A stretch of 64,000 nt of DNA, from positions 2,604,001 to 2,668,000 of the forward strand of contig NZ_CP062260.1 of NCBI RefSeq assembly GCF_014863545.1. The letters are read 5' to 3'. This document shows, one piece after another, positions 1 through 64,000 of this stretch. The notes beneath the pieces were generated by a model. The model was not told the DNA's origin. It searched no databases and saw nothing but the letters and a program-made list of their open reading frames with translations. Each line of letters starts with the position of its first letter. The first letter of the stretch is position 1. A program made the translations under genes and the position numbers. Source of the DNA: Paenibacillus sp. JNUCC32 (GTDB lineage: Bacteria > Bacillota > Bacilli > Paenibacillales > Paenibacillaceae).

Positions 1-227
1 TGCGGCCAATAGTACGCAATTTCGTCAATCAGCTGAAGCCCGTTCTTCTGGGGCATTCGTATATCGCTGACCAGGATGTCCAGCTTCACTCTCATGGCGA
101 TCTCCACCGCTTCCTTGGCGGAATAGGCTTTCCATACATCCAGGTCGAATTGCGTTTGCTCCTGAAAAAGCTGAACCAAGCCGTTCACGATGACGGGCTC
201 GTCGTCCACGATCAACAGTCTGTACAT
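1..227 (-). CDS. YesN-type response regulator, N-terminal part only
   Basis: The gene runs off the left edge, so only about 75 residues of the receiver domain are visible. They begin MYRLLIVDDEP, with the acidic pair at residues 8-9 and the likely phospho-acceptor Asp55 in DIRMPQ. The start ATG overlaps the stop codon of the histidine kinase gene (TGATG), so the two are translationally coupled. A YesM-type kinase followed by a receiver protein normally means the missing part ends in an AraC-type DNA-binding domain. That part is inferred, not seen. The usual role of such pairs is control of carbohydrate uptake genes. Confidence 0.85.
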   Translation of the reverse strand, partial: MYRLLIVDDEPVIVNGLVQLFQEQTQFDLDVWKAYSAKEAVEIAMRVKLDILVSDIRMPQKNGLQLIDEIAYYWP

Positions 228-1975
228 CACGATGCCTCCTCTGATTCTTGAATCATAATGATCAAATCCACCTTTAAACCGCCATGGACGCTGCGCGAGA
301 CGGATAATCCGCTGCCGGGCCCATACTTGAGCTGAAGCCGGTTGTTCACGTTGATCAATCCGGTCTGCTCCACATGCTTCGAATCCATGGCAAGCTTGCC
401 GCGTAATTGCTGCAGCATCTCATTCGTAAGCAAATTCCCGTTGTCCTCCACCGTGATCCGCAGTCTGCCCTCCCGGTAATCAGCGCTAATGTACAGCATG
501 CCTTCCTCCATGCCATCCTCGAATGCATGCTCGAACGCATTCTCCACGATAGGCTGAATGATAAGTCTCGGTACGGTGATACCTTGGGGAATGTCCGCAA
601 ATTCCCTATGCTCATATGAAATCCGGTTCGAGAAGCGAATGCCCTGTATGTCGCAGTAATCCAGAGCATGCCTGTATTCCGTATAAAAAGGCACCTCGTC
701 GGAGCTGCTTCTCGTGATGTACTGATAATAGCTGCCGAGCTTTTGCGAGAGCTCCGCTGCACTATCCGAATCTCCGACCTTGCACATCATATACACATTA
801 AAAAAGCTGTTATATAAAAAATGCGGGTTAATCTGGGATTGCAGCTGCTTCAGCTGCGAGTGCTGCAGTGCTATTTTTTGCTCATAGTTTTCTTCGATCG
901 ACTGTTTAAGCTTCAAGGCCATCCGGTTGAAACCGTTAAACACGTAATGAAACTCATCCTTGGTTCTGGACTCGATCAGGATATTCAAATTATCGGTTTC
1001 GATCATATGAAAGGCTTTAACGAGCTTGGACAAAGGCCTGTGGATCATCAGATTGACCGAGAACGAATAGAGCACCATGACAATCACGGCAAGGATAAAC
1101 AGCGTATAGAACCAGGTAATGAATTGGCTTAAGGGGCGTGTGATTTCATTCTGATTCACGTACATGACCAAGGACAGATCCAGCGAGCCGACTTCATTCT
1201 GAATGATAAAATAGTCTACGCCGCCCACTTCCCCCGTCTCCGGCTCACTTCGATCCGGATCCGGCTTGTCCAGGATGTGATTCAAAATCTCTGTTGACTC
1301 ATCGGCCGCAGGCGCCGTCGTCAAGATGGTGCTGCCTTCCCTGCTCCCCAGAAGGACTTCGGATTCCGGATACAGCTTGGCGATTTCGCTTAAGGCCCCG
1401 AGCAGCTTGGGCCGGGAAATCTCGATGTATGACCAGACAGACCCGTTGTTTTCGGTTTCGATCAGAAAGATCCGGTCGCCGCTCCTATAGAATGAAGGCT
1501 TGGGCATGACCGCCATCATGGACGATATCCGTTCCATTTCCTTGTTCGGGGTATTGGTTACCCCCGTCGTGGTCGAGATCGTTTTCCCGACATCCTTCAC
1601 GTACACGCCGGCACTCACGACGAATTCGCTGGAAACCATCAAGGTTGCCAGCCGATCCCTGACCTGGTCGATGAGCTCCACCTCTTCGTAATCCTCAAGC
1701 ATGCTGCCTCGGAAACTAAGCTTCTGCAGATCCTTGTCATTTAACAGCTGCAGCTGCAGATTCCGAATAAAATACATTTCTTTATCTAGCTGCTTGGAAT
1801 AGAAGGAGGCACCCGCGGCCGCGGAGTTCAAGATAGACTCCTTGGTGACGGACATCCCCTTATAATTCAACCAAATATTCATCGAGATGAGAGGAAGTAA
1901 CAATACGATAAATACGATGACGATTTTTTGATAAACAAACCATTTCGATGCTTTGCCCGCAGCCTGAAGTTTCAT
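227..1975 (-). CDS. YesM-type sensor histidine kinase
   Basis: Membrane sensor kinase of about 582 residues. It has an N-terminal membrane segment, an extracellular sensing region of about 230 residues, a second membrane helix, a HAMP-like linker, the His_kinase motif QINPHFLYNSF (His385 as numbered here) and an ATPase domain with ENAFEHAF. I chose the ATG at 1975 because GGGGG sits six bases upstream. A -10-like TATACT at 2018-2023 would put the transcript start too close to the alternative ATGs at 2008 and 2014. It is the first gene of a two-gene operon with the response regulator. The ligand is unknown; the family usually senses sugars or envelope signals. Confidence 0.9.
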   Translation of the reverse strand: MKLQAAGKASKWFVYQKIVIVFIVLLLPLISMNIWLNYKGMSVTKESILNSAAAGASFYSKQLDKEMYFIRNLQLQLLNDKDLQKLSFRGSMLEDYEEVELIDQVRDRLATLMVSSEFVVSAGVYVKDVGKTISTTTGVTNTPNKEMERISSMMAVMPKPSFYRSGDRIFLIETENNGSVWSYIEISRPKLLGALSEIAKLYPESEVLLGSREGSTILTTAPAADESTEILNHILDKPDPDRSEPETGEVGGVDYFIIQNEVGSLDLSLVMYVNQNEITRPLSQFITWFYTLFILAVIVMVLYSFSVNLMIHRPLSKLVKAFHMIETDNLNILIESRTKDEFHYVFNGFNRMALKLKQSIEENYEQKIALQHSQLKQLQSQINPHFLYNSFFNVYMMCKVGDSDSAAELSQKLGSYYQYITRSSSDEVPFYTEYRHALDYCDIQGIRFSNRISYEHREFADIPQGITVPRLIIQPIVENAFEHAFEDGMEEGMLYISADYREGRLRITVEDNGNLLTNEMLQQLRGKLAMDSKHVEQTGLINVNNRLQLKYGPGSGLSVSRSVHGGLKVDLIIMIQESEEAS

Positions 1976-2097
1976 GCTTTTCCCCCAATCCGTTATCACT
2001 CGATCCATTATCATCTAGTATAGGGGGGCCGGCTGACATTACAACGAATTATTTTTACATATTAGGTGCAAACATGACAGTCATGAGTTCCAGGCAT

Positions 2098-2124
2098 AAA
2101 AAAAAGCCCCGTAAGGGGCTTTTA
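2098..2124 (-). terminator. Rho-independent terminator after PhyH gene
   Basis: A GCCCC-gtaa-GGGGC hairpin is flanked by a run of eight A on the plus strand, which is a U tract for minus-strand transcripts. It lies about 45 bases beyond the PhyH stop codon. Confidence 0.85.
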
Positions 2125-2167
2125 AGCTGGTTTATCATTCAGCATAGGTATCGGTGCTGTTATGTGG

Positions 2168-2956
2168 TCATTTCGCACTGATGATTTCATACTTCGGCTT
2201 CACATTGTTAAAATCCGGGTTGGTTCCGCTGACCATTAAGCCCATGCCCCAATCGAAGTGAACATCCGCGGTCGGCACATCCGAAGCATCGCGATATTGG
2301 AATAGGATGTTTCGGCGCGTACGCTCGCTCCGGTTCACGTCCGACCCATGGATGGTCAAGTAATTGAAGAACAATACATCGCCTGCTTTGGCCGGACATG
2401 GAGTCCCCGAAGATAAAGGATGCTCTTTATGGTTCAAATAGTAAGCGCCGACATGCGGCAATACGCCCTGTTTATGAGAGCCGGGAACGACGCAGAGGCA
2501 GCCGTTCTCCATATCGGCGTCGTCGAGATGAACGCTGGCAGCAAGCATGGTGTGGTCCCGATGAGGGAAATACGGATAATCCTGATGCATGGGGAATGCG
2601 GCCCCGTTAGAAGGGGGCTTAACCAGCATTTTGGAGTGATGCAGCTGCACGTTCGGTCCGATGATCCCGTTCAGCACTTCGGTCATTCGAGGATGGATCG
2701 CGGCACGCATGAAAGCGGCATCATGATATTGCACGTCGTGAAATCCTTTCAGAACCAGCTTCTTAAGCTGTTCAGGCGGCAGGAAATCGCCCTGCCAGGC
2801 ATGGTTTTGATCCGATTTGGCGCGTGCCGCCCTTTGGATGATCCCTTCAACGGCCGTTCGCATATCTTCGACTTCCTGTTGATTATAAACGCCTCGGACC
2901 AGCAGATACCCATTTTCTTTGTAAAATTGCACATCCTTCTCGTCAATCATCGCCAT
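2168..2956 (-). CDS. PhyH-family Fe(II)/2-oxoglutarate dioxygenase
   Basis: A 262-residue protein of the phytanoyl-CoA dioxygenase family: non-haem iron enzymes that hydroxylate small molecules using 2-oxoglutarate and oxygen. The double-stranded beta-helix ligands are visible: His124 and Asp126 in MHQDY, His203 in TIHGS, and Arg214/Arg215 as likely 2-oxoglutarate contact. The length is normal for the family. It is divergent from an AraC regulator at 3075 with 118 bp between them, so that protein probably controls it. It is one of three PhyH genes in this window, each beside an AraC gene. The substrate cannot be read from the sequence. Confidence 0.88.
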   Translation of the reverse strand: MAMIDEKDVQFYKENGYLLVRGVYNQQEVEDMRTAVEGIIQRAARAKSDQNHAWQGDFLPPEQLKKLVLKGFHDVQYHDAAFMRAAIHPRMTEVLNGIIGPNVQLHHSKMLVKPPSNGAAFPMHQDYPYFPHRDHTMLAASVHLDDADMENGCLCVVPGSHKQGVLPHVGAYYLNHKEHPLSSGTPCPAKAGDVLFFNYLTIHGSDVNRSERTRRNILFQYRDASDVPTADVHFDWGMGLMVSGTNPDFNNVKPKYEIISAK

Positions 2957-3074
2957 GCACCCTCTCGATATTTTATGGAATATCTAGTTTAATTATAGTG
3001 AGGGCAAGCGGGATCGTATTTGCACGGAGAAGACGACGTTTTGCAAAATTACGCCAGAAGGGAGCTGTACTGCC

Positions 3075-3956
3075 TTGTACCATTGGAGCAAAAGCGAGGA
3101 ACGGCTAAATCGTTATGCAGGTCGGTTAGAAGGCGAGAGCCTCTCGTTCCTTGTCCATTACTGGGGAACCGTTCGTCATTTGACGGCCAATTCATTGCAT
3201 CGGCATTCTTTCGTTGAAATTTGTTATGTAAACGGCGGAACCGGCGTGTATCTCGAAGGCGACAGGACATACCCCTTATATCCTGGGGTCGCTTTCTGTA
3301 CACGTCCAGGTCAGCTCCATCAGATCAAGGACGTTCACGATCTGAATCTGTTGTTCGTTGCATATGACGCGATGGAGAAACCATCAGCCACGGATGTAAC
3401 GGCGGCATATTTGGAAGCGCTTCGTCGATGTACCGTTTGGACCGAGTTTGCCAGCGAATCGCCGGCCATCCAATTATGGAAATCCATGCTGGTGCGTTCG
3501 GAAGCCGAAGACTCGCTGCCTGCTTCGCTTCTGCCCAAACTTGCGCATGCGCTGCTCGAATCCTTCCCTGCCCTGTTCGGCGCTGCCCGTAACCTCGATG
3601 CGGCCCCGAGCTACTCAACCACGGTGCAGCTTGTCCAAAGGGCAAAACTGTACATTCGAGACAATCTAAGCGGACCGTTATCCTTGCCGGAAGTGGCGAC
3701 ATACCTCAACGTGTCGGAGCGGCAGTTGTCCCGCTTGCTTGCGGGCAGCATCCATGAATCCTTTTCTTCCATGGTTCGCACCGAGCGGATCCGGGCAGCC
3801 GAGCTTCTGCTGCAGCAAACCCATGATCCCATCAAGCTGATTGCGGAACGAACCGGATTCTCTTCCGTTCATTACTTCACAAGGCTGTTCACCCAATTCA
3901 AAGGCATCTCTCCTGCGGCTTATCGTGCCAAATGGTTCTTAGAGGCCGATCATTGA
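3075..3956 (+). CDS. AraC-family transcriptional regulator (PhyH partner 1)
   Basis: A 293-residue regulator with an N-terminal cupin-like sensing domain (His-rich LHRHSFVEI followed by a P-GVAF beta strand) and a C-terminal double helix-turn-helix from about residue 195. The conserved second helix reads GFSSVHYFTRLF and ends in GISPAAYR. The start is TTG, supported by AAGGGAG about ten bases upstream and by the lack of a better codon. It faces the PhyH gene at 2168-2956. It probably senses a small, possibly sugar-like ligand and regulates the neighbouring dioxygenase. Confidence 0.88.
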   Translation: MYHWSKSEERLNRYAGRLEGESLSFLVHYWGTVRHLTANSLHRHSFVEICYVNGGTGVYLEGDRTYPLYPGVAFCTRPGQLHQIKDVHDLNLLFVAYDAMEKPSATDVTAAYLEALRRCTVWTEFASESPAIQLWKSMLVRSEAEDSLPASLLPKLAHALLESFPALFGAARNLDAAPSYSTTVQLVQRAKLYIRDNLSGPLSLPEVATYLNVSERQLSRLLAGSIHESFSSMVRTERIRAAELLLQQTHDPIKLIAERTGFSSVHYFTRLFTQFKGISPAAYRAKWFLEADH

Positions 3957-3987
3957 TCCTAACCTGGATATTCGTCACTGTCGCATC

Positions 3988-4743
3988 TTAAGTATATTCC
4001 AAGCAAACAACGGCCTTGCCCAGCTCCCTCGAATAGAACAAGTACAGCGCGTCTGCTCCGTACGCCTGAAAGTAATAACCCGTCAATCGGCCAACATAGG
4101 TAAAGGTCTCTCCTTCCGGCGTACGCGGCACATGCAGCAGATTGGTCTGCTCGAAGCGCAGCCAGTCCACAAGAGATTCCCCCTCTTCCTGCAGATCCTG
4201 CTGTGCCTCTTCCGACATAAAGCCAATGTCATCCAGCAGTCCATGGATCTCCGGGAAGCTTAATCCCCAGCCCTTCTCCTGCTTTTCCTGATAATCTTGA
4301 ATCAGCGCGTCCGCCGATTCGGCAGCACGACCAAAAGACGAGTAAGGGAAGATATGCCCCTTCTCTTCATAGAACCGCTTGCGGGCCATAAAGTCCCGCT
4401 CATTGTCGGCGTACGCTTCTATAAGCGTCTCATGCTCCGGTTCCTGCTCAAGCAAAAAGTAGTTCCAGTCCGCTTCAAAGCGGTATTTTCCGTTCACTAC
4501 ATCAAAACCGAGCATATCCTCTTTGGTATACGGCCGGTGTTCGGACACGGTTTCTTCGCCGACGCTGCCATCGTAGATTTCTTTGACGGACACAAAGTGC
4601 AGCCACTGATCCTCGCCGGGAAACAGGCATTGCAGATTCAAGGAAAGAATCGGAAGAAAATGCTGCCGGTACCGCTCAACATCGCCTTCGAATACATCCT
4701 CGTAAGCCGGAAAAGGACGAATATGGGATTTCGATATATTCAT
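3988..4743 (-). CDS. Hypothetical protein, 251 residues
   Basis: I do not recognise a family. The protein is acidic and soluble, rich in Glu, Asp, Tyr and Trp, with no signal peptide or membrane segment. The C-terminus (GRLTGYYFQAYGADALYLFY) looks like the beta-rich end of SUKH/Knr4-like proteins, but that is only an impression. Its ribosome site AAGGAG overlaps the 3' end of the gene at 4751-5242, seven bases separate the two genes, and they are surely cotranscribed. An immunity-like or housekeeping accessory role is possible but not shown. Confidence 0.75.
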   Translation of the reverse strand: MNISKSHIRPFPAYEDVFEGDVERYRQHFLPILSLNLQCLFPGEDQWLHFVSVKEIYDGSVGEETVSEHRPYTKEDMLGFDVVNGKYRFEADWNYFLLEQEPEHETLIEAYADNERDFMARKRFYEEKGHIFPYSSFGRAAESADALIQDYQEKQEKGWGLSFPEIHGLLDDIGFMSEEAQQDLQEEGESLVDWLRFEQTNLLHVPRTPEGETFTYVGRLTGYYFQAYGADALYLFYSRELGKAVVCLEYT

Positions 4744-4750
4744 AGCTTAC

Positions 4751-5242
4751 TCACTCCTTCAAATTAGGGGAATTCGCGTCATTGACGTATCGCTTCATTC
4801 TCTGTTCGAATACCGCATGATACCGGAAGGTCCGTGGATATCGATCTTCACGAAGCTTCTCGGACAATACCGACTGACCTTCCTGATAACGGACCGCGAA
4901 TTCACATTCATCATAGAATTTGCGGGAAAGCCGGCGAAGCTCGTGATCTTCGCCCTGGCTTCGCCATCCCATCTGGATCATATCCAGCTGGTCCAACGGA
5001 TCGCGATACGTGTCCAGCACGATGCAAGAATTCGGGCCCTCCGTCTCCTGGAATACCAGAACATGGCCAGAGTTCACCGGACTATCGAAATACCGCTCAT
5101 AGATCTCCTCTACGGGAACCGCTATGCTAAGCCGATCCATCACGGCTTTAAAGTTAGGGTGTACCCTATACTCGTCAGACAGCTCATCCGGATACCATAC
5201 GAGCTCGGAGATCGAAGCCGTTATATTGAATTCATATTGCAT
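4751..5242 (-). CDS. Hypothetical protein, 163 residues
   Basis: No family recognised. I place the start at the ATG giving MQYEFNITASIS because AAGGAGG lies about nine bases before it. An open frame extends eleven codons further upstream without such a site. The protein is small, soluble and acidic (PDELSDEYRVHP, FYDECEFAVRYQ). It is the first gene of a two-gene operon with the hypothetical protein at 3988-4743. The bases between it and the next gene (5243-5437) carry the opposite-strand promoter. Confidence 0.72.
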   Translation of the reverse strand: MQYEFNITASISELVWYPDELSDEYRVHPNFKAVMDRLSIAVPVEEIYERYFDSPVNSGHVLVFQETEGPNSCIVLDTYRDPLDQLDMIQMGWRSQGEDHELRRLSRKFYDECEFAVRYQEGQSVLSEKLREDRYPRTFRYHAVFEQRMKRYVNDANSPNLKE

Positions 5243-5378
5243 CTCTTGCCGCCTCCTTGCTTGCTGCAGAATCAACGTTTTTTTCGCATTCGTGATAACA
5301 TCTTCCGTCGGTTAATCCATTTTCTCTCCATAGGGGGTATTCTACCATATATCAAATCAGAGATAGATTTTCCCGAGC

Positions 5379-5407
5379 TTAACCGCGTTGACTCGGCGTG
5401 TTATAAT
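5379..5407 (+). promoter_or_regulatory. Sigma-A-like promoter with extended -10
   Basis: TTAACC is followed by a 17-base spacer and a perfect TATAAT at 5402-5407. A TG one base before the -10 makes it an extended -10. It sits about 30 bases upstream of the SUKH-like gene at 5438. Confidence 0.65.
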
Positions 5408-5437
5408 TCGGTTAATATGCTGGAAGGGATGAAATGA

Positions 5438-6088
5438 ATGCTGGAACTGGAAGCGGCTTTAACTAGATTCATAGAACAACAAGACTTGTATAATCGGGAT
5501 TTCGGGCTCTTCACCGATCATGAAATACGGCAACGGTCCGAGGTACAGCTGCCGCCCGTGGATGACCGTATCACGCTGTCCCCTGAACTGGCTTATCTAT
5601 ATAGCCATTACGAGATGATTGACGCTAAGGCGGAAGGAACCCATAAAATGAAAAACGCAGCGGTTGAAATCGGCGAATCGGCTGTCATCTACTTTGTTTC
5701 TCCCGAGCATCTGGTCCGGCAGCAAATGGGCTATCGCTGGATTAGCGATAAGGGGGAAACCGTAGAATCGAGCAATTGGCCATCTCATCACGTTGTCATT
5801 GCCAATGTGAACGATGATCCGCTCATTGTAGATGTCCAAGCCAGTGGTTCACCCGTATATGCCGCTTTCGAAGGTGGCGAGCCTAAGCTGATCGCGAATT
5901 CGCTTGCGGACTGCTTTCACGCGCTGTCCGTCCTCATTGAAGGCGCTCTGCTTTTTCAAGGTGAAACCTGCGACGAAGAAACTTATGAGACGAAGCCGGA
6001 TTTTCTCGCCCATGTGATGCCGTCACTGTCGGATCTTTTGGGAAGCGAGCAAATGGATGCCCTGCTGGAATACTTATCTCTTCGATAA
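5438..6088 (+). CDS. SUKH/SMI1-KNR4-like protein
   Basis: A 216-residue cytosolic protein. Patterns such as LSPELAYLYSHYEM, a central YRWISDKG, and a late segment reading ANSLADCFHALSVL match the general SMI1/KNR4 (SUKH) layout, in which a loading domain is followed by a beta-rich core. SUKH proteins often act as immunity proteins against polymorphic toxins, but many are orphan genes, and no toxin gene is visible nearby. The start ATG follows GGAAGGGATG. The next gene lies 62 bases downstream on the same strand. Confidence 0.65.
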   Translation: MLELEAALTRFIEQQDLYNRDFGLFTDHEIRQRSEVQLPPVDDRITLSPELAYLYSHYEMIDAKAEGTHKMKNAAVEIGESAVIYFVSPEHLVRQQMGYRWISDKGETVESSNWPSHHVVIANVNDDPLIVDVQASGSPVYAAFEGGEPKLIANSLADCFHALSVLIEGALLFQGETCDEETYETKPDFLAHVMPSLSDLLGSEQMDALLEYLSLR

Positions 6089-6150
6089 ACGAAGAAGTGC
6101 AAATTTGGCATTCTATAATAATCGAAATCATTATAGACAAGGAGAATCAC

Positions 6151-6636
6151 ATGCCGGGGACGATCACATTAATCCGTTATAACGGAACCGAAAAACACGT
6201 GCTAGCAGAATCCAACGCTTTCGCTACGCGAACCGAAGTCAACGGAAAGCCGCAAATCATGCTGTGGTTTGAAACGGAAACGGAGACCGAACCGCTTCAG
6301 GCTTTCCCGGATTCGGATGAGCTGCTGAGCAATCCGGACGCGGAACTTACGATTTACCTGGATACGCTAAAACTGAATGAGTTTGCACCGCTGGAATTTA
6401 CGCTTGCCCGGGGCTATAACGAGAACTCCAGAAGCCTGGATGCAAGACTCTATTATTTTGAACACCAAGAGGTAAATGATAACCGGGGACGCATTGAGTA
6501 TAGGGGAAATGGCGTATTTAACGTATATTGGACTGGAACGACGATGGACGTCAATTATTATGATGGCAGTAAGCCGGATACCCGACTGGAATTGGAAGGC
6601 GAGTTTACGATGGAGAAATACAAGGAATGGTTATAG
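6151..6636 (+). CDS. Hypothetical protein, 161 residues
   Basis: I chose the ATG giving MPGTITLIRYNGTEKH because AAGGAG lies about six bases upstream. The frame opens further upstream without a ribosome site. The protein is acidic and appears almost entirely beta-stranded, with strands such as KPQIMLWFETE and ELTIYLDTL. There is no signal peptide. No family recognised. It probably shares the promoter at 5379-5407 with the SUKH-like gene and is followed by a hairpin. Confidence 0.75.
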   Translation: MPGTITLIRYNGTEKHVLAESNAFATRTEVNGKPQIMLWFETETETEPLQAFPDSDELLSNPDAELTIYLDTLKLNEFAPLEFTLARGYNENSRSLDARLYYFEHQEVNDNRGRIEYRGNGVFNVYWTGTTMDVNYYDGSKPDTRLELEGEFTMEKYKEWL

Positions 6637-6668
6637 AGAAGAATACATAATCTGCAGCAAGACCCTTC

Positions 6669-6711
6669 AACCTCGTAGAGCCAACCTTCGTAGTCATGGC
6701 TCTACGGGGTT
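6669..6711 (+). terminator. Hairpin, probable transcript end
   Basis: Fourteen-base-pair stem (AACCTCGTAGAGCC pairing with GGCTCTACGGGGTT, one G-U) and a 15-base loop. It lies 32 bases after the stop at 6636. There is no U tract, so it may be a processed 3' end or a weak bidirectional terminator for the convergent gene at 6747. Confidence 0.55.
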
Positions 6712-6746
6712 ACATCCGTATCCACATAGCATAGGTTTATTGAGCC

Positions 6747-7196
6747 TTAAACGCCAAACTGTTTCAAGTGATGGTCCAGATGCTTGTATAATCCCCTCCC
6801 CCATTGCTCCGGGGTCAGTTTACCGAAGAATGGATGAGGATGCGTTGTACATTTCTCAGGACCGTTCTTTTGGAATGCCATCAATTTTTCTTTCAATTGT
6901 TCTCTTTCCGTTTCAAATTCTCTTGGATCCGCAATCAAAATATCCGGAATCGTCGACATGTTGCGAGGTAACGGTTTTTCATTATAAAACAGGGGCTTCG
7001 CGAAATTCCCTACCAACCTACCTAACCAGCCTCTTGGCGGGTTTGTGATGCCCATGGCGATGTCTTGGAACGCGGAGCAGTGAGACAGCATTTGGGCAGC
7101 ATCCATTTTTCCCCATAACGGCTGTGATTGAGGGCTTAATGCGTCGATTCGGTTTAATATTTGGGTCATATCGAAATGATGGAACATATTATTCAT
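6747..7196 (-). CDS. DUF1569 / DinB-like protein
   Basis: A 149-residue protein resembling DUF1569 of the DinB/YfiT four-helix superfamily. Members carry a metal site made of spaced histidines, and here the candidates are His39 in MLSHCSAFQD and the C-terminal cluster GLYKHLDHHLKQFG. DinB-like proteins are often thiol (bacillithiol) transferases or stress proteins, but DUF1569 itself has no firm function. It is a single gene with its own leader; the next minus-strand gene starts 110 bases away. Confidence 0.75.
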   Translation of the reverse strand: MNNMFHHFDMTQILNRIDALSPQSQPLWGKMDAAQMLSHCSAFQDIAMGITNPPRGWLGRLVGNFAKPLFYNEKPLPRNMSTIPDILIADPREFETEREQLKEKLMAFQKNGPEKCTTHPHPFFGKLTPEQWGRGLYKHLDHHLKQFGV

Positions 7197-7305
7197 GTTT
7201 GTCTCTCCCCATATTGAAATCCATGTTGAAACACCTGATTATATGATAGCTGACCCATCTACGGGACATTTCTTTTGGATTGCTTTCTTGTGAACTCAGA
7301 CTCCC

Positions 7306-7767
7306 CTACAACCATCTCATAAAAAAACCTTTGGTAATTTTCACATGACTTGCTTGTGCCCATAGTTCAAGCTGCTCGATCCCTTCAGTCTGATCCTCCA
7401 CGAACTGAAAACATAGCTTCAAAGGCACGATTCTACGCCCTTTCGGCTTGATTCCGATCACCGGTTTTCTGTCCTGGTTGATCAGTAAACATGCCACGGA
7501 ATCTGCGTTCATTTCTTTTCCGTTTATCATGATTCCTTCTTGATGCATTTTCATCACGCCTGGTTTCATCAGGCAGGTTCTGTAGAAGGAGATGATGAAT
7601 ACGATGGAACAAAAAACTAACCACGCAATGCAGGCATAATAAAAGAAGTCCCTTTCTCCCTGTTCCAACATGATATTTCCAAGAAGAATAACGATTAAGA
7701 GCAGCATGGAAACCATTAATTTAATGCCAGACGGGGCTGAAACGCTAAACATCCTGTTATTGTTCAT
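7306..7767 (-). CDS. Small membrane protein, PH-like (STM3941-type)
   Basis: A 153-residue protein with two membrane helices (about residues 15-35 and 42-62), then a beta-rich cytosolic domain with KMHQEGIMINGKEMNADSV. That layout matches small bacterial PH-like membrane proteins of unknown function. The start ATG is preceded by TAGGAGATCAC, so the earlier in-frame codon giving MIGDH is not used. It is monocistronic. Confidence 0.7.
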   Translation of the reverse strand: MNNNRMFSVSAPSGIKLMVSMLLLIVILLGNIMLEQGERDFFYYACIAWLVFCSIVFIISFYRTCLMKPGVMKMHQEGIMINGKEMNADSVACLLINQDRKPVIGIKPKGRRIVPLKLCFQFVEDQTEGIEQLELWAQASHVKITKGFFMRWL

Positions 7768-7782
7768 GTGATCTCCTATCAT

Positions 7783-8004
7783 CGAATAAGGTTGGTTCTG
7801 TAATCACCTTAATGCATATGTTCATTATACCTGGACTCACAAAATGTGGTAACCTGATGTGCAATAACCCAATAAAAAAAGCCCCGATTTTAGCGGCAGC
7901 TCATATCAGTGCTATGTATCCACATCATTTTATTATAAAGCATCTAGAAACTACATGATCAACACCTCATATTCTAAAAAATAATAAAAAACTTACTTAC
8001 CGTT
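7783..8004. other. Intergenic region, weak minus-strand stop signal
   Basis: No gene. A run of seven A at about 7874-7880 is followed by GCCCCGATTTTAGCGGC, which would give a poorly paired hairpin plus U tract for the minus-strand ligase transcript. The remainder is A/T rich and holds nothing else I can support. Confidence 0.35.
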
Positions 8005-8643
8005 CTAATCTCCTGCAGCCAAATGATTCGCTTCCATCGGTTTGCTCAGCCAATGCTCGTCGGTTTGAACATGATTCTTGCGGACGTACTTGGCAGCGCT
8101 ATGCTTAAAATCGTCATATGCAAATGCGGAAGCCAGCCTGACCACATAACCTTCCTGTTCACCGCCGCAGCAAGATCGCTTCGTATAACAAGCCTTGGCA
8201 GCATCCTCGTCCCAGATGCCCCGGTACAAGACAGGAACCGTAACCAGCCCCAGACGATCCGCCCATTCCTCCGTATCATCCCATGACAGGCACACATTCA
8301 ACTGATTCCACACGGAGAACAGCATGAAGTAGGACGGCAGCGCCGAATACGAAAGCGAATGTTTGGCATAGACGTTTTCCCCGCAGAGACGATATCCCTC
8401 CGGAATCAAATACTTGATGCCCCCATGCAGCGTCTTGACATAATGACGGGAAGGATGATCCTTGCTGTCCAGGGATCTGGCGTGGATGAAATCGGGGTAC
8501 ATGGTGGTGTTCTCCCCATCCATTTTCTCGGTAATGACGACCTCCTGCCCCTTAAAATGGTCGGTATTCCGCAAAATCTTATCGTCGTCGGTGTAACCTC
8601 TGGACCAGGGCAGATGCATCGTTCTGGGATATTTCATTTTCAT
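8005..8643 (-). CDS. RNA ligase family protein (minimal adenylyltransferase)
   Basis: A 212-residue nucleotidyltransferase that would join RNA (or nicked nucleic acid) ends through a lysyl-AMP intermediate. Visible motifs are I, K40-M-D-G-E-N45 with Lys40 as nucleophile; III, CGENVYAKH near 88-95; IV, E164-G-Y-V-V-R169; and V, AAKYVRK with Lys185. There is no added OB or C-terminal domain, so it is about the minimal catalytic unit. Its ATG lies 15 bases after the kinase-HD gene and has GAGAGGTG upstream. The neighbouring gene could supply the 5'-phosphate and clean 3' end that ligases need. Confidence 0.85.
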   Translation of the reverse strand: MKMKYPRTMHLPWSRGYTDDDKILRNTDHFKGQEVVITEKMDGENTTMYPDFIHARSLDSKDHPSRHYVKTLHGGIKYLIPEGYRLCGENVYAKHSLSYSALPSYFMLFSVWNQLNVCLSWDDTEEWADRLGLVTVPVLYRGIWDEDAAKACYTKRSCCGGEQEGYVVRLASAFAYDDFKHSAAKYVRKNHVQTDEHWLSKPMEANHLAAGD

Positions 8644-8658
8644 CGTTGTTCACCTCTC

Positions 8659-9624
8659 TTACTTGCCGAACGTATCGGCCTCTGCGAAGAAATACAGCTG
8701 AGCCAGCAAATCCTCGCCTAACAAATGATAAATCTTGGATGCGCCGGCATCGCCTCCGTGCAATATTTCCATATGGAAACTGACAAGTTGGACGACATGA
8801 AGCACAAATTCATCCTCATACCCAAGGTCTTTCAAGGCATGACATGCCATGATGGCCGATACATGCTCATGCCCATAATAGGAATAGTATCCTCGAGCCT
8901 GCTTCCATACTTTGCAAAACGGTTTGCCCGCGTCATGGAACAGAGCCGCTAATTGCATAGCCAGCAGATGATCGCCTTCGCCTTCATAGCAATTTTGGAT
9001 GTATTCCAGCACGGCAAACGTATGCTCCGACAACGTTCTCGAATGGAACGGATTCTCTTGATCAAATCCCAGCATCGTTTGAAAATAGGGGGATTGCGAT
9101 AAGTAACCGAACAACTCATCGTGATCCGGCCTGCGCGTTAGCAGCTGTTCCAAATCCTCTCTTGCCAGCTGAGTTTCACCCGCCTCATGAACGAGATGCA
9201 GATCGACAAACCCTTCCCCCATGACCGGGAATTCAAGATTCTTGGCATACTTGGTCATGATCTTCTCATCAAGCCGGCGTTTTCGTCTCATGACCCTATC
9301 CAGGGCCACTTCATAAGGAGTCGTGCAGATATGGCACTCCACCCGTCGATCGCCAAACCGTTTCAGAAATTTCTGTCTTCGTTCCCGGCTGACATTCGTT
9401 GCGTCGAATACGACGTTTCGATCCGACTTCAGCGCCTGTTCGATTTCGGCGAAAGCCTCGTCAAATACCATATACGTATTTTTCTGTTTGGATTCGCTGC
9501 CAAACAATTTTTCGCGTATCGCGTCCGTCGCAACCAGCACGGCCCGCTCGCTTTTGCACAATTGTTTGGCATAATAGCTTTTTCCGCTGCCGGGTATCCC
9601 GACCAGCATATGAATCGTACTCAT
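8659..9624 (-). CDS. P-loop polynucleotide-kinase-like protein with HD phosphohydrolase domain
   Basis: A 321-residue two-domain enzyme. Residues 5-160 are a P-loop kinase like T4 Pnk: Walker A GIPGSGKS (9-16), TDAIRE with Asp34, then FDATN (73-77) and an Arg-rich lid near 112-117. Residues 170-321 are an HD domain with metal ligands His201, His230-Asp231, His252/His254 and Asp317. The likely reactions are 5'-OH phosphorylation and removal of a 3' or 2',3' phosphate, i.e. healing broken RNA. I chose the ATG after AAAGGAGGTGAATTTC; an earlier GTG lies inside that ribosome site. The gene leads an operon with the RNA ligase. Confidence 0.85.
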   Translation of the reverse strand: MSTIHMLVGIPGSGKSYYAKQLCKSERAVLVATDAIREKLFGSESKQKNTYMVFDEAFAEIEQALKSDRNVVFDATNVSRERRQKFLKRFGDRRVECHICTTPYEVALDRVMRRKRRLDEKIMTKYAKNLEFPVMGEGFVDLHLVHEAGETQLAREDLEQLLTRRPDHDELFGYLSQSPYFQTMLGFDQENPFHSRTLSEHTFAVLEYIQNCYEGEGDHLLAMQLAALFHDAGKPFCKVWKQARGYYSYYGHEHVSAIMACHALKDLGYEDEFVLHVVQLVSFHMEILHGGDAGASKIYHLLGEDLLAQLYFFAEADTFGK

Positions 9625-9828
9625 GAAATTCACCTCCTTTCGCGACTAGCTTAGCATGGTGTCAGTGTCATGGTTTACCTGTTCGGAGGGGCTGAGCGTT
9701 ATATTCTTTCGAATCATTCTCTTTGATGGACATCGCCAATCGAATTTCTTCCCTCCAAATAATGTACCACGCTTGCACTTTGCTTGAGTAAGCAAAGAAT
9801 ATGTATATTCAACTTTTACATACCGAAC

Positions 9829-9877
9829 AAAAAAGCCGATTGCCCGCAGAAAAAGCATCCGCAGACAATCGGCCTTT
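9829..9877 (-). terminator. Terminator after GntR/LacI regulator gene
   Basis: Long stem built from GCCGATTG and CAATCGGC with further CTGCGG pairing inside. Six A follow on the plus strand, giving a U tract for the minus transcript ten bases after the stop at 9887. Confidence 0.85.
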
Positions 9878-9886
9878 ATGTCGTAT

Positions 9887-11026
9887 CTACTTGCCCGATC
9901 TCGCTTTCGGAGCAGGAGCGGTCGTGTCCCGCTCCACCAGCTTGACGGGAATCAGCGCCCTGCCCGGTGTCGGTTTCCCTCTCTCCAGCCAGTTTACGAC
10001 ATGCTCGGCCGCTTGGCGGCCGATCTCGTAAAAGTTCTGCTCGACGGTAGTGAGAGGGATCATCACATGCTCCGTGACCGGATTATTATCAAAGCCAATG
10101 ATCGAGATATCGTCCGGAATGCGGATCCCCCTCTCCAAACAGAGGTTTAGCAGGTTGGCGGCGATCAGATCATTTTCCGTCTGAACGGCCGTCACCCCCT
10201 CCGTCTTGTACGAGTCCAGCAGCTCGTTATAAAATTGCTCCACGCCGACCTTCTCCCGGTAACCCTTCATGTTCAGCCTGATATAACGGCTGTCGAGGGG
10301 AAGCCCGTGGTCCTTCAGCGCTTGGCAGTATCCGAAATACCGGTCGCGCACCGACGAAGTGGATTCAATGCTGACCGCGGTCAAAAACGCAATTTTTCTG
10401 TGTCCAAGCTCAATCAATCGGGATACGGCTTGATAAGAGCCGCTCCAATTATCCGAAACGACCGCCCCGAGCGGGAGGCTGTCAAAGTATTTATCGATGG
10501 TCACGATCGGATAATCTTCAAGGCACAGCCGATGCAGGATATCGTAGTTCGTATGATCGTTCCGAGGGTACAATATAATGGCCGCAATGCCCTTTCGGGT
10601 CAGCATCTCCAGCAGATCGCGCTCCTTCTGGGAGTCATAATCGCTTTGATGAATGCTTAAATAGTAGCCGTTCGCGTTCAGCCAGTCCGAAGCGCCGCGA
10701 ATATACCCCATCGTGCCGCGGTCGTCTTCGGAAGGCAGGATCAGCGATATCATTTTTTCCGTTCCAACCGATCGCTGCTCCTGACCCCGCTGCCGGGGTT
10801 TGACAAAGCTTCCGCTTCCTTTGACGCGGTAGATGAACCCGTCCCGCTCCAGCTCCTCGAGCGCTCTTCTTGTTGTAATGCGGCTCACGCCGAAGGCCGT
10901 ACTCAGCTCGGCCTCGGTAGGAAGCTGGGCCTCGGAAGGGTACAGGCCGGATGAAATTTTCGATTTTAGCTCGTCCATCATCACGCGGTACAGCGGTTTA
11001 TTGTCTTTGGTCAACTTGGTTCTCAT
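9887..11026 (-). CDS. GntR/LacI hybrid (AraR-like) transcriptional regulator
   Basis: A 379-residue repressor. It has an N-terminal GntR winged helix (LPTEAELSTAFGVSRITTRR about residues 39-58, then GFIYRVKGSGSF) and a C-terminal LacI-type periplasmic-binding fold (SVIESTSSVRDRY, IIGFDNNPVTEHV). This is the layout of Bacillus AraR, a sugar-responsive repressor. It closes the lplB-lplC-binding protein block on the same strand, 106 bases after the lipoprotein gene, and probably represses it. The candidate operators are at 14800-14926. The ribosome site is poor (GATGGG close to the ATG). Confidence 0.88.
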   Translation of the reverse strand: MRTKLTKDNKPLYRVMMDELKSKISSGLYPSEAQLPTEAELSTAFGVSRITTRRALEELERDGFIYRVKGSGSFVKPRQRGQEQRSVGTEKMISLILPSEDDRGTMGYIRGASDWLNANGYYLSIHQSDYDSQKERDLLEMLTRKGIAAIILYPRNDHTNYDILHRLCLEDYPIVTIDKYFDSLPLGAVVSDNWSGSYQAVSRLIELGHRKIAFLTAVSIESTSSVRDRYFGYCQALKDHGLPLDSRYIRLNMKGYREKVGVEQFYNELLDSYKTEGVTAVQTENDLIAANLLNLCLERGIRIPDDISIIGFDNNPVTEHVMIPLTTVEQNFYEIGRQAAEHVVNWLERGKPTPGRALIPVKLVERDTTAPAPKARSGK

Positions 11027-11132
11027 CCCATCTTTATCTATTTTCCGGTTTGATCTAGTCCAACTAAAATTATAGCGTTTGCATCATTGGCATGTAAACC
11101 GCCCCGATCGATCAGCCTGCATCCCGTCATGG

Positions 11133-12725
11133 TTACTTCACATTCGTATAGCGTTCATACTGCGCCCTCTTGATTTCCAGGTAACGCTGGGCCCCCATTT
11201 TGTCCAAGGTCTTAACGTAGTTATCCCAATCCGTGTCCAGACTCGCTTTACCCGTAACAAATTTGACCCGCATCTCCTCCATATATTTATTGATGTCGGT
11301 CAGAATCGCGCTGGTTTGGTTGGCTTCGTCATCCGTGGGAACAAAATCCGGCCAAAGCTCTTTGGGCGCCAGCTCATCCAGCTCGGCAGGATCCGCTTTG
11401 ATCTCGTCAGCGACCGTCGTCCCGCGAGCCGCCATCCGCAGATCGTCGTCAGGCTCAACATAAGGATAATAAGCGCCATACACATTATCAACATATTGGA
11501 AGGCACCCAGCTGCACGCCACCCTTGTAATTCAATATTTCGTCCTTGTATTTCGGTTTGCCGTCCACCAGTTCGTAAGTTTCTCCTTCCAATCCAAAGGT
11601 AGCGAAGTTAATCCCTTCTTCACCGTAGAAATAATCGATCCACTTGATGGTTTCGACCGGATACTTGTTTTTGTTGGTAATCACGAAACCGAAGATCCCT
11701 TTGGCCGGCGGTCCCAGCACCCCCGCGACTCTATCGCCGTTCGGACCTTCCAGGGCATGGATGCCCACATAATTTTCGGCCGCGTCCTTTCCGATATATC
11801 CCGGCCCTTCCCATACAAACGAGCCGATCAAATTGTTGGAGCCGTCCGTAGACCATTTGGCATAATCGTAGCCGGTCGTGAAATTCTGCTGAGCCAACGA
11901 GCCGTCCTTGTACAGATCGCTCATATAACGCAAGAGCTCCCTGTATTTCGGATCGTTGAACGTCGTCTTGACTTGTCCGTCAGCGTCCTTATAGAGATAC
12001 TGCCCGAAAGCCTTGGCGCCGCCTTCGCCCATGCCGAAGCTGCCGGCCAGAAAGCTCTCCAGGAAGGTCCAGTACTGCGATTCAAGCACCCAGCCGAGGC
12101 GGGAACTGTCCTTCTCCCGAACCTTCATGAGCGCTAGGCGGAACTCCTCGGTCGTCTTGGGCACTTCAAGCCCCGCTTCATCCAGCCAATCCTTATTGAT
12201 ATACAGGCGAACGGAATTGAACGCTTTCGAAAAATCAACGTATGGAAGAGCGTATATATGTCCGTCCGACATCGTAATCGCTCCTCTGATATCCGGGTTG
12301 TCCTTGAGCAGCTTATTTAAATTCGGCGCATGCTGTTCAATCAAGTCCTCGAGCGGAACAAACAAGCCCTGCTTGCCGTATTTCATCAGCTCGTCGGTGC
12401 CGAAGGCAATACGGTAGAACGCATCCGGCAGGTCGTTGGAGCCGAGCATGACATTTTTCCTCTCGGTTACGGCGGAACCGGCCAGCTCCTCAAACTCAAC
12501 CTCGATTCCGGACATCTCCTCGTATTTTTGCCACATCCATAATTGATCGGCTGGTGGATGCACATCGGTATATCCGCGTTTGACGATCCTTAGCTTGATG
12601 TTCCCGGGGTCTCCGTCCGTTCCGGCTGGTTCCGGCTCCGCCTTTCCCCCTGATCCGCCGCAGGCGGAAAGCGTCAACGAGCATGTCAACATGAAAGCAA
12701 GCAGAAGATTCATTCCTTTTCTCAT
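11133..12725 (-). CDS. Extracellular solute-binding lipoprotein of carbohydrate ABC transporter
   Basis: A 530-residue LipO-type substrate-binding protein. The signal peptide ends in lipobox LSAC with Cys22 as the lipidated residue, followed by a Gly/Ser linker. The body has typical features such as LPDAFYRIAFG and TPEEFRLALMKV-like lobes and ends RYTNVK. It binds an oligosaccharide outside the membrane and hands it to LplB and LplC, whose genes lie upstream. No ATPase gene is present; these systems share a common MsmX-type ATPase encoded elsewhere. Ribosome site AGAGGGG lies ten bases upstream of the ATG. Confidence 0.9.
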   Translation of the reverse strand: MRKGMNLLLAFMLTCSLTLSACGGSGGKAEPEPAGTDGDPGNIKLRIVKRGYTDVHPPADQLWMWQKYEEMSGIEVEFEELAGSAVTERKNVMLGSNDLPDAFYRIAFGTDELMKYGKQGLFVPLEDLIEQHAPNLNKLLKDNPDIRGAITMSDGHIYALPYVDFSKAFNSVRLYINKDWLDEAGLEVPKTTEEFRLALMKVREKDSSRLGWVLESQYWTFLESFLAGSFGMGEGGAKAFGQYLYKDADGQVKTTFNDPKYRELLRYMSDLYKDGSLAQQNFTTGYDYAKWSTDGSNNLIGSFVWEGPGYIGKDAAENYVGIHALEGPNGDRVAGVLGPPAKGIFGFVITNKNKYPVETIKWIDYFYGEEGINFATFGLEGETYELVDGKPKYKDEILNYKGGVQLGAFQYVDNVYGAYYPYVEPDDDLRMAARGTTVADEIKADPAELDELAPKELWPDFVPTDDEANQTSAILTDINKYMEEMRVKFVTGKASLDTDWDNYVKTLDKMGAQRYLEIKRAQYERYTNVK

Positions 12726-12790
12726 AAATCCATATCCCCTCTTTTCATGATTATGAGTTCCGAGCGGTAATTGACCGCTCCTATATCGGC

Positions 12791-13687
12791 TTACCCTTTG
12801 ATAGCTCCCACCATGATGCCTTTCTCAAAGAATCGCGACAGCAGCGGATACAATAGCAGCAGCGGCAGCGCGGATAATACGACGATTGCATATTTCAGGC
12901 CTTCCTTAACCATCATCTGATCCGCGTATTCGGCGCCGACCGAAATTCCGGCCATTTCCTTAAAGTCGTTCTGTACCAGGATTTCTCTTAATATCAGCTG
13001 CAGCGGGAATTTCTCCCGGTCCGTCAAATAAATCATGGCGTCAAAATACGAGTTCCAGTGGCCCACTCCATAGAACAGAATCATCACGGCAATGATCGGC
13101 ATGGACAAAGGCAGCACGATTCGGAACAGCATATGGTAATCGTTGCAGCCGTCGACGTATGCGCTCTCTTCAAGCTCTACCGGAATTCGGGTCTGAAAAT
13201 AGGTTCTCATAATAATCATGTTGTAGGCGCTGATCGCACCGGGCAGCACCAATGCCCACATCGTATTCAGTAATCCAAGCTCCTTGTTCACCAAGTACAG
13301 CGGAATCAGCCCGCCGCTGAAGAACATCGTAAAAGCAAACAGCAGCGTGAATAGTCCCTTGCCATAAAAGCGTTTTCTGGATAACGGGTACGCACCGAAT
13401 ACCGTCATCATGATATTGATCGCGGTACCCACGAAAGCATAAAGCAGCGTATTGGCATACCCGCTCCATATTTCGCTGTTCTCGAATACTTTGGCATAGC
13501 TGTCCAGGTTGAAGCCTGCCGGAAAGAGCAGCAGCGGCTTGTCCCATATTTGGCGCGGATCGGAGAATGACGCAAACAAAACAAAAATGAGCGGGTACAA
13601 AATGACGATGGTCACGAGAATCGCCAGCACTAATATTATGATATCGGCCAGTTTTTCTCCTGGCGTTCGCTTAATGTTCAGCAGCAC
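12791..13687 (-). CDS. ABC transporter permease, LplC/YtcP type
   Basis: A 298-residue inner-membrane permease with about six helices. The EAA-type loop is LEESAYVDGCNDYHMLFRIVLP, the site that contacts the ATPase. The C-terminus GIMVGAIKG is characteristic of LplC proteins. The start is GTG, preceded by AGGGAGG. It lies between lplB (37 bp upstream) and the lipoprotein gene (65 bp downstream), so it is one half of the channel. Confidence 0.92.
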   Translation of the reverse strand: MLLNIKRTPGEKLADIIILVLAILVTIVILYPLIFVLFASFSDPRQIWDKPLLLFPAGFNLDSYAKVFENSEIWSGYANTLLYAFVGTAINIMMTVFGAYPLSRKRFYGKGLFTLLFAFTMFFSGGLIPLYLVNKELGLLNTMWALVLPGAISAYNMIIMRTYFQTRIPVELEESAYVDGCNDYHMLFRIVLPLSMPIIAVMILFYGVGHWNSYFDAMIYLTDREKFPLQLILREILVQNDFKEMAGISVGAEYADQMMVKEGLKYAIVVLSALPLLLLYPLLSRFFEKGIMVGAIKG

Positions 13688-13724
13688 TTCTTAGGTTCCC
13701 TCCCTGTTCCTGCATCGACGGCCT

Positions 13725-14684
13725 TTACCATAGGCTGGTCTCCCCCGCCTTGCGCGCAACCGCATTAACGATGATCAGGATGATAAAATTGATCACATTG
13801 TTGAACAGGCCGACTGCCGCCGAAAAGCTGTACTGAGTGTTAAGGAGTCCGCTCTTGTACATGTAAGTGGAGATTACCTCGGAGGTTTCCAGGTTCATCG
13901 CGTTTTGCATCAATAGGATTTTCTCGAAGCCGACACTCATGATGCCGCCGGCACTCAAGATAGACAGGATGACGATCGTCGGGACGATGCCGGGAATCGT
14001 AATATGCCAAATTCGGCGAAATTTGCTGGCCCCGTCCATATATGCCGCCTCGTACAGGTCCGGCGAGATGCCCGAGATGGCTGCGCTGTAGATGAGCGAA
14101 GACCAGCCAACTCCCTGCCATACGCCCGACCAGACATAGAGATGCCAGAATTTAGACGGCTCTGCCAAATAATCGACCGGTTCCTTCCCCAAGGAGACTA
14201 GGATGGAGTTAAAGACGCCATTCGTAGGTGAAATGAAAAAAAACAGGATACCGACTGCAACGACGACCGAAATAAAGTGAGGAGCATAAGAAATGCTTTG
14301 AGCGAATGAGCGGAATTTGCGATTCCGAATCTCGTTGAACAATAGCGCCAGCAGGATCGGTGCGGGAATGCCGACCAGCAGTCCGTATAAGCTGATCCCG
14401 ATCGTATTTTTCAGAATCGTCCAAAAATAATAGGCGTCAAACAGCCGCTCGAAATGTTCGAACCCGACCCAAGGACTGTTCCAGATGCCAAGCCCGGGCA
14501 TAAAATCCTTGAAAGCGATTTGTACGCCGTACATCGGCCAATAATGCCAGATCAAAAAGTAAAGCACAGCCGGGGAAATGATGATATACAGCCCGATATT
14601 TCGCTTTAGCTGCCTCTTAACATGCGTCCACCTGGTGGGTTTGGGAGCGGGCTGTGGGGATGCCGGGTTTAATCGGGCGTCCAT
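13725..14684 (-). CDS. ABC transporter permease, LplB type
   Basis: A 319-residue permease, first gene of the operon. A soluble N-terminus rich in Pro is followed by six helices; the EAA loop reads LYEAAYMDGASKFRRIWHI, and the protein ends KAGETSLW, as LplB homologues do. AAAGGAGG stands twelve bases before the ATG, slightly longer than ideal. Transcription probably starts near 14836 from the promoter at 14843-14871. Confidence 0.92.
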   Translation of the reverse strand: MDARLNPASPQPAPKPTRWTHVKRQLKRNIGLYIIISPAVLYFLIWHYWPMYGVQIAFKDFMPGLGIWNSPWVGFEHFERLFDAYYFWTILKNTIGISLYGLLVGIPAPILLALLFNEIRNRKFRSFAQSISYAPHFISVVVAVGILFFFISPTNGVFNSILVSLGKEPVDYLAEPSKFWHLYVWSGVWQGVGWSSLIYSAAISGISPDLYEAAYMDGASKFRRIWHITIPGIVPTIVILSILSAGGIMSVGFEKILLMQNAMNLETSEVISTYMYKSGLLNTQYSFSAAVGLFNNVINFIILIIVNAVARKAGETSLW

Positions 14685-14799
14685 GCTTAATCATGACCTC
14701 CTTTATCTAATCGAATAGCGTGTAGCAGAAGTCTGAGCTGTGCGAGATCATCAGCAATATCTGCTTGGTACAGTAATATGACACCTCCCTTCTATTTAC

Positions 14800-14926
14800 T
14801 TGTACTAACATTTGTTATGTAATTCATAATTTGTTATAACACATTTTAGTGAGGTTTTATTTTCCAGTCAATATGACATCGAATAATTGCTACTTTAGTT
14901 GTATATACGCGGAATTGTTATGACAA
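14800..14926. promoter_or_regulatory. Repeated TTGTTATRACA-type operator candidates
   Basis: Four related words occur: TTGTACTAACA (14800), TTGTTATGTAA (14812), TTGTTATAACA (14831, containing the palindrome TGTTATAACA) and TTGTTATGACAA (14915). They resemble the TTGTACGTACAA core of AraR operators. The copy at 14831 lies just downstream of the -10 box. The GntR/LacI hybrid encoded at 9887-11026 is the obvious candidate binder. Confidence 0.5.
14843..14871 (-). promoter_or_regulatory. Promoter of the lplB-lplC-lipoprotein operon
   Basis: On the minus strand TTGACT is followed by 17 bases and TAAAAT. The transcript would have a leader of about 150 bases containing an extra AAGGGAGG at 14784-14791 that is not followed by a normal start codon. 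Confidence 0.6.
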
Positions 14927-15020
14927 ATTTCGACGGTTGCAGCCTTATTAACATCTTCTTGTGTACCGTAGATTGTCGAACGATCCTCGCAAGGGAGGGC
15001 CGGTATCAGTTCCGAAAAAA

Positions 15021-15053
15021 AGAAACAGCCGCGTGGTTTACGCGGCTGTTTCT
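15021..15053 (-). terminator. Terminator after propeller protein gene
   Basis: Perfect GAAACAGCCGCG / CGCGGCTGTTTC stem with a seven-base loop and seven A on the plus strand just before it. It separates the 15115-18354 gene from the ABC operon leader. Confidence 0.85.
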
Positions 15054-15114
15054 ATTAAATAAACGAGCGTTTAGAAACGCATGGTCGATATTCATTACCT
15101 TGCTCTAAGTCTGC

Positions 15115-18100
15115 TTATAGATATGCTGCCAGCTTTGCAAGCACATCCGCCTGTTCATCCGTCAATTTATTGCCGGATTGCGCCCTGACTTGGTTGGTAA
15201 AAGCGTTCAGCTTGCCTTGCTTAGCGGAGTCGTTGCCTCGATCCTCCGCCTCTTTGGCGCCTTGCAGCTTCGTAGACAGCGATTGTGCGATTCCCTGATC
15301 GCTTCCTGCGAAACGCTCTACCAGCCCGATCAAGCTGTCATAGGTCACGGCAACCTCAAAACGAAAGACGGATTCCGTTTTATTTCCGGCCAGATCGACT
15401 GCCGTTACGGATATTTCATGGGAGCCCGGTTCAAAGGAATAGGCAGGACGTTCGAGCAGCGGAAGAGAACAAGGATTGTCAGCTAACCCTGACAGACTGT
15501 CGACGGCACTGCACGAAACGTATACGGAGTCGGTTACCGTGTACGTACGCTCACCGGTGAATTCAACGACGGGAGCCGTCTTGTCGATCTGCACGTTCAG
15601 CGTTCCAGGTGCCTCAGATACGCCTGAGAAGTTGGTGGCGGAATAGGTAACCGTCGTGACGCCTTCCTCAGTGATTTGAAGCTGAGCCGTACTCCCTTTT
15701 ACCGTGGTCTTCTCTATCGGCTGCGCGCCTTCCGCAGCATATGCAATAGAGTAGGCGCGGTCGGAAGAAATGGACAAGGACACATCAGCATTCACCCAGC
15801 CGTTCTCGTTGGGAGAAGGCGATAAGCTAACCGTCGAGACGGGCGGAACGCTGTCTTTTACGGTTACAAAGAAATCGTCATAATAGGCCGTTGCCACATT
15901 GTATCTGGAAGTTACCGCAATCAGTTTCGCATAAGCTGCATTAGCCGGAGCCTTCCCTCTGAGCGTCACTTTCTGCCATTGGGCCAATCGCGATTCATCC
16001 AAATGGGTTTCCAGTGTGGAAATCGTGGCGTTATTGCTGTCAAAGAATCGGAACATAAAGCCCGGCTGGCCCGATTCAATATAGAGATTCATGCCTGCCG
16101 TATATTCCTCTCCCGGGACGACGGGAATCGCATCACTTTGGACGGCAACGGATGCCGTTCTCAGCGTGTCCGTAATCTTCAGACTGTGCGCTCCCGTGAA
16201 ACTGCGTTCCGTGCTGAGATCATAGCGATAACCGTTGCCTGGAGCGAATAATTGACTCCATCCCTTCATTTCCTCTTCGAAACCAGGATTGGTGACGGGA
16301 ACAGCCGTATGCGGCGGTTCTTCCACGACTTCTCCGTCAACCTCCATCCGATACAGAATCGTATTGGTCTGCATGTCTGTGAAATAGAGATTCCCATCCA
16401 CATGTAAATCGAATCTGGAGGTGTCGGCCAATGTCCGATGCTCCAGCGTTTCAGGGTCAATGACCGTCAATTTGTTGTTGAACAGCACGTAAAGCAGACC
16501 ATCCTCCGACCAGCGGAGCGGGTGATGCGCCCATTGGCTGAAATTCAAGCTTGGATACACTTTTTTGCTCTTCACGACTTCATACGTATCGGGGTCGATC
16601 GCAAAAATATACTCATAGGATGCTCCCCAGATCAAGCCGTCCGGACCGGCCGAAAGATCTCCGATGAATATCGGTTTATCCAGCCCCGGAACCCGGAGCG
16701 GAAACTCGGTGATTTTTTGCTGCGTCTCTTCATCCCAAACAAAAATCTTCGCTTCCGCTTCCGTCGGCTCGGAGCCCAGTCCGCCCCGAATTGTGGTGGA
16801 ACCGAACACCTTGCCGTCATGAACCGTCGTGCTGAGCACGCTCTGATTCTGGACGACGTTGCGATGAACGTTGATTTCTCCGGTGGCGGTATCATAAACG
16901 GTCAACGAGCCGCCCAAAGTGCCGTAACCGGAAATCGTCGAAATGTAGAGCTTGCCTTTGGAACTGGAGATATCAACCAGCCTCTCCTGATCGTTGCCCA
17001 GAACGGCCAGTCTCTTCGGATTGTTCAATCCAGGCTCCGTCGATAAATCGAACTCGTACAGTCCGCCTTCCGGGTACACGCCCATATAGACTTTATTGCC
17101 TACGGCATGAACGCTATCCGCTTGGCCGATGCTGAACGGCGTCGCGGTGTTATTGGTCAGATCGACGAGCGAGGAACGGGCCTGCGAGCCGGTGGTGATC
17201 AATTGAGTGTCCGATACGCTTTTCAACCGGTTGACAACGCCTGGCAGACCCGGGATGACCGGCGGCATCAGGTGCACCTGCTTGGTTTCGATGTTCATGA
17301 TCGTAACACCGCCGTCATAACGGACGGTCACCAGATTTTTGCCCGGGTATTCCGGATTATTGGGAAATTCCACCCAATCTACTCCCCGAAATCCGCTGTT
17401 GTACTCCATGCCGGTCAATTCGACCTCATGCGTAGCAAGATTAAACGTTTTCAATTTCTTGTCGGACATGTAATACAGTTTTCCGTCAAGCGAGTCCGTC
17501 GCGTGCAGCCCCGTTACGTTCTCCAGCACAACATCCAGCCAGCTTTCCGTCTGTGTATCGTAGATAAACGCCTCTCCAGGAATGCCGCTTCCGTCCGTAT
17601 ATCGGGCAAACAAATAACGGTTATCAATCGTGCTCAGGTCATACACGGTGTCTTCCTTAACCGGCAGGGAAGCCGCGATATTTGTTTTCTCACCGGTCGC
17701 TAAATTCACGCGCACGATCTGCTTATGCGCGGTGCCGGCATATATATTGCCGCCCTGGTAAGCAATGGAGCGCACATATTCCTGGTCGAGCACGCCGATG
17801 ACGCGGCCGTAATCTTTGGTTTGCTTCGTAGCCGGGTCGTATTGGTACACTTTGCCGCCGGGATAGGTTCCGACATACACGCGCCCTTGTTCATCCGTGG
17901 TAATGCTGTTCGGCACCGACTGACCGTCGAATTGGGCTACCTGCTCTGGCACGTGAGTAACGGGAGAGTAGCTCCACAGCCTGGCTCCGCCGCCGTCGGC
18001 CGCAAGGAACAAGGTCCCGTCCGGTGCCGTGGTATGTGCCCAGGAGCTTTCGGAGGGGCCGATCGGAATGCTGCGAAGCAGTTTATAATCCTCCAGATCG

Positions 18101-18354
18101 ATCACGTTAAGATGCCCCGGCTTTCCTTTACTGGTCGCATAAAGAACGTTGCGGCCTTCTTCCTTCCCTGCCGTACCGTTGAACACGGCAACCGTATAGT
18201 TGTTTGGAACGAGAATTTCCTCCGGTGTTCCGTATGTTTTCTGAGCAAGCCTGCTCTCCCCGGAAGCAGCCGTGAGACCGCCACCCGAACAAACCAATAA
18301 CAAACACAATGCCAGCATAAAGACCTGGTACTTGCCGCTTTTTGCAAATCTCAT
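15115..18354 (-). CDS. Secreted beta-propeller, carbohydrate-binding and FIMAH-domain protein
   Basis: A 1079-residue exported protein. A signal peptide (about 1-31) is followed by a long stretch of propeller-like repeats (about 40-670) with blades such as GRVYVGTYPGGKVYQYDP and IYAGTAHKQIVRVNL. Residues about 690-840 form a CBM4/9-like module starting NPGFEEEMKGWSQ. Then comes an Ig/OmpL47-like region (about 850-1000, with DKTAPVVEF). The last 70 residues look like a FIMAH domain (LTDEQADVLAKLAAYL). No catalytic motif stands out, so it may be a glycan-binding or lyase-like surface protein. AAGGAGG precedes the ATG, and an orphan AAAGGAGG lies about 110 bases upstream. Confidence 0.8.
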   Translation of the reverse strand: MRFAKSGKYQVFMLALCLLLVCSGGGLTAASGESRLAQKTYGTPEEILVPNNYTVAVFNGTAGKEEGRNVLYATSKGKPGHLNVIDLEDYKLLRSIPIGPSESSWAHTTAPDGTLFLAADGGGARLWSYSPVTHVPEQVAQFDGQSVPNSITTDEQGRVYVGTYPGGKVYQYDPATKQTKDYGRVIGVLDQEYVRSIAYQGGNIYAGTAHKQIVRVNLATGEKTNIAASLPVKEDTVYDLSTIDNRYLFARYTDGSGIPGEAFIYDTQTESWLDVVLENVTGLHATDSLDGKLYYMSDKKLKTFNLATHEVELTGMEYNSGFRGVDWVEFPNNPEYPGKNLVTVRYDGGVTIMNIETKQVHLMPPVIPGLPGVVNRLKSVSDTQLITTGSQARSSLVDLTNNTATPFSIGQADSVHAVGNKVYMGVYPEGGLYEFDLSTEPGLNNPKRLAVLGNDQERLVDISSSKGKLYISTISGYGTLGGSLTVYDTATGEINVHRNVVQNQSVLSTTVHDGKVFGSTTIRGGLGSEPTEAEAKIFVWDEETQQKITEFPLRVPGLDKPIFIGDLSAGPDGLIWGASYEYIFAIDPDTYEVVKSKKVYPSLNFSQWAHHPLRWSEDGLLYVLFNNKLTVIDPETLEHRTLADTSRFDLHVDGNLYFTDMQTNTILYRMEVDGEVVEEPPHTAVPVTNPGFEEEMKGWSQLFAPGNGYRYDLSTERSFTGAHSLKITDTLRTASVAVQSDAIPVVPGEEYTAGMNLYIESGQPGFMFRFFDSNNATISTLETHLDESRLAQWQKVTLRGKAPANAAYAKLIAVTSRYNVATAYYDDFFVTVKDSVPPVSTVSLSPSPNENGWVNADVSLSISSDRAYSIAYAAEGAQPIEKTTVKGSTAQLQITEEGVTTVTYSATNFSGVSEAPGTLNVQIDKTAPVVEFTGERTYTVTDSVYVSCSAVDSLSGLADNPCSLPLLERPAYSFEPGSHEISVTAVDLAGNKTESVFRFEVAVTYDSLIGLVERFAGSDQGIAQSLSTKLQGAKEAEDRGNDSAKQGKLNAFTNQVRAQSGNKLTDEQADVLAKLAAYL

Positions 18355-18959
18355 AAATGACCTCCTTAGATTTCGGTGTTGACTATCCCGAAAGACCGCT
18401 CCAATAGCTATGAACGAATCCGGCAGGCATTCAGCCTCTGTTTTTTAGTAATCTGAACCTCCTTTGGTCATGATTAGACGCAACCGCTCTGGTGGAATAT
18501 GGAAGACTAGCGGAACCGTCTGGCCGTATATTAGGAAAATACCGGGATGGTGTCAATCCATAACGATCATGCCATATTCCTCTTGTCCCTTTATTCGACA
18601 ATGTGGATATTTCAAAAGAAGCAGAAGCATCACAGCAGAAAAGTTGTTATTTCTAGCAGTTAACCAAGCTCGATTCTGTCACAAAGTTAAGATTAAACGA
18701 CTAAAAAGCCGCATCATAGGCGGCCCCGCATAGGCAGCAAGGTAACGTCATACGGATGGTATCTTGCTCAATTTTATCAAGCTCTTTATGAAATTCTACA
18801 ATTGGGATCATAGCGAAATGGCTGAGGTACCGATGATATCTCAAATGCGGGAATAGAAAAATAAAAGACTGCCCTTCAGCAGTCCTCCTGTCATTTCGTA
18901 TGTTACTCTGATATATCTGCACCGTCTTCATTCAGGCATCGAATGTAAACCCGGCACAT
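18355..18959. other. Intergenic region with leader and terminators
   Basis: It carries the leader of the 15115-18354 gene, including an orphan AAAGGAGG at 18458-18465 (minus strand) followed by ATTACT. There is a weak GCCGC/GCGGC hairpin with T5 at 18704-18724 (minus) and the regulator terminator at 18855-18884. I see no convincing gene in it. Confidence 0.5.
18855..18884 (-). terminator. Terminator after AraC regulator gene
   Basis: GACTGC / GCAGTC hairpin with six-base loop, followed in the minus direction by TTTTATTTTT. It lies about 75 bases past the stop at 18960. Confidence 0.75.
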
Positions 18960-19766
18960 TCATGGCTGCCTGCATGCCTGGCGGTACTGCCTCGGCGAAA
19001 CCCCGAACTGCTTGCGAAACTGATCGGCAAAATGATTGTAACTGTTAAACCCTACGTCATGAGCGGCTTCATTCGCCGTACGGCCCGAATGGCTCATCAA
19101 TAAAGCGGCATGGCGAACCCTCATCTGGTTCAGATGCTCCAAAATCGTGGATCCCGTTTGCTGTTTGAACAAGTGCGCCAGCCTGGATCCCGAAATTCCG
19201 ATCTCACGGGATAAGGCATCAATTTTGACGTTTTCTTTTAACGAACGGGATAACAACCCAAGCGTTTGCTCGACTCTGGGATCTAGCCTCTTGTTCGTCC
19301 GCTGTGCAAGCAGAAGCAAAATCTCACGCAGGGCGTTCTCGCACAGAGCTTCCCACAGTTCTAACCGGTCCAGCGAATCTTGCAGCACATTACGAAAGGC
19401 CAGCTCGACACGGCCTCGGACACGTTCATCGGGCAAGGTTTCGACCAGAAACTCCTCGTTCGGCAGCATCCCGTTTTCCGGAAGCCCGGGATAATGGATC
19501 CACAGAAAGTTCCAATGCGTCCCCTGCACGGTCCCGTATTCGTGGGCGATGTTGGCGCGCAGCAGGCCGAGCTGCCCGGATCCGCAGCGTTTCTCCCCGG
19601 CAGGCGTGCGGAAATAGCCCTCACCCTGCAGCGTGTAAACAAGCAGCCAGTCCTGCATTCCGTTAGGACGGCGCAGGCGATAAGAATCGTCTTGCTCGAA
19701 ATGATCGCCGAATATGGTTCCGGTGCTTTCTAAGGATATGGCATGCCTATCAGACGGCGTTCTCAA
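18960..19766 (-). CDS. AraC-family transcriptional regulator (PhyH partner 2)
   Basis: A 268-residue regulator. The N-terminal AraC-binding cupin (GEGYFRTPAGEKRCGSG, then HWNFLWIHYPG) is followed by two helix-turn-helix motifs from about residue 165 (LSREIGISGSRLAHLFKQQ and DVGFNSYNHFADQF). It ends GVSPRQYRQ. It is divergent from the PhyH gene at 19901 with 134 bp between, so it is the likely regulator of that gene. Confidence 0.88.
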   Translation of the reverse strand: MRTPSDRHAISLESTGTIFGDHFEQDDSYRLRRPNGMQDWLLVYTLQGEGYFRTPAGEKRCGSGQLGLLRANIAHEYGTVQGTHWNFLWIHYPGLPENGMLPNEEFLVETLPDERVRGRVELAFRNVLQDSLDRLELWEALCENALREILLLLAQRTNKRLDPRVEQTLGLLSRSLKENVKIDALSREIGISGSRLAHLFKQQTGSTILEHLNQMRVRHAALLMSHSGRTANEAAHDVGFNSYNHFADQFRKQFGVSPRQYRQACRQP

Positions 19767-19900
19767 GCGATCTCTCCTCCTCTGAACCCCGAATAGCAGA
19801 ATCCCGGTAATATTAAGCAGAAATCATACTTCCTCTCAAGATAAGCAGACCTTATTCTATTGTCAACAGGAAAACCATTAATTTGCGGGAGGGTATTGCT

Positions 19901-20707
19901 ATGAGAGAGAGGTTACACGTATTGACGGAAGAACAGCTGCACAAATTCGAAACGGAGGGATACTTGATTGTAAAAGGTCTCTTCCGCGAGGAGGAGCTGT
20001 CGGAGATCGAAGCAACGTTTGAGGAGATCAGCCACAAGACCGTACCCGGCCACTTTGAGCCTGTGCTGGACGATGAAACCGTTGAACCGCTCAAACGTTA
20101 TCCCCGCGTTATGCATCCGCACCGCTTTCATGCAACCGCGAAGAAATACATGCTGCATAAACCGGTCATGCAGGTATTGGCCGATTTGTACGGGGAAGCG
20201 GCGCTCGCCGCCCAAAGCATGTTCTATTACAAACCTCCAGGCTCCCGCGGCCAAGCGCTGCATCAGGACAACTTCTACCTGCAGGTGGAGCCGGGCAATT
20301 GCATTGCCGCATGGACCGCAATCGACGCGGCCGATGAAGAGAACGGCGGTTTGCTCGTCGTTCCGAAAACAAGTGATTATGACCTGGTATGCCCGGAGGA
20401 AGCCGATTCGAACGAGTCGTTTACCACTCATTTCGTGAAGCCGCCCAAGGATAGAAAGGTCCTCCCCGCGATCATGGACAAAGGGGACGTCCTGTTCTTT
20501 AACGGCAACCTGATCCACGGCTCCTACCGCAACAAATCCAACCGGTTCCGCCGCGCTTTCATCTGCCATTACGCCAACGCGTCGGCTACCAAAATCGGTG
20601 CATTTTATCGGCCTTTGTTCCGGGAAGACGGCACGGAGATCAACCTTGACGTCAATCCGAATGGCGGTCCGTGCGGCATCGAATTCGATACGGCTTATCC
20701 CCATTGA
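19901..20707 (+). CDS. PhyH-family Fe(II)/2-oxoglutarate dioxygenase
   Basis: A 268-residue dioxygenase. Iron ligands are His121 and Asp123 in LHQDN and His206 in LIHGS; Arg217 is the likely 2-oxoglutarate partner. The central WTAIDAADEENGGLLVVP is typical of the family. I chose the ATG after GGGAGGG (seven-base spacing); an upstream in-frame codon lies within that site. Unlike the 2168-2956 protein it has a Gly/Cys-containing tail, VNPNGGPCGIEFD. It is monocistronic and divergent from its AraC partner. The substrate is unknown. Confidence 0.88.
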   Translation: MRERLHVLTEEQLHKFETEGYLIVKGLFREEELSEIEATFEEISHKTVPGHFEPVLDDETVEPLKRYPRVMHPHRFHATAKKYMLHKPVMQVLADLYGEAALAAQSMFYYKPPGSRGQALHQDNFYLQVEPGNCIAAWTAIDAADEENGGLLVVPKTSDYDLVCPEEADSNESFTTHFVKPPKDRKVLPAIMDKGDVLFFNGNLIHGSYRNKSNRFRRAFICHYANASATKIGAFYRPLFREDGTEINLDVNPNGGPCGIEFDTAYPH

Positions 20708-20714
20708 TATAAAG

Positions 20715-20747
20715 GCGGCCAGCGTACATCTTAGAGACGCTGGCCGC
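20715..20747 (+). terminator. Hairpin after PhyH gene
   Basis: GCGGCCAGCGT pairs with a downstream ACGCTGGCCGC, leaving a loop of about ten bases, eight bases past the stop at 20707. The U tract is weak, so termination efficiency is uncertain. Confidence 0.65.
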
Positions 20748-20789
20748 ACTGGTTTCCTCGAATAGAAGACCTCTTCTCATAGCAATGCC

Positions 20790-21126
20790 CTATTTACTGT
20801 AGTACAGTCCAAGTACACCGTTGCTATAGGTTTTACTGCTGGTAAGGTTCATAGTGAATCGTTTATTTGCAAGCGCAAACAACCGTTCCCCCTGTGAAAC
20901 GATTACCGGATGTATAAATAACCACAGATCATCAAATAAATCATGTTGGATAAATAATTGCCACGTTCTTACTCCACTCTCTACAGAGATATTCCCTTCT
21001 CTATTTTTGAGCATTTCGATTTAAATAATCTTCAAAGATTTCCTCATTTAATGTCATCCATTGATCTTCATTTGATACAATGCCGTCCATCGTAGTCTGC
21101 ATAGTCAGAATGATTCTACCCATCAT
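20790..21126 (-). pseudogene. Dihydrofolate-reductase/RibD-C-like gene, internally deleted
   Basis: Two pieces of a DHFR-like gene lie on one strand. The 5' piece starts at 21126 behind GAGGAGG and reads MMGRIILTMQTTDGIVSN, stopping after about 40 residues. The 3' piece, in another frame, reads GVRTWQLFIQHDLFDDLWLF then HPVIVSQGERLFALANK and ends GVLGLYYSK at 20790. The middle of the protein, perhaps 60-80 residues, is absent and the frame shifts at the junction near 21010. The gene is dead unless a truncated N-terminal peptide is made. Confidence 0.75.
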
Positions 21127-21379
21127 TAAGTCCTCCTCGATTCACATATTGAGCATGCACACTGATTTTATCGTACTCAACTATCCATGATTTCTTCTTA
21201 ATTGCTGATTTCCACATCATTAAAAACAAATAAAACAAAAACGCGATAGTCGCGGTTTCTAGTGTGTATATGTTTTTGTCTCTGGCTATCACGTTATCTG
21301 CTTCAACCGTCATTTCAAGCAATGGATCGGCGTTGCTCCCTCTATCGGTTATCACCGGAGCTTTTCCGGTGTTTTCGCG
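21127..21379. other. Intergenic region with inverted repeat
   Basis: A 79-codon minus-strand frame (GTG start) lacks a ribosome site and is not called. The perfect inverted repeat CACCGGA-gcttt-TCCGGTG at 21353-21371, followed by TTTT on the plus strand, could be an upstream insulating terminator for the RHH gene. Confidence 0.4.
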
Positions 21380-21434
21380 CGTTCTGATATCGTGTTAATA
21401 ACGTGTTGACAACGTGTATATATTATGTGTACAA
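21380..21434. repeat. Five tandem 11-bp repeats overlapping the RHH promoter
   Basis: Consecutive 11-base units are CGTTCTGATAT, CGTGTTAATAA, CGTGTTGACAA, CGTGTATATAT and TATGTGTACAA. The three central copies share CGTGT exactly; the outer two are degenerate. The unit is about one helical turn, so bound proteins would lie on the same face. They cover the -35 box and spacer. This is the expected shape of an RHH autoregulatory operator. Confidence 0.7.
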
Positions 21435-21435
21435 T
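21406..21435 (+). promoter_or_regulatory. Promoter of the RHH regulator gene
   Basis: Perfect -35 TTGACA at 21406-21411, 18-base spacer, and TACAAT at 21430-21435, about 30 bases before the start codon. It is embedded in the 11-bp repeats. Confidence 0.75.
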
Positions 21436-21464
21436 AGATTCACTACGTTAAGGAGGTTTTGCCC

Positions 21465-21872
21465 ATGGATACCAATCTGCACATCCGTCTATCCAAAGAC
21501 CTCAAGGAGAGCTTTCAAGAGATTGCGAAGGAGAATAACACAGACCCTTCAACTCTTGTTCGCGACTGGATCGGCAATTATGTAGCTGAGCATCGAGGAA
21601 CAGATGAAGATACAGCTGCCGAGTTATACTTGGCAGGTTACCAATTACAGCAAGCGCTTGGAGGAAGAGAACATGTCAGCAAGGAATTCGCCAAACAATT
21701 GCAGGAGTATTCCTTGACGAACCAGAAGGAGTTCACTCAATTGATCTTGACTACCTATATGGATCTGGATCTTACGATTCCTTCGTGTTTATCCAAGGCT
21801 TATAAAGGTTACGCTTATTCTCAAATGTTTTTGTTGGGTTTAATCGGTGATAAGCCTAAGGATTTAGCATAA
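21465..21872 (+). CDS. Ribbon-helix-helix DNA-binding protein
   Basis: A 135-residue protein. Residues 3-45 form a ribbon-helix-helix domain (beta strand NLHIRLSKDL, then helices FQEIAKENN and STLVRDWIGNYV). The remaining 90 residues are helical and unfamiliar. AAGGAGG lies nine bases before the ATG. No toxin-like gene follows, so it does not look like half of an antitoxin pair. The tandem repeats over its promoter point to autorepression. Confidence 0.8.
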   Translation: MDTNLHIRLSKDLKESFQEIAKENNTDPSTLVRDWIGNYVAEHRGTDEDTAAELYLAGYQLQQALGGREHVSKEFAKQLQEYSLTNQKEFTQLILTTYMDLDLTIPSCLSKAYKGYAYSQMFLLGLIGDKPKDLA

Positions 21873-21949
21873 AGCGTTCTTTTATGAAGTCTGAGTGGCT
21901 TCATATATTAGTGCGCAAGAGAAAATCTACCCTTTCCTGCCGGTTCAAC

Positions 21950-21975
21950 ATAAAAAACCGTCTACAAGTAGACGG
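21950..21975 (-). terminator. Terminator of the germinant-receptor operon
   Basis: CCGTCTAC-aa-GTAGACGG perfect hairpin with six A before it on the plus strand, i.e. a U tract for the minus transcript, about 80 bases past the gerB stop. Confidence 0.8.
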
Positions 21976-22053
21976 ATCGCGCAAGCCAAACTATTTCCAT
22001 TTCAATCAGGTTTACAATGGATTATCAAACAAACCACTTTGTCCTCCAACCGT

Positions 22054-23178
22054 TCAAGCGGATTTCGAGGACTTTTTATTTTTTTTGAACAGCCATTTCC
22101 GGAGTCCATGCATGACAAACAATAGCAGTGGGAATATAAACCCGATGGTGATCGTATATGGAATCCAGGTCTTTGAGTCCCATTCCAACTTGAATGGAAC
22201 ATTGGGATATATGAAGACGGAAACTGCCGCAAGTATCCAGCCTAGCGGCACGACCAGCGGCTGATAATTTTTGATTTTAAATATCTGACTGACGCCGATC
22301 GCAATGGCGTAAAAGTACAAAGAGATTCGGAAAAATAAAGTGATAAACCACATCACCGCCATGACTGCTTCAATACGCTGAAGAAAATTACCGATATTGA
22401 TTTTTTTGGCCAACATATAACTGGGGTACATATTTCGTGCCGTAATGTCCGGGCCCAAGACCAAAATCGCTAATCCAATAATCGTAAAAAGCACCCCCGC
22501 ACCGATTAGGCTACCGATATATACGGCTTTGTATGCCTCCGCCGGGCGGTTAACGGCCCCCGGGTAGATGATCATCAACACGACGTGCGGCAAAAACGCA
22601 GTACTAACGAAAGAGATTGCGGCAGGGAAGATAGGCTTGGCACCCGATTCGAAAATGGGAAGTGCATTCTCCCATTTAATCTCCGAGAATAATAAAATGC
22701 TCATGGACAGAAACAGAAGAAGAAACCATGGAAACAGTATCTCCGCTGATCTGGCCAGCACTTCGAGCCCCAAACGCACCCCCAGGACAACAAGGGCCCC
22801 GAAGAGGAAAATGATCGCCTGAATCGGGGTTTCGGGCAGCATTTGTATGGTCATGAAGTCGCTAATTTCGTGTAACACCCAAGCGGGACCACTTAGGAGC
22901 AATGTAGTTAATAACAGAAAGTTTACCGTTTTGCCGATCCATTTCCCTAAAAGTTTCTCGGATAATTGCATCAAATTCGTTTCCGGATACTTTTTGGACA
23001 ATTGCAACTGCAGCGCCAAGATCATGAATCCTAGACCGATCCCGACCAAAGCGGCAATCCATGCATCTTGCTTAGCAATGTTAGCCGTACCCGAAGGAAC
23101 GATAAGGATAGCGCTCCCGATCGTATACATGGCAGTTAAAATGCTGACCTGGCGCAATGATATTTTGACAACGGGCAT
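22054..23178 (-). CDS. Germinant receptor B subunit (GerAB/ArcD-like)
   Basis: A 374-residue membrane protein of the amino-acid/polyamine transporter-like GerAB family, with about ten helices. It starts KISLRQVSILTAMYTIGSAI and has a Lys/Arg-rich tail (HGLRKWLFKKNKKSSK). In spores this subunit binds the germinant in the inner membrane. I chose the ATG after AAAGGAGCAGGAAAG; the open frame extends 16 codons upstream without a site. It is last in the order gerA-gerC-small-gerB. Confidence 0.9.
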   Translation of the reverse strand: MPVVKISLRQVSILTAMYTIGSAILIVPSGTANIAKQDAWIAALVGIGLGFMILALQLQLSKKYPETNLMQLSEKLLGKWIGKTVNFLLLTTLLLSGPAWVLHEISDFMTIQMLPETPIQAIIFLFGALVVLGVRLGLEVLARSAEILFPWFLLLFLSMSILLFSEIKWENALPIFESGAKPIFPAAISFVSTAFLPHVVLMIIYPGAVNRPAEAYKAVYIGSLIGAGVLFTIIGLAILVLGPDITARNMYPSYMLAKKINIGNFLQRIEAVMAVMWFITLFFRISLYFYAIAIGVSQIFKIKNYQPLVVPLGWILAAVSVFIYPNVPFKLEWDSKTWIPYTITIGFIFPLLLFVMHGLRKWLFKKNKKSSKSA

Positions 23179-23195
23179 CTTTCCTGCTCCTTTTC

Positions 23196-23435
23196 TTATT
23201 GGATCAAACCGATAGCAGAGAGCCAATCACTGAACGGCTTGAATACGATCGTTAACATAACCATAGGAGTTGGAATATCGTTCATGACCGTTTGGACCAC
23301 GCTTATTCCAATGCCTATAATCATAAATGCCGTGAACCCCCAAATTTCCCTTTGTTCTTTTTCCCGGAGCATCCTCGGCAGCTCAAGCCAGGTTAGGATG
23401 GTGGCTGAAATTGCAATAATCGCGATATTCAGCAT
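23196..23435 (-). CDS. Small two-helix membrane protein of germinant-receptor operon
   Basis: A 79-residue protein with two membrane helices (about residues 2-18 and 31-50) and a short tail ending DWLSAIGLIQ. Small D-subunit genes with this size and topology are known beside some Bacillus germinant-receptor operons, where they modulate the response. The ATG at 23435 has GAGGCG upstream. The gene sits tightly between gerC (9 bp) and gerB (17 bp). Confidence 0.75.
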   Translation of the reverse strand: MLNIAIIAISATILTWLELPRMLREKEQREIWGFTAFMIIGIGISVVQTVMNDIPTPMVMLTIVFKPFSDWLSAIGLIQ

Positions 23436-23444
23436 CAATTCGCC

Positions 23445-24650
23445 TCATTCCTTTAGATCATTTAGAAAAGAATCATTGGTTGTTCCGGTTCGCCGGATTT
23501 TGTAATCCACATGAATATGAGTCTCGAGGTTTGGAAAATACCGGTCGTTCCACTCTTCCTCCATTGCCTTCCACGCTTTCGGATGCGAACGGCGAAAAGC
23601 CTCCCCGAAGCCGAATATGTCCACTTTAAACTCATCCTGCACTTTATTGATAACGGACTCCAAGCTTTGGGTTATGTTTTCTTCCATTTCGACTTCGAGA
23701 TCCCTCACGGTTGCTGGCTGCGTCAGATCCAATCCGCTGCACTCCACAGCACCAATATTTCCCTCCAAACGAATCATGATATCCATTTCTGGACGGGATT
23801 CGACGAATCTTCCTTTCATCTTGGAATCGGTTCTCAGCGTCTCCACGACAACCTTTCCATCGTTCCGGCAGGGAATAAACGCTACGGAGCTTTTCACGTG
23901 CCCCCTTATGAGTCGATACCCCCTGCTATCCTTCTCGTTTAACCATCCGATCAGCTTGTCAAATTTGAAAACGGCAAGCCCCGAATATTTCAATTGGCTC
24001 GGTGTATCGATATTTTCTACGTTTTTCCTCGTTTTTCCAAAATCCCGATTCCCTGTTATCACCAGTCCTGTAAGCACGGGGTGTTTTCCGCTGCTGGTAA
24101 TATCACTTATCAATTGATCCAGTGTCACAGCCATGCTGGGTGACCAAACCTTCTCCGAGATTTGCAGGGAATCGTAAAGTTTATTGGCAGGAATCGTTTC
24201 CATGGACGTCATGATTTTCAAGGTTTCCTCCACTGTTGCTCCTTTGGTAACAACCAGGTAGAAATCGGGTCTGAATTCGTGATCCCTCGATAACAAGTCA
24301 AGTACTTTGGCTATCCCTTCCCTTGCCATCGCCTCATCCATCAGAAACATCCGTAAATGGGAAAAATATATTTTTCGCGGGCTGATCTGAGTAATCCTTC
24401 GCGCCGCTTCAAATATGGTGTCGCCTTCAGCCGTAAACAGCGTAGCAGGCGCTTGGGGACTTCCGCTCCTTTTGGCTGTGATCTGCCCGGGAATAGCGAC
24501 TTGGACCGATAAACGGTAGCGGCCGTCTACCCAGTCAACCCCTGCGGCCACCGCTACGGCCAGCTCGTTCAATTCCCTCCGGTTCCAGCAACCGCTCAGA
24601 AGAAGCGTGATGACGATATGTAGGATAAGCAAGGTCAATATCCGTTTCAT
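23445..24650 (-). CDS. Germinant receptor C subunit (Ger(x)C lipoprotein)
   Basis: A 401-residue lipoprotein. The signal ends in LLSGC with Cys21 for lipidation, followed by WNRRELNEL, the usual Ger(x)C opening. The rest contains typical blocks such as SGLAVFKFDKLIGWLNEKDS and a C-terminal amphipathic domain. It acts on the outer face of the spore inner membrane with the A and B subunits. It starts 36 bp after gerA stops. Confidence 0.9.
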   Translation of the reverse strand: MKRILTLLILHIVITLLLSGCWNRRELNELAVAVAAGVDWVDGRYRLSVQVAIPGQITAKRSGSPQAPATLFTAEGDTIFEAARRITQISPRKIYFSHLRMFLMDEAMAREGIAKVLDLLSRDHEFRPDFYLVVTKGATVEETLKIMTSMETIPANKLYDSLQISEKVWSPSMAVTLDQLISDITSSGKHPVLTGLVITGNRDFGKTRKNVENIDTPSQLKYSGLAVFKFDKLIGWLNEKDSRGYRLIRGHVKSSVAFIPCRNDGKVVVETLRTDSKMKGRFVESRPEMDIMIRLEGNIGAVECSGLDLTQPATVRDLEVEMEENITQSLESVINKVQDEFKVDIFGFGEAFRRSHPKAWKAMEEEWNDRYFPNLETHIHVDYKIRRTGTTNDSFLNDLKE

Positions 24651-24686
24651 TCAATTCACTCGCTTTCCCGCTTGTATGAAAATTAG

Positions 24687-26282
24687 CTATTCCCGCGATT
24701 TCTGGGGAGGTTTGCTGTTGCTGCGCTTTACGTTATACTGATTTATCAAACGGGGGCGAGTCGACATCATCCAATGTGGCAGCCGTAAGAGCGTGTCTTT
24801 TTGCCCATCCGGAATTAGCGGCGCTAAAGGCGACATATACGGAACTCCAAACGAGCGGAGGCTGCACAAATGCAGAATTAGGGCGATGATCCCGACTAAT
24901 ATGCCGAACAGGCCAAAAGATCCGGCAAGCGCCATCAACGGAAATCGGAGCATCCGAAAAGCAATGGACATGTTGAAAGATGGAACGACAAAGCTGGAAA
25001 TGGCCGTTATCGCAACCACGATGACCATGGCCGGTGAGATGATCCCCGCTTCGACGGCGGCTTGACCTATGACCAACGTTCCTACGATGGAAATCGCCGA
25101 CCCGATATTTTTGGGCAGCCGCACGCCAGCCTCCCGCAGAATCTCGAAAGTGACCTCCATGAGGACGGCCTCAACGAAGGCGGGAAACGGGATCTGCTCA
25201 CGTTGTCCAGCCAGCCCGAACAGGAGCCGGGTCGGCAGCATTTCGTGATGAAAGGTGGTTATGGCTACATAGAGGGAAGGCCCAAGCAACGAAATGAATA
25301 TGCTCAGGTAGCGAAGCACCCGCAGGAATGAACTGATATCCGCGCGCTGATAGTAATCTTCCGCAGCATGCAAGAAGGAAACAAATAGGGCCGGAACGAT
25401 CAGCACAAATGGAGTGCCATCCACGATAATAGCGACTTTGCCTTCAAGCAGCTCGGCTGCGACCACATCGGGACGTTCGGTATTATATACGGTGGGAAAA
25501 GGAGTTAAGGTCTTATCCTGGACCAGTTCCTCGATATATCCGCTCTCCAAAATGCTGTCTACATCGATTCGTCCAAGCCGGGTGCGGACTTCTCCGACGA
25601 TTTTCTCGTTAGCAATGCCTTTGATGTACATCATCGCGACATCGGTTTGCGTTACTCGGCCGATCTGCTTCGTTTCCATCCAAAGATTCGGATCCTTGAT
25701 CTTTCGGCGAATCAAGGCCGTATTCGTACGCAGTGCCTCCGAAAAGGACTCGCGCGGGCCGCGGACGACATTTTCCGCCGACGTTTCCATGACCCCGCGG
25801 TCCTTCCATCCCCGTGTGCCTGCTGCGATACCTCGATCCAATCCATCTACCAGAAAAATGGTGTCTCCCGACAATAAGGAATGGAACAACTTTTTATAAT
25901 CGGTTATAGACTGAATCTCGTTATTGACGAGGGAAATTTGTTCTAATATCTTTTGCCCTTCGAATGCCTCAAAATGATCCGAATCATCCCTAACCCGGGA
26001 TTTTGCAATATCAGCTACGACCATCATGATGGATTCCGAAATGATCTTCTGGTCGGACAAACCATCGGTATAGAGTATAGCGATATAATGTATCTCCTTG
26101 TCATCCAGCGGAATTTCCCTGATCACGATATCGGTACTGTTTCCGAGGGCTGCTCTGATATGGTTTAGATTGCTTTTTATATCCGGGCTTAAAGCATCGG
26201 GATCTTTAGTCGATGTGTTAGCCGGTCGGGTATCTTTGGTGTTGTTTTTGATGTGATGGCCGCTTCTTCTTCGATACCGCAT
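24687..26282 (-). CDS. Germinant receptor A subunit (GerAA family)
   Basis: A 531-residue protein. A long N-terminal cytosolic region (about 1-290) contains ENVVRGPRESFSEALRTN, a GerA-family signature. Several membrane helices follow (GKVAIIVDGTPFVLIVPALF, then the MALAGSFGLFGILVG region). It ends in a basic tail. AGAGGAAGG lies about eight bases before the ATG. It is the first gene of the receptor operon. A forespore (sigma-G) promoter is expected, but I could not identify one with confidence. Confidence 0.92.
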   Translation of the reverse strand: MRYRRRSGHHIKNNTKDTRPANTSTKDPDALSPDIKSNLNHIRAALGNSTDIVIREIPLDDKEIHYIAILYTDGLSDQKIISESIMMVVADIAKSRVRDDSDHFEAFEGQKILEQISLVNNEIQSITDYKKLFHSLLSGDTIFLVDGLDRGIAAGTRGWKDRGVMETSAENVVRGPRESFSEALRTNTALIRRKIKDPNLWMETKQIGRVTQTDVAMMYIKGIANEKIVGEVRTRLGRIDVDSILESGYIEELVQDKTLTPFPTVYNTERPDVVAAELLEGKVAIIVDGTPFVLIVPALFVSFLHAAEDYYQRADISSFLRVLRYLSIFISLLGPSLYVAITTFHHEMLPTRLLFGLAGQREQIPFPAFVEAVLMEVTFEILREAGVRLPKNIGSAISIVGTLVIGQAAVEAGIISPAMVIVVAITAISSFVVPSFNMSIAFRMLRFPLMALAGSFGLFGILVGIIALILHLCSLRSFGVPYMSPLAPLIPDGQKDTLLRLPHWMMSTRPRLINQYNVKRSNSKPPQKSRE

Positions 26283-26458
26283 AGGAACATCCTTCCTCTC
26301 ACAGATGCTATTCCCACATTATTACCGAAGAAAACAAGCTGTAAACTTTCAAACGAATATTGCTGTGTACCCGTACAGGCCAAGAGAATTTTCGATTACC
26401 TCCACTCCCGCAGGAAAACGCAGCTAACCGAAAAATCGATTAATTTTGTTATTTAGGC

Positions 26459-26503
26459 AAAAAAAAGATGACATCCAGAAAGTCGATGGACTGGGATATC
26501 ATC
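26459..26503 (-). terminator. Probable terminator after small ORF
   Basis: GATGACATCC pairs with GGATATCATC with one mismatch. Eight A precede it on the plus strand, a U tract for the minus strand, just after the 43-codon gene ends at 26519. Confidence 0.6.
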
Positions 26504-26518
26504 CTTTTCTTCGTCGCG

Positions 26519-26650
26519 CTATTTCATCATACGCTTCAGCTCTTTATACAACTTGTGATCAATATATTGAATCAGTTTAGTCAATCCATAGAAAATGATG
26601 ACAATCATGGGGGTGACAACAGTCATTAGAACACTTGCACGAACAATCAC
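26519..26650 (-). CDS. Small membrane peptide, 43 residues
   Basis: A short frame starting at GTG, preceded by AGGAG at eight-base spacing and followed by a terminator. The peptide has one membrane helix (VLMTVVTPMIVIIFYGLTKL) and a basic, helical tail ending YKELKRMMK. The frame is open upstream, but the earlier ATG has no ribosome site. No family recognised. It may be a spore or envelope micropeptide; that is a guess from its neighbours. Confidence 0.5.
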   Translation of the reverse strand: MIVRASVLMTVVTPMIVIIFYGLTKLIQYIDHKLYKELKRMMK

Positions 26651-26758
26651 CCGACAGACTCCTAGATTATACCAGAATACGTTGTGGCATACTTGGCTAA
26701 AAAAAAAAGATAAACCTGTTGAATCCCGGATTATCTTCACAGCACAGACTTCGAATAG

Positions 26759-27274
26759 CTATGCGGAATAATTTTGGTTCTCAATAACAATAACAGACTC
26801 CGTTCCGGACCTCGCGGCAGCGGTTTGTTTTGTATGTAGTACAAGTTCACGGATATTGGCGCAGCATTGCTTCGAACCCGCGACCAATAAAGGATCGCCG
26901 ACAAAACCTAATTTTAATCCTCTGGACAAAAATCCCCCGATCGTCATGATCAATGGAACGGTAGGTGAAGTGTTGGAAAACACAATAGGCTCCGCGTTCT
27001 GATATTTGTCTTGAAGGATCAGACTCAAATTTTCTAGAGCTGGAATGACAACCTTGGATGAGCCCCTTCCAAGGGTGTACACCGGATTCCCGTTCTCATC
27101 CAACCCGTGAAATATGAGTTTGCCCATGTCGGACCTATTTAGTTTATTGAAATAGTCCACCGCCAGAATTTCTTCGGTTGTGAGCTGCCGATTCGTAGGT
27201 AGTTTATTTAGATGATACGCGGCCGCCAGTGAGGTTGTGTGGGTTCCACCGTAATCATTATAAATAAATATCAT
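26759..27274 (-). CDS. DUF3189 family protein
   Basis: A 171-residue protein starting MIFIYNDYGGTHTTSLAAAY, the family's opening pattern (Y-GGTHSS-like), with a conserved middle NPVYTLGRGSSKVVIPALEN. Function is unknown; the family is common in spore-formers. I chose the ATG preceded by AAGGCAGGG. An earlier ATG (giving MRYRLTG) has GGAGGA directly against it, too close to work well. It is read away from the Gfo/Idh gene and separated from it by a terminator. Confidence 0.75.
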   Translation of the reverse strand: MIFIYNDYGGTHTTSLAAAYHLNKLPTNRQLTTEEILAVDYFNKLNRSDMGKLIFHGLDENGNPVYTLGRGSSKVVIPALENLSLILQDKYQNAEPIVFSNTSPTVPLIMTIGGFLSRGLKLGFVGDPLLVAGSKQCCANIRELVLHTKQTAAARSGTESVIVIENQNYSA

Positions 27275-27383
27275 TTCATGTACCCTGCCTTCATTATGTA
27301 ATGAGCTTATTATTCCCGTTAATCTATATCTCATTCCTCCAAAATTACATATCCAGTTTGCTAGATTCAGCATGTTTCGAAAA

Positions 27384-27413
27384 TAATAAAAAAAGCCCTG
27401 ATTATTCAGGGCT
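27384..27413 (-). terminator. Terminator after Gfo/Idh gene
   Basis: GCCCTGA-ttat-TCAGGGC perfect hairpin with seven A on the plus strand (U tract for the minus transcript), 32 bases past the stop at 27445. Confidence 0.88.
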
Positions 27414-27444
27414 CCTTCATTATTGATCATAATATGAAATTATC

Positions 27445-28527
27445 TTAGTCCAGATAAACGGCCTTGCCGATTTTTGCGGATTCGTATAGAGCTTCCAAGA
27501 TTCGAGATACAACATAAGCTTGTTCCGGGGTTACCACAGGATCTTTATCCTGGTCGATAGCCTCGATCCATCTTCTCATCTCAACATCCGGAGCTTGCTC
27601 CTTCTTGCCGTCGTAGAATGCAACCCCGCCGGAGTTCAATTCGATTTCGTTTGTATACAGGCGGCTGAATTTCTCGCCGTTGATGCGAAGACCGTTCTTC
27701 ATATCGGCTCCGCCTTCCGAACCGCTCAGCGAGCATTTGGCTTCATCGACTTCAAGCGTATTGAGCGCCCAGCTGGATTCCAGCATAATGGTTGCGCCGT
27801 TCTCCATCACAATCATGCCGAAGGCGGAATCTTCCACCGTGAATTTTTCGGGATCCCAAGGTCCCCAGGCATTGGCCGCATTCTCCTTGCGGGACAGTTC
27901 ATGGTATGTGGTGCCGAGTACAATCTTCGGCTTGTAATTATCCATCATCCAGAGCGTCAGATCAAGCGCGTGCGTGCCGATGTCGATAAGCGGCCCGCCG
28001 CCTTGTTTTTCCTCATCCAAAAAGACGCCCCAAGTCGGAACCGCTCTTCTTCGTACGGCATGCGCTTTGGCAAAATAAATATTTCCGAGTTCGCCGGCTT
28101 CGCATACTTGTTTCAGGTAAAGACTGTCTTCACGGAATCGGTTATTGTATCCGATCGTCAATTTCTTGCCTGTGCGCTTCGCGGTTTCCATCATAAGCTT
28201 GGCATCGGCGGCCGTTTTGGCCATCGGCTTCTCACACATCACATGTTTTCCCGCTTCAAGCGAAGCAATGGAAATCTCGGCATGAGAATCATTAGGGGTC
28301 AAGACATGGATAATATCGATGCTTTGATCCTGCAGCAGCTCTTTATAATCGCTGTACACTTTAGCTTCCTCAATACCGTACTTGCTAGCCGCTGCTTCTG
28401 CCCGATCGATTACGATATCGCAGAATGCCACGAGCTCCACGTTGTTTAATCTGCTTAAGCTCGGAAGATGCTTCCCGTTTGCGATTCCGCCGCAGCCGAT
28501 AATTCCAATACGATAAACTTTAGACAT
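27445..28527 (-). CDS. Gfo/Idh/MocA-family NAD(P)-dependent oxidoreductase
   Basis: A 360-residue sugar or inositol-type dehydrogenase. The Rossmann motif is GCGGIANGKHLPSL (11-24), the catalytic-lysine motif is CEKPMAKT (98-105), and the distal motif is GGGPLIDIGTHALDL. It oxidises or reduces a polyol or sugar hydroxyl with NAD(P). The ATG is preceded by GGTGATGATCC. The upstream region (28528-29064) is unusually long for a lone gene. Confidence 0.9.
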   Translation of the reverse strand: MSKVYRIGIIGCGGIANGKHLPSLSRLNNVELVAFCDIVIDRAEAAASKYGIEEAKVYSDYKELLQDQSIDIIHVLTPNDSHAEISIASLEAGKHVMCEKPMAKTAADAKLMMETAKRTGKKLTIGYNNRFREDSLYLKQVCEAGELGNIYFAKAHAVRRRAVPTWGVFLDEEKQGGGPLIDIGTHALDLTLWMMDNYKPKIVLGTTYHELSRKENAANAWGPWDPEKFTVEDSAFGMIVMENGATIMLESSWALNTLEVDEAKCSLSGSEGGADMKNGLRINGEKFSRLYTNEIELNSGGVAFYDGKKEQAPDVEMRRWIEAIDQDKDPVVTPEQAYVVSRILEALYESAKIGKAVYLD

Positions 28528-29064
28528 GGATCATCACCATCACTTTTCGTCATATTTTAAAATTTCATAATTTCTGCTTATTCGAAACGCCTTATAAAAC
28601 AAGCAGATCGTTGTATGTAATTCTGTCACAACACCTCTACGAATCTCTGAAAGGCACACCACGCTCAACAAAGAGCGGCCGCCAGTCGGCATGTGGATAA
28701 CCTTCCTCCATCCGAAGGGTTGGTGTACGAACCACGTTTAGGGAAGTGGTCCTATGACTGCTCTATCCCTATGGCGTCTTAGAAAAAAAGTAACAATGAG
28801 GGAAATCACTCCTTCCGGCAGCCCGTCATTTATTTTCCGAACATCCACATATAAGGTATCACATCTTGCACATTTTTTTAGTCCAACTATGCGACAAAAC
28901 ATATATAAAATTACGACATCCTCGCCATGTCTTCAAACAAGGGCTGCTCGTTCCGAGGCACCATGGTTTACATAATATACGTTATGAAAATATTATGAAT
29001 TTTACCAGCGAGCATGAACCTCCATGCTCCAAATGCATATCCCCATCTTTTAAATGCTGACCCC
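28528..29064. other. Long intergenic region with clustered hairpins
   Basis: No gene is apparent. Between 28662 and 28750 four short perfect stems occur in a row: CGCTC/GAGCG (28662-28677), GCC/GGC (28681-28690), CCTTC/GAAGG (28701-28718) and ACCAC/GTGGT (28731-28750). They do not match a riboswitch class I know. The remaining bases, to 29064, are A/T rich and without clear signals. Confidence 0.4.
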
Positions 29065-29847
29065 TTACAAAGCCGGAGCTGAACCCCCGTCAATATTGAT
29101 GGAAGTTCCTGTAACATAGGAAGCAGCATCGGAAGCCAAAAATACGATGACTTTCGCCGCTTCCTCCGTATCGCCGATACGCCCGAGCGGGATGTTATGG
29201 CGCGGATCCCGGGCGTACTGGTCCCAGGTGAGTTCAGGTGATTCACGTTTCCAACGCGCCTCAAGCTGTGCACTCCGTATCGTTCCGATACATACGGTGT
29301 TTACCCGGACATGGTCTTTCGCCAAATCGTGACTCATCGCTTTGGTCATGGCTTGTCCCGCCGCGCGGCTGACGCTGCTTGGCATGGATGAAGCCGGCGG
29401 CGTTTTGGCCCAGGATGTCGTCACATTAATAATCGCGCCGCCGCCGGAATTCCGCAGATGAGGGACGGCCGCACGAGAAAAACGAATCGCGCCGAACAGC
29501 TTGAGATCCAGATCGGATGCCCATGATTCGTCGTCGATCTGCTCAAACGGCTTCGCTGCGGCTGTTCCGGCGTTGTTCACCAGAATATCGAGCCGTCCGT
29601 AGCGGCTGACGGTTTCGTTTACGGCTCGCATGCAATCCTCAGGCTTCGTAACATCCGCTGCGATGGTTAACGCTTCGAATTTCGATAGATGCCTGATATG
29701 ATCCGCGGCAGCCCTTAACTGCTCCTCATCTCGTGCACATATGGCAACTTTAGCCCCTTCCAACGCAAACGTAACGGCGGTTTCAAGGCCAATCCCCCTG
29801 CTCCCCCCGGTAATCAACGCAACCTTTCCATGGAGTCCCAAATCCAT
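29065..29847 (-). CDS. SDR-family oxidoreductase with altered catalytic residues
   Basis: A 260-residue Rossmann protein with TGGSRGIG (13-20), NNAG (91-94) and a C-terminal SYVTGTSINIDGG, all classical SDR features. The active-site YxxxK segment, however, reads SSVSR (157-161), so Ser157 replaces the catalytic Tyr and Arg161 the Lys. The upstream active-site Ser145 is present. It may bind NAD(P) but use different chemistry, or belong to a divergent SDR branch. It lies alone, in the same direction as the Gfo/Idh gene. Confidence 0.85.
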   Translation of the reverse strand: MDLGLHGKVALITGGSRGIGLETAVTFALEGAKVAICARDEEQLRAAADHIRHLSKFEALTIAADVTKPEDCMRAVNETVSRYGRLDILVNNAGTAAAKPFEQIDDESWASDLDLKLFGAIRFSRAAVPHLRNSGGGAIINVTTSWAKTPPASSMPSSVSRAAGQAMTKAMSHDLAKDHVRVNTVCIGTIRSAQLEARWKRESPELTWDQYARDPRHNIPLGRIGDTEEAAKVIVFLASDAASYVTGTSINIDGGSAPAL

Positions 29848-29991
29848 GATCCATCAGCTCCTTTAACTGGATTGCTTGAATCTTTGCCTCTAAGTACAGC
29901 TTCAACATCAACCAGGAGTTTTCCTCTTTATTTCATCTATTACGCTGCTGATCTGCATGGCCATTGCGAATGAGCGACATGGGAAGCCAAT

Positions 29992-30017
29992 AAAAAAAGC
30001 CGCGATACACTCGCGGC
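29992..30017 (-). terminator. Terminator of the trehalose operon
   Basis: GCCGCG-atacact-CGCGGC hairpin preceded by seven A on the plus strand, 12 bases past the treR stop. Confidence 0.88.
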
Positions 30018-30028
30018 TAACTTCACTT

Positions 30029-30766
30029 CTATTTGTCTCCAAAATCATGATTGGATTCCCTTCTAGCAAAATCCACAAACTGAAATTTATCCAATCGATG
30101 TCTGGATTCCGTGTACTGGAAAAGCGTGGTATCTTCCAAGTGGACGTAACCTCGGACGACGACGACATGGGTATCGCTTCCAAGATCCATATAGGACTGG
30201 TCCATCGTCGTAGCTCGTTCCACGGAGATGATTTTTTTCGAGTAACTGATCTTTAGATGGAGCTCCTGCTCCAAGTATTGATAGATGGAATCGCCCGTAA
30301 TTTCTCTCGTTAAACCCGTCACGATGTCGGCAAGCAAATAATCCACATCGAGGATGATGCGCTCCCCTTCAATTTCCCTGGATCGGATCACCTTCCACAC
30401 GAGCATGTCCGGGCGGGTGTGCAGCTCCTTGGCGATGGCTTCCCCGGCCGGAACGCACTCCGTTTCATGCACAATCGTACGGCTTTTCCGGCCAATCCGC
30501 TCCGCCATTTCCTTATAACTGACAAGCCCCGTAACCGGGAAATTCATTCTTCCGGTATCCAGCACAAACGAACCTTTGCCTTTCACCTTATGGATATAGC
30601 CGTTTTGGGCGAGTAAATTCAATCCCTTGCGGACCGTTTCCCTTGTAATTTGATAGGTTGCCGCCAGCTCGTTCTCCGAGGGCAGCTTGCTGCCGGGCTG
30701 CAAAGCGCCGGTTTCGATTTGGTCGGCATAGTCTTTATACAGCATCCAATAAATGTTGTTCGTCAT
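30029..30766 (-). CDS. treR: Trehalose operon repressor TreR (GntR family)
   Basis: A 245-residue repressor. The N-terminal winged helix has LPSENELAATYQITRETVRK and GYIHKVKGKGSFVLD; the C-terminal UTRA sensor ends LDKFQFVDFARRESN. This is the standard TreR form, relieved by trehalose-6-phosphate. It follows treP by 64 bp. Two copies of its likely operator word lie at 34634-34684 ahead of treA. The ATG has only a cramped AAAGG, so translation may be weak. Confidence 0.92.
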   Translation of the reverse strand: MTNNIYWMLYKDYADQIETGALQPGSKLPSENELAATYQITRETVRKGLNLLAQNGYIHKVKGKGSFVLDTGRMNFPVTGLVSYKEMAERIGRKSRTIVHETECVPAGEAIAKELHTRPDMLVWKVIRSREIEGERIILDVDYLLADIVTGLTREITGDSIYQYLEQELHLKISYSKKIISVERATTMDQSYMDLGSDTHVVVVRGYVHLEDTTLFQYTESRHRLDKFQFVDFARRESNHDFGDK

Positions 30767-30830
30767 CCTTTATCACCATCAGCTATTGTACCATTTTCGG
30801 AGCAGCGATTACATGTTGCAAAGGAACCCG

Positions 30831-32867
30831 TCAGTGTCCATTACCGAGAGTCACTTGAAGCACTCGCGTTTCGCCAGGAAGCGCCTCGCCTTCAAACTCC
30901 GTAACGTTCTGAATGTGATCTTGGCCATCCGGAATAATGACCGGCGTAATGACCGGCAATCCGGCTTGCTGAATACGATCGATATCGAATTCAAGCAGCA
31001 GCTGCCCTTTCCTTATCTCCGCACCTGTTTCCACATGTGCCGTGAATCCTTCGCCTTTTAACGAAACGGTGTTGATTCCGACGTGAATCAGGATCTGGAT
31101 TCCGTTCGTATCCGTCAAAATCATCGCATGTTTGCTCTTCTTGATGAGATGGGCGACTTGGCCGTCAAACGGAGCATACACTTTGCCTTCGGACGGGATG
31201 ATGGCAATCCCCTGGCCCATTTGTTTATCGGCGAAAGCAGGGTCCGGTACCTCTGACAGGGGAACCACTTTCCCTTTGATCGGTGCCTGGACCTCTACAG
31301 CGCCTTGTTGCTCCGCTTCCACGGTTGAAGGGTTTGCCGTTTCCGTCGATGCGAACGACCCGGATTGAAGACTGCCGTTCGATTCCGTATTCACAGCTTG
31401 CGCTCTTCCATCTATGCCGGCAGCATTCCCATCCGCTGCAGCTGCATATCGAGACTGTTTGGACAACTGGTAACGCCCGAACAGCAATGTCCCCGTGAAC
31501 GGAACGACCAGAACAATCGCCATGCCAATGAAGAAGACGCCCCACTGGTTAGGGAAGATGGACAGGAATCCCGGAATCCCGCCAACGCCGATCGATGAAG
31601 CCAGAACGTTGTTCACGGCCAGCAGCACGCCCGCAATCCCGGAACCGATCATACCGAAGATAAACGGATATTTATGACGAACGTTGACCCCGAAGATGGC
31701 GGGTTCCGTTACCCCCAAGAAGGCGGAGATGGAAGATGTGACGGCAAGTCCTTTCGCCTTCTGTTCCTTCATGATAAACATCATGGCCAGCGCTGCGGCA
31801 CCTTGAGCAATATTAGACAGCGCCAGCATCGGCCACAAGAACGTCCCGCCTTCGCTGCCGATGAGCTGAATGTCCACCGCAAGGAAGGTATGATGCATCC
31901 CCGTAATTACAAGGAGTGCATACAGTCCGCCATAGATCAGGCCGCCCAGAGCGGCAAAGGAATCAAAAATGCTGACCAGGCCTGAAGTAAGGACGTTGCC
32001 GATGGCAAACGTGATCGGCCCCACCAGAACGAACGCGAGGAACCCGGTCACCAACAGGGCAACGGGTGCCACGACAAGCAGCTTGATGGAATCGTGGACG
32101 CGTTTGTTCAGGAACTTCTCGATTTTGGCCAAAATATATGCCGAGACAAGGACCGGCAGCACCTGGCCTTGATAACCGATTTTCTCCACTTCAAAGCCGA
32201 ACAGGTTCCAAACCGGAACCGTGCCTTCAAGTTTGGCATCCGCATACTGGTAGGCGCTGAGCAGATCCGGGTTTACCAGGATCAGGCCCAGCACGATTCC
32301 AAGCAGCGGATTGCCTCCGAACTGACGTACCGCCGACCAGCCGATCAGGACTGGCAGGAAGGTAAAGGCGGTGCTTGCAATCAGATTGATGATCGAGGCT
32401 ACGTCCGCCCATTCGGGATGGACTTGAATCAACGATTGTCCTTCATAGAATATGCCCGGTCCCGTAAGCAGATTGTTAATCCCTAACAATAAACCTGCCA
32501 TGACGATCGCCGGCAGAATCGGTATGAATATATCCGCAAGCGTTTTAATTGCACGCTGAAGCGGATTTTGCTTCTTGCTCGCAATGTTCTTCACTTCATC
32601 CTTCGATACTCTCGCACCGCCGGTGATAGCCATCATTTCGTTGTAAACCTGGTCTACTAGACCCGGTCCGATCACGACCTGAAATTGTCCCTGGGAAGAG
32701 AACTGCCCCTTCACCAGGTCGTTCTCGTCAAGTGCCCGGGAATCCACCTTGCTGTCGTCCACGAGGGCGAATCTTAATCGGGTTACGCAATGCGTAGCGG
32801 CTTCGATATTGTCTTTTCCGCCGACTGCTTCGACAATGCGTTCCACGTTTTTGCGATCAATAGCCAT
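30831..32867 (-). CDS. treP: PTS trehalose transporter, EIIBCA fusion
   Basis: A 678-residue permease that imports trehalose and phosphorylates it to trehalose-6-phosphate. The N-terminal EIIB has the phospho-Cys27 in ATHCVTRLRF. The EIIC membrane domain spans about 110-480. After a low-complexity linker comes a Glc-type EIIA, with its phospho-His at about residue 595 (ILIHVGINTV). Many Bacillus TreP proteins lack the EIIA, so this fused form makes the system self-contained. AGGAGCG lies upstream of the ATG. Confidence 0.93.
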   Translation of the reverse strand: MAIDRKNVERIVEAVGGKDNIEAATHCVTRLRFALVDDSKVDSRALDENDLVKGQFSSQGQFQVVIGPGLVDQVYNEMMAITGGARVSKDEVKNIASKKQNPLQRAIKTLADIFIPILPAIVMAGLLLGINNLLTGPGIFYEGQSLIQVHPEWADVASIINLIASTAFTFLPVLIGWSAVRQFGGNPLLGIVLGLILVNPDLLSAYQYADAKLEGTVPVWNLFGFEVEKIGYQGQVLPVLVSAYILAKIEKFLNKRVHDSIKLLVVAPVALLVTGFLAFVLVGPITFAIGNVLTSGLVSIFDSFAALGGLIYGGLYALLVITGMHHTFLAVDIQLIGSEGGTFLWPMLALSNIAQGAAALAMMFIMKEQKAKGLAVTSSISAFLGVTEPAIFGVNVRHKYPFIFGMIGSGIAGVLLAVNNVLASSIGVGGIPGFLSIFPNQWGVFFIGMAIVLVVPFTGTLLFGRYQLSKQSRYAAAADGNAAGIDGRAQAVNTESNGSLQSGSFASTETANPSTVEAEQQGAVEVQAPIKGKVVPLSEVPDPAFADKQMGQGIAIIPSEGKVYAPFDGQVAHLIKKSKHAMILTDTNGIQILIHVGINTVSLKGEGFTAHVETGAEIRKGQLLLEFDIDRIQQAGLPVITPVIIPDGQDHIQNVTEFEGEALPGETRVLQVTLGNGH

Positions 32868-32893
32868 AGCTCTACGCTCCTGACATTATGAAT

Positions 32894-34609
32894 TTAGTTG
32901 TTGTGAATAAGCCACATATAGGAAGCATACGGTCGTAGGGCAACTGTTGGCGTGAGCTTGGGTTCTTCCGTTGTGTTGCCGATTAACAGTTGAACCGATC
33001 GACTTTCGGTTAGATGATCATGCATCTCCTCGGGAAGCTCGAACGATACGCCCCGGTCGCTGAAATTCGAAATGACAACAAGCGTCTGCTCCTTGTTCGT
33101 TCTTGCGTACGCATAAATTTCGGGATGCCCTTCATCCAGGCGAACATATTCACCGTCCGTCATCACCGGAAGGTTCTTACGCATTTCAATCAGTTTCCGG
33201 TAATGATGATAGATCGATTGCGGATTATCCACTTCGGATTGCGCATTGATCAGCGGATACCGCTCATCGAGCTTGATCCAAGGCGTCCCCGTCGTAAATC
33301 CCGCTTGATCGCCGTCATGCCAAGGCATGGGTAATCTGGAGTTGTCGCGCGAGCGCACCCTGACGATATGGGCAGCCTCCTCCGGCGTTCTTCCTTGCTC
33401 TTGGAGGAGGGTAAACATGTTTAGAGATTCAACATCCCTAAACTCGGATATGTCATTCCATTTCGGATCGGGCATGCCGATCTCTTCGCCCTGATAGACA
33501 TATGGCGTGCCCTGCAATCCGTGAAGCGTCGTAGCCAGCATTTTTGCGCTTTCCGAGCGGTAGTCGCCATCATTGGTGAATCGGGTCAGCGCCCGCGGCT
33601 GATCATGGTTATTCCAGAAGAGGGCATTCCAGCCTCCGCCCTTCTGCATGCCGATCTGCCAATCGGAAAGCACCCGCTTCAATTCTTCGAAATCGTAAGG
33701 CTTGAGCTCCCACTTTTGCCCGTTGGGGTAGTCCACCTTCAAGTGGTGGAAGTTGAACGTCATGGAGAATTCGTTCTCCTTCGGGTTCGAGTAACGAATG
33801 CAATGCTCCAAGGTTGTGGAGGACATTTCTCCTACCGTGACGAGATTGTAAGGCTTGAATACTTTTTCGTTCAATTCCTTAATGTATTCATGCACGCGGG
33901 GGCCGTCCGTATAAAACCTGCGCCCGTCGCCCGGCGCCACGGAACCGTCATCATCGGGATAAGCGGGATCCTTCGATATGAGATTGATGACATCCATCCG
34001 GAATCCGCTGACGCCCTTGTCCGCCCAGAACGTGAGAATGTCCACCACCTCCGCCCGGACCTTCTCGTTCTCCCAATTCAGATCGGCCTGCGTCTTGTCA
34101 AACAATGTCAAGTAATATTGCCCTGTCCCCTCGTCATACTGCCACGCCGGGCCTCCAAACTTGGATTGCCAGTTATTCGGCGGGCCGCCGTTTTCCGCGG
34201 GATCCCGCCAGATGTAATAGTCGCGATACGGGTTATCGCGCGAGGAAATGGCTTCTTTAAACCATCGATGCTCGGTCGAAGAATGATTCACGACGATGTC
34301 GATCATCAAATGCATGTCTCTCTTTTTTAATTCGGCGACAAGTTCATCGAAATCGTCCATTGTCCCGTAAGCGGGATCGATGCTGCAATAATCCGCGACG
34401 TCGTAACCGTTATCATTTTGCGGAGAAACATACACCGGCTGGAGCCACACGATATCGATGCCAAGTCCCTTTATATAATCAAGCTTTTCCATGAGCCCGC
34501 GTATATCGCCGGTTCCCCGGCCGGTTGTATCGTTGAAGCTCTTCGGGTATACCTGATAAACCGTCGAAGTTCTCCACCAATCTTGAGATTGGGTTCCTGG
34601 GTTCTGCAT
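32894..34609 (-). CDS. treA: Trehalose-6-phosphate hydrolase TreA/TreC (GH13)
   Basis: A 571-residue GH13 enzyme splitting trehalose-6-phosphate into glucose and glucose-6-phosphate. Catalytic residues are Asp206 in FRMDVINL, Glu261 in TVGEMSS and Asp336 in NHDQPR. The early DWWRTSTVYQVYPKSF is typical. It is the first gene of the tre operon, with GAGGAGG ten bases before the ATG, and is followed by treP after 26 bp. It could be confused with oligo-1,6-glucosidase, but the adjacent treP and treR settle the role. Confidence 0.93.
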   Translation of the reverse strand: MQNPGTQSQDWWRTSTVYQVYPKSFNDTTGRGTGDIRGLMEKLDYIKGLGIDIVWLQPVYVSPQNDNGYDVADYCSIDPAYGTMDDFDELVAELKKRDMHLMIDIVVNHSSTEHRWFKEAISSRDNPYRDYYIWRDPAENGGPPNNWQSKFGGPAWQYDEGTGQYYLTLFDKTQADLNWENEKVRAEVVDILTFWADKGVSGFRMDVINLISKDPAYPDDDGSVAPGDGRRFYTDGPRVHEYIKELNEKVFKPYNLVTVGEMSSTTLEHCIRYSNPKENEFSMTFNFHHLKVDYPNGQKWELKPYDFEELKRVLSDWQIGMQKGGGWNALFWNNHDQPRALTRFTNDGDYRSESAKMLATTLHGLQGTPYVYQGEEIGMPDPKWNDISEFRDVESLNMFTLLQEQGRTPEEAAHIVRVRSRDNSRLPMPWHDGDQAGFTTGTPWIKLDERYPLINAQSEVDNPQSIYHHYRKLIEMRKNLPVMTDGEYVRLDEGHPEIYAYARTNKEQTLVVISNFSDRGVSFELPEEMHDHLTESRSVQLLIGNTTEEPKLTPTVALRPYASYMWLIHNN

Positions 34610-34633
34610 GTAACTGGGTCCTCCTCGTCATCT

Positions 34634-34684
34634 TGTATATACAGGTTGCATATAGGAAAATCATATACATGTATATACAGGTTG
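34634..34684 (-). promoter_or_regulatory. Twin TreR operator candidates
   Basis: TGTATATACAGGTTG occurs twice, at 34634-34648 and 34670-34684, exactly 36 bases apart. The core TGTATATACA is palindromic and matches Bacillus tre operators. One copy falls in the promoter spacer, the other downstream of the -10 box. Confidence 0.75.
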
Positions 34685-34688
34685 TCAA
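34660..34688 (-). promoter_or_regulatory. Promoter of the tre operon
   Basis: On the minus strand TTGACA, 17-base spacer, TATGAT. The spacer contains the upstream operator copy, so repressor binding would block RNA polymerase directly. Confidence 0.8.
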
Positions 34689-34772
34689 CCGTTTAACAAT
34701 TAATACCCACTTCCAGGACGTTTCGACTACAAAAATAATAATTTAATTGGAATTTTCTTCTGAGTTCACGTA

Positions 34773-34802
34773 AAAAAGACTCCTTCAAGGAGTCTTTTTT
34801 TA
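34773..34802 (-). terminator. Terminator of the GH95/GH110 locus
   Basis: GACTCC-ttcaa-GGAGTC hairpin with six A before and seven T after, so it works in either direction. It closes the operon ending with the GH95 gene. Confidence 0.85.
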
Positions 34803-34850
34803 ACATAGTATAATGTATGGATACCATCGAAAAGGTCTCCCTTATGCCGA

Positions 34851-37289
34851 TCAAGCTCCGGGCTCCCCTGCGTGATCCGTGACCAGTCGATAGGTTAAGC
34901 CCTGTTCTGTTTCAAATGAAACTACGCCTTTGGCGGAGGGCTGTACGGGAATGCTGGCATCGCCTTGGTAAACCGCAATCCTCTTTCCAAGTCCATTACT
35001 TATGCTTACGCTGCATACATTCCCCAAACGAGACATGATCTCTGCCTCCGTCAGTCTTCCATTCTTCCAGCGAATACCGACTTCAAAGCCGCCTCGTGCC
35101 CGCAATCCACGTACCTCGCCTTCCGGCCATTCATCCGGCAGAGCCGGCAGCAGCACGAGTAAGGAGCGATGCGACTGCAGCAGCATTTCCGCAATTCCCG
35201 CTGTAGCTGCGAAGTTGCCGTCGATCTGAAAAGGAGGATGCGCTCCTAATAAACTCGCATACACACCTCCATGATCGTAACGTTCCGAGTCCCCGTCCCG
35301 CACCAATCTCAGCATATTGGTTAACAGCCGGAGCGCACGGTTGCCGTCACCGAACCGGCTCCATAGCGCCACCCGCCAGCCCAGGCTCCAGCCCGTGCTT
35401 TCCTCCCCGCGACGCTCCAAAGAGGTTTGGGCAGCTGCAAATAGTTCCGGGCTTTCTTCCGCAGATAACTGCCGTCCAGGATAAACCCCGACCAGGTGGG
35501 ACGTGTGCCGATGAAATACGTCCTCATCCTCGGAGTCATGGGACCATTCCTGCAGCTGGCCGTATCGGCCGACCTGCAGAGGCAGCAAACGTTCGCGTTT
35601 GCTGCTCCATTCCTCCCGGAATTCCTCATCCACGCCGAGAATGCCGGCGGCTTCCATGCAATTGGTGAACAGCTCCCATATGAGGGAAATATCCATGGTC
35701 GCCCCTTCGCTGATGGCCGCCATCCCTTCAGGCGTGCGGAATTTATGCTCAGGCGAGGTCGACGGCGAGGTCACGAGATGGCCTGCGTCGTTTTCTATAA
35801 GCCAGTCCAAAGCAAATAAAGAGGCTTCCTTCATCAGGGGATAAGCGAATGATCGTAAATAAGCTTCATCGCCGCTGTATGCGTAATGCTCCCATAAGTG
35901 CTGCGTTAACCAGATTCCTCCCATTTGCCAAAGCGCCCAGGAAGGATCGCCGTCCCCGTAATTGCCGACCGGTGCGGTATGGGCCCAGATATCCGTATTG
36001 TGATGAACGGTCCAGCCCCGGGTGCCGTAATGGACGGCGGCGGTTTCCGCACCGTTTACCGACAGGCTTCTGGTCAGCTCCAGCAGAGGCTGATGGCATT
36101 CCGCCAAATTGCATACCTCCGCGGGCCAATAGTTCATTTGCGCATTGATGTTTAAGGTCCAATTGCTGCTCCACGGCGGCCGGGTTGAGGCATTCCATAT
36201 CCCCTGAAGATTGGCTGCTTGCGTTCCGGGCCTGGAGCTTGATATCAGGAGATAGCGGCCATAGTGGAACAGCAGCTCGACCAAGCCTGGATCCCGGGCA
36301 CCGAATCGCTCGATTCTCTCCTCCGTCTCCATATCTTCTGCAGCCAGCGCCTCGCCTAATCGGAGGCTGACGCGGTCAAACAGGCTGCGATAATCGTTGA
36401 TGTGCCGATCGCGCAGCTCTGTCCAAGACTGGCTGCATGCGGCTTTCATGGTCCCCGCAGCTATAGCCGAGGCGACAGCCGCCGGGTGATCTCCGCCATC
36501 GCGGTGACCTGGAATTTGGTCAAATCCGTTGAAGCTGGTGGCCGCGGTGAAGTAAATGACCGCTTCGCTCGCATCCAGTACATGAATGCCAGCTGCATCC
36601 ACGGTAACGCGGCCATCCGTTTCGGCCACCGCCAGCCGACCGTTGAAGGCCATGGCAGCGGTATGTTCAGGATCGCCGTAACGGATTGGACGATCAGAGA
36701 AAACGTAGCTGGGCTCGACGCGTTCCGGCGCAAATCCCGACATGGCGTACATATCTTCTTCGGTCTTTACGGTATAACGCAGCGGACTTTCCAGATAGGC
36801 ATGAAAGTTCAGGGCGCAAGCAGCGCTCGAGGTTAACCGCAAGGCAATCATCTGGTCCGGGCTGGACGCAAAGCATTCCCTTGTGTAGGTCACCTCGCCG
36901 ATGCGGTATTCCGTTCGTTGAACGGCATTGGCGATATCCAGCGTTCTTCGGTAAGAATGAAACACGCCTCCATGATCAAACCTGAGGCATAAGTCTCCTA
37001 ACGGCAGGTAAGATTCCGTATAGGGCCCCATCATCTTGCGCCCTAGCTGATCTGCCTCCATATAACGACCCTGGCTTGCCAGCTCCCGGATCTCCGGCAG
37101 CGCTTCCCGTGCAGACGGGTTGTTCCAATCCCTGGGATAACCGGACCAGAGCGTATCCTCGTTCAAGCTGATCGTTTCACGCTCCACGCCGCCGTAAACC
37201 ATGCCTCCAAGACGTCCGTTGCCGATCGGCAGCGCCTCGGTCCAGACCGTCGCCGGTTTCACATACTGCAATTTCATGTTTGCTCCCAC
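34851..37289 (-). CDS. Glycoside hydrolase family 95, alpha-L-fucosidase-like
   Basis: An 812-residue (alpha/alpha)6-barrel hydrolase that would remove alpha-1,2-linked L-fucose (some members use L-galactose). Signatures are [15 protein letters not shown] near the N-terminus, [16 protein letters not shown] (active-site Asn residues), [11 protein letters not shown] (acid Glu) and [20 protein letters not shown] (base Asp). No signal peptide, so it acts inside on imported oligosaccharides. The GTG start is chosen because AAAGGAGG lies eight bases before it; an ATG four codons later is possible. It follows the GH110-like gene by 14 bp. Confidence 0.88.
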
Positions 37290-37303
37290 TCGCCTTGCCT
37301 CCT

Positions 37304-39016
37304 TTATTTCAATTCGTCATGCTCCAAGTCATTACAGGAAATATCCGTTCCCGTGCAGGCTTCCAAAAGGACGCGTTCGTCCGTACGGGTATTCCCTGCA
37401 AGGGCGTGTTTTTCCTGCATCCGAATCACGTTATTTTGGAATATCAGTCCCTCCGTGCTTCTAGCCATTAACCAAGCTTCCCCGGTCGTTTCAAAGCGGT
37501 TGCACGCGATCCGAATGTTGCGGTGAACGGCTGCATGATATTGTTTATTCTCCGGCGCAATCCGTATCACGGCATGTCCGGGACCGCCGCAATTCACAAA
37601 CCGGTTATCCACGATGCTCATATCCGTTACGGCGCCCGATTCGTACCAGGAAGATGCATCCGCTGCGACCAGTATCGCGCTCATCTGCATGTTCAAGAAG
37701 GTGTTATCCCGAATCACGATCCGCCGCGGCGTCGTGGCCAGAATTCCGCGCGTGGGAATCCGGGCGAATGTATTGCCGACAATTTCGACCTCCGGCGTCC
37801 AAGTCATATTTTCAAGGACGTCCCGTTCTCCGATGTCAGCGGGAACCGCGTTTTCCAACGTGAGCAGCCATTCGCGCGGCGACTTCATGGCGACAGCGGC
37901 GACTCGTCCGAAAGCGTAAGGGTTCAGCGTATCCGCGTTTACGAACGCAACCTCATCTTCCGGCAGAAAAGCAGAAAATCCGTAAGTCTGCGGATGCATA
38001 AACCTGACAAGCAATTGATTGGAGTCTGGTCTACCAACGATCCGAAGATAGGTGCCGTGGACATTGATCCCATCATCATGCGCCCCTGCAAACCGACTAT
38101 TCCGAATCGAGACCTTCCCCCTGCAGCCCGACAAGTGGATGAAATCCGCAAATCCCGCCACCGTGCGGCCGGTCTCCGGACGCGGCGTCAGATCCAAGCG
38201 TTCAAAGGTCAGATTGGCGCTGAACTGTCCAACCACGCCCAGTCCATGCATGAAATGCAGACCCACGTCGCTGAACGTCACCCCGGAGCTTTGGGTGATC
38301 AACATGCCAACCTGGTCCCGAATGCCGTCGCGCATTTGCACGATCGTACCGGGAGCCATGTGCGGAGGGGGTTGATTTCCAAAATGAAACCGAAGCCGAC
38401 GCGGCGACAGCTCCTCGGTAAACACCACCCGCTCCAGCCAATTGTCCACGCGCCAGGCAGCACCCAAATCCGCACTGCATAACTGCATCGGTCCTTCGCG
38501 AAAACGCCAGCCTTCGCCCACCCATTCGAATATGCCGTCAGCGCAATCATAGCGTGAATCCGGGTGAACGGTTGCCTCAAGATAAGCATCGGCGCACCGA
38601 TCCACCGTCATTTCGGTCACGGTCGGGGCGGCGTAATCCCAGTGCAGGTTGCGAATTTCAATATCCGTGCAGCGATCGAGGACAAGCATCGTCTGCTTTC
38701 CGTGGAAAACAAACAAAGCGCCGTTCCCCTCGAGCGTCACGTTGTGCAGATCCTTAAGCCAAATCCCGATCGTTTTGGTCACATCCGGATTCTCTTCCTC
38801 GCTGGTTGTATTCGTGATATAATACGCTTCCCGATCGGCCGATTGAGGATAAAAATGATAGCAGCCCGGCGGTATGTCCAGAATGACCGAGCCTTCCATT
38901 GCCCTGGCGGCTTCTATCGCGCGTTTCATGGCAGGCTGCGCATCCGGGTTATTCGAGTCCTCGTAATCCCGCAAGGAAAGGATAATCGGAGCTGTAGTGT
39001 TTTGATTTCCAGGCAT
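37304..39016 (-). CDS. GH110-like alpha-1,3-galactosidase (beta-helix)
   Basis: A 570-residue right-handed beta-helix protein. The segments [20 protein letters not shown] and [15 protein letters not shown], rich in conserved Asp/His, are those I associate with GH110, enzymes releasing alpha-1,3-galactose (blood-group-B-type or linear). There is no signal peptide, so the protein would be cytosolic. The chosen ATG follows GGGAGGTG at 12-14 bases. It sits between the SGNH esterase and the GH95 gene. The alternative is a general pectate-lyase-superfamily protein. Confidence 0.75.
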
Positions 39017-39099
39017 CTGCAGTGACAACACCTCCCATTACTAGTAACAGCCTTTTGCGGGCTTGGTGGGACCCATCGCGAAAAATCCGCGATATTCGC

Positions 39100-40245
39100 C
39101 TAATTCGCTAGCAGCTTCAGCACGCGCATGCCCGTACCCTGGCTTCGCTTATCCTTGAGTCCTGTATTGCGAACCATGATCGAAATCGACCCGCGCGCTT
39201 GAAATCTCGGAAAGTGTACGCTGACTGGCCGATAAGCGTTCAAGCACCACTCGTCGAAGGGATTGACCCGTACGATGGACCCGCCGTTGATCGAGTATTC
39301 AAAGATTCCGGTGTCGGGCCCGCATAACAGCAGCAGTCCGCTGCTTTGTCCCACCACGGTGAACGTAAACGAAGCGTCCGGATGATCAGAGTACCTGTGA
39401 TCTGTCGCGTAACGCCAATTCATGAGCTTTGAACCTGACGGCAGTTCCCGGATTTGAAAATCCCCGGTATAATCGGCTAGCTCATATGGGAGCATTTCGG
39501 CATATTCGTAGTTCCCCGCCAGCAGCGGTTCTGCGGGCAAATGTCCGCAATGTTTGAGCATCAAGGAGTCACCCTCTGTCGACAGCAGCTCCTTCAAATA
39601 TCCCTGCAAAAAACCGGCGTATATCTCATGCCCCTCATCGTTCGGATGGTATCCATCAGGTGCAAGCGATGACCAAGCGACCTCACCGTTAGTCAGCATG
39701 CCATAAATGCCGGCGGCAAAATCGACGGAAGGAATGCCGTAATGCTCGGCCACTTCTTCGTGAACGGCAATGGGATACGGCCGGATACGGGCCAGGTTTC
39801 GCTCCGACCCGGTATAAATAAAACATAGATCCGTTCCGGGTGACAGACGACGGCATTGGCGTACAATTCCCTCCATTCCTCTGATGGATTCTTCCCGGTC
39901 GCTCCCGTCATTTACGCTGAATTCCACGAATAGCAAATCGATGTTCCCGACGCTCAGCACGTGCTCTCGAAGACGGTGAGCTCCCAGCGAAGAATCCGTC
40001 CCCCCGACACCTGCGTTAATGGAGCGAATCCGCGAACTTCCGAAACGTTCTCTTAAATAATGAGCCGTTAAAGCACGCCAGCTGGTCTTATCGGCCGCTG
40101 AAGCGCCGGCTCCCTCCGTGATGGATCCGCCCAGAAAGGCAACCGTCACCTGTTCTTTCCCTGCAAGTTTGGCTTTAAAATGAGGCAGCCCTTCGCGATG
40201 AACGATGAATGCGGTACGGTCCCTGCCTTTGTTATAATCCGACAC
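39100..40245 (-). CDS. SGNH/GDSL-family esterase
   Basis: A 381-residue SGNH hydrolase. Block I is GGSITEG with Ser41, block II is NAGVGGTDSS, block III is EFSVNDGS with Asn112, and block V is DGYHPN with Asp197/His200. A C-terminal beta-rich domain of about 150 residues follows. Such enzymes remove acetyl groups from glycans, which would clear the way for GH110 and GH95. The start is GTG with GGGAAGG at seven-base spacing; the open frame extends 40 codons further without a ribosome site. Confidence 0.82.
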   Translation of the reverse strand: MSDYNKGRDRTAFIVHREGLPHFKAKLAGKEQVTVAFLGGSITEGAGASAADKTSWRALTAHYLRERFGSSRIRSINAGVGGTDSSLGAHRLREHVLSVGNIDLLFVEFSVNDGSDREESIRGMEGIVRQCRRLSPGTDLCFIYTGSERNLARIRPYPIAVHEEVAEHYGIPSVDFAAGIYGMLTNGEVAWSSLAPDGYHPNDEGHEIYAGFLQGYLKELLSTEGDSLMLKHCGHLPAEPLLAGNYEYAEMLPYELADYTGDFQIRELPSGSKLMNWRYATDHRYSDHPDASFTFTVVGQSSGLLLLCGPDTGIFEYSINGGSIVRVNPFDEWCLNAYRPVSVHFPRFQARGSISIMVRNTGLKDKRSQGTGMRVLKLLAN

Positions 40246-40395
40246 ATGATCACCTTCCCTCGTTTCATTCCTGTCTTCTCCATAGATATCCTTGAAACAG
40301 AGAAAATGCGGAGTGGCCGATCGGTTTAGACCGGCACCCGCATATGGATGTTGGAATGACTTCATGACAGCCGCAGTTGCTTATCAATCCTTCGA

Positions 40396-42063
40396 TTATT
40401 TGGCGGATTGATCGTAAGCCGTCTGCAAAATTTCGAGATAACGATCCAGTTTCAGATCCTTCAATCCTTTGACGTAAGCGTCCCAATCCTTGTTCAGATC
40501 CTTGTTGCCCGTAATGAATTGCAGCTGGTTTTGCTCAATATAGTTTTTAAGGTTGGTCTGAAGCATGCTGGCTTCATCGATGACGCTCGGATCGATCCAG
40601 ATCGACCAGATCGGAAAGATCTCCTTCGGCTCATGTCCTTGATACAGCAGCGAAGCATTATACAATCTGCGCTCATAGCCGTCGGATGCATAAATATCGG
40701 TTCCCTGCACCCACGTATCGCGATACTCCTTCGGCATATAGAAATGGCCCATTCCGCTCCAACCCGCATTATGCGGCGTTTCGCCTTCCTTCGTCGGAAT
40801 GGTCTTGACCATCGGCGTCACGCCCTCGCCGAGCGCTTGATCGCCGGGCTCGGGGTCTGTCCAATCGATCCCTTTCATGCCGGTTGCGGCATTGGTTTGG
40901 CCTTCCGGCGTAAACATGTAGTCCACCATCTTGATCAATGCTACCCGGGCTTCTTCACTGGCTTTGTTCGTGATCACGAATTTTGCGCCCGGTGATACGC
41001 CGCCCGCATCATGGGTTGCGTATGAAATTCCGTTCGGTCCGCTTAGCGGCGGAAGCGGATTGTAATGCGCCGAACGGGTGTTGCCCGGATCGATGTTCAC
41101 GAAGATGGCCGGGTGCATGCCGGCACCGGCGCCGAGAATTTCAGCGTCCGCATTCTCGCCGATTTTCTTGAATGCCTCCGCATTTTGGGTGAATGCGCCC
41201 GGATCGATCAATCCCTCGTCATACAACGATTTGATATAGGTGAGCCCTTCCTTCCATTCCGGCGTGATCGCCGCGGACTCGACCTTGCCGCCATTCATCG
41301 TCAAGTAGTTGCGGTCGTCGTCGTAAACGAAGCTGTTCATCAGATAAGGGATAATTCGAACGCCGAAATCCTCCGTTGAACCGCTGAGGGGCACTTCATC
41401 CGCCCTCCCGTTGCCGTTCGGATCCTGCGTTTTGAATGCCTGCAGCATGCTTCTGAATTCCTCGGTCGTTTTCGGTTCCTTGAGATTCAGCTTCTTCAGC
41501 CATTCGGTATTGATCCACATTTTGTTGGGATAGGAGCAGTGGAAGCATTCCGTGTATGCGCCAAGTCCGTAGATATTCCCATCCGGGGCCGTAACAAGCG
41601 CCTTCATTTCCGGCGTAGCTTCCATGGCCGCTTTAATGTTCGGCCCATGCTGTTCAATCAGATCGTTCAGGGGAACGAGCACTCCCTGCTGACCGTATTT
41701 GAGCACATCCGCTTGGGAGAATTCATCGATATAGTGCGTCAGCAGATATGCATCCGGATAATCGCCGCTGGCCAGAGAAATTTGGCGTTTCTCCTTGGCG
41801 CCGTCCGAGGGATTGATCTGCCAATTGAATTTAATGTTAAACTGTTCCTCGATATGCTTGGTGAATTTGTTCACCGGAATATCGATGCCTGATTCCTGTA
41901 CGGCAAAAACGCTGATTTCCACGGGTTTCGAGCTGTCCGAACTGCCGGACGCGCTTCCGCCCTGCGGACTGCTCGGGCTTTCTGTATTTTTGCCTGAGCA
42001 ACCTGCCATCACGAAGCTGCTCACCAATAACAGCATGAGCAAACTGAATAAGCCTTTTTTCAA
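40396..42063 (-). CDS. Extracellular solute-binding lipoprotein of carbohydrate ABC transporter
   Basis: A 555-residue LipO-type binding protein. The signal ends VMAGC with Cys22 lipidated, followed by a Ser/Gly-rich tether. It contains DPNGNGRADEVPLSG, a common feature of this family. The start is TTG, nine bases after AGGGAG. A second, unused AAGGGAGG stands further upstream at 42132-42139. It captures the oligosaccharide for the lplB/lplC pair encoded just before it. Confidence 0.9.
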   Translation of the reverse strand: MKKGLFSLLMLLLVSSFVMAGCSGKNTESPSSPQGGSASGSSDSSKPVEISVFAVQESGIDIPVNKFTKHIEEQFNIKFNWQINPSDGAKEKRQISLASGDYPDAYLLTHYIDEFSQADVLKYGQQGVLVPLNDLIEQHGPNIKAAMEATPEMKALVTAPDGNIYGLGAYTECFHCSYPNKMWINTEWLKKLNLKEPKTTEEFRSMLQAFKTQDPNGNGRADEVPLSGSTEDFGVRIIPYLMNSFVYDDDRNYLTMNGGKVESAAITPEWKEGLTYIKSLYDEGLIDPGAFTQNAEAFKKIGENADAEILGAGAGMHPAIFVNIDPGNTRSAHYNPLPPLSGPNGISYATHDAGGVSPGAKFVITNKASEEARVALIKMVDYMFTPEGQTNAATGMKGIDWTDPEPGDQALGEGVTPMVKTIPTKEGETPHNAGWSGMGHFYMPKEYRDTWVQGTDIYASDGYERRLYNASLLYQGHEPKEIFPIWSIWIDPSVIDEASMLQTNLKNYIEQNQLQFITGNKDLNKDWDAYVKGLKDLKLDRYLEILQTAYDQSAK

Positions 42064-42198
42064 ATGGAATCGCTCCCTTTTTCATTAGAGTCAACACGCA
42101 AACGACTAGCTTTACACGATACGGAGCCTCACCTCCCTTCCAACATAAGCAAGCTCAAGTTCCCTTGGCCTGATTCGGCCGTTCCCCTCAAATAGCGA

Positions 42199-43104
42199 TC
42201 AGCCTTTCACGGAACCTACGAGCATCCCCTGCACAAAATAGCGCTGCACAAACGGATAAATGACCAGCACAGGCAGGGTGGCAACCACGATCAGCGCATA
42301 TTTCAGGAGTTCGGCAAGCTGCTGCCTCTCAACCATGGCTAAAGCATCCATCGTTCCCGAACTGTTATTCTGAATGATGATGCTTCGAAGAATCAGCTGA
42401 AGCGGAAACAAGTCGGCGCTTTTCAAGTAAATCAACGCATCGAAGTACGCATTCCATTGGCCGACCGCATACATAAGCACGAGCACGGCCATAATCGGCT
42501 TCGACAACGGGAGGACGATGCTCCAGATAAAACGGATGTCGCTGCAGCCGTCCATCTCGCTGGCCTCCTGCAATTCGTCCGGAATGGAAGACTGAAAGAA
42601 AGATCGGGCGATAATCACCTGCCACACCCAAATGGCATTGGGAATGAGCAGCGCCCAGCGTGTGTCGATCAGATGAAGCTCCCGCACGACCATGTAGGTC
42701 GGTATCAGCCCCCCGCTGAATATCATCGTAAACGTAATGATCATCATCAACGCGTTGCGTCCGAAAAACGATCTCCGCGACAGCGGGTAGGCAATCATGA
42801 TGGTCAACACGACACTGATGATCGTGCCAGCCGTCGTGTAGAAAATGGAATTGGCGTATCCGGTCATAATCTCGGGCGTTTTAAAAAGGACCCGAAAGCC
42901 TTCGAACGAAATATCGACCGGCCACAACCATACCCGACCCGAAGTAACGGCCGCCGGGCTGCTGATGGAGCTGCTGATGATATAAATCAATGGATACAAT
43001 ACCGCAATAACGACCAGAAAGAGAACGATGTATACCGTCGTCAGGAAGATGCGGTCGCCTGCGGACTCCTTGATTTTTCTTGTGCCTGCTTGTTGAACTG
43101 CCAT
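42199..43104 (-). CDS. ABC transporter permease, LplC/YtcP type
   Basis: A 301-residue permease. The EAA loop is LQEASEMDGCSDIRFIWSIV, and the C-terminus GMLVGSVKG is typical of LplC. AAGGAG lies upstream of the ATG, and the gene starts 15 bp after lplB. It is the second half of the import channel for the 34851-46631 locus. Confidence 0.92.
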   Translation of the reverse strand: MAVQQAGTRKIKESAGDRIFLTTVYIVLFLVVIAVLYPLIYIISSSISSPAAVTSGRVWLWPVDISFEGFRVLFKTPEIMTGYANSIFYTTAGTIISVVLTIMIAYPLSRRSFFGRNALMMIITFTMIFSGGLIPTYMVVRELHLIDTRWALLIPNAIWVWQVIIARSFFQSSIPDELQEASEMDGCSDIRFIWSIVLPLSKPIMAVLVLMYAVGQWNAYFDALIYLKSADLFPLQLILRSIIIQNNSSGTMDALAMVERQQLAELLKYALIVVATLPVLVIYPFVQRYFVQGMLVGSVKG

Positions 43105-43119
43105 GCGATAGCTCCTTCC

Positions 43120-44076
43120 TTACCAAATGCTGTTATGGGTCATTCGTTTAGCCAATCCGTTCACGGTCAGCAGCAGAATGAGGTTGATCACGGAATTGAA
43201 GAGGCCGACTGCGGTTGCAAAGCTGTAGTTGGCATTCAGCAGCCCAATCCGATACACATAAGTTGCAATGATTTCGGAGTTCACCTGATTCAGCGGATTT
43301 TGCAGCAGATAGACCTTCTCGAATCCAAGCGCCATCACGTTGCCGACATTCAGAATCAAAATGATGACGATGGTCGGCACAATGCCCGGCAGATCCACAT
43401 GGCGGATCTTTTGGAAGCGCGAGGCGCCGTCCACCTTCGCCGCTTCATACAGAGTCGGATCAATGCCGGCCAATGCCGCCAAATAGATCACCGCGCTGTA
43501 ACCTGCCGTCTGCCAAATATCGGACCATACGTAGATGGAACGAAACATCCCGGGATCGCCGAGAAAGTTCACGGACTCCAGTCCGAAAAAATTCAAAGCC
43601 ACGTTGGCAAAGCCCAGCCGCGGGGCCAGAAAGAGCATGATGATCGACACCATGACCACCGTTGAAATAAAATACGGCGCGAAGGATACCAGCTGGACGA
43701 ATTTTTTGAATCGGCCGCCCCGGATCTCGTTAATCATTAACGCCAGCACGATCGGAATCGGAAACCCGGCTAAGATGAGATAACCGCTGAGAATGATCGT
43801 GTTTTTGACGAGCGTCCAGAATAACGGATTCTCGAAGAACAGCTCGAAGTGCTTGAAGCCTACCCAGGGACTGCCCCATATTCCCTTGATGACGTTGTAG
43901 TCCTTGAAGGCAAGAACGGCATTCAGCATCGGATAGTACTTAAATATCAGGAAAAACAGCAGCGGCGGAATCACGAGCAGGTACAGCTGCCAATGCTTCC
44001 TCAAACTTTTTCGTGCAACATGCCAATAGCCGGTGCTGGTGTTGGTATGGATAACAGGCTCCGACTCGATTACCAA
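43120..44076 (-). CDS. ABC transporter permease, LplB type
   Basis: A 318-residue permease with EAA loop LYEAAKVDGASRFQKIRHV and the expected ending NSIW. TTG is the start (MVIESEP), with GGAG six bases upstream; GGGGGG further up is followed only by ATT codons. It is the first gene of the transporter-hydrolase operon. The ATPase must come from elsewhere. Confidence 0.9.
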   Translation of the reverse strand: MVIESEPVIHTNTSTGYWHVARKSLRKHWQLYLLVIPPLLFFLIFKYYPMLNAVLAFKDYNVIKGIWGSPWVGFKHFELFFENPLFWTLVKNTIILSGYLILAGFPIPIVLALMINEIRGGRFKKFVQLVSFAPYFISTVVMVSIIMLFLAPRLGFANVALNFFGLESVNFLGDPGMFRSIYVWSDIWQTAGYSAVIYLAALAGIDPTLYEAAKVDGASRFQKIRHVDLPGIVPTIVIILILNVGNVMALGFEKVYLLQNPLNQVNSEIIATYVYRIGLLNANYSFATAVGLFNSVINLILLLTVNGLAKRMTHNSIW

Positions 44077-44134
44077 TGGCTTCTCCAGAATAATCCCCCC
44101 TAATGTAATGTCGGATGATGTGTCGGCATTGATA

Positions 44135-44148
44135 TGATAGCGTTTTCT
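44135..44148. promoter_or_regulatory. CcpA binding site (cre) candidate, transporter operon
   Basis: TGATAGCGTTTTCT matches the cre consensus TGWNANCGNTNWCA at all fixed positions but the last. It lies just downstream of the proposed -10 box, where CcpA would act as a repressor. Confidence 0.6.
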
Positions 44149-44158
44149 TTATGTGTCG

Positions 44159-44186
44159 ATCATAGGCGAGAAATCCGGTCCTTGAA
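44159..44186 (-). promoter_or_regulatory. Promoter candidate of the transporter-hydrolase operon
   Basis: Minus-strand TTCAAG, 16-base spacer, TATGAT. The -35 is weak, consistent with activation by the AraC sensor encoded upstream. Confidence 0.45.
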
Positions 44187-44290
44187 CAGGTACACTTCGG
44201 TCGTTTGGCGTACAAATTACCGCTTTTTCATAGGCCATCCTGTCTCGTCAGGGGCCAAATCCCGGGTATTCGCGTTTTCTTAGCCCAAAC

Positions 44291-44320
44291 AGCCGCATCG
44301 TCCAAAGCGACAATGCGGCT
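44291..44320 (-). terminator. Hairpin after sensor-regulator gene
   Basis: AGCCGCAT/ATGCGGCT stem with inner GTC/GAC pairing, 17 bases past the stop at 44337. The U tract is short. Confidence 0.6.
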
Positions 44321-44336
44321 AGCGAGGATCAACCCT

Positions 44337-46631
44337 TTACACGACCTCATGAGACTGACGGTAAGCGCTCGGGGAAATGCCGATGAGCCGCTTGAATGCC
44401 CTGCGAAACGAATGGGAGCTGTTATAGCCCACCTGAGCCGCTATTTCATCGACCGTGAGGTTCGTCTCGGCAAGCAGAATGGCCGCCCGATCCATCCGCA
44501 CCTTGATCAGATGATCGGAATAATTGACTCCGGTTACTTCCTTGAACAATTGGGAGATGTATTTCTCCGGCCGCTCCACGTGCTCGGCCACGCGGTATAA
44601 GGTGAGATCCGGATGTGCGTACGTCGCTTCGGTATATTCATAAATCTGCCTGATCAGTTTGGCATGGGAGTCCTTCTTTTTATTGGAAATATATCGGCAC
44701 AGCTCTCCCATGATCGCGCGGATTTCGTTATGGATCGACTCCAGCGGCTCGGTAAAGCCGATATCGATGATGCGCCTTTTTATGCTTTCAAACCATTCCG
44801 ACTCCGCAAAAATTTTCTGATCCATTAACTTAAGGAACGTTCCTTTGATTTCACCTACCAGCTGGTGCTTCATCTCGACGGATAACTCCCGGTGATGGAG
44901 ATTTTGATCCATGATCAGATTGACGATCTTCTCGGCTTCTTCCAGCTCTCCTGCCCGTATCGTGCTGATCAAGCGCTGCTCGGTGTCCAGCGGGTAGTAA
45001 TACGTTGTGTTGACGATTCGGGCTTCGCGGTACCACACCGTCTCTTTTTGATTCATGTAGACGGCATATTCAAGAGCCTGCTTGGCCTGGTCAAATGACT
45101 GCCCCGCCTCTGAGACCGAATCGAACGGATCGCCGAAACCGGCTTGGAGGAACATTTTATATTCATGCAGCACCTGCTTCGTCAGCGTTTCGATCAACCC
45201 CGTAATTCGAAGCTCTTCCTCCGGTCCAGGCTCTCGTTCTTGGTCGGCAAAGAACAAAACCACCATTTTGTCCGAGCCCAGATCCGTCATGGGCAGCGTC
45301 CCGGCGATTTCGGAAAAGGCCTGTTTCATGAGAAGCCGGGCGGCGTTAAGCTCATTAAGGATCTCCACGCTGTCCATGCCGGCATATCCTTTGATCTGCA
45401 GGATGCCGACATAGCCCTTTCCGTTATGCAAGGCAATATCAGCCTGCTGGGCAGCGGAAGCAATTTCGTCCCTCGATTCAAACTCGCCGGCAATCAGCCG
45501 TCTCAGGAAAGCATCCCGGACAAACGGCAGCTGACGCGTCAGCTCGTTTTCCAGCTGTTTGTTTTTGCTGATCATATTGGAAATATTCCCGCTCAAAAAG
45601 TCGAATTCATTGCGCTCCGTCACCTCATCCCTGCCGAACTGCTCTTTCATGATGCTTATCATTCGATGGATCGGCACACTGTTCCGATGAGCCAAATACA
45701 ACCCGAACAGCAGCCCGACGATCATGGCGCCTCCGGTAATGAACCAGGACGCTCGTTTAATTTGATCGGCATTCTCCATTAGGGCGCTGCGGGGGATGCC
45801 GGCCTGATAGACCCAACCGCTCTTATCGGAGTGCGTGGTGATCACAAGGTCATTCTTGTAGAACTGGCTGGTTTTGTTCTGATCGAATGCCGGATCGTTC
45901 ATGATTTGGCTTACATCGGATTCCATGTTTCCTTGAAGAGCAAGCGTATTCCCGTTCCCGTCGTGGATGTGGACCCAGCCGCCGTAGTTGTCGGTTAACC
46001 CCGAGAATAATCCGGCAATCGTCCGTGCATCGATCACGACCACAACATTGGCCGGGGAGGAATCGTTAAAGCTGTCCAGCGGGAGCGATTGCATGTACGT
46101 GATGACCGAGGTTTCGTTGTCCCTTTCCGAAAAGGAAGAGAGCGGTTTGATTTCACTGCGATGGGCTTTCTCCAGGATCTGTTGTTTCCATTCCTCAAAA
46201 CTGAGATCGTCATAATGAAAAAACTCATAATAATGCTCCGGCCGATAAGAAGAGCCCGACGTTACGATTAAGTCGTAGTTCGCCAAATAGATGTAGTAAT
46301 GCTGAAGAAAATCGTTGGTTTGACCGAAAGTCAGCACATTGCGCATCGTTCTCCATATGCCGTAAACATCCCTTTGGGCAAGATGATCGTTGAGCAGCAC
46401 GTTCAGGTCTTGATTGATCGCCAGCTGCCGCGTCATCCCTTCCACTTCCGCCATCCTGTGTTCCAGCAGCTCCTGGCTTTTCTCGAGCTGAACGATGCTG
46501 TTCTCAATCGAAATGGATTGCGTTACGGAGATGGAGGTTAAGTAGGATATGTATCCTCCGATGGTGGGAATGAGCAGAATGGCAATATAGGAGATGAGAA
46601 AGCTGCGAAAAACCTTCGATTGCTTAAGAAT
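44337..46631 (-). CDS. Membrane-bound AraC-family sensor-regulator
   Basis: About 764 residues if translation begins at the ATT at 46631. The N-terminal helix reads FLISYIAILLIPTIGGYISY. An extracellular Cache-like domain follows, then a second helix (ASWFITGGAMIVGLLFGLYL), a long cytosolic region, and a C-terminal AraC helix-turn-helix (VGYNSSHSFRRAFKRLIGIS). The first ATG (46454) would lose the first helix. The ATT is six bases after GGGGGG, and an in-frame TAA precedes it. The position fits control of the transporter-hydrolase operon just downstream. Confidence 0.82.
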   Translation of the reverse strand: MLKQSKVFRSFLISYIAILLIPTIGGYISYLTSISVTQSISIENSIVQLEKSQELLEHRMAEVEGMTRQLAINQDLNVLLNDHLAQRDVYGIWRTMRNVLTFGQTNDFLQHYYIYLANYDLIVTSGSSYRPEHYYEFFHYDDLSFEEWKQQILEKAHRSEIKPLSSFSERDNETSVITYMQSLPLDSFNDSSPANVVVVIDARTIAGLFSGLTDNYGGWVHIHDGNGNTLALQGNMESDVSQIMNDPAFDQNKTSQFYKNDLVITTHSDKSGWVYQAGIPRSALMENADQIKRASWFITGGAMIVGLLFGLYLAHRNSVPIHRMISIMKEQFGRDEVTERNEFDFLSGNISNMISKNKQLENELTRQLPFVRDAFLRRLIAGEFESRDEIASAAQQADIALHNGKGYVGILQIKGYAGMDSVEILNELNAARLLMKQAFSEIAGTLPMTDLGSDKMVVLFFADQEREPGPEEELRITGLIETLTKQVLHEYKMFLQAGFGDPFDSVSEAGQSFDQAKQALEYAVYMNQKETVWYREARIVNTTYYYPLDTEQRLISTIRAGELEEAEKIVNLIMDQNLHHRELSVEMKHQLVGEIKGTFLKLMDQKIFAESEWFESIKRRIIDIGFTEPLESIHNEIRAIMGELCRYISNKKKDSHAKLIRQIYEYTEATYAHPDLTLYRVAEHVERPEKYISQLFKEVTGVNYSDHLIKVRMDRAAILLAETNLTVDEIAAQVGYNSSHSFRRAFKRLIGISPSAYRQSHEVV

Positions 46632-46648
46632 AGATATCCCCCCTTAGG

Positions 46649-46662
46649 TGATAGCGTTTTCA
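46649..46662. promoter_or_regulatory. CcpA binding site (cre), sensor-regulator gene
   Basis: TGATAGCGTTTTCA matches the cre consensus TGWNANCGNTNWCA at every position. It lies immediately upstream of the ribosome site of the AraC sensor gene, so glucose repression is likely. Confidence 0.75.
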
Positions 46663-46918
46663 AAAAATAACGACTCCAGTTCTCCCGCCAGCTATAAATT
46701 TGATCATAATGGATGTTTGCGGCGCAAGGGTAGGTACTTCTGCGTATGGCAGGGTACATTTTTCCATACCAGGCCTGCATGCGGCTAAATGACGGAAAGT
46801 AACTCCATATTAGGGGAATCGGCAAGCTTGGTAAATATCCGATTGTTAAGGTTCATGATGCTTTATGACAATAACGGAAAATAACCATGCCTTTGGATAT
46901 TTTGACCATTGTCCACAT

Positions 46919-46944
46919 AAAAAAAAGCCGCGTTTTCACGCGGC
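46919..46944 (-). terminator. Terminator after DUF4253 gene
   Basis: GCCGCG-ttttca-CGCGGC hairpin with eight A before it on the plus strand, ten bases past the stop. Confidence 0.88.
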
Positions 46945-46953
46945 AGCTGACAT

Positions 46954-47715
46954 TTAATCCCACCAAAAATACCAGATATCGTGCTTCATTAAATAGTCCG
47001 CATAATGTCCAAGCGTCGGAAACCCGTCCATGACATATTGGCAGAAAATAAAATGCTCCTTGGCGAGCCGTAATGCTTCTTCAAACGTTTGGGGTCGTTT
47101 TCCGGCCTGAAGAATCCAAGTATCTTCCGAAACGGCCACAATTTTAATCTGATACTTCTGCTGAAAATGCTTAAAAATCACCGACTGATGCTCGGGCAGC
47201 GGACATTCGTTATAACCTCCCATCGGAACCCACAGCGGTGCTTCATATCCGGCTTCAGCCGGCAGCGTCAGCAGGATCACCTGCTCGTCCTCTTCCACCT
47301 TTCCCTGCACCCATGACGTATTCCAGTCAAAGGGCTCGGCATCCGATTCGCCAAACTCTTCGTTGAGCATTTCGCTGCCTTCCCATAATAATGAATAAGA
47401 ACGATATAATTCCTCAAAGCTCTTGCCTTCTAATTCTTCCGGTTCCAGCGCAATATCCGTATAGGATAATCGCGAAGCCACGATTTTTCCCAACACATCT
47501 TTCATGCTTAACCGCTGAACCTGCTCCAGCTCCTTGTTCACATATTCAGAAAGGGTTTCTTCTTCGCAGATCTCCTCCATCATTTCCACCAGATTGTAGC
47601 CGGGAGCGATGAGAATCCTGTGCTCCCCTTCCTTTGGGACAGGGAGCGTTAAGCCATCCAAATCCAAAACTTCAATATCACGTTCGCTTAAATAATTGGC
47701 AAGCTCTTCGACCAT
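46954..47715 (-). CDS. DUF4253 domain protein
   Basis: A 253-residue soluble, acidic protein. The C-terminal 120 residues show the DUF4253 pattern: PMGGYNECPLPEHQSVIFKH, AVSEDTWIL, then LAKEHFIFCQYVMDG and a final WYFWWD. The ATG is placed after GAGGTGTACAT; the open frame extends 25 codons upstream without support. Function is unknown. It is monocistronic. Confidence 0.8.
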   Translation of the reverse strand: MVEELANYLSERDIEVLDLDGLTLPVPKEGEHRILIAPGYNLVEMMEEICEEETLSEYVNKELEQVQRLSMKDVLGKIVASRLSYTDIALEPEELEGKSFEELYRSYSLLWEGSEMLNEEFGESDAEPFDWNTSWVQGKVEEDEQVILLTLPAEAGYEAPLWVPMGGYNECPLPEHQSVIFKHFQQKYQIKIVAVSEDTWILQAGKRPQTFEEALRLAKEHFIFCQYVMDGFPTLGHYADYLMKHDIWYFWWD

Positions 47716-47815
47716 ATGTACACCTCGAATATAGCAGATTTTGAAACCAGTATAAGTTCTTACCCTTAATTTTACAAATGATAGAACCACTTAGATAGTC
47801 ACTTATAAACAAGCT

Positions 47816-47846
47816 CAAGAGGACGAGCTTTACGCTCGCCCTCTTG
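47816..47846 (-). terminator. Terminator after SLH protein gene
   Basis: Thirteen-base-pair stem with one mismatch (CAAGAGGACGAGC / GCTCGCCCTCTTG) and a five-base loop, 32 bases past the stop. Confidence 0.7.
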
Positions 47847-47878
47847 TATATGGACAGACATGTCCATGCTGTAATGGA

Positions 47879-49360
47879 TTAATTGACGGTCAGGGACGCA
47901 TCGGTTTCTCCTGCCCACTCGCCTACAGGTTTGATGGTATACGTCGATCCCGGCTTCAATTTACTTTCCTGCGTCAAATCGAATATGCCTACGGCTCCTT
48001 TTCGGCTTGAATATTTATAGGTCGCAATGTGTTGATTGCCGTCAGCGTCGGTCAATTCCACGCTCCGGCCGGAGAACAGCTCATCCCCCGGATCCTCGGA
48101 CAACGTGATGGCTATGGAACTGTCGCTGACTGCCTCGGCTCCGACGATGTCCAGCGGAGCAAACGATCCTGCAACGAATGACGGATTGGCGATCTGTGCC
48201 CAGTCCGAAGAAATGGTGTAGGTAACGCCCGGCGTCAACGTCTGGCCTTCCGGCAATCGGAATTTCGGCTCTTGCTTGCCGTCGGTGGATTGGGTGAAGG
48301 GTACGTATTTGGCCACGATGGGTTGTCCGCCTGCAGGCGTAATCGTAACTTCCCTGGCTTGACCAGAAGATATGATCTGATAGACCTTGCCATCGGCGCT
48401 GTTATTCTCATCCAATACGAAGGCATTGGCTCCGCGGCCTCCGCTATAAGCGGAAATAACATAACCGTAGTCGACGACGCCATTCTCCTTGAGCGCCTCC
48501 AATTCAAATGTATCCTGGGTGACCTGTCTGGCCTCGGTCATGTCCAGCTTCGTGCTGTTTCCTGTAAATGTACCTGCTGTTTTCCCTTTATAGGTCAGCG
48601 TATACGATGTCCCCGGTTTTTGAACGGAAGTTGGAACGATATAGGTGGAAATAGAACCCGTCTTCAGACGCGGCATATTCGTCAGGGCAAGACCGTCGTT
48701 AAATTTAAAATCTTCTTTGGCTTTGGCAAACGCCTCATCGTCCGATGTCAATGGAGCATCAAAGGTGACGATCAAGGTGATGGCATTCAGTGCGCGGACG
48801 CTCGTGATTTTTGCTTTTTCCGACGGTATTGCGTCATGTGCAATGCTGATCAAATAGGCAGCCTGACCTCGAGTGGCATGGCCCTCCTCGGAATAAAAAC
48901 GCTCAGCCCAGTAATCCACGGACTTCGCATCTCGTTTCAGAGCCTTAGACACCATCTGTACCAGTTCGGCATGGGTAACGCTTCCCCTTGGATCAAAACG
49001 TCCGTCCGGTGCCTGCATAATATCTAGTGCTACCAGCTCTGTTGCGTACCGCTCATACCACGCGTTAGATTTCACATCCGTGAAGCTTGGCTCTGTCTGC
49101 CCTTTGCCTTCAAGACCAAACGCAAGCACCAGCATTTTCGCCAGCTCCGCCCGTGTGATCGGACTTGTTATCCCCATCGTGCCGTCTTGGTAACCCTGCA
49201 TCACGCGCAGCTGGGACAGCCCTTGAACGGCTTGCTCTATATCTTGGGCAGCGAGCGGCGCTTGTGCAGCTTCGGCCTGCAGAACATGAAACGGAAGCGT
49301 CGCCGTTCCCAGTGCGGCGGCCAGCATCATGGCCGCCAGTTTATTCGAATACTTCTTCAT
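47879..49360 (-). CDS. SLH-domain surface protein
   Basis: A 493-residue exported protein. The signal peptide ends near residue 31 (LQAEA). At least two S-layer homology motifs follow (ITRAELAKMLVLAF, YATELVALDIMQAPDGRFDP), with a degenerate third around residues 145-180. The rest has three Ig-like repeats of about 85-100 residues (SVRALNAITLIVTFDAPLTS; VGAEAVSDSSIAITLSEDPG). It should anchor to pyruvylated wall polymers. It lies beside the histidine kinase/response regulator pair but is transcribed from its own leader. Confidence 0.88.
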   Translation of the reverse strand: MKKYSNKLAAMMLAAALGTATLPFHVLQAEAAQAPLAAQDIEQAVQGLSQLRVMQGYQDGTMGITSPITRAELAKMLVLAFGLEGKGQTEPSFTDVKSNAWYERYATELVALDIMQAPDGRFDPRGSVTHAELVQMVSKALKRDAKSVDYWAERFYSEEGHATRGQAAYLISIAHDAIPSEKAKITSVRALNAITLIVTFDAPLTSDDEAFAKAKEDFKFNDGLALTNMPRLKTGSISTYIVPTSVQKPGTSYTLTYKGKTAGTFTGNSTKLDMTEARQVTQDTFELEALKENGVVDYGYVISAYSGGRGANAFVLDENNSADGKVYQIISSGQAREVTITPAGGQPIVAKYVPFTQSTDGKQEPKFRLPEGQTLTPGVTYTISSDWAQIANPSFVAGSFAPLDIVGAEAVSDSSIAITLSEDPGDELFSGRSVELTDADGNQHIATYKYSSRKGAVGIFDLTQESKLKPGSTYTIKPVGEWAGETDASLTVN

Positions 49361-49493
49361 AAGTAAGTCCTCCCTATCTTCGATGAATATGAACGATAAT
49401 CGTCATATCTCCATGATAGATGAGATTCCTAAACTCCCAAGAAATCCGGGATTAAACGTTTCGAAAATATTTATTAACAATTTCTAAACTCAT

Positions 49494-50189
49494 TCAGACC
49501 GAAAAACGATAGCCTGCTCCCCATACCGTTTCAATGTACTGCGGGTTGGATGGATCCAGCTCCATCTTTTCGCGCAGCTTTCGGACGTGAACGGTGACGG
49601 TAGCGATATCCCCGCTGGAATCCATGCCCCAAATCCGTTCGAACAATTCATGTTTGTTGAACACCCGGTTCGGATGGCTCGCCAGAAATTCAAGCAAATT
49701 AAATTCCCGGGTCGTAAACGCGACTTCCTGATTGCGTACGAACACCCTTCGCGCCGTTTTGTCGATGACCAGGCCCCGGATATGAATTTCCGAGCTTGGA
49801 CTCGGACTTTGCTTGCCCAGAAGCCTTACATATCTCATCAAATGGGCTTTGGCTCTTGCGACTAATTCGCTCGGGCTAAAAGGCTTGGTAATGTAATCGT
49901 CGGCACCGAGATTAAATGCACGGATTTTATCGATCTCCTCATTCTTGGCGGATACGATCAGAATCGGGACCTCCTTGTTTTTCCTGATATGGCTGCACAA
50001 CTCGTAGCCATTCATGCCGGGAAGCTGAAGGTCCACAATGATGAGGCTGTAGTCCTCGTTAAGCGCAAGCTTCAAGCCCTCGTCACCCGTATGGCATAAA
50101 TCGACGGCAAAACCGTTCAGCTCAAAATAATCCCGCTCCAACTGGGCGATGGTCGTTTCGTCTTCGATGATGAGAATGCGTGTGGCCAT
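49494..50189 (-). CDS. OmpR-family response regulator
   Basis: A 231-residue regulator. The receiver domain has Asp53 in IIVDLQLPGM as phospho-acceptor, and the C-terminal winged helix has FNLLEFLASHPNRVFNKHEL and GAGYRFSV. GGAGG lies ten bases before the ATG. It starts three bases after the kinase gene stops, so the order is kinase then regulator, the reverse of most OmpR-type operons. Confidence 0.93.
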   Translation of the reverse strand: MATRILIIEDETTIAQLERDYFELNGFAVDLCHTGDEGLKLALNEDYSLIIVDLQLPGMNGYELCSHIRKNKEVPILIVSAKNEEIDKIRAFNLGADDYITKPFSPSELVARAKAHLMRYVRLLGKQSPSPSSEIHIRGLVIDKTARRVFVRNQEVAFTTREFNLLEFLASHPNRVFNKHELFERIWGMDSSGDIATVTVHVRKLREKMELDPSNPQYIETVWGAGYRFSV

Positions 50190-50192
50190 GGG

Positions 50193-51665
50193 TTACCGCG
50201 CCTCCTTCCTGTTCGCTCGTTTCAGGGTAAAATACAGGCTTGTTCCGACGCCAAGCTCGCTTTCAGCCCAGATTTGGCCCCCGTGTCCTTCAATGATCTG
50301 GCTCGCAATCGCAAGACCCAGACCGCTGCCGCCTGTTGAAGAGTTGCGGGATGGCTCGGCCCGATAAAACCTTTCGAATATATAAGGGATCGCTTCCGGT
50401 GCGATGCCTGTGCCGTTATCCCGGATTTCAACCGTTACCCATTCCGGAGACAGCCGGATCGAGATGCCGATGTTTTTTTGCCCCTTGTCCATGAAATTCT
50501 GGGCATTTCCAATGATGTTGAGCACGGTTCGCTTTAATTTCTCAAGGTCGGCAATGACTTCGACAGGATCACCGGGGCGTTCCTTCCACTCCAGCCGAAT
50601 GTCCTTCTCCTCCAGAACATAGCGCTGCTCATCGATGCAGTCGTCAATGAAACCGATGATATCGACATGCTCGAACATAAAGGGCACCTGCTTCAAATCC
50701 AGCTTGGAATACAGAAACAGCTCATCCACGAGTTTATCCAGATCGATGGTTTTGGTGTAGATGATATTCACGTATTTATCCATCTTCTCGGGCGTATCCG
50801 CGACGCCGTCTCGAATGCCCTCGACATAACCCTTTATATTCGTTATCGGTGTGCGCAGATCGTGTGAGATATTGGAGATCAGCTCTTTTCGGTTCTCTTC
50901 GTCCCGGAGCCGGAGCTGAATCGATTCGTGCAGCCGCTTTCGCATATTCTCAAACGTTTCGTTCAGCTGGCCGATTTCGTCCTTCGAATGCATATCCAGG
51001 GAAAACTGAAGATTCCCCTCCTTGATGTGTTCGGCCGAATTTCGGAGCAAGTCAAGCGGTTTGACCACGCTGCGCGTAATCCAGCGATATAACATCACGT
51101 TCGCAACCACGATGATGCCAACGAGACTCAATACAAGGATGGGCAACAGCTTGCGCGTTACCTCGCCGAAAGGACTTCGCTCGCGGATCACGTACACGCT
51201 TCCCTTCGTCTCGTCCGAGAACCGGAAGTCGAATTTGGCATAAGCATAAAAGCGTTCACCGATGCTCAGCGTATTGCGGATTTGATTGTTGTTCAGGTCG
51301 AATGGAGGGAGATTCGCTTCCAGCTCAGGCTGGTTTAACGTATTGGACTCGTAAACTTGAAGGCTTTCCTTACGGACGTACAGGCCTGCCCGCACGGTTC
51401 TCAGCTTAAAATCAAATTCCGTCAGCAGCTCTTGATCCAGCAGACCGTCCGGTTCGTTCTTGGCAAGATATTTTAATTCAAGGAAGATAGACTCCTCTTG
51501 CTCGGTCAGCGGGTTAACCTGGTAGTGAACTTTATAAAAATCCCGAACCCCGCGAATGTCCCCGGTAGCAGCGACGGTAAACAAACTGGCAGTCAAGACG
51601 AACACCAACAAGCTGATGACCAGCATGCCGGTAAAGGACAGCAGCAGCTTGATCCTGATCGACAT
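50193..51665 (-). CDS. Sensor histidine kinase (HAMP, HisKA)
   Basis: A 490-residue kinase with a first helix at about 7-30, an extracellular loop of about 130 residues, a second helix, HAMP, the phospho-His in NISHDLRTPITNIKGY, and N, G1 and G2 boxes (NIIGNAQNFM; IRDNGTGI; GGSGLGLAI). I start at the ATG giving MSIRIKLLL, seven bases after the amidohydrolase stop; the frame opens further upstream inside that gene. The tight spacing means the amidohydrolase, kinase and regulator are one transcript. Confidence 0.9.
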   Translation of the reverse strand: MSIRIKLLLSFTGMLVISLLVFVLTASLFTVAATGDIRGVRDFYKVHYQVNPLTEQEESIFLELKYLAKNEPDGLLDQELLTEFDFKLRTVRAGLYVRKESLQVYESNTLNQPELEANLPPFDLNNNQIRNTLSIGERFYAYAKFDFRFSDETKGSVYVIRERSPFGEVTRKLLPILVLSLVGIIVVANVMLYRWITRSVVKPLDLLRNSAEHIKEGNLQFSLDMHSKDEIGQLNETFENMRKRLHESIQLRLRDEENRKELISNISHDLRTPITNIKGYVEGIRDGVADTPEKMDKYVNIIYTKTIDLDKLVDELFLYSKLDLKQVPFMFEHVDIIGFIDDCIDEQRYVLEEKDIRLEWKERPGDPVEVIADLEKLKRTVLNIIGNAQNFMDKGQKNIGISIRLSPEWVTVEIRDNGTGIAPEAIPYIFERFYRAEPSRNSSTGGSGLGLAIASQIIEGHGGQIWAESELGVGTSLYFTLKRANRKEAR

Positions 51666-51672
51666 GCGTCGC

Positions 51673-52893
51673 CTAAAGCGAACCGGAGACGATGCTGCCC
51701 TTAAACATCGTCGCCACGCGCTTCGATCTTCTGGCAATGGCTTCGGCGGAACAAGAAGCTTCGACAAACACGATGCTGGCGGCGTCCCCGACCTGCGGCC
51801 ATATCTGCTCGCCATCCGGACCAAGCGGCGTCATGCCGCCGGTGATATATTGAAGCGTACGTGCCAAAGAGCGTTCATCCACCCATCGGGACACCTCAGC
51901 CAGCCGGCCCGCGCGTTCCAGCACGTCCCCGTTTCCGAAAGGCGACCACACGTCAAAAATGTTATCGCATCCGACGGCTACCTCTACGCCGCACTCATGC
52001 AGCAAACCGACCGGCGGCATGTTGCGACCGATCGGCACGCTCGAAATAATGGCAACCCCTGCATCAGCCAGCATTTCCCCCATTTCGATGGCTTGCGGCG
52101 TCGGGATATCGCCGAGTCCGAATGCATGGCTAATCGCCACTTTGCCCTGCAGGCCCGCCTCGATGGTCAGCTGTGCCAACCGCTTCATGGTGAAGGTTCC
52201 CAGATGATGGGCATCGTGCAAATGCAGGTCAATTCCCGCATTCGCCTCCACGGCAAGCTCTACCATTTCCTGCAGGGAAGCTTCGATATCACCATCCACC
52301 GTCGCCGGGTCCACCCCGCCTACCAAGCCTGCTCCGCCGCGAAGTGCTTGTCTCACCCATTCCTTTGACTTCGAGCGCAGCAAACCATGCTGAGGAAAAG
52401 CTACGATCTCGTAGGATAACTTTCCTTCAAATGCGCGTAATGCTTGTTGAACCGCTTCGAAGTTAGCCAAACCCGCTTCCGGATAAATATCGACATGCGT
52501 TCGTACATGCGTCACCCCGGACTCCAGGTACATCTGAAGCAGGCGTTCCGCACGGTCCTGCGTCCGGGTATCCAGGGCCGGAAGCGTTGCTTTCTCGATA
52601 TCCAAACGCTCGAAAATGCTGGAGACCGGCGTTACGGATCGCCACCGGTCACCGAGCAGCGTTTTATCCAAATGGCAGTGCTTTTCGGTAAAGGACGGCA
52701 GAAGCAATACACCCTTCACGTCGTGTTGCGGCCATGAATCCGTGATGGTCTTATCGGATGACACGATCTTCGCAATGTTCCCGTCCTCTATGAATACGTG
52801 GCAAATCTCCGTTTTTGTTCCCGTAATAACGCCTTCTTGAACTTCATAGCCGCTCTCTAAACGAGCATTCGTTAACCAAAATGCGGTACTCAT
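51673..52893 (-). CDS. Cytosine-deaminase-type amidohydrolase
   Basis: About 406 residues of metal-dependent hydrolase in the CodA/N-acyl-amino-acid hydrolase fold. Metal ligands are visible in EKHCHLDK (HxH), FPQHGLL, LHLHDAHH, the HAFGL motif and VGCDNI (Asp). It would deaminate or open a cyclic N-containing compound. I prefer the ATG giving MSTAFWL because AAAGGA lies nine bases upstream; an ATG two codons earlier is only three bases from it. It heads an operon with a two-component system. Confidence 0.82.
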   Translation of the reverse strand: MSTAFWLTNARLESGYEVQEGVITGTKTEICHVFIEDGNIAKIVSSDKTITDSWPQHDVKGVLLLPSFTEKHCHLDKTLLGDRWRSVTPVSSIFERLDIEKATLPALDTRTQDRAERLLQMYLESGVTHVRTHVDIYPEAGLANFEAVQQALRAFEGKLSYEIVAFPQHGLLRSKSKEWVRQALRGGAGLVGGVDPATVDGDIEASLQEMVELAVEANAGIDLHLHDAHHLGTFTMKRLAQLTIEAGLQGKVAISHAFGLGDIPTPQAIEMGEMLADAGVAIISSVPIGRNMPPVGLLHECGVEVAVGCDNIFDVWSPFGNGDVLERAGRLAEVSRWVDERSLARTLQYITGGMTPLGPDGEQIWPQVGDAASIVFVEASCSAEAIARRSKRVATMFKGSIVSGSL

Positions 52894-53000
52894 ATCCATC
52901 GTTCCTTTCCTTGCCAGATATACGATTATGCTATCATAGGAACATCTATATGGATAATATTAAAAAAATAGGATTCACTTAAGTTTTACATATATATATA

Positions 53001-53028
53001 AAAGAAAAGCCACCCGTTGAGGATGACT
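53001..53028 (-). terminator. Terminator after methyltransferase gene
   Basis: AGCCACCC pairs with GGATGACT allowing two G-U pairs on the RNA. A T-rich tail follows on the minus strand, about 33 bases past the stop at 53061. Confidence 0.6.
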
Positions 53029-53060
53029 CTTCTGGTGAAGACATGGAAGTAGCCATGAGG

Positions 53061-53822
53061 TTAAAGCTTTATGGCTCTTGTCGCAATAAAACTGTTTGCA
53101 TAGCGGTCCAGCAATTTCTCGCCTCCGAAGGAATCCTCGTATAACCCGGCAATCATAAATCCGGATTGAATCTGACCTCCCATTTGCTGTTCCAGCGTAT
53201 GTCCGAATTCCAATGCTACCCCGCTTCTCACAATCTCTTCTTCCGTCGCATAATCCAGTTCAGAATAGGGAAGGGTGTGCTTCACCCGAAGCGTGCCCTG
53301 TTCTTCCAGTTCCCAGTCGAATAAATAAAAGACCGGGTTCATAAAGCCGCTAATCATTATGCCGCCAGGCTTCAACACGCGATATGCCTCCTGCCAGACC
53401 GGCTGGATATCAGGCACGTAAAGGTTAGATACCGGATGAACCAACAAATCAAAGCTCTCCGATTCAAACATGCTTAAATCCGTCATCGAACCGAGAACCG
53501 TCCGAATGGACAATCCGTCCCGTTCAGCAACAAAGCGATCCTGCTCCAATTGAGATTCGGAGAAATCCAGCACGGTTACATTTGCTCCCGCAGCTGCCAA
53601 TACGGGTCCCTGCTGCCCTCCTCCAGAAGCTAGGCAGAGCACATTCTTTCCGTTTAGTTCCGGAAACCATTCTTTGGGCACAGGCTTGGTTGAAGTGACG
53701 ATAATAGACCAATCGCCCATTCTGGCTTTCTGGATTTCTTCGCTGCTTACAGGAACAGTCCACTGATTTTTCTGTTTGACTTTAAGCTCCCATTGGTCTT
53801 GGTTATGCTTGATAATCTCCAT
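53061..53822 (-). CDS. SAM-dependent methyltransferase
   Basis: A 253-residue class I methyltransferase. Motif I is VLCLASGGGQQGPVLA, an acidic residue follows in VTVLDFSESQ, motif II is FDLLVHPVSNLYV and motif III is RVLKPGGIMISGFMNP. The substrate is unknown; the type includes small-molecule methylases. AGGAG precedes the ATG. It is monocistronic, with a minus-strand neighbour starting 32 bp upstream. Confidence 0.85.
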   Translation of the reverse strand: MEIIKHNQDQWELKVKQKNQWTVPVSSEEIQKARMGDWSIIVTSTKPVPKEWFPELNGKNVLCLASGGGQQGPVLAAAGANVTVLDFSESQLEQDRFVAERDGLSIRTVLGSMTDLSMFESESFDLLVHPVSNLYVPDIQPVWQEAYRVLKPGGIMISGFMNPVFYLFDWELEEQGTLRVKHTLPYSELDYATEEEIVRSGVALEFGHTLEQQMGGQIQSGFMIAGLYEDSFGGEKLLDRYANSFIATRAIKL

Positions 53823-53854
53823 ATGCAGATCTCCTATTATTGAATCATGGGCTT

Positions 53855-54451
53855 TCAGCTTGTATTCACGGACCTTTGATCCAGCCAGGCTTCAAACTGT
53901 TCCGGCGTGCTTACGTTGTCTTCGAGAACCGCTGTATAAATATCGAAGCTTCGTACACTTTTTCCATATTCAGCAAGGCTTGCCCAACGATTTTTGATTC
54001 TCAAAATAGCTTCCCGGCGTTCTTGAGTCAGCCGTCCAGGCATCGTTATGATATGTTTCAAGTCAGGTTGTCTCTCCGGTTCATCCACGAACCAAATGTC
54101 CAAGGCCCATTCGTTACCGCGCTGTGATTTATATTTTAGTCCGATGTACAATCCATCGGGATACGCGGGATTCGTATTATAATCACCGGTATCGTTGATG
54201 AACTTCAGCTCCCGTACACCGGCTTGCAGCATGAGCTCCGATGCGATGTGTGCAGTTAATGGTTGATTCAGCCGGGAACATTTTACCGTCATGTCCAGGT
54301 CTCTCCATACCATCAATCCGAGGGCTGAGCTGCCGACACGCACCGGTTCGCCTGCTTGACTTAACAACTCGTAAAGTCGAAGTTCATCTGCTACCTCAGA
54401 AGCTTCCTCCTGGAGAGCCTCTTGTTGTAGTTGAAGTTCGCTTTCCGCCAT
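53855..54451 (-). CDS. Nucleotidyltransferase-like protein
   Basis: A 198-residue protein with a nucleotidyltransferase-fold signature: GSS at about residues 41-43 then DLDM (VGSSALGLMVWRDLDMTV), and later LDIWFVDEP. That is the minimal fold used by aminoglycoside and other small nucleotidyltransferases. The ATG at 54451 has AGAGGTGAACACCGT upstream. The neighbour at 54573-55547 is a phosphotransferase-like protein, but there is a 120-base gap. Confidence 0.72.
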   Translation of the reverse strand: MAESELQLQQEALQEEASEVADELRLYELLSQAGEPVRVGSSALGLMVWRDLDMTVKCSRLNQPLTAHIASELMLQAGVRELKFINDTGDYNTNPAYPDGLYIGLKYKSQRGNEWALDIWFVDEPERQPDLKHIITMPGRLTQERREAILRIKNRWASLAEYGKSVRSFDIYTAVLEDNVSTPEQFEAWLDQRSVNTS

Positions 54452-54572
54452 ACGGTGTTCACCTCTAATCATATCGTTGATATCTCATATGGTATCACCC
54501 GATCAGCGTGCTTTCCAAGGGATTGAATGCTTATAATTATCTTTCACGGATAAAGTGTGATTCGACATCGAA

Positions 54573-55547
54573 CTATACGGAATAAAATATGCGTGCACCC
54601 GACAAAAAAGGCGTGCAAAAATCGGCGCATAGCTTCGGCATTCGTTCACGCATCCATGCATGCACGGATTCATTCTCCAACTGAAAGACATAGTAGCCGA
54701 TAATGGCAAGCAGCATGAAACCTTCTAATAAAACGAGCTTATGTTGTCCCGTATGATCATTGCCATAATACCCTTTCAGGAATGTATCCCGAAGCTGTGA
54801 AGGAACCATCATGGCACCCATGGCAACATCCGTGTAATGGTACCCTGGTCCGAAAAAACCAAAATCGATAAAACTCAGTTCTCCATCTGAGGTCATGATG
54901 ATATTCCCCAAGCTTAAATCACCGTGGATAAGCCCCCAGGCCTCAACGTTACCACTGTCCACAAGGCGCGCGTTAACCAACGATATCGTTTCTTCAATAA
55001 CGGAAACATCGGAGGAAGTAAACAAATCTTTCGCCAATCCTTGCTTTATAACTTCAATCATATATAGATTGTAGTCTATCCCCTGACTCGGACGCTTGTC
55101 CAAGCCCTCCTGCTCGTATGAGCCATAAAATTTGTGTAGCTCTGCAATGCGAGTCCCCAGCTTCTCGACCAGTACCGGGTCGCTTACGTCATCCTTCTGC
55201 AAGTCTCTTCCTTCCAGCCAGGTAAGCACGGAGCTGTTCCAACGCTTCCCCTCGTGTTCGAAAATCGTGATCAATTCACCTTTCCGATTACGCATAGGCC
55301 TCTGGACAAGCAGATGATCCCAGCCTGACAAGTGCTCCAGCATATGCAGTTCGCCCAGCAGACCGTCGTAGGTATGCTGCTGACCAGCCATGCCTTCTTT
55401 TAGCGGTTGATGAATGCGCATCAGATATGTGCTTCCGTCATGGCCTACTACCTTGTACGTTCGATTTTCATTATGCCGAATAAAGGAAATTTCCGGTTCC
55501 CGGATGTCGTATTCATTCAAAATTTCCTGCAGCTGTTCATTTCGCAT
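54573..55547 (-). CDS. Aminoglycoside-phosphotransferase-like kinase
   Basis: A 324-residue APH/choline-kinase fold protein. It shows YLMRIHQP (ATP Lys region), the catalytic loop HGDLSLGNII and the Mg-binding FIDFGFFGPG. The late hydrophobic stretch VLLEGFMLLAIIGYYVF is typical of homoserine-kinase/CotS-like members. It may phosphorylate a small molecule or act in spore coat metabolism. AAGGAG precedes the ATG. Confidence 0.82.
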   Translation of the reverse strand: MRNEQLQEILNEYDIREPEISFIRHNENRTYKVVGHDGSTYLMRIHQPLKEGMAGQQHTYDGLLGELHMLEHLSGWDHLLVQRPMRNRKGELITIFEHEGKRWNSSVLTWLEGRDLQKDDVSDPVLVEKLGTRIAELHKFYGSYEQEGLDKRPSQGIDYNLYMIEVIKQGLAKDLFTSSDVSVIEETISLVNARLVDSGNVEAWGLIHGDLSLGNIIMTSDGELSFIDFGFFGPGYHYTDVAMGAMMVPSQLRDTFLKGYYGNDHTGQHKLVLLEGFMLLAIIGYYVFQLENESVHAWMRERMPKLCADFCTPFLSGARIFYSV

Positions 55548-55583
55548 TTGAAACTTCTCCTTATACTTCTGAAATGGAACCCG

Positions 55584-56147
55584 TCAGCCCTCCAGGAACG
55601 TATCGTCAAAATACGCTTTGAAATCCGGGTACAAAAATACTAGCGACTCTTTAAGTTCGGCCCGATCCGTGTGTTCTTCATCCAGATCAAACAATATTTC
55701 ATGTTCGATCTCATAGATGGCTCCGATTCCCTCGCCGGCCTCTCCACTTACATCGATACACCAGATCTTGCCGTATTCGGAATCCCAAGTGAAAGGGAGA
55801 TATCCCAGTCGGCACAACAAGGGATTGTACATGTTCCTGACGTTCTCCAGCGGCTCGTCTACCGGCTGTTCAGGTATGACGTCAAAGTAATGATGGTACG
55901 TGGAGATGAATGCTTTATACCACTCGGGAAAATTCAATCCATACGCTGCTTCCATCTCCCCAATCTGATCTTCGCTCACAATGGAAGGGACCAATTTCCA
56001 TATGGACCATTCCTCATCGGTATCAACGGACTTCATCTCCGCGGGAACGTCCGGCCGCATCCACCTGCAGAACCCATCCTCCGAAATTTCGCCGTATTTA
56101 GCGTAATAGGCCTCAAACCCTCGTTTGATATAATCGCGTATTTCCAT
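55584..56147 (-). CDS. SMI1/KNR4 (SUKH) family protein
   Basis: A 187-residue acidic protein with the SUKH core: QIGEMEAAYGLNFPEWYKAF, the central YLPFTWDSEYGKIWCIDVSG, and the tail FLYPDFKAYFDDTF. These proteins often provide toxin immunity, but no toxin is encoded here. AAGGAG lies just before the ATG. It starts 36 bp upstream of the phosphotransferase-like gene and may be cotranscribed with it. Confidence 0.85.
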   Translation of the reverse strand: MEIRDYIKRGFEAYYAKYGEISEDGFCRWMRPDVPAEMKSVDTDEEWSIWKLVPSIVSEDQIGEMEAAYGLNFPEWYKAFISTYHHYFDVIPEQPVDEPLENVRNMYNPLLCRLGYLPFTWDSEYGKIWCIDVSGEAGEGIGAIYEIEHEILFDLDEEHTDRAELKESLVFLYPDFKAYFDDTFLEG

Positions 56148-56325
56148 GTATAAAGTCTCCTTATGTAGAAAATCGTCCCTTTTTCATATATTACTATAAT
56201 CTATTTTCGGGTTATGATTAGATTCAATCTATTCTATTTTGTTTACAATTCAGAAACAATCCGGAGATTCTATCGATATAACTCTCTTATATACTCAATA
56301 GACAGCTAACGAGGAGGGACTACAC

Positions 56326-57111
56326 ATGCGCAATATTTTTATCAAAACAATCCTGCCATCCGTCATCATCGGTTCAGTCGTAACAAGTTTGGCTTTATCC
56401 GGGTTCCCGAACGGTTCCGGCTTGGATAAGGCGGAAGCGGCCGCAGCATCTTCTGCCAGCCTATCATTTTCGAAGTTTTTGGATAACAACGCCCCTAAAC
56501 GGACGCTGAGGTCGGTTAACGGGATAAATACGGTCACCAATCTGTCCAGCACGGTTGTGCTCGTCAACAAACAAAGAAATCTACCATCGAATTATGTACC
56601 GCAAGATTTGGTCGTACCCCAAATTCCGTTCAGCTTCTCGGGACCAAGCCCCAAAAAGCAGATGAAAAAAATAGCGGCGTCCGCGCTCGAAAAGCTGTTC
56701 GCTGCTGCCAAACGGGACGGGATCGACCTCAAAGCCGTATCAGGTTATCGTTCCTATGCAACCCAAAAAGCCATATTCGCGCGTAACGCCAGTATCAAGG
56801 GCGAGGCTGTCGCTAACAAAACAAGCGCACGCCCGGGGCAAAGCGAGCATCAGACCGGACTTAGCATGGATATTTCCAGTGCTTCCGTAGGCTATGCCCT
56901 GGAGCAAAGCTTCGGAAATACGAAGGAAGGCAAATGGCTGAAGGCCAATGCACCGAAGTACGGATTTATCATTCGTTATGGAAAAGGTCAGGAGAAATTA
57001 ACCGGATACTCTTACGAGCCTTGGCATGTACGCTATGTGGGCGTCTACATTGCCGGAGAAATTACGAGACAACAACTGACGCTGGAGCAGTATCTGGGTC
57101 AAGCCCGGTAA
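56326..57111 (+). CDS. VanY-type D-alanyl-D-alanine carboxypeptidase
   Basis: A 261-residue exported zinc peptidase that trims D-Ala from peptidoglycan stem peptides. The signal region ends near residue 38 (DKAEA). The catalytic motifs are SEHQTGLSMDI (SxHxxGxxxD) and EPWHVRYVG (second zinc His). GAGGAGGGA stands just before the ATG. It is single-gene, with a strong terminator after it. Confidence 0.9.
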   Translation: MRNIFIKTILPSVIIGSVVTSLALSGFPNGSGLDKAEAAAASSASLSFSKFLDNNAPKRTLRSVNGINTVTNLSSTVVLVNKQRNLPSNYVPQDLVVPQIPFSFSGPSPKKQMKKIAASALEKLFAAAKRDGIDLKAVSGYRSYATQKAIFARNASIKGEAVANKTSARPGQSEHQTGLSMDISSASVGYALEQSFGNTKEGKWLKANAPKYGFIIRYGKGQEKLTGYSYEPWHVRYVGVYIAGEITRQQLTLEQYLGQAR

Positions 57112-57129
57112 TCGCAAATTTTATAAAAG

Positions 57130-57154
57130 CGGGCCCAAACGGGTCCGTTTTTTT
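57130..57154 (+). terminator. Terminator after carboxypeptidase gene
   Basis: CGGGCCC-aaac-GGGTCCG hairpin followed by seven T, 18 bases past the stop. Confidence 0.9.
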
Positions 57155-57307
57155 CGTATGAAGTCTTCCGGTCGCGCCTTCTGAGGTACATCCGCATATT
57201 TTGCAGCGTTTCCTGCGGACAATGTACTCCGCTTGGACGAAGCACGTACATTACAGCAGTAGACAGGTTAGTTAGAGCTTACGATTTTCGCAAACGGGGT
57301 GAACAAT

Positions 57308-58771
57308 GTGCCTATCAAATCAGGGAAGCAGTACATCGAACGGATCGATCGGCAAAACATCAACCTTCGGTATAAAGGGGAGCTTATCCAGGGACCTTTA
57401 TCCAAGCACCCTGCATTCCAGGGTATCATTCAGACCCAAGCGGAGCTTTACGATATGCAAGGCGAAGCGTGTTATATCGAGCAGATGACGTACCCCTCGC
57501 CCGATACCGGAGAACGGGTGGGCCTGTCTTTTCTCCCGCCGAGGAATGCCGAGGATTTGCAGAAACGCAGATTGATGATGGAACTTTGGGCCAAGAGGCA
57601 CAACGGCTTTTTAGGCCGCTCTCCCGATTATATGAACACGGCGATCATGTCGCTGTACACGGCTGCCGATATACTGGAGGAACACAATCCGAAGTACGCG
57701 GAAAACCTCAGGGCCTATTACCGGTACTGTCGAGATCATGATATTACGTTATCCCATGCCTTCATTCAGCCCTATGCTTGTAAAATGTCCGGACAGCAAG
57801 ATGCTGCAGAGGACACGATTGCCGCCAAGGTGGTTGAGATCAACGATCAAGGCATGATCATAACCGGAGCTTTCATGATGGCAACGCAGGGAGCCACGTG
57901 CGAGGAAATGCTGGTATTCCCGTCGCCTTCGCCCACGTTGTTCCATAATGTCAATCCAACCGCATTCGCCTTTGCGGTACCGAACGATTTGCCCGGAATG
58001 ACGTTTATATGCCGTGAGAGCTATGGTGCCGCTTCTTCCTATGATTATCCCTTGAGCGCCAGATACGAAGAGATGGACGTTCTCGTCATCTTTGACCACG
58101 TATTGGTCCCGCATGACCGGATCTTTTATTATGGGGACGAGGCCTATGCCGGACGTTTATTCGGCGAGAGTCGCTTTCACACCCATATTGCCCATCAAAT
58201 GGCCACCCGTTATATCGCCAAAACCGAATTTATGCTTGGTTTGCTGGAGAGCTTGGCAGACGAGCAGAACGTTGGGCTCGAGCCCCAAATGATCGCGAAC
58301 GTTTCAAAAATCATTGCATATCTCGAGACCTTCAAAGCCCTGAGATTGGCTTCCGAACTGGGCGCCAGCCGGGATAAATTCGGTTATTTCGTTCCATCGG
58401 CGGGCCCGCTTACCGCATCCAGCATGTTATTCCCCCAACTTTATCCCGAGATGGTGGAGATGATACAGCTGCTGGGTTCCAGCGGCCTGATTATGATCCC
58501 TTCCGAAATGGACTTCCAGTCGGATTCAGGTCCTTACCTGAACCAATATTTAAAAGGCTCGACCACGGAGGCGCGGGATCGAATCGCCTTGTTCCGCCTT
58601 GCCTGGGAGCTTGGCGCAGGCTCTTTCGGGGGCCGTCAAACCCAGTTTGAACGCTTCTTCTTCGGAAATGCGCAGACGGTAGCCTATCGTATGTATAACC
58701 AGTTTGAACAGCATGAGCAGCTGCGGAACAGGATTCAGGATTTTATCGCCAAGAACGATACTTCATCATGA
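57308..58771 (+). CDS. 4-hydroxyphenylacetate 3-hydroxylase (HpaB) family flavoprotein
   Basis: A 487-residue FADH2-dependent monooxygenase or isomerase of the HpaB family. It has DYMNTAIMSLYTAADI, the acyl-CoA-dehydrogenase-like core with THIAHQMATRYIAKTEFM, and the late block FPQLYPEMVEMIQLLGSSG. Family members hydroxylate phenols or act as 4-hydroxybutyryl-CoA dehydratase-like enzymes. The usual reductase partner (HpaC) is not encoded nearby. I chose GTG at 57308, five bases after GGGGTGA; a GTG three codons earlier overlaps that site. Confidence 0.88.
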   Translation: MPIKSGKQYIERIDRQNINLRYKGELIQGPLSKHPAFQGIIQTQAELYDMQGEACYIEQMTYPSPDTGERVGLSFLPPRNAEDLQKRRLMMELWAKRHNGFLGRSPDYMNTAIMSLYTAADILEEHNPKYAENLRAYYRYCRDHDITLSHAFIQPYACKMSGQQDAAEDTIAAKVVEINDQGMIITGAFMMATQGATCEEMLVFPSPSPTLFHNVNPTAFAFAVPNDLPGMTFICRESYGAASSYDYPLSARYEEMDVLVIFDHVLVPHDRIFYYGDEAYAGRLFGESRFHTHIAHQMATRYIAKTEFMLGLLESLADEQNVGLEPQMIANVSKIIAYLETFKALRLASELGASRDKFGYFVPSAGPLTASSMLFPQLYPEMVEMIQLLGSSGLIMIPSEMDFQSDSGPYLNQYLKGSTTEARDRIALFRLAWELGAGSFGGRQTQFERFFFGNAQTVAYRMYNQFEQHEQLRNRIQDFIAKNDTSS

Positions 58772-58801
58772 TTTGACGGTTTGGATGATTAGGCAAGAAA
58801 A

Positions 58802-58830
58802 AAAGATGCGAGCCCATAACTCACATCTTT
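58802..58830 (-). terminator. Terminator after GH38-like gene, likely bidirectional
   Basis: AAAGATGCGAG / CTCACATCTTT stem with one mismatch, and A8 before it on the plus strand (U tract for the minus strand). It serves the convergent HpaB gene weakly and the minus-strand hydrolase strongly. Confidence 0.75.
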
Positions 58831-58855
58831 CCGTTTCATTACAAACACAATGAGC

Positions 58856-60940
58856 TCACGAATGGGAATGCAGGCTCAAGCGGAACCGATACCTCATGTC
58901 GTCTTCGAACCACATCATAAAGTTTGTCCCCCATACGTTGTTGTGCAGGTTGAAATGAAATCCGCCGGTCAACGGAGCATAGGAGTTGTCGAATTGCAGC
59001 AGCCTCGGTTCCCCCGGACACACAAGCGGCGCGTCCAAGGATTCAATGACCGCCGTTCCGTCCGCCCCCTCATAATATAAGCCCGAATTGATGCCATGCA
59101 TGTTCCGGTTGCCGTCCTTGACGACGGATAACGGAGATATCCGCATTCCCAGCTTATCCATCGACCATGCGTGAGGATTATCCACAAGCGGCACAAACGA
59201 TAACCAGCTTGCTTCCGGTAGACGGCATGCCGGTTTGCCCATCCAGCTTAGGCATACCTCAATGACGGGCTCATTCGCATGGAACGAATAGAATACGTTA
59301 ATTTGGCGTGGAGCCCCGTACTGATTGCTGAGAACCTCCGGCAGCTTCATTTCTGCGGTCACGATATCATAATCGGCATGCCTCTCCAGGTGCAGTGTTC
59401 GCAAGGACGCGGTGTACCGCTGATGCTCCGGCCTCGGTTTGACATACTCGATTCCCGGCTTGCCGAAATCGTTGTCCGCCCAGCCATGATGTATATCCAG
59501 ATTCGTCATGTATTCTTTGAAGAAACGGTTGTAGTTTTCTTGGCCGAAGGTTTCATACATATAAGTGCCAAGTCTCTGATGCTCTCCCGCCCATGCCTTT
59601 CCGGATTGATCCATCAATCGGTTAATCGAACCGTCGGCAGCGAAGCTCACCTGAAACTGGCCTAATTCGTAAAGCTCGTTCGTTTCGATCGGCTGTTTAT
59701 GCTGCACCGGCTCCGAGTTAAGGACGGTATGCTGCGGACTCATCCGATCCAGCTCGGTTCTCGCTTCAGCCGCTAGCGTCGTGGGCAGCGATTGAAGAGC
59801 TTCTTCAAGATAATCCCGCTGCTCCTGCCAGGAACTCTCGTAATGGCTGTACGATCTGGTGCCGTTTGCCTGCTGGCATAGGTAATCGAATTTCTTCCGT
59901 GTATTGTCTTCAACAATATCCCGTGCTCTTGCAGCGGCTAGATCAGCCGAGGAATAATTCACGAAATCGACGAGATACACGGAATTGTTCAGCCCCCAAG
60001 TATGCTCGGGAATCAACATCAGACGGTTGCAAAATCGAGCGTACGCCTCACTGTCCCTATCCAATCGACCAGCCTCGATCCAGCGATCCCGAAGCCTTAA
60101 CAATTCGCGGTAGCGGGCGATTTTCCAAGGATCCGAGGCAATCCCGTGTATCCAGGAGTCCCCGATCTCTTCGCTGACGACAGGCAATCGGTCTTTCACC
60201 GCTTGAAGCCGCGCGGCAAAAGCATCCAATGTCGAGGCCATGATCTCCGCCCCCGGATATTCCCGTCGCAGCTGTTCGAATAATGCCCGGATCTCCTCCA
60301 TCGTGGATGGACCATGATTATCGTGGGTATGGGCAAAATACAAGGCATCCTCCAGCCCTTCCATCTGATAGGGCTTACCATAACTATCTGCATAATGTAC
60401 GATAATCTCCGAGCCGTCGGAAGCACGCCATACAAACATCTCCGGCACCTTGGGATTTTTGGAGACCATGTTAACGCCTAAATGTAAATATTGTATGCCG
60501 TGTTTTGCCAGCAGAGGCACCATGGCTAGGGTATGGCCCGGAACGTCCGTCATTTTTGCGGCAATCGTGGTTTTTCCGTACTTTCGGTCCAAATCGCCCG
60601 AAATGGACAGCCCGAATTCGAATAAACCGGCATCCATGATCTCGGTATGCGTTGTAAACGGCAGCCCGTGCCAGACCATGCGTCCCTCCCCAATGGCTTT
60701 TTCCATGCGCGCCCGCATGTAGGGAGAAGCCGTTTGCAGAAATTCATGGATTAGCCATGAGCCGGTGGTCCATACGAATTTTACATCCCCCTCTTCATTC
60801 GCCAGCTGTTCGGACAGCTCCAAGGCCTGGGGTATGAAATGTTCCATATATCGGTCGATTACGTTCTTTCCCAAATCGGTAAACCCGATGTCCAGATGGG
60901 TCTTGAATACGACATGAACTCTTTTGATTGATGCTGCCAT
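58856..60940 (-). CDS. GH38-like (DUF5054) glycoside hydrolase
   Basis: A 694-residue protein with an alpha-mannosidase-like N-terminal barrel: HVVFKTHLDIGFTDL carries the His-x-Asp metal motif, then VWTTGSWLI, TDVPGHTLAMVPLLAKHGIQ and HTHDNHGPSTMEE. The C-terminal half is beta-rich. DUF5054 proteins are related to GH38/GH57 but their substrate is not established. No signal peptide is present. The preceding PhyH-HEAT gene ends before a terminator, so this gene probably has its own promoter near 61000. Confidence 0.8.
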   Translation of the reverse strand: MAASIKRVHVVFKTHLDIGFTDLGKNVIDRYMEHFIPQALELSEQLANEEGDVKFVWTTGSWLIHEFLQTASPYMRARMEKAIGEGRMVWHGLPFTTHTEIMDAGLFEFGLSISGDLDRKYGKTTIAAKMTDVPGHTLAMVPLLAKHGIQYLHLGVNMVSKNPKVPEMFVWRASDGSEIIVHYADSYGKPYQMEGLEDALYFAHTHDNHGPSTMEEIRALFEQLRREYPGAEIMASTLDAFAARLQAVKDRLPVVSEEIGDSWIHGIASDPWKIARYRELLRLRDRWIEAGRLDRDSEAYARFCNRLMLIPEHTWGLNNSVYLVDFVNYSSADLAAARARDIVEDNTRKKFDYLCQQANGTRSYSHYESSWQEQRDYLEEALQSLPTTLAAEARTELDRMSPQHTVLNSEPVQHKQPIETNELYELGQFQVSFAADGSINRLMDQSGKAWAGEHQRLGTYMYETFGQENYNRFFKEYMTNLDIHHGWADNDFGKPGIEYVKPRPEHQRYTASLRTLHLERHADYDIVTAEMKLPEVLSNQYGAPRQINVFYSFHANEPVIEVCLSWMGKPACRLPEASWLSFVPLVDNPHAWSMDKLGMRISPLSVVKDGNRNMHGINSGLYYEGADGTAVIESLDAPLVCPGEPRLLQFDNSYAPLTGGFHFNLHNNVWGTNFMMWFEDDMRYRFRLSLHSHS

Positions 60941-61146
60941 GCATGACCGCCTCCTTCAACAATGATCGGCTAATGCCGAACTTTGAGCCCATTTTACTAG
61001 AGCGCATCGAGCAAGTCTTTGCATGATAGGGTCATGCTTTTGCAAAATAAGGACACCTAGCGTGAATAGAGCCAGAGCACGGGCATGCCGAAAAGCCCTC
61101 TCATTTCGGCTTGGAATGAGAAGGGCTTGAAAGGAAAATACGGATA
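60941..61146. other. Intergenic region with dyad and TTTTGCAAAA palindrome
   Basis: It contains the terminator at 61093-61128. It also has a GCATGA-taggg-TCATGC dyad at 61021-61037 followed directly by the palindrome TTTTGCAAAA (61038-61047), which lies 97 bases upstream of the GH38-like start. Confidence 0.5.
61093..61128 (-). terminator. Terminator after PhyH-HEAT gene
   Basis: AAGCCC and CTCATT arms pair with AATGAG and GGGCTT across a nine-base loop. The minus transcript then runs into TTTT, about 20 bases past the stop. Confidence 0.7.
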
Positions 61147-62706
61147 TCAGAACGTGCTCGCCTTCGTTGTGTCCGGACACCATCTGGCCGGTCGGTAATA
61201 TCGGATCAGGACCTCCATCGCTTCGGGTGTCCGCAGATGGGTAAGCGTTTCGAAGGCATACGCCCTGACGTAACGATCCTTGCTGAGAAGAGCTTGCTCT
61301 AGCGAATGGATGACGATGGGAACATCCTGTGGCGAGGCCGTTCGCAGCAATGACAAGGCTGCCGTATATCCGAGTTTGTTCAGGATATAACTTTGCTGCG
61401 TGTTGTCGTTATCCCGGGTTTCCGCTGTTCCGTCCCCCTCTTGCAGTATCGACTCTTCCAATATGTTGGCCAAGGCCTGGCACATTTCGCCTGCCTCACT
61501 CCCCATCATGCCCAGCGCTTCGATTGCGTTTCGACGAACCCAATCGCTCGGGTCCTGTAAGCATGCAATCAATGCAGACGAAACCTCACGCGTCGAAGGC
61601 ACAATCGCCCCTAACGCAAAAGCAGCAAGCGCTCTGCGCTTCTCGTCCGAATGTTCGAGCAGTGTCAGCAGTCCTGGAACGGCTCCAGCGCCGGCACTCT
61701 GCAGTCCGTAAGCCGCTCTTTCAGCGATTTGCCTTGTACCTTCGGACATAAGGCGCAGCAATTCATCGGTTCCTGCGGATCCCAGCCGGCCAAGCGCATA
61801 ACCGGCATTCAAAGCTACCGGCTCCTTGTCATTCAACATTCGGCCCAGTTCCGGAGCTAAGGAAGCGGCCTTCTCTCCTAACATTCCAACTTGATCCGCC
61901 GCCCTGGCGCGAATGACCTCGTCCTCGGATTTTAATTCTTCGGCCAATGGCTCGATCGGGACTTCGTCTTCCGTTGCCGAGAGGTTCGCCTGATCCGGTT
62001 CGCCGCGCATCCAGTTCCATACATCCCTCCAAAGATTCAAGTGCGCGTAAGGGGTTCCCCCCGTTAGCTTCATTTCGGTCCCTAGATGATTCCAGCTCGG
62101 CGATTCCGGCGTACGCAATCGAACGAATTGAAACTTCAGCATGTATCGATCCATGCCAGACACATTAAGCGAAGCTTTGTGCCACAAATCAAAATGCACC
62201 AAAACCATCGTCCCCGCTTTGCCGGTCGGGAGTATCGTCTCGCCTTGATCGCCTACGAACTTATCGTAGTATGCGGTACCGGGCATGATGGCGGTAGGTC
62301 CCATTTCCTCGGTGATATCCTGCATGTAATAAAATATCATCGCCCACCAAGGTCGGTGGCTGCGCATGCTGGACCAGTAACCGTCTTTATGCCACTGCCC
62401 GCCCCCCGGCAGCGGATCGCCCGGCTGATTGTAATGGCAATGCCGATGAGGATGCATGTAGTAGTCCGGTCCGAGCACGCTCGTCAAAGCCCCTTGAACG
62501 ACCGGCGTTTCGAAGAACTGCTGAATCTCGGGTACGCGGGGCAGGATGTTATTGCCGGGATTTCCTTCCTCGTGCAGTACGGCGTTGATTTTATCCCTGA
62601 CTTCAGCATGCAGCTGATCCGGCAATTCGTTATGAAGCACCACATACCCCTTCATGATAAACTGGCAGATTTGTTCATCCGTCAACAGCCATTGACTGTC
62701 CAACAT
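61147..62706 (-). CDS. PhyH-family dioxygenase fused to HEAT-repeat domain
   Basis: A 519-residue protein. Residues 1-230 are a PhyH dioxygenase with His106/Asp108 in WHKDGY, His176 in DLWHKAS and Arg187. Residues about 275-515 are five or six HEAT-like helical repeats (SEDEVIRARAADQVGMLGE; NDKEPVALNAGYALGRLGS; QDPSDWVRRNAIEALGMMGS). HEAT arrays bind proteins or nucleic acid, so the enzyme may act on a macromolecule or sit in a complex. The ATG follows GAGGAGGG; the frame opens 33 codons further upstream. It is divergent from the AraC gene at 62804. Confidence 0.88.
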   Translation of the reverse strand: MLDSQWLLTDEQICQFIMKGYVVLHNELPDQLHAEVRDKINAVLHEEGNPGNNILPRVPEIQQFFETPVVQGALTSVLGPDYYMHPHRHCHYNQPGDPLPGGGQWHKDGYWSSMRSHRPWWAMIFYYMQDITEEMGPTAIMPGTAYYDKFVGDQGETILPTGKAGTMVLVHFDLWHKASLNVSGMDRYMLKFQFVRLRTPESPSWNHLGTEMKLTGGTPYAHLNLWRDVWNWMRGEPDQANLSATEDEVPIEPLAEELKSEDEVIRARAADQVGMLGEKAASLAPELGRMLNDKEPVALNAGYALGRLGSAGTDELLRLMSEGTRQIAERAAYGLQSAGAGAVPGLLTLLEHSDEKRRALAAFALGAIVPSTREVSSALIACLQDPSDWVRRNAIEALGMMGSEAGEMCQALANILEESILQEGDGTAETRDNDNTQQSYILNKLGYTAALSLLRTASPQDVPIVIHSLEQALLSKDRYVRAYAFETLTHLRTPEAMEVLIRYYRPARWCPDTTKASTF

Positions 62707-62803
62707 CTCAATTCCCTCCTCAAGCATGAAATGAATTAGTGTTAGTATAGCAATGGCCGCGATCCCTGTATTTACATAAACGTCAGGCTTTTGTACAATC
62801 GTC

Positions 62804-63724
62804 ATGCGAATATTAATAGAATCTTTTCTTGAAGGATGTGGAAATGAATACGTGGATTTTGCCGTCTTCCATCCCTATGTGCTGTATGCCACCAGATACC
62901 CCTTTTCCAAAGGTCAAAGCAATAACAACCGCCACTGTTATTCGTCATCCCTTTATCTCATTACCGAGGGTCGGGGCATCGTTCGCACCCGTGGGCGAAC
63001 GCACATCACCGACCCAGGTTCCCTTGTGTACATACCGGCAGGTCAGCCGCATGATTGGATAGCGGACAGCCGGGATCCCATGGTCCATGTGTGCTGTTAT
63101 TTCGACTGGGCCCATGTGGACCGCAGGCATTTGGCCGATCACCCCAGCGTAATCTGTTATGACATGGCCCAACTGAATCCTTCCTATGTAGGTCCTGCTT
63201 TTCCTTACGCCCTACCCGAGTTCATGAGAGTAGAGAAAGTCAGCCTATGGAGCGATTGGTTTGAAAAATTCTACACCGGGAACCAGTATGAGAATGAGCA
63301 TACCTATATGCGCAGCGTGAAGACGCAGAGCCAATTCCTGCAATTCATTGAATACTTCCTTGCCTTCGCCCTGCAGGACGAGGCGATACCCGATCACAGA
63401 ATGTACAAGCTGCTGCAGCGTTTGGATCAGGATATCCTTCACGGCAAACTGCGGCCATTGGAAGCATATTATGAGGAGCTCCGGATCAGCAGAGGTTATT
63501 TCTTCGAATTGTTCAAGCGTTCGACGGGGCTGCCGCCGACGCAGTATATTAACCAGTTTCGCATCCATCGGGCCAAGGAGGATCTGCGCAATACGGACAT
63601 CAGCATTACCGAGATCGCCGAGAAGTTCGGCTTCTCATCCATCCATTATTTTTCGAAGCTGTTCCGTCAACTTAACGGACTGTCGCCCCTGGAGTATCGG
63701 AAACATCAGATGGAAGCCGACTGA
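62804..63724 (+). CDS. AraC-family transcriptional regulator (PhyH partner 3)
   Basis: A 306-residue regulator. The cupin half has YLITEGRGIVRTRGRTHIT and VYIPAGQPHDWI; the C-terminal helix-turn-helix has SRGYFFELFKRSTGLPP and GFSSIHYFSKLFRQLNGLSP. The ATG at 62804 lacks a ribosome site, so a GTG at 62852 could be the real start. The promoter region is shared with the PhyH-HEAT gene (97 bp). Confidence 0.82.
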   Translation: MRILIESFLEGCGNEYVDFAVFHPYVLYATRYPFSKGQSNNNRHCYSSSLYLITEGRGIVRTRGRTHITDPGSLVYIPAGQPHDWIADSRDPMVHVCCYFDWAHVDRRHLADHPSVICYDMAQLNPSYVGPAFPYALPEFMRVEKVSLWSDWFEKFYTGNQYENEHTYMRSVKTQSQFLQFIEYFLAFALQDEAIPDHRMYKLLQRLDQDILHGKLRPLEAYYEELRISRGYFFELFKRSTGLPPTQYINQFRIHRAKEDLRNTDISITEIAEKFGFSSIHYFSKLFRQLNGLSPLEYRKHQMEAD

Positions 63725-63849
63725 CGAACGAACTTCGCCCCAATCCGATGTATACCTCGATGCGTAACATCGCTTATAATGTACGATAATCAGGAATGGC
63801 ACACGCTCAGAATTAGGCGAAGGACCTAAACAGGAGAGGTTGGAATATA

Positions 63850-64000
63850 ATGCGCTTTTTATCGAACCTCGGCTCCTTTATCAACGCATGGCGGGATTAC
63901 CCGGCTGAAGAGAATACGGTGCTGGGGAGTCGCTACACCGTCCAAGAAATGATTGGCGAAGGAAGTTACGGCATCATCTATCAATGTCGGGATCAACAGA
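63850..64000 (+). CDS. Serine/threonine protein kinase, N-terminal part only
   Basis: The gene is cut by the right edge after 50 codons. It begins MRFLSNLGSF and reaches the glycine-rich ATP loop GEGSYGIIYQC, which marks a Hanks-type kinase. AGGAGAGG lies about ten bases before the ATG. The catalytic loop and any membrane or sensor domain are beyond the window. Confidence 0.72.
   Translation, partial: MRFLSNLGSFINAWRDYPAEENTVLGSRYTVQEMIGEGSYGIIYQCRDQQ

Follow-up and report, generated by a model that had tools for sequence, protein, structure and literature searches.

A kinase-first Pnk-HD protein and a DRB0100-type ligase form a conserved two-gene cassette of Paenibacillus and other Bacilli, with a probable role in RNA end repair

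Two adjacent genes in the chromosome of Paenibacillus sp. JNUCC32 (genome size 7.0 Mb) encode a P-loop kinase fused to an HD domain and a very small nucleotidyltransferase, which raises the question of which broken ends such a pair would heal and seal, and against what kind of damage. We analysed this locus within a stretch of 64,000 nucleotides (the window; positions 2,604,001 to 2,668,000 of contig NZ_CP062260.1). We consider it probable that the two genes form a cassette for healing and sealing RNA ends. Its likeliest role would be that of a chromosomal reserve against ribonuclease toxins, and its likeliest substrate would be tRNA. The features of the locus are the following:

8659..9624, minus strand: kinase-HD gene, 321 aa, with a predicted N-terminal Pnk-type P-loop kinase and a predicted C-terminal HD phosphohydrolase
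9175..9624, minus strand: kinase domain, about residues 1-150 (PF13671 at 5-122, alignment, fold comparison)
8662..9096, minus strand: HD domain, about residues 177-321 (PF01966 at 199-288, alignment, fold comparison)
8644..8658, minus strand: gap of 15 bp between the two genes, the ligase gene being downstream
8005..8643, minus strand: ligase gene, 212 aa, nucleotidyltransferase domain only, DRB0100-type (Pfam, alignment, AlphaFold2 model)
8658-8650, minus strand: Shine-Dalgarno-like GAGAGGTGA of the ligase gene, within the 15-bp gap
9639-9630, minus strand: Shine-Dalgarno-like AAGGAGGTGA of the kinase-HD gene, with similar sites in orthologues
9831..9877, minus strand: strong hairpin with a T run just upstream of the cassette (-36.3 kcal/mol, z -10.3)
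9887-11026: regulator gene, GntR/LacI-like by eye, upstream of the cassette

The kinase-HD gene starts at the ATG at 9624, which is preceded by AAGGAGGTGA; an alternative GTG at 9633 falls within that site. The hairpin is probably the terminator of the regulator gene and parts it from the cassette, so that the two cassette genes probably form a unit of their own. The hairpin is absent from the output of a simple terminator scan, and a promoter scan of the stretch returned a single site, none upstream of the cassette, which is fewer than in shuffled sequence. In orthologues the intergenic gap is 2-98 bp, mostly below 50 bp (rows L173 and L175 left out). Elsewhere in the window, three adjacent genes (22054-26282, minus strand) resemble a spore germinant-receptor operon by eye.

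The kinase domain of the first protein matches PF13671 (AAA_33, the Pnk-type P-loop kinase family) with 86.3 bits (cut-off 27), and contains the Walker A motif GIPGSGKS (residues 9-16) and DATN (74-77), while the HD domain matches PF01966 with 30 bits (cut-off 22). An alignment of the window's protein with 40 others, which we picked among 120 listed matches, has G9, P11, S13, G14, K15, D34, R37, D74, N77, R83 and R114 invariant in the kinase domain, and H201, H230, D231, H252, H284 and D317 invariant in the HD domain. The structure model has a mean pLDDT of 95.7, and its closest folds are polynucleotide kinases (4gp6 and 4xrp among the matches). A Pnk kinase and an HD domain are thus joined in one polypeptide, as in the HD-Pnk class. 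PADLOC returned only Cas3-HD matches for this protein, which we take as generic HD similarity. We dropped a zeta-toxin identity on the Pfam scores (PF06414 Zeta_toxin 24.6 bits, cut-off 22.3, versus 86.3 for PF13671).

The second protein matches PF09414 (RNA_ligase) at residues 34-187 with 117 bits (cut-off 27) and carries the motifs KMDGEN and EGYVVR. When aligned with 23 proteins, again picked by us among 120 listed matches, E39, K40, D42, G43, E44, E164, G165, K185 and R188 are invariant, and K40 is the predicted adenylated lysine. The roles that we assign to the conserved residues of both proteins are presumably those of their counterparts in T4 Pnk, HD enzymes and RNA ligases. A PDB search with the ligase sequence alone gave no match, and in one with a ligase profile the sole pertinent rows, amid unrelated ones, were weak matches to Naegleria RNA ligase (E 0.26-0.65); fold comparison was therefore used instead. 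The best folds for the AlphaFold2 model (mean pLDDT 92.5) are RNA ligases, with the nucleotidyltransferase fold aligned over about residues 1-200 of the 212. The protein therefore has the motif I lysine, the motif IV EG, the motif V lysine and the fold of a covalent nucleotidyltransferase of the RNA-ligase side, without the extra N- or C-terminal domain of T4 Rnl1, Rnl2 or the OB-containing RNA ligases. PADLOC gave no match, and a search of the host genome confined to RtcB and PF09414 found neither RtcB nor a second PF09414 ligase.

Over 208 residues the ligase shares 53% identity with DR_RS15960, encoded on plasmid MP1 of Deinococcus radiodurans, and K40 aligns on K40. We identified this gene, the neighbouring TIGR02452 family gene and an HD-kinase gene as DRB0100, DRB0099 and DRB0098, from their order, their sizes and the published accounts. 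Judged by sequence, DRB0100 (ddrP/LigB) is the closest experimentally studied relative of the ligase that we found, and a T4-Rnl1-type ligase was dropped as a candidate given the matches to PF09414 and DRB0100. A preliminary description, made from the letters and open reading frames of the window, had placed both genes and the 15-bp gap where we find them, and had read the first product as a P-loop kinase with Walker A and DATN followed by a C-terminal HD domain, and the second as a minimal ligase with KMDGEN and EGYVVR, all of which our results bear out. It compared the pair with T4 Pnk/Rnl; the ligase is a close relative of the Deinococcus protein and not of T4 Rnl1.

The two genes travel together across the Bacilli. 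At E values of 1e-15 or better, the kinase-HD protein has matches in 31 of 398 genomes of the class and the ligase in 22. In 20 of the 21 genomes where the kinase-HD match reaches at least 40% identity, the ligase gene adjoins on the same strand (the exception is G185), and each of the 20 full-length ligase matches has a kinase-HD gene as its neighbour, in the same 20 genomes. Conserved adjacency, which had been proposed as a check on the preliminary description, is therefore found. The two further ligase matches (G394 and G223) are fragments in genomes with no kinase-HD match. As for the ten remote kinase-HD matches (26-36% identity), four have the kinase domain only and four a weak HD match; one (G259) adjoins a different RNA ligase, and another (G387) has no inspectable locus. 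In a sample of 60 genomes of relatives, ten match the kinase-HD protein, of which nine reach at least 47% identity; the ligase adjoins in all nine, and eight of the nine belong to the window's genus. The cassette occurs in 8 of 37 genomes of the same genus, the window's own counted, and both genes are present in 17 of 17 intact close loci of named genomes (Paenibacillus, Saccharibacillus, Bacillus, Gottfriedia and Lysinibacillus). Three broken or reduced cassettes stand outside this last count: in Lysinibacillus macroides (L028) both genes are frame-broken, in Paenibacillus fonticola (L030) we found a piece of the kinase and no ligase, and in Priestia flexa (L071) the kinase-HD gene is fragmented. 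The window's kinase-HD protein is 87% identical to a P. lautus protein and 86% to the P. lautus NBRC 15380 locus, and protein similarity accordingly places the host genome near P. lautus.

The genes also co-diverge. The distances of the kinase-HD proteins and of the ligases correlate with a Mantel r of 0.891 over 42 loci (three of 45 having been removed for identical kinase-HD sequence), a value reached in 0 of 5000 permutations. Across six pairs the dN/dS values of both genes fall within 0.02-0.18 (one further pair was left out because one member is a removed duplicate), which shows that the reading frames are not due to chance. Within the genus the cassette is patchy, and its flanking genes vary between species; no third gene was seen to be common to every cassette, SUFU and DUF6138 genes being present at only part of the loci.

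In the window's protein the order of domains is kinase (5-122), then HD (199-288), whereas HD comes first in DRB0098, in the proteins of Deinococcus sp. QL22 and Pseudomonas sp. FeN3W (the FeN3W HD being below the Pfam cut-off) and in that of Rhodothermus phage RM378. The kinase-first order is thus real and distinct from that of these four proteins. With a profile of the window-type HD domain, nine CCA-type enzymes (four so named by their source, the others recognised by Pfam domains) reach 72-88 bits, against 22-61 bits for the four HD-first Pnks; the domain being nearer to CCA-adding enzymes, it hints at an independent fusion, but the comparison is suggestive only, since the nine were the profile's own best matches and bias it. 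The scores tentatively favour two independent events in which a Pnk kinase was fused to an HD domain. The pair may have been described before, as the literature that we searched was the open-licence part of PMC.

The kinase-first order also occurs in viral contigs. Seventy-seven of the best 80 viral matches to a kinase-first alignment have the kinase followed by HD and three the kinase only; with a kinase-first query, the best 80 of at least 238 confirmed loci and RNA ligase profiles built partly from those same 80 loci, the frequency of HD-first proteins is not readable from these counts. An RNA ligase of another family lies within the examined flank in 48 of the 80 loci, on the same strand in 48 of 48 and with a gap of at most 60 bp in 18 of 48, and in 29 kinase-HD loci no RNA ligase was recognised in the flank. 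Seven of nine intact remote bacterial loci also have such a ligase, in contrast to none of 51 bacterial control loci with a kinase and no HD (50 strictly, one having no kinase match), although the controls are mostly cyanobacterial and therefore not host-matched. Published jumbo-phage surveys already list PF09414-type ligases with kinases, few of them with HD-like phosphatases, as RNA repair (PMC7824862).

Conversely, none of 80 viral loci with a DRB0100-type ligase had a kinase-HD gene; in one of them (L319) a weaker kinase match lies 1.6 kb away. Seven plasmid loci with a DRB0100-type ligase were opened: an HD-kinase gene lies beside the ligase in three, namely D. radiodurans (with the TIGR02452 gene between), Deinococcus sp. 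QL22 and Pseudomonas sp. FeN3W, profiles found neither kinase nor HD within 4 kb in three, and the seventh is the Nonomuraea locus described below. A kinase profile found no match in six phage loci with this ligase. Several architectures were seen in passing: a DRB0100-type ligase and a Pnk-type kinase in one open frame, with no HD domain found between them, in a plasmid locus of Nonomuraea gerenzanensis (L237, 3935-5920); the ligase at residues 1299-1510 of an open frame of about 2,836 codons in a viral contig (L258, 1107-9617); and an N-terminal extension of about 130 residues in many viral ligases (L230, 3605-4627, and similar loci), which in Salicola phage SCTP-2 is weakly HNH-like, below the Pfam cut-off.

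Are the ends those of RNA or of DNA? The main rival reading, given that reports on DRB0100 conflict, is repair of DNA strand breaks, in which the kinase-HD protein would heal DNA ends and the ligase would seal nicks, possibly aided by a further protein, a scheme put forward for LigB/DRB0100. The kinship of the ligase with DRB0100 speaks for it, as does a gene annotated as ATP-dependent DNA ligase that two Bacillus phages carry close to the kinase-HD gene. According to Blasius et al. (PMC1997131), radiation induces the DRB0098-0100 operon, and DRB0098 acts as a 5'-kinase on a DNA oligonucleotide, its phosphatase activity being one that could not be assigned; DRB0100 becomes AMP-charged through K40, yet alone it joined neither DNA nor RNA. 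A review describes LigB/DRB0100 as ligase-active only when complexed with DRB0098 and PprA, in a DNA-repair setting, and states that ligB deletion costs DNA-damage tolerance (PMC5128194), contrary to a report in which the DRB0100 knockout stayed radiation-resistant, with no significant effect (PMC1978522). This knockout and the failure of DRB0100 alone to join DNA speak against the DNA reading. A LexA-like box (exact pattern) occurs in none of 46 upstream regions of 300 bp (43 distinct; one, L029, from a kinase-HD gene without this ligase type), and we dropped LexA/SOS control on this result. The absence of these boxes, the best folds of the ligase and the RNA ligases that adjoin the viral kinase-HD genes together favour an RNA substrate, and we regard DNA repair as unlikely.

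What threat the cassette would answer may be hinted at by its neighbours in relatives. Several relatives carry, downstream of the cassette, a SUFU gene that is in some cases accompanied by ankyrin/DUF4274, DUF2625 or DUF6138 genes. According to PMC3482391, SUFU and ankyrin proteins are immunity proteins of polyimmunity loci, SUFU acting against several kinds of toxin, nucleases included. Our search covered 24 of the 28 cassette genomes, the window's and 23 others (leaving out G055, G123, G289 and G403), with 52 SUFU genes in total. A SUFU gene lies within 5 kb of the cassette in 11 of the 24, against 0.085 expected, a figure that uses rounded genome sizes and counts genomes as independent though they are not. 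By group, this is the case in four of eight genomes of the window's genus, seven of 11 of a second genus, of another family, which by protein similarity is probably Brevibacillus, and none of five elsewhere. In the host genome of the window the SUFU gene is 2.4 Mb from the cassette. The SUFU link and the patchy distribution suggest a role in defence against RNase toxins. A search of the host genome confined to PrrC- and RloC-type triggers gave only AAA_13 matches below the cut-off.

A DUF6138 gene adjoins the cassette or a SUFU gene at loci from two families of Bacilli (L334, L342, L038, L015, L017 and, by eye, L330); the L334 protein is 61% identical to that of L038 and 92% to that of L342, and we found no mention of DUF6138 in the open-licence PMC literature. 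In the window, a 216-aa protein encoded near the cassette (5438-6088, plus strand) has a SUKH match of 15.5 bits, below the cut-off of 25.4, and a relative with 60% identity (L014, 3620-4279) about 2 kb from the P. faecis cassette, on the other side. An SMI1/KNR4 (SUKH-1) immunity-type gene, just over the Pfam cut-off, lies 46 kb from the cassette (55584-56147, minus strand), and the host genome has six SUKH-1 matches altogether. With one match near the cassette that is below threshold and one above it 46 kb off, we claim no adjoining immunity gene in the window.

A second rival is that the pair processes RNA for housekeeping or regulation (circularising, maturing or recycling a specific RNA) and not for defence. 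Purifying selection and good ribosome sites agree with this, as do the 13 of 24 cassette genomes with no nearby SUFU gene, but the patchy occurrence in both the class and the genus, the flanks that vary by species and the relatives in phages and plasmids make it improbable. A third rival takes the first protein for a small-molecule kinase, zeta-toxin-like or other, whose neighbour is unrelated to it. In its favour, PF06414 is barely over its cut-off and some homologues are named 'Zeta toxin' or 'AAA family ATPase' in databases; the PF13671 score, the polynucleotide kinase folds, the HD fusion and the constant ligase partner all speak against it, and we consider it very unlikely.

We thus return to RNA repair as the preferred reading. 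After a ribonuclease cut, one end would carry a 2',3'-cyclic phosphate and the other a 5'-OH. The ring would be opened and the phosphate removed by the HD domain, the kinase domain would phosphorylate the 5'-OH with NTP, and the ligase, carrying AMP on Lys40, would join the ends. This design, with healing of both ends and sealing, is what we infer from the protein families of the parts. The preliminary description, which proposed the same kind of cassette, is partly supported: kinase, HD and ligase do form one cassette, with the kinase-first order and conserved adjacency in Bacilli, and the nearest folds (end-repair or RNA enzymes) and the SUFU link in relatives agree with it, RNA as the substrate being a prediction; it missed the kinship with DRB0100 and the occurrence of that order in viral contigs.

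A broader proposal, which we put forward tentatively and hold to be less likely than not, is that the Bacilli possess a separate, convergent end-healing class (a Pnk kinase with a CCA-enzyme-like HD domain) that was paired with a DRB0100-type ligase; together they would make up an immunity module of the chromosome that acts by RNA repair and is often accompanied by SUFU and DUF6138 genes. In that case the DRB0098-0100 operon of Deinococcus, long a puzzle, would be for RNA repair too, and DRB0100-type ligases of such kind would require a kinase-HD partner. DRB0100 has so far lacked an explanation, being radiation-induced, AMP-charged and inactive alone, with conflicting reports on its loss. The compact two-gene form in easily grown Bacilli offers a clean route to the question of substrate and partner dependence in the DRB0100 class, and, judging from the SUFU link in relatives, some bacteria may keep the means to mend RNase damage beside genes that neutralise the toxins directly.

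Among known systems, the D. radiodurans DRB0100-DRB0099-DRB0098 operon likewise pairs the ligase with a Pnk kinase and HD protein, but there HD comes first, a macrodomain (PARG) gene lies between and the ligase gene is first, whereas in the window the kinase comes first, no gene lies between and the kinase-HD gene is first; the six nearest genes on the downstream side of the window's cassette include no macrodomain. In Deinococcus sp. QL22 the ligase and HD-kinase genes overlap, with nothing between. The Pnk of phage RM378 (Rm378p110) also has HD and Pnk kinase in one chain and the phage has an RNA ligase gene, but HD is first and the annotated ligase gene is about 6.5 kb off on the other strand. 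Bacillus phage vB_BcoS-136 and its relatives share the kinase-first order and have an RNA ligase gene in the same orientation, but the partner ligase is of a different family, namely the OB-fold plus RNA_ligase type for vB_BcoS-136 and the T4 Rnl1 type for phage G. The HD-Pnk of Runella slithyformis has kinase and HD phosphatase in one chain like the cassette, but its HD domain is N-terminal. In T4, Pnkp and Rnl1 heal both ends and then seal them; the kinase fold is related to that of the cassette, while the phosphatase is not known to be an HD domain and Rnl1 is of a different ligase family. Bacterial Pnkp-Rnl-Hen1 has a kinase related to that of the cassette (4gp6, 4xrp), is not known to have an HD phosphatase, and differs from the cassette in its third protein, Hen1. 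As described in PMC4411300, this system repairs ribotoxin-cleaved RNA in bacteria as a three-protein heterohexamer.
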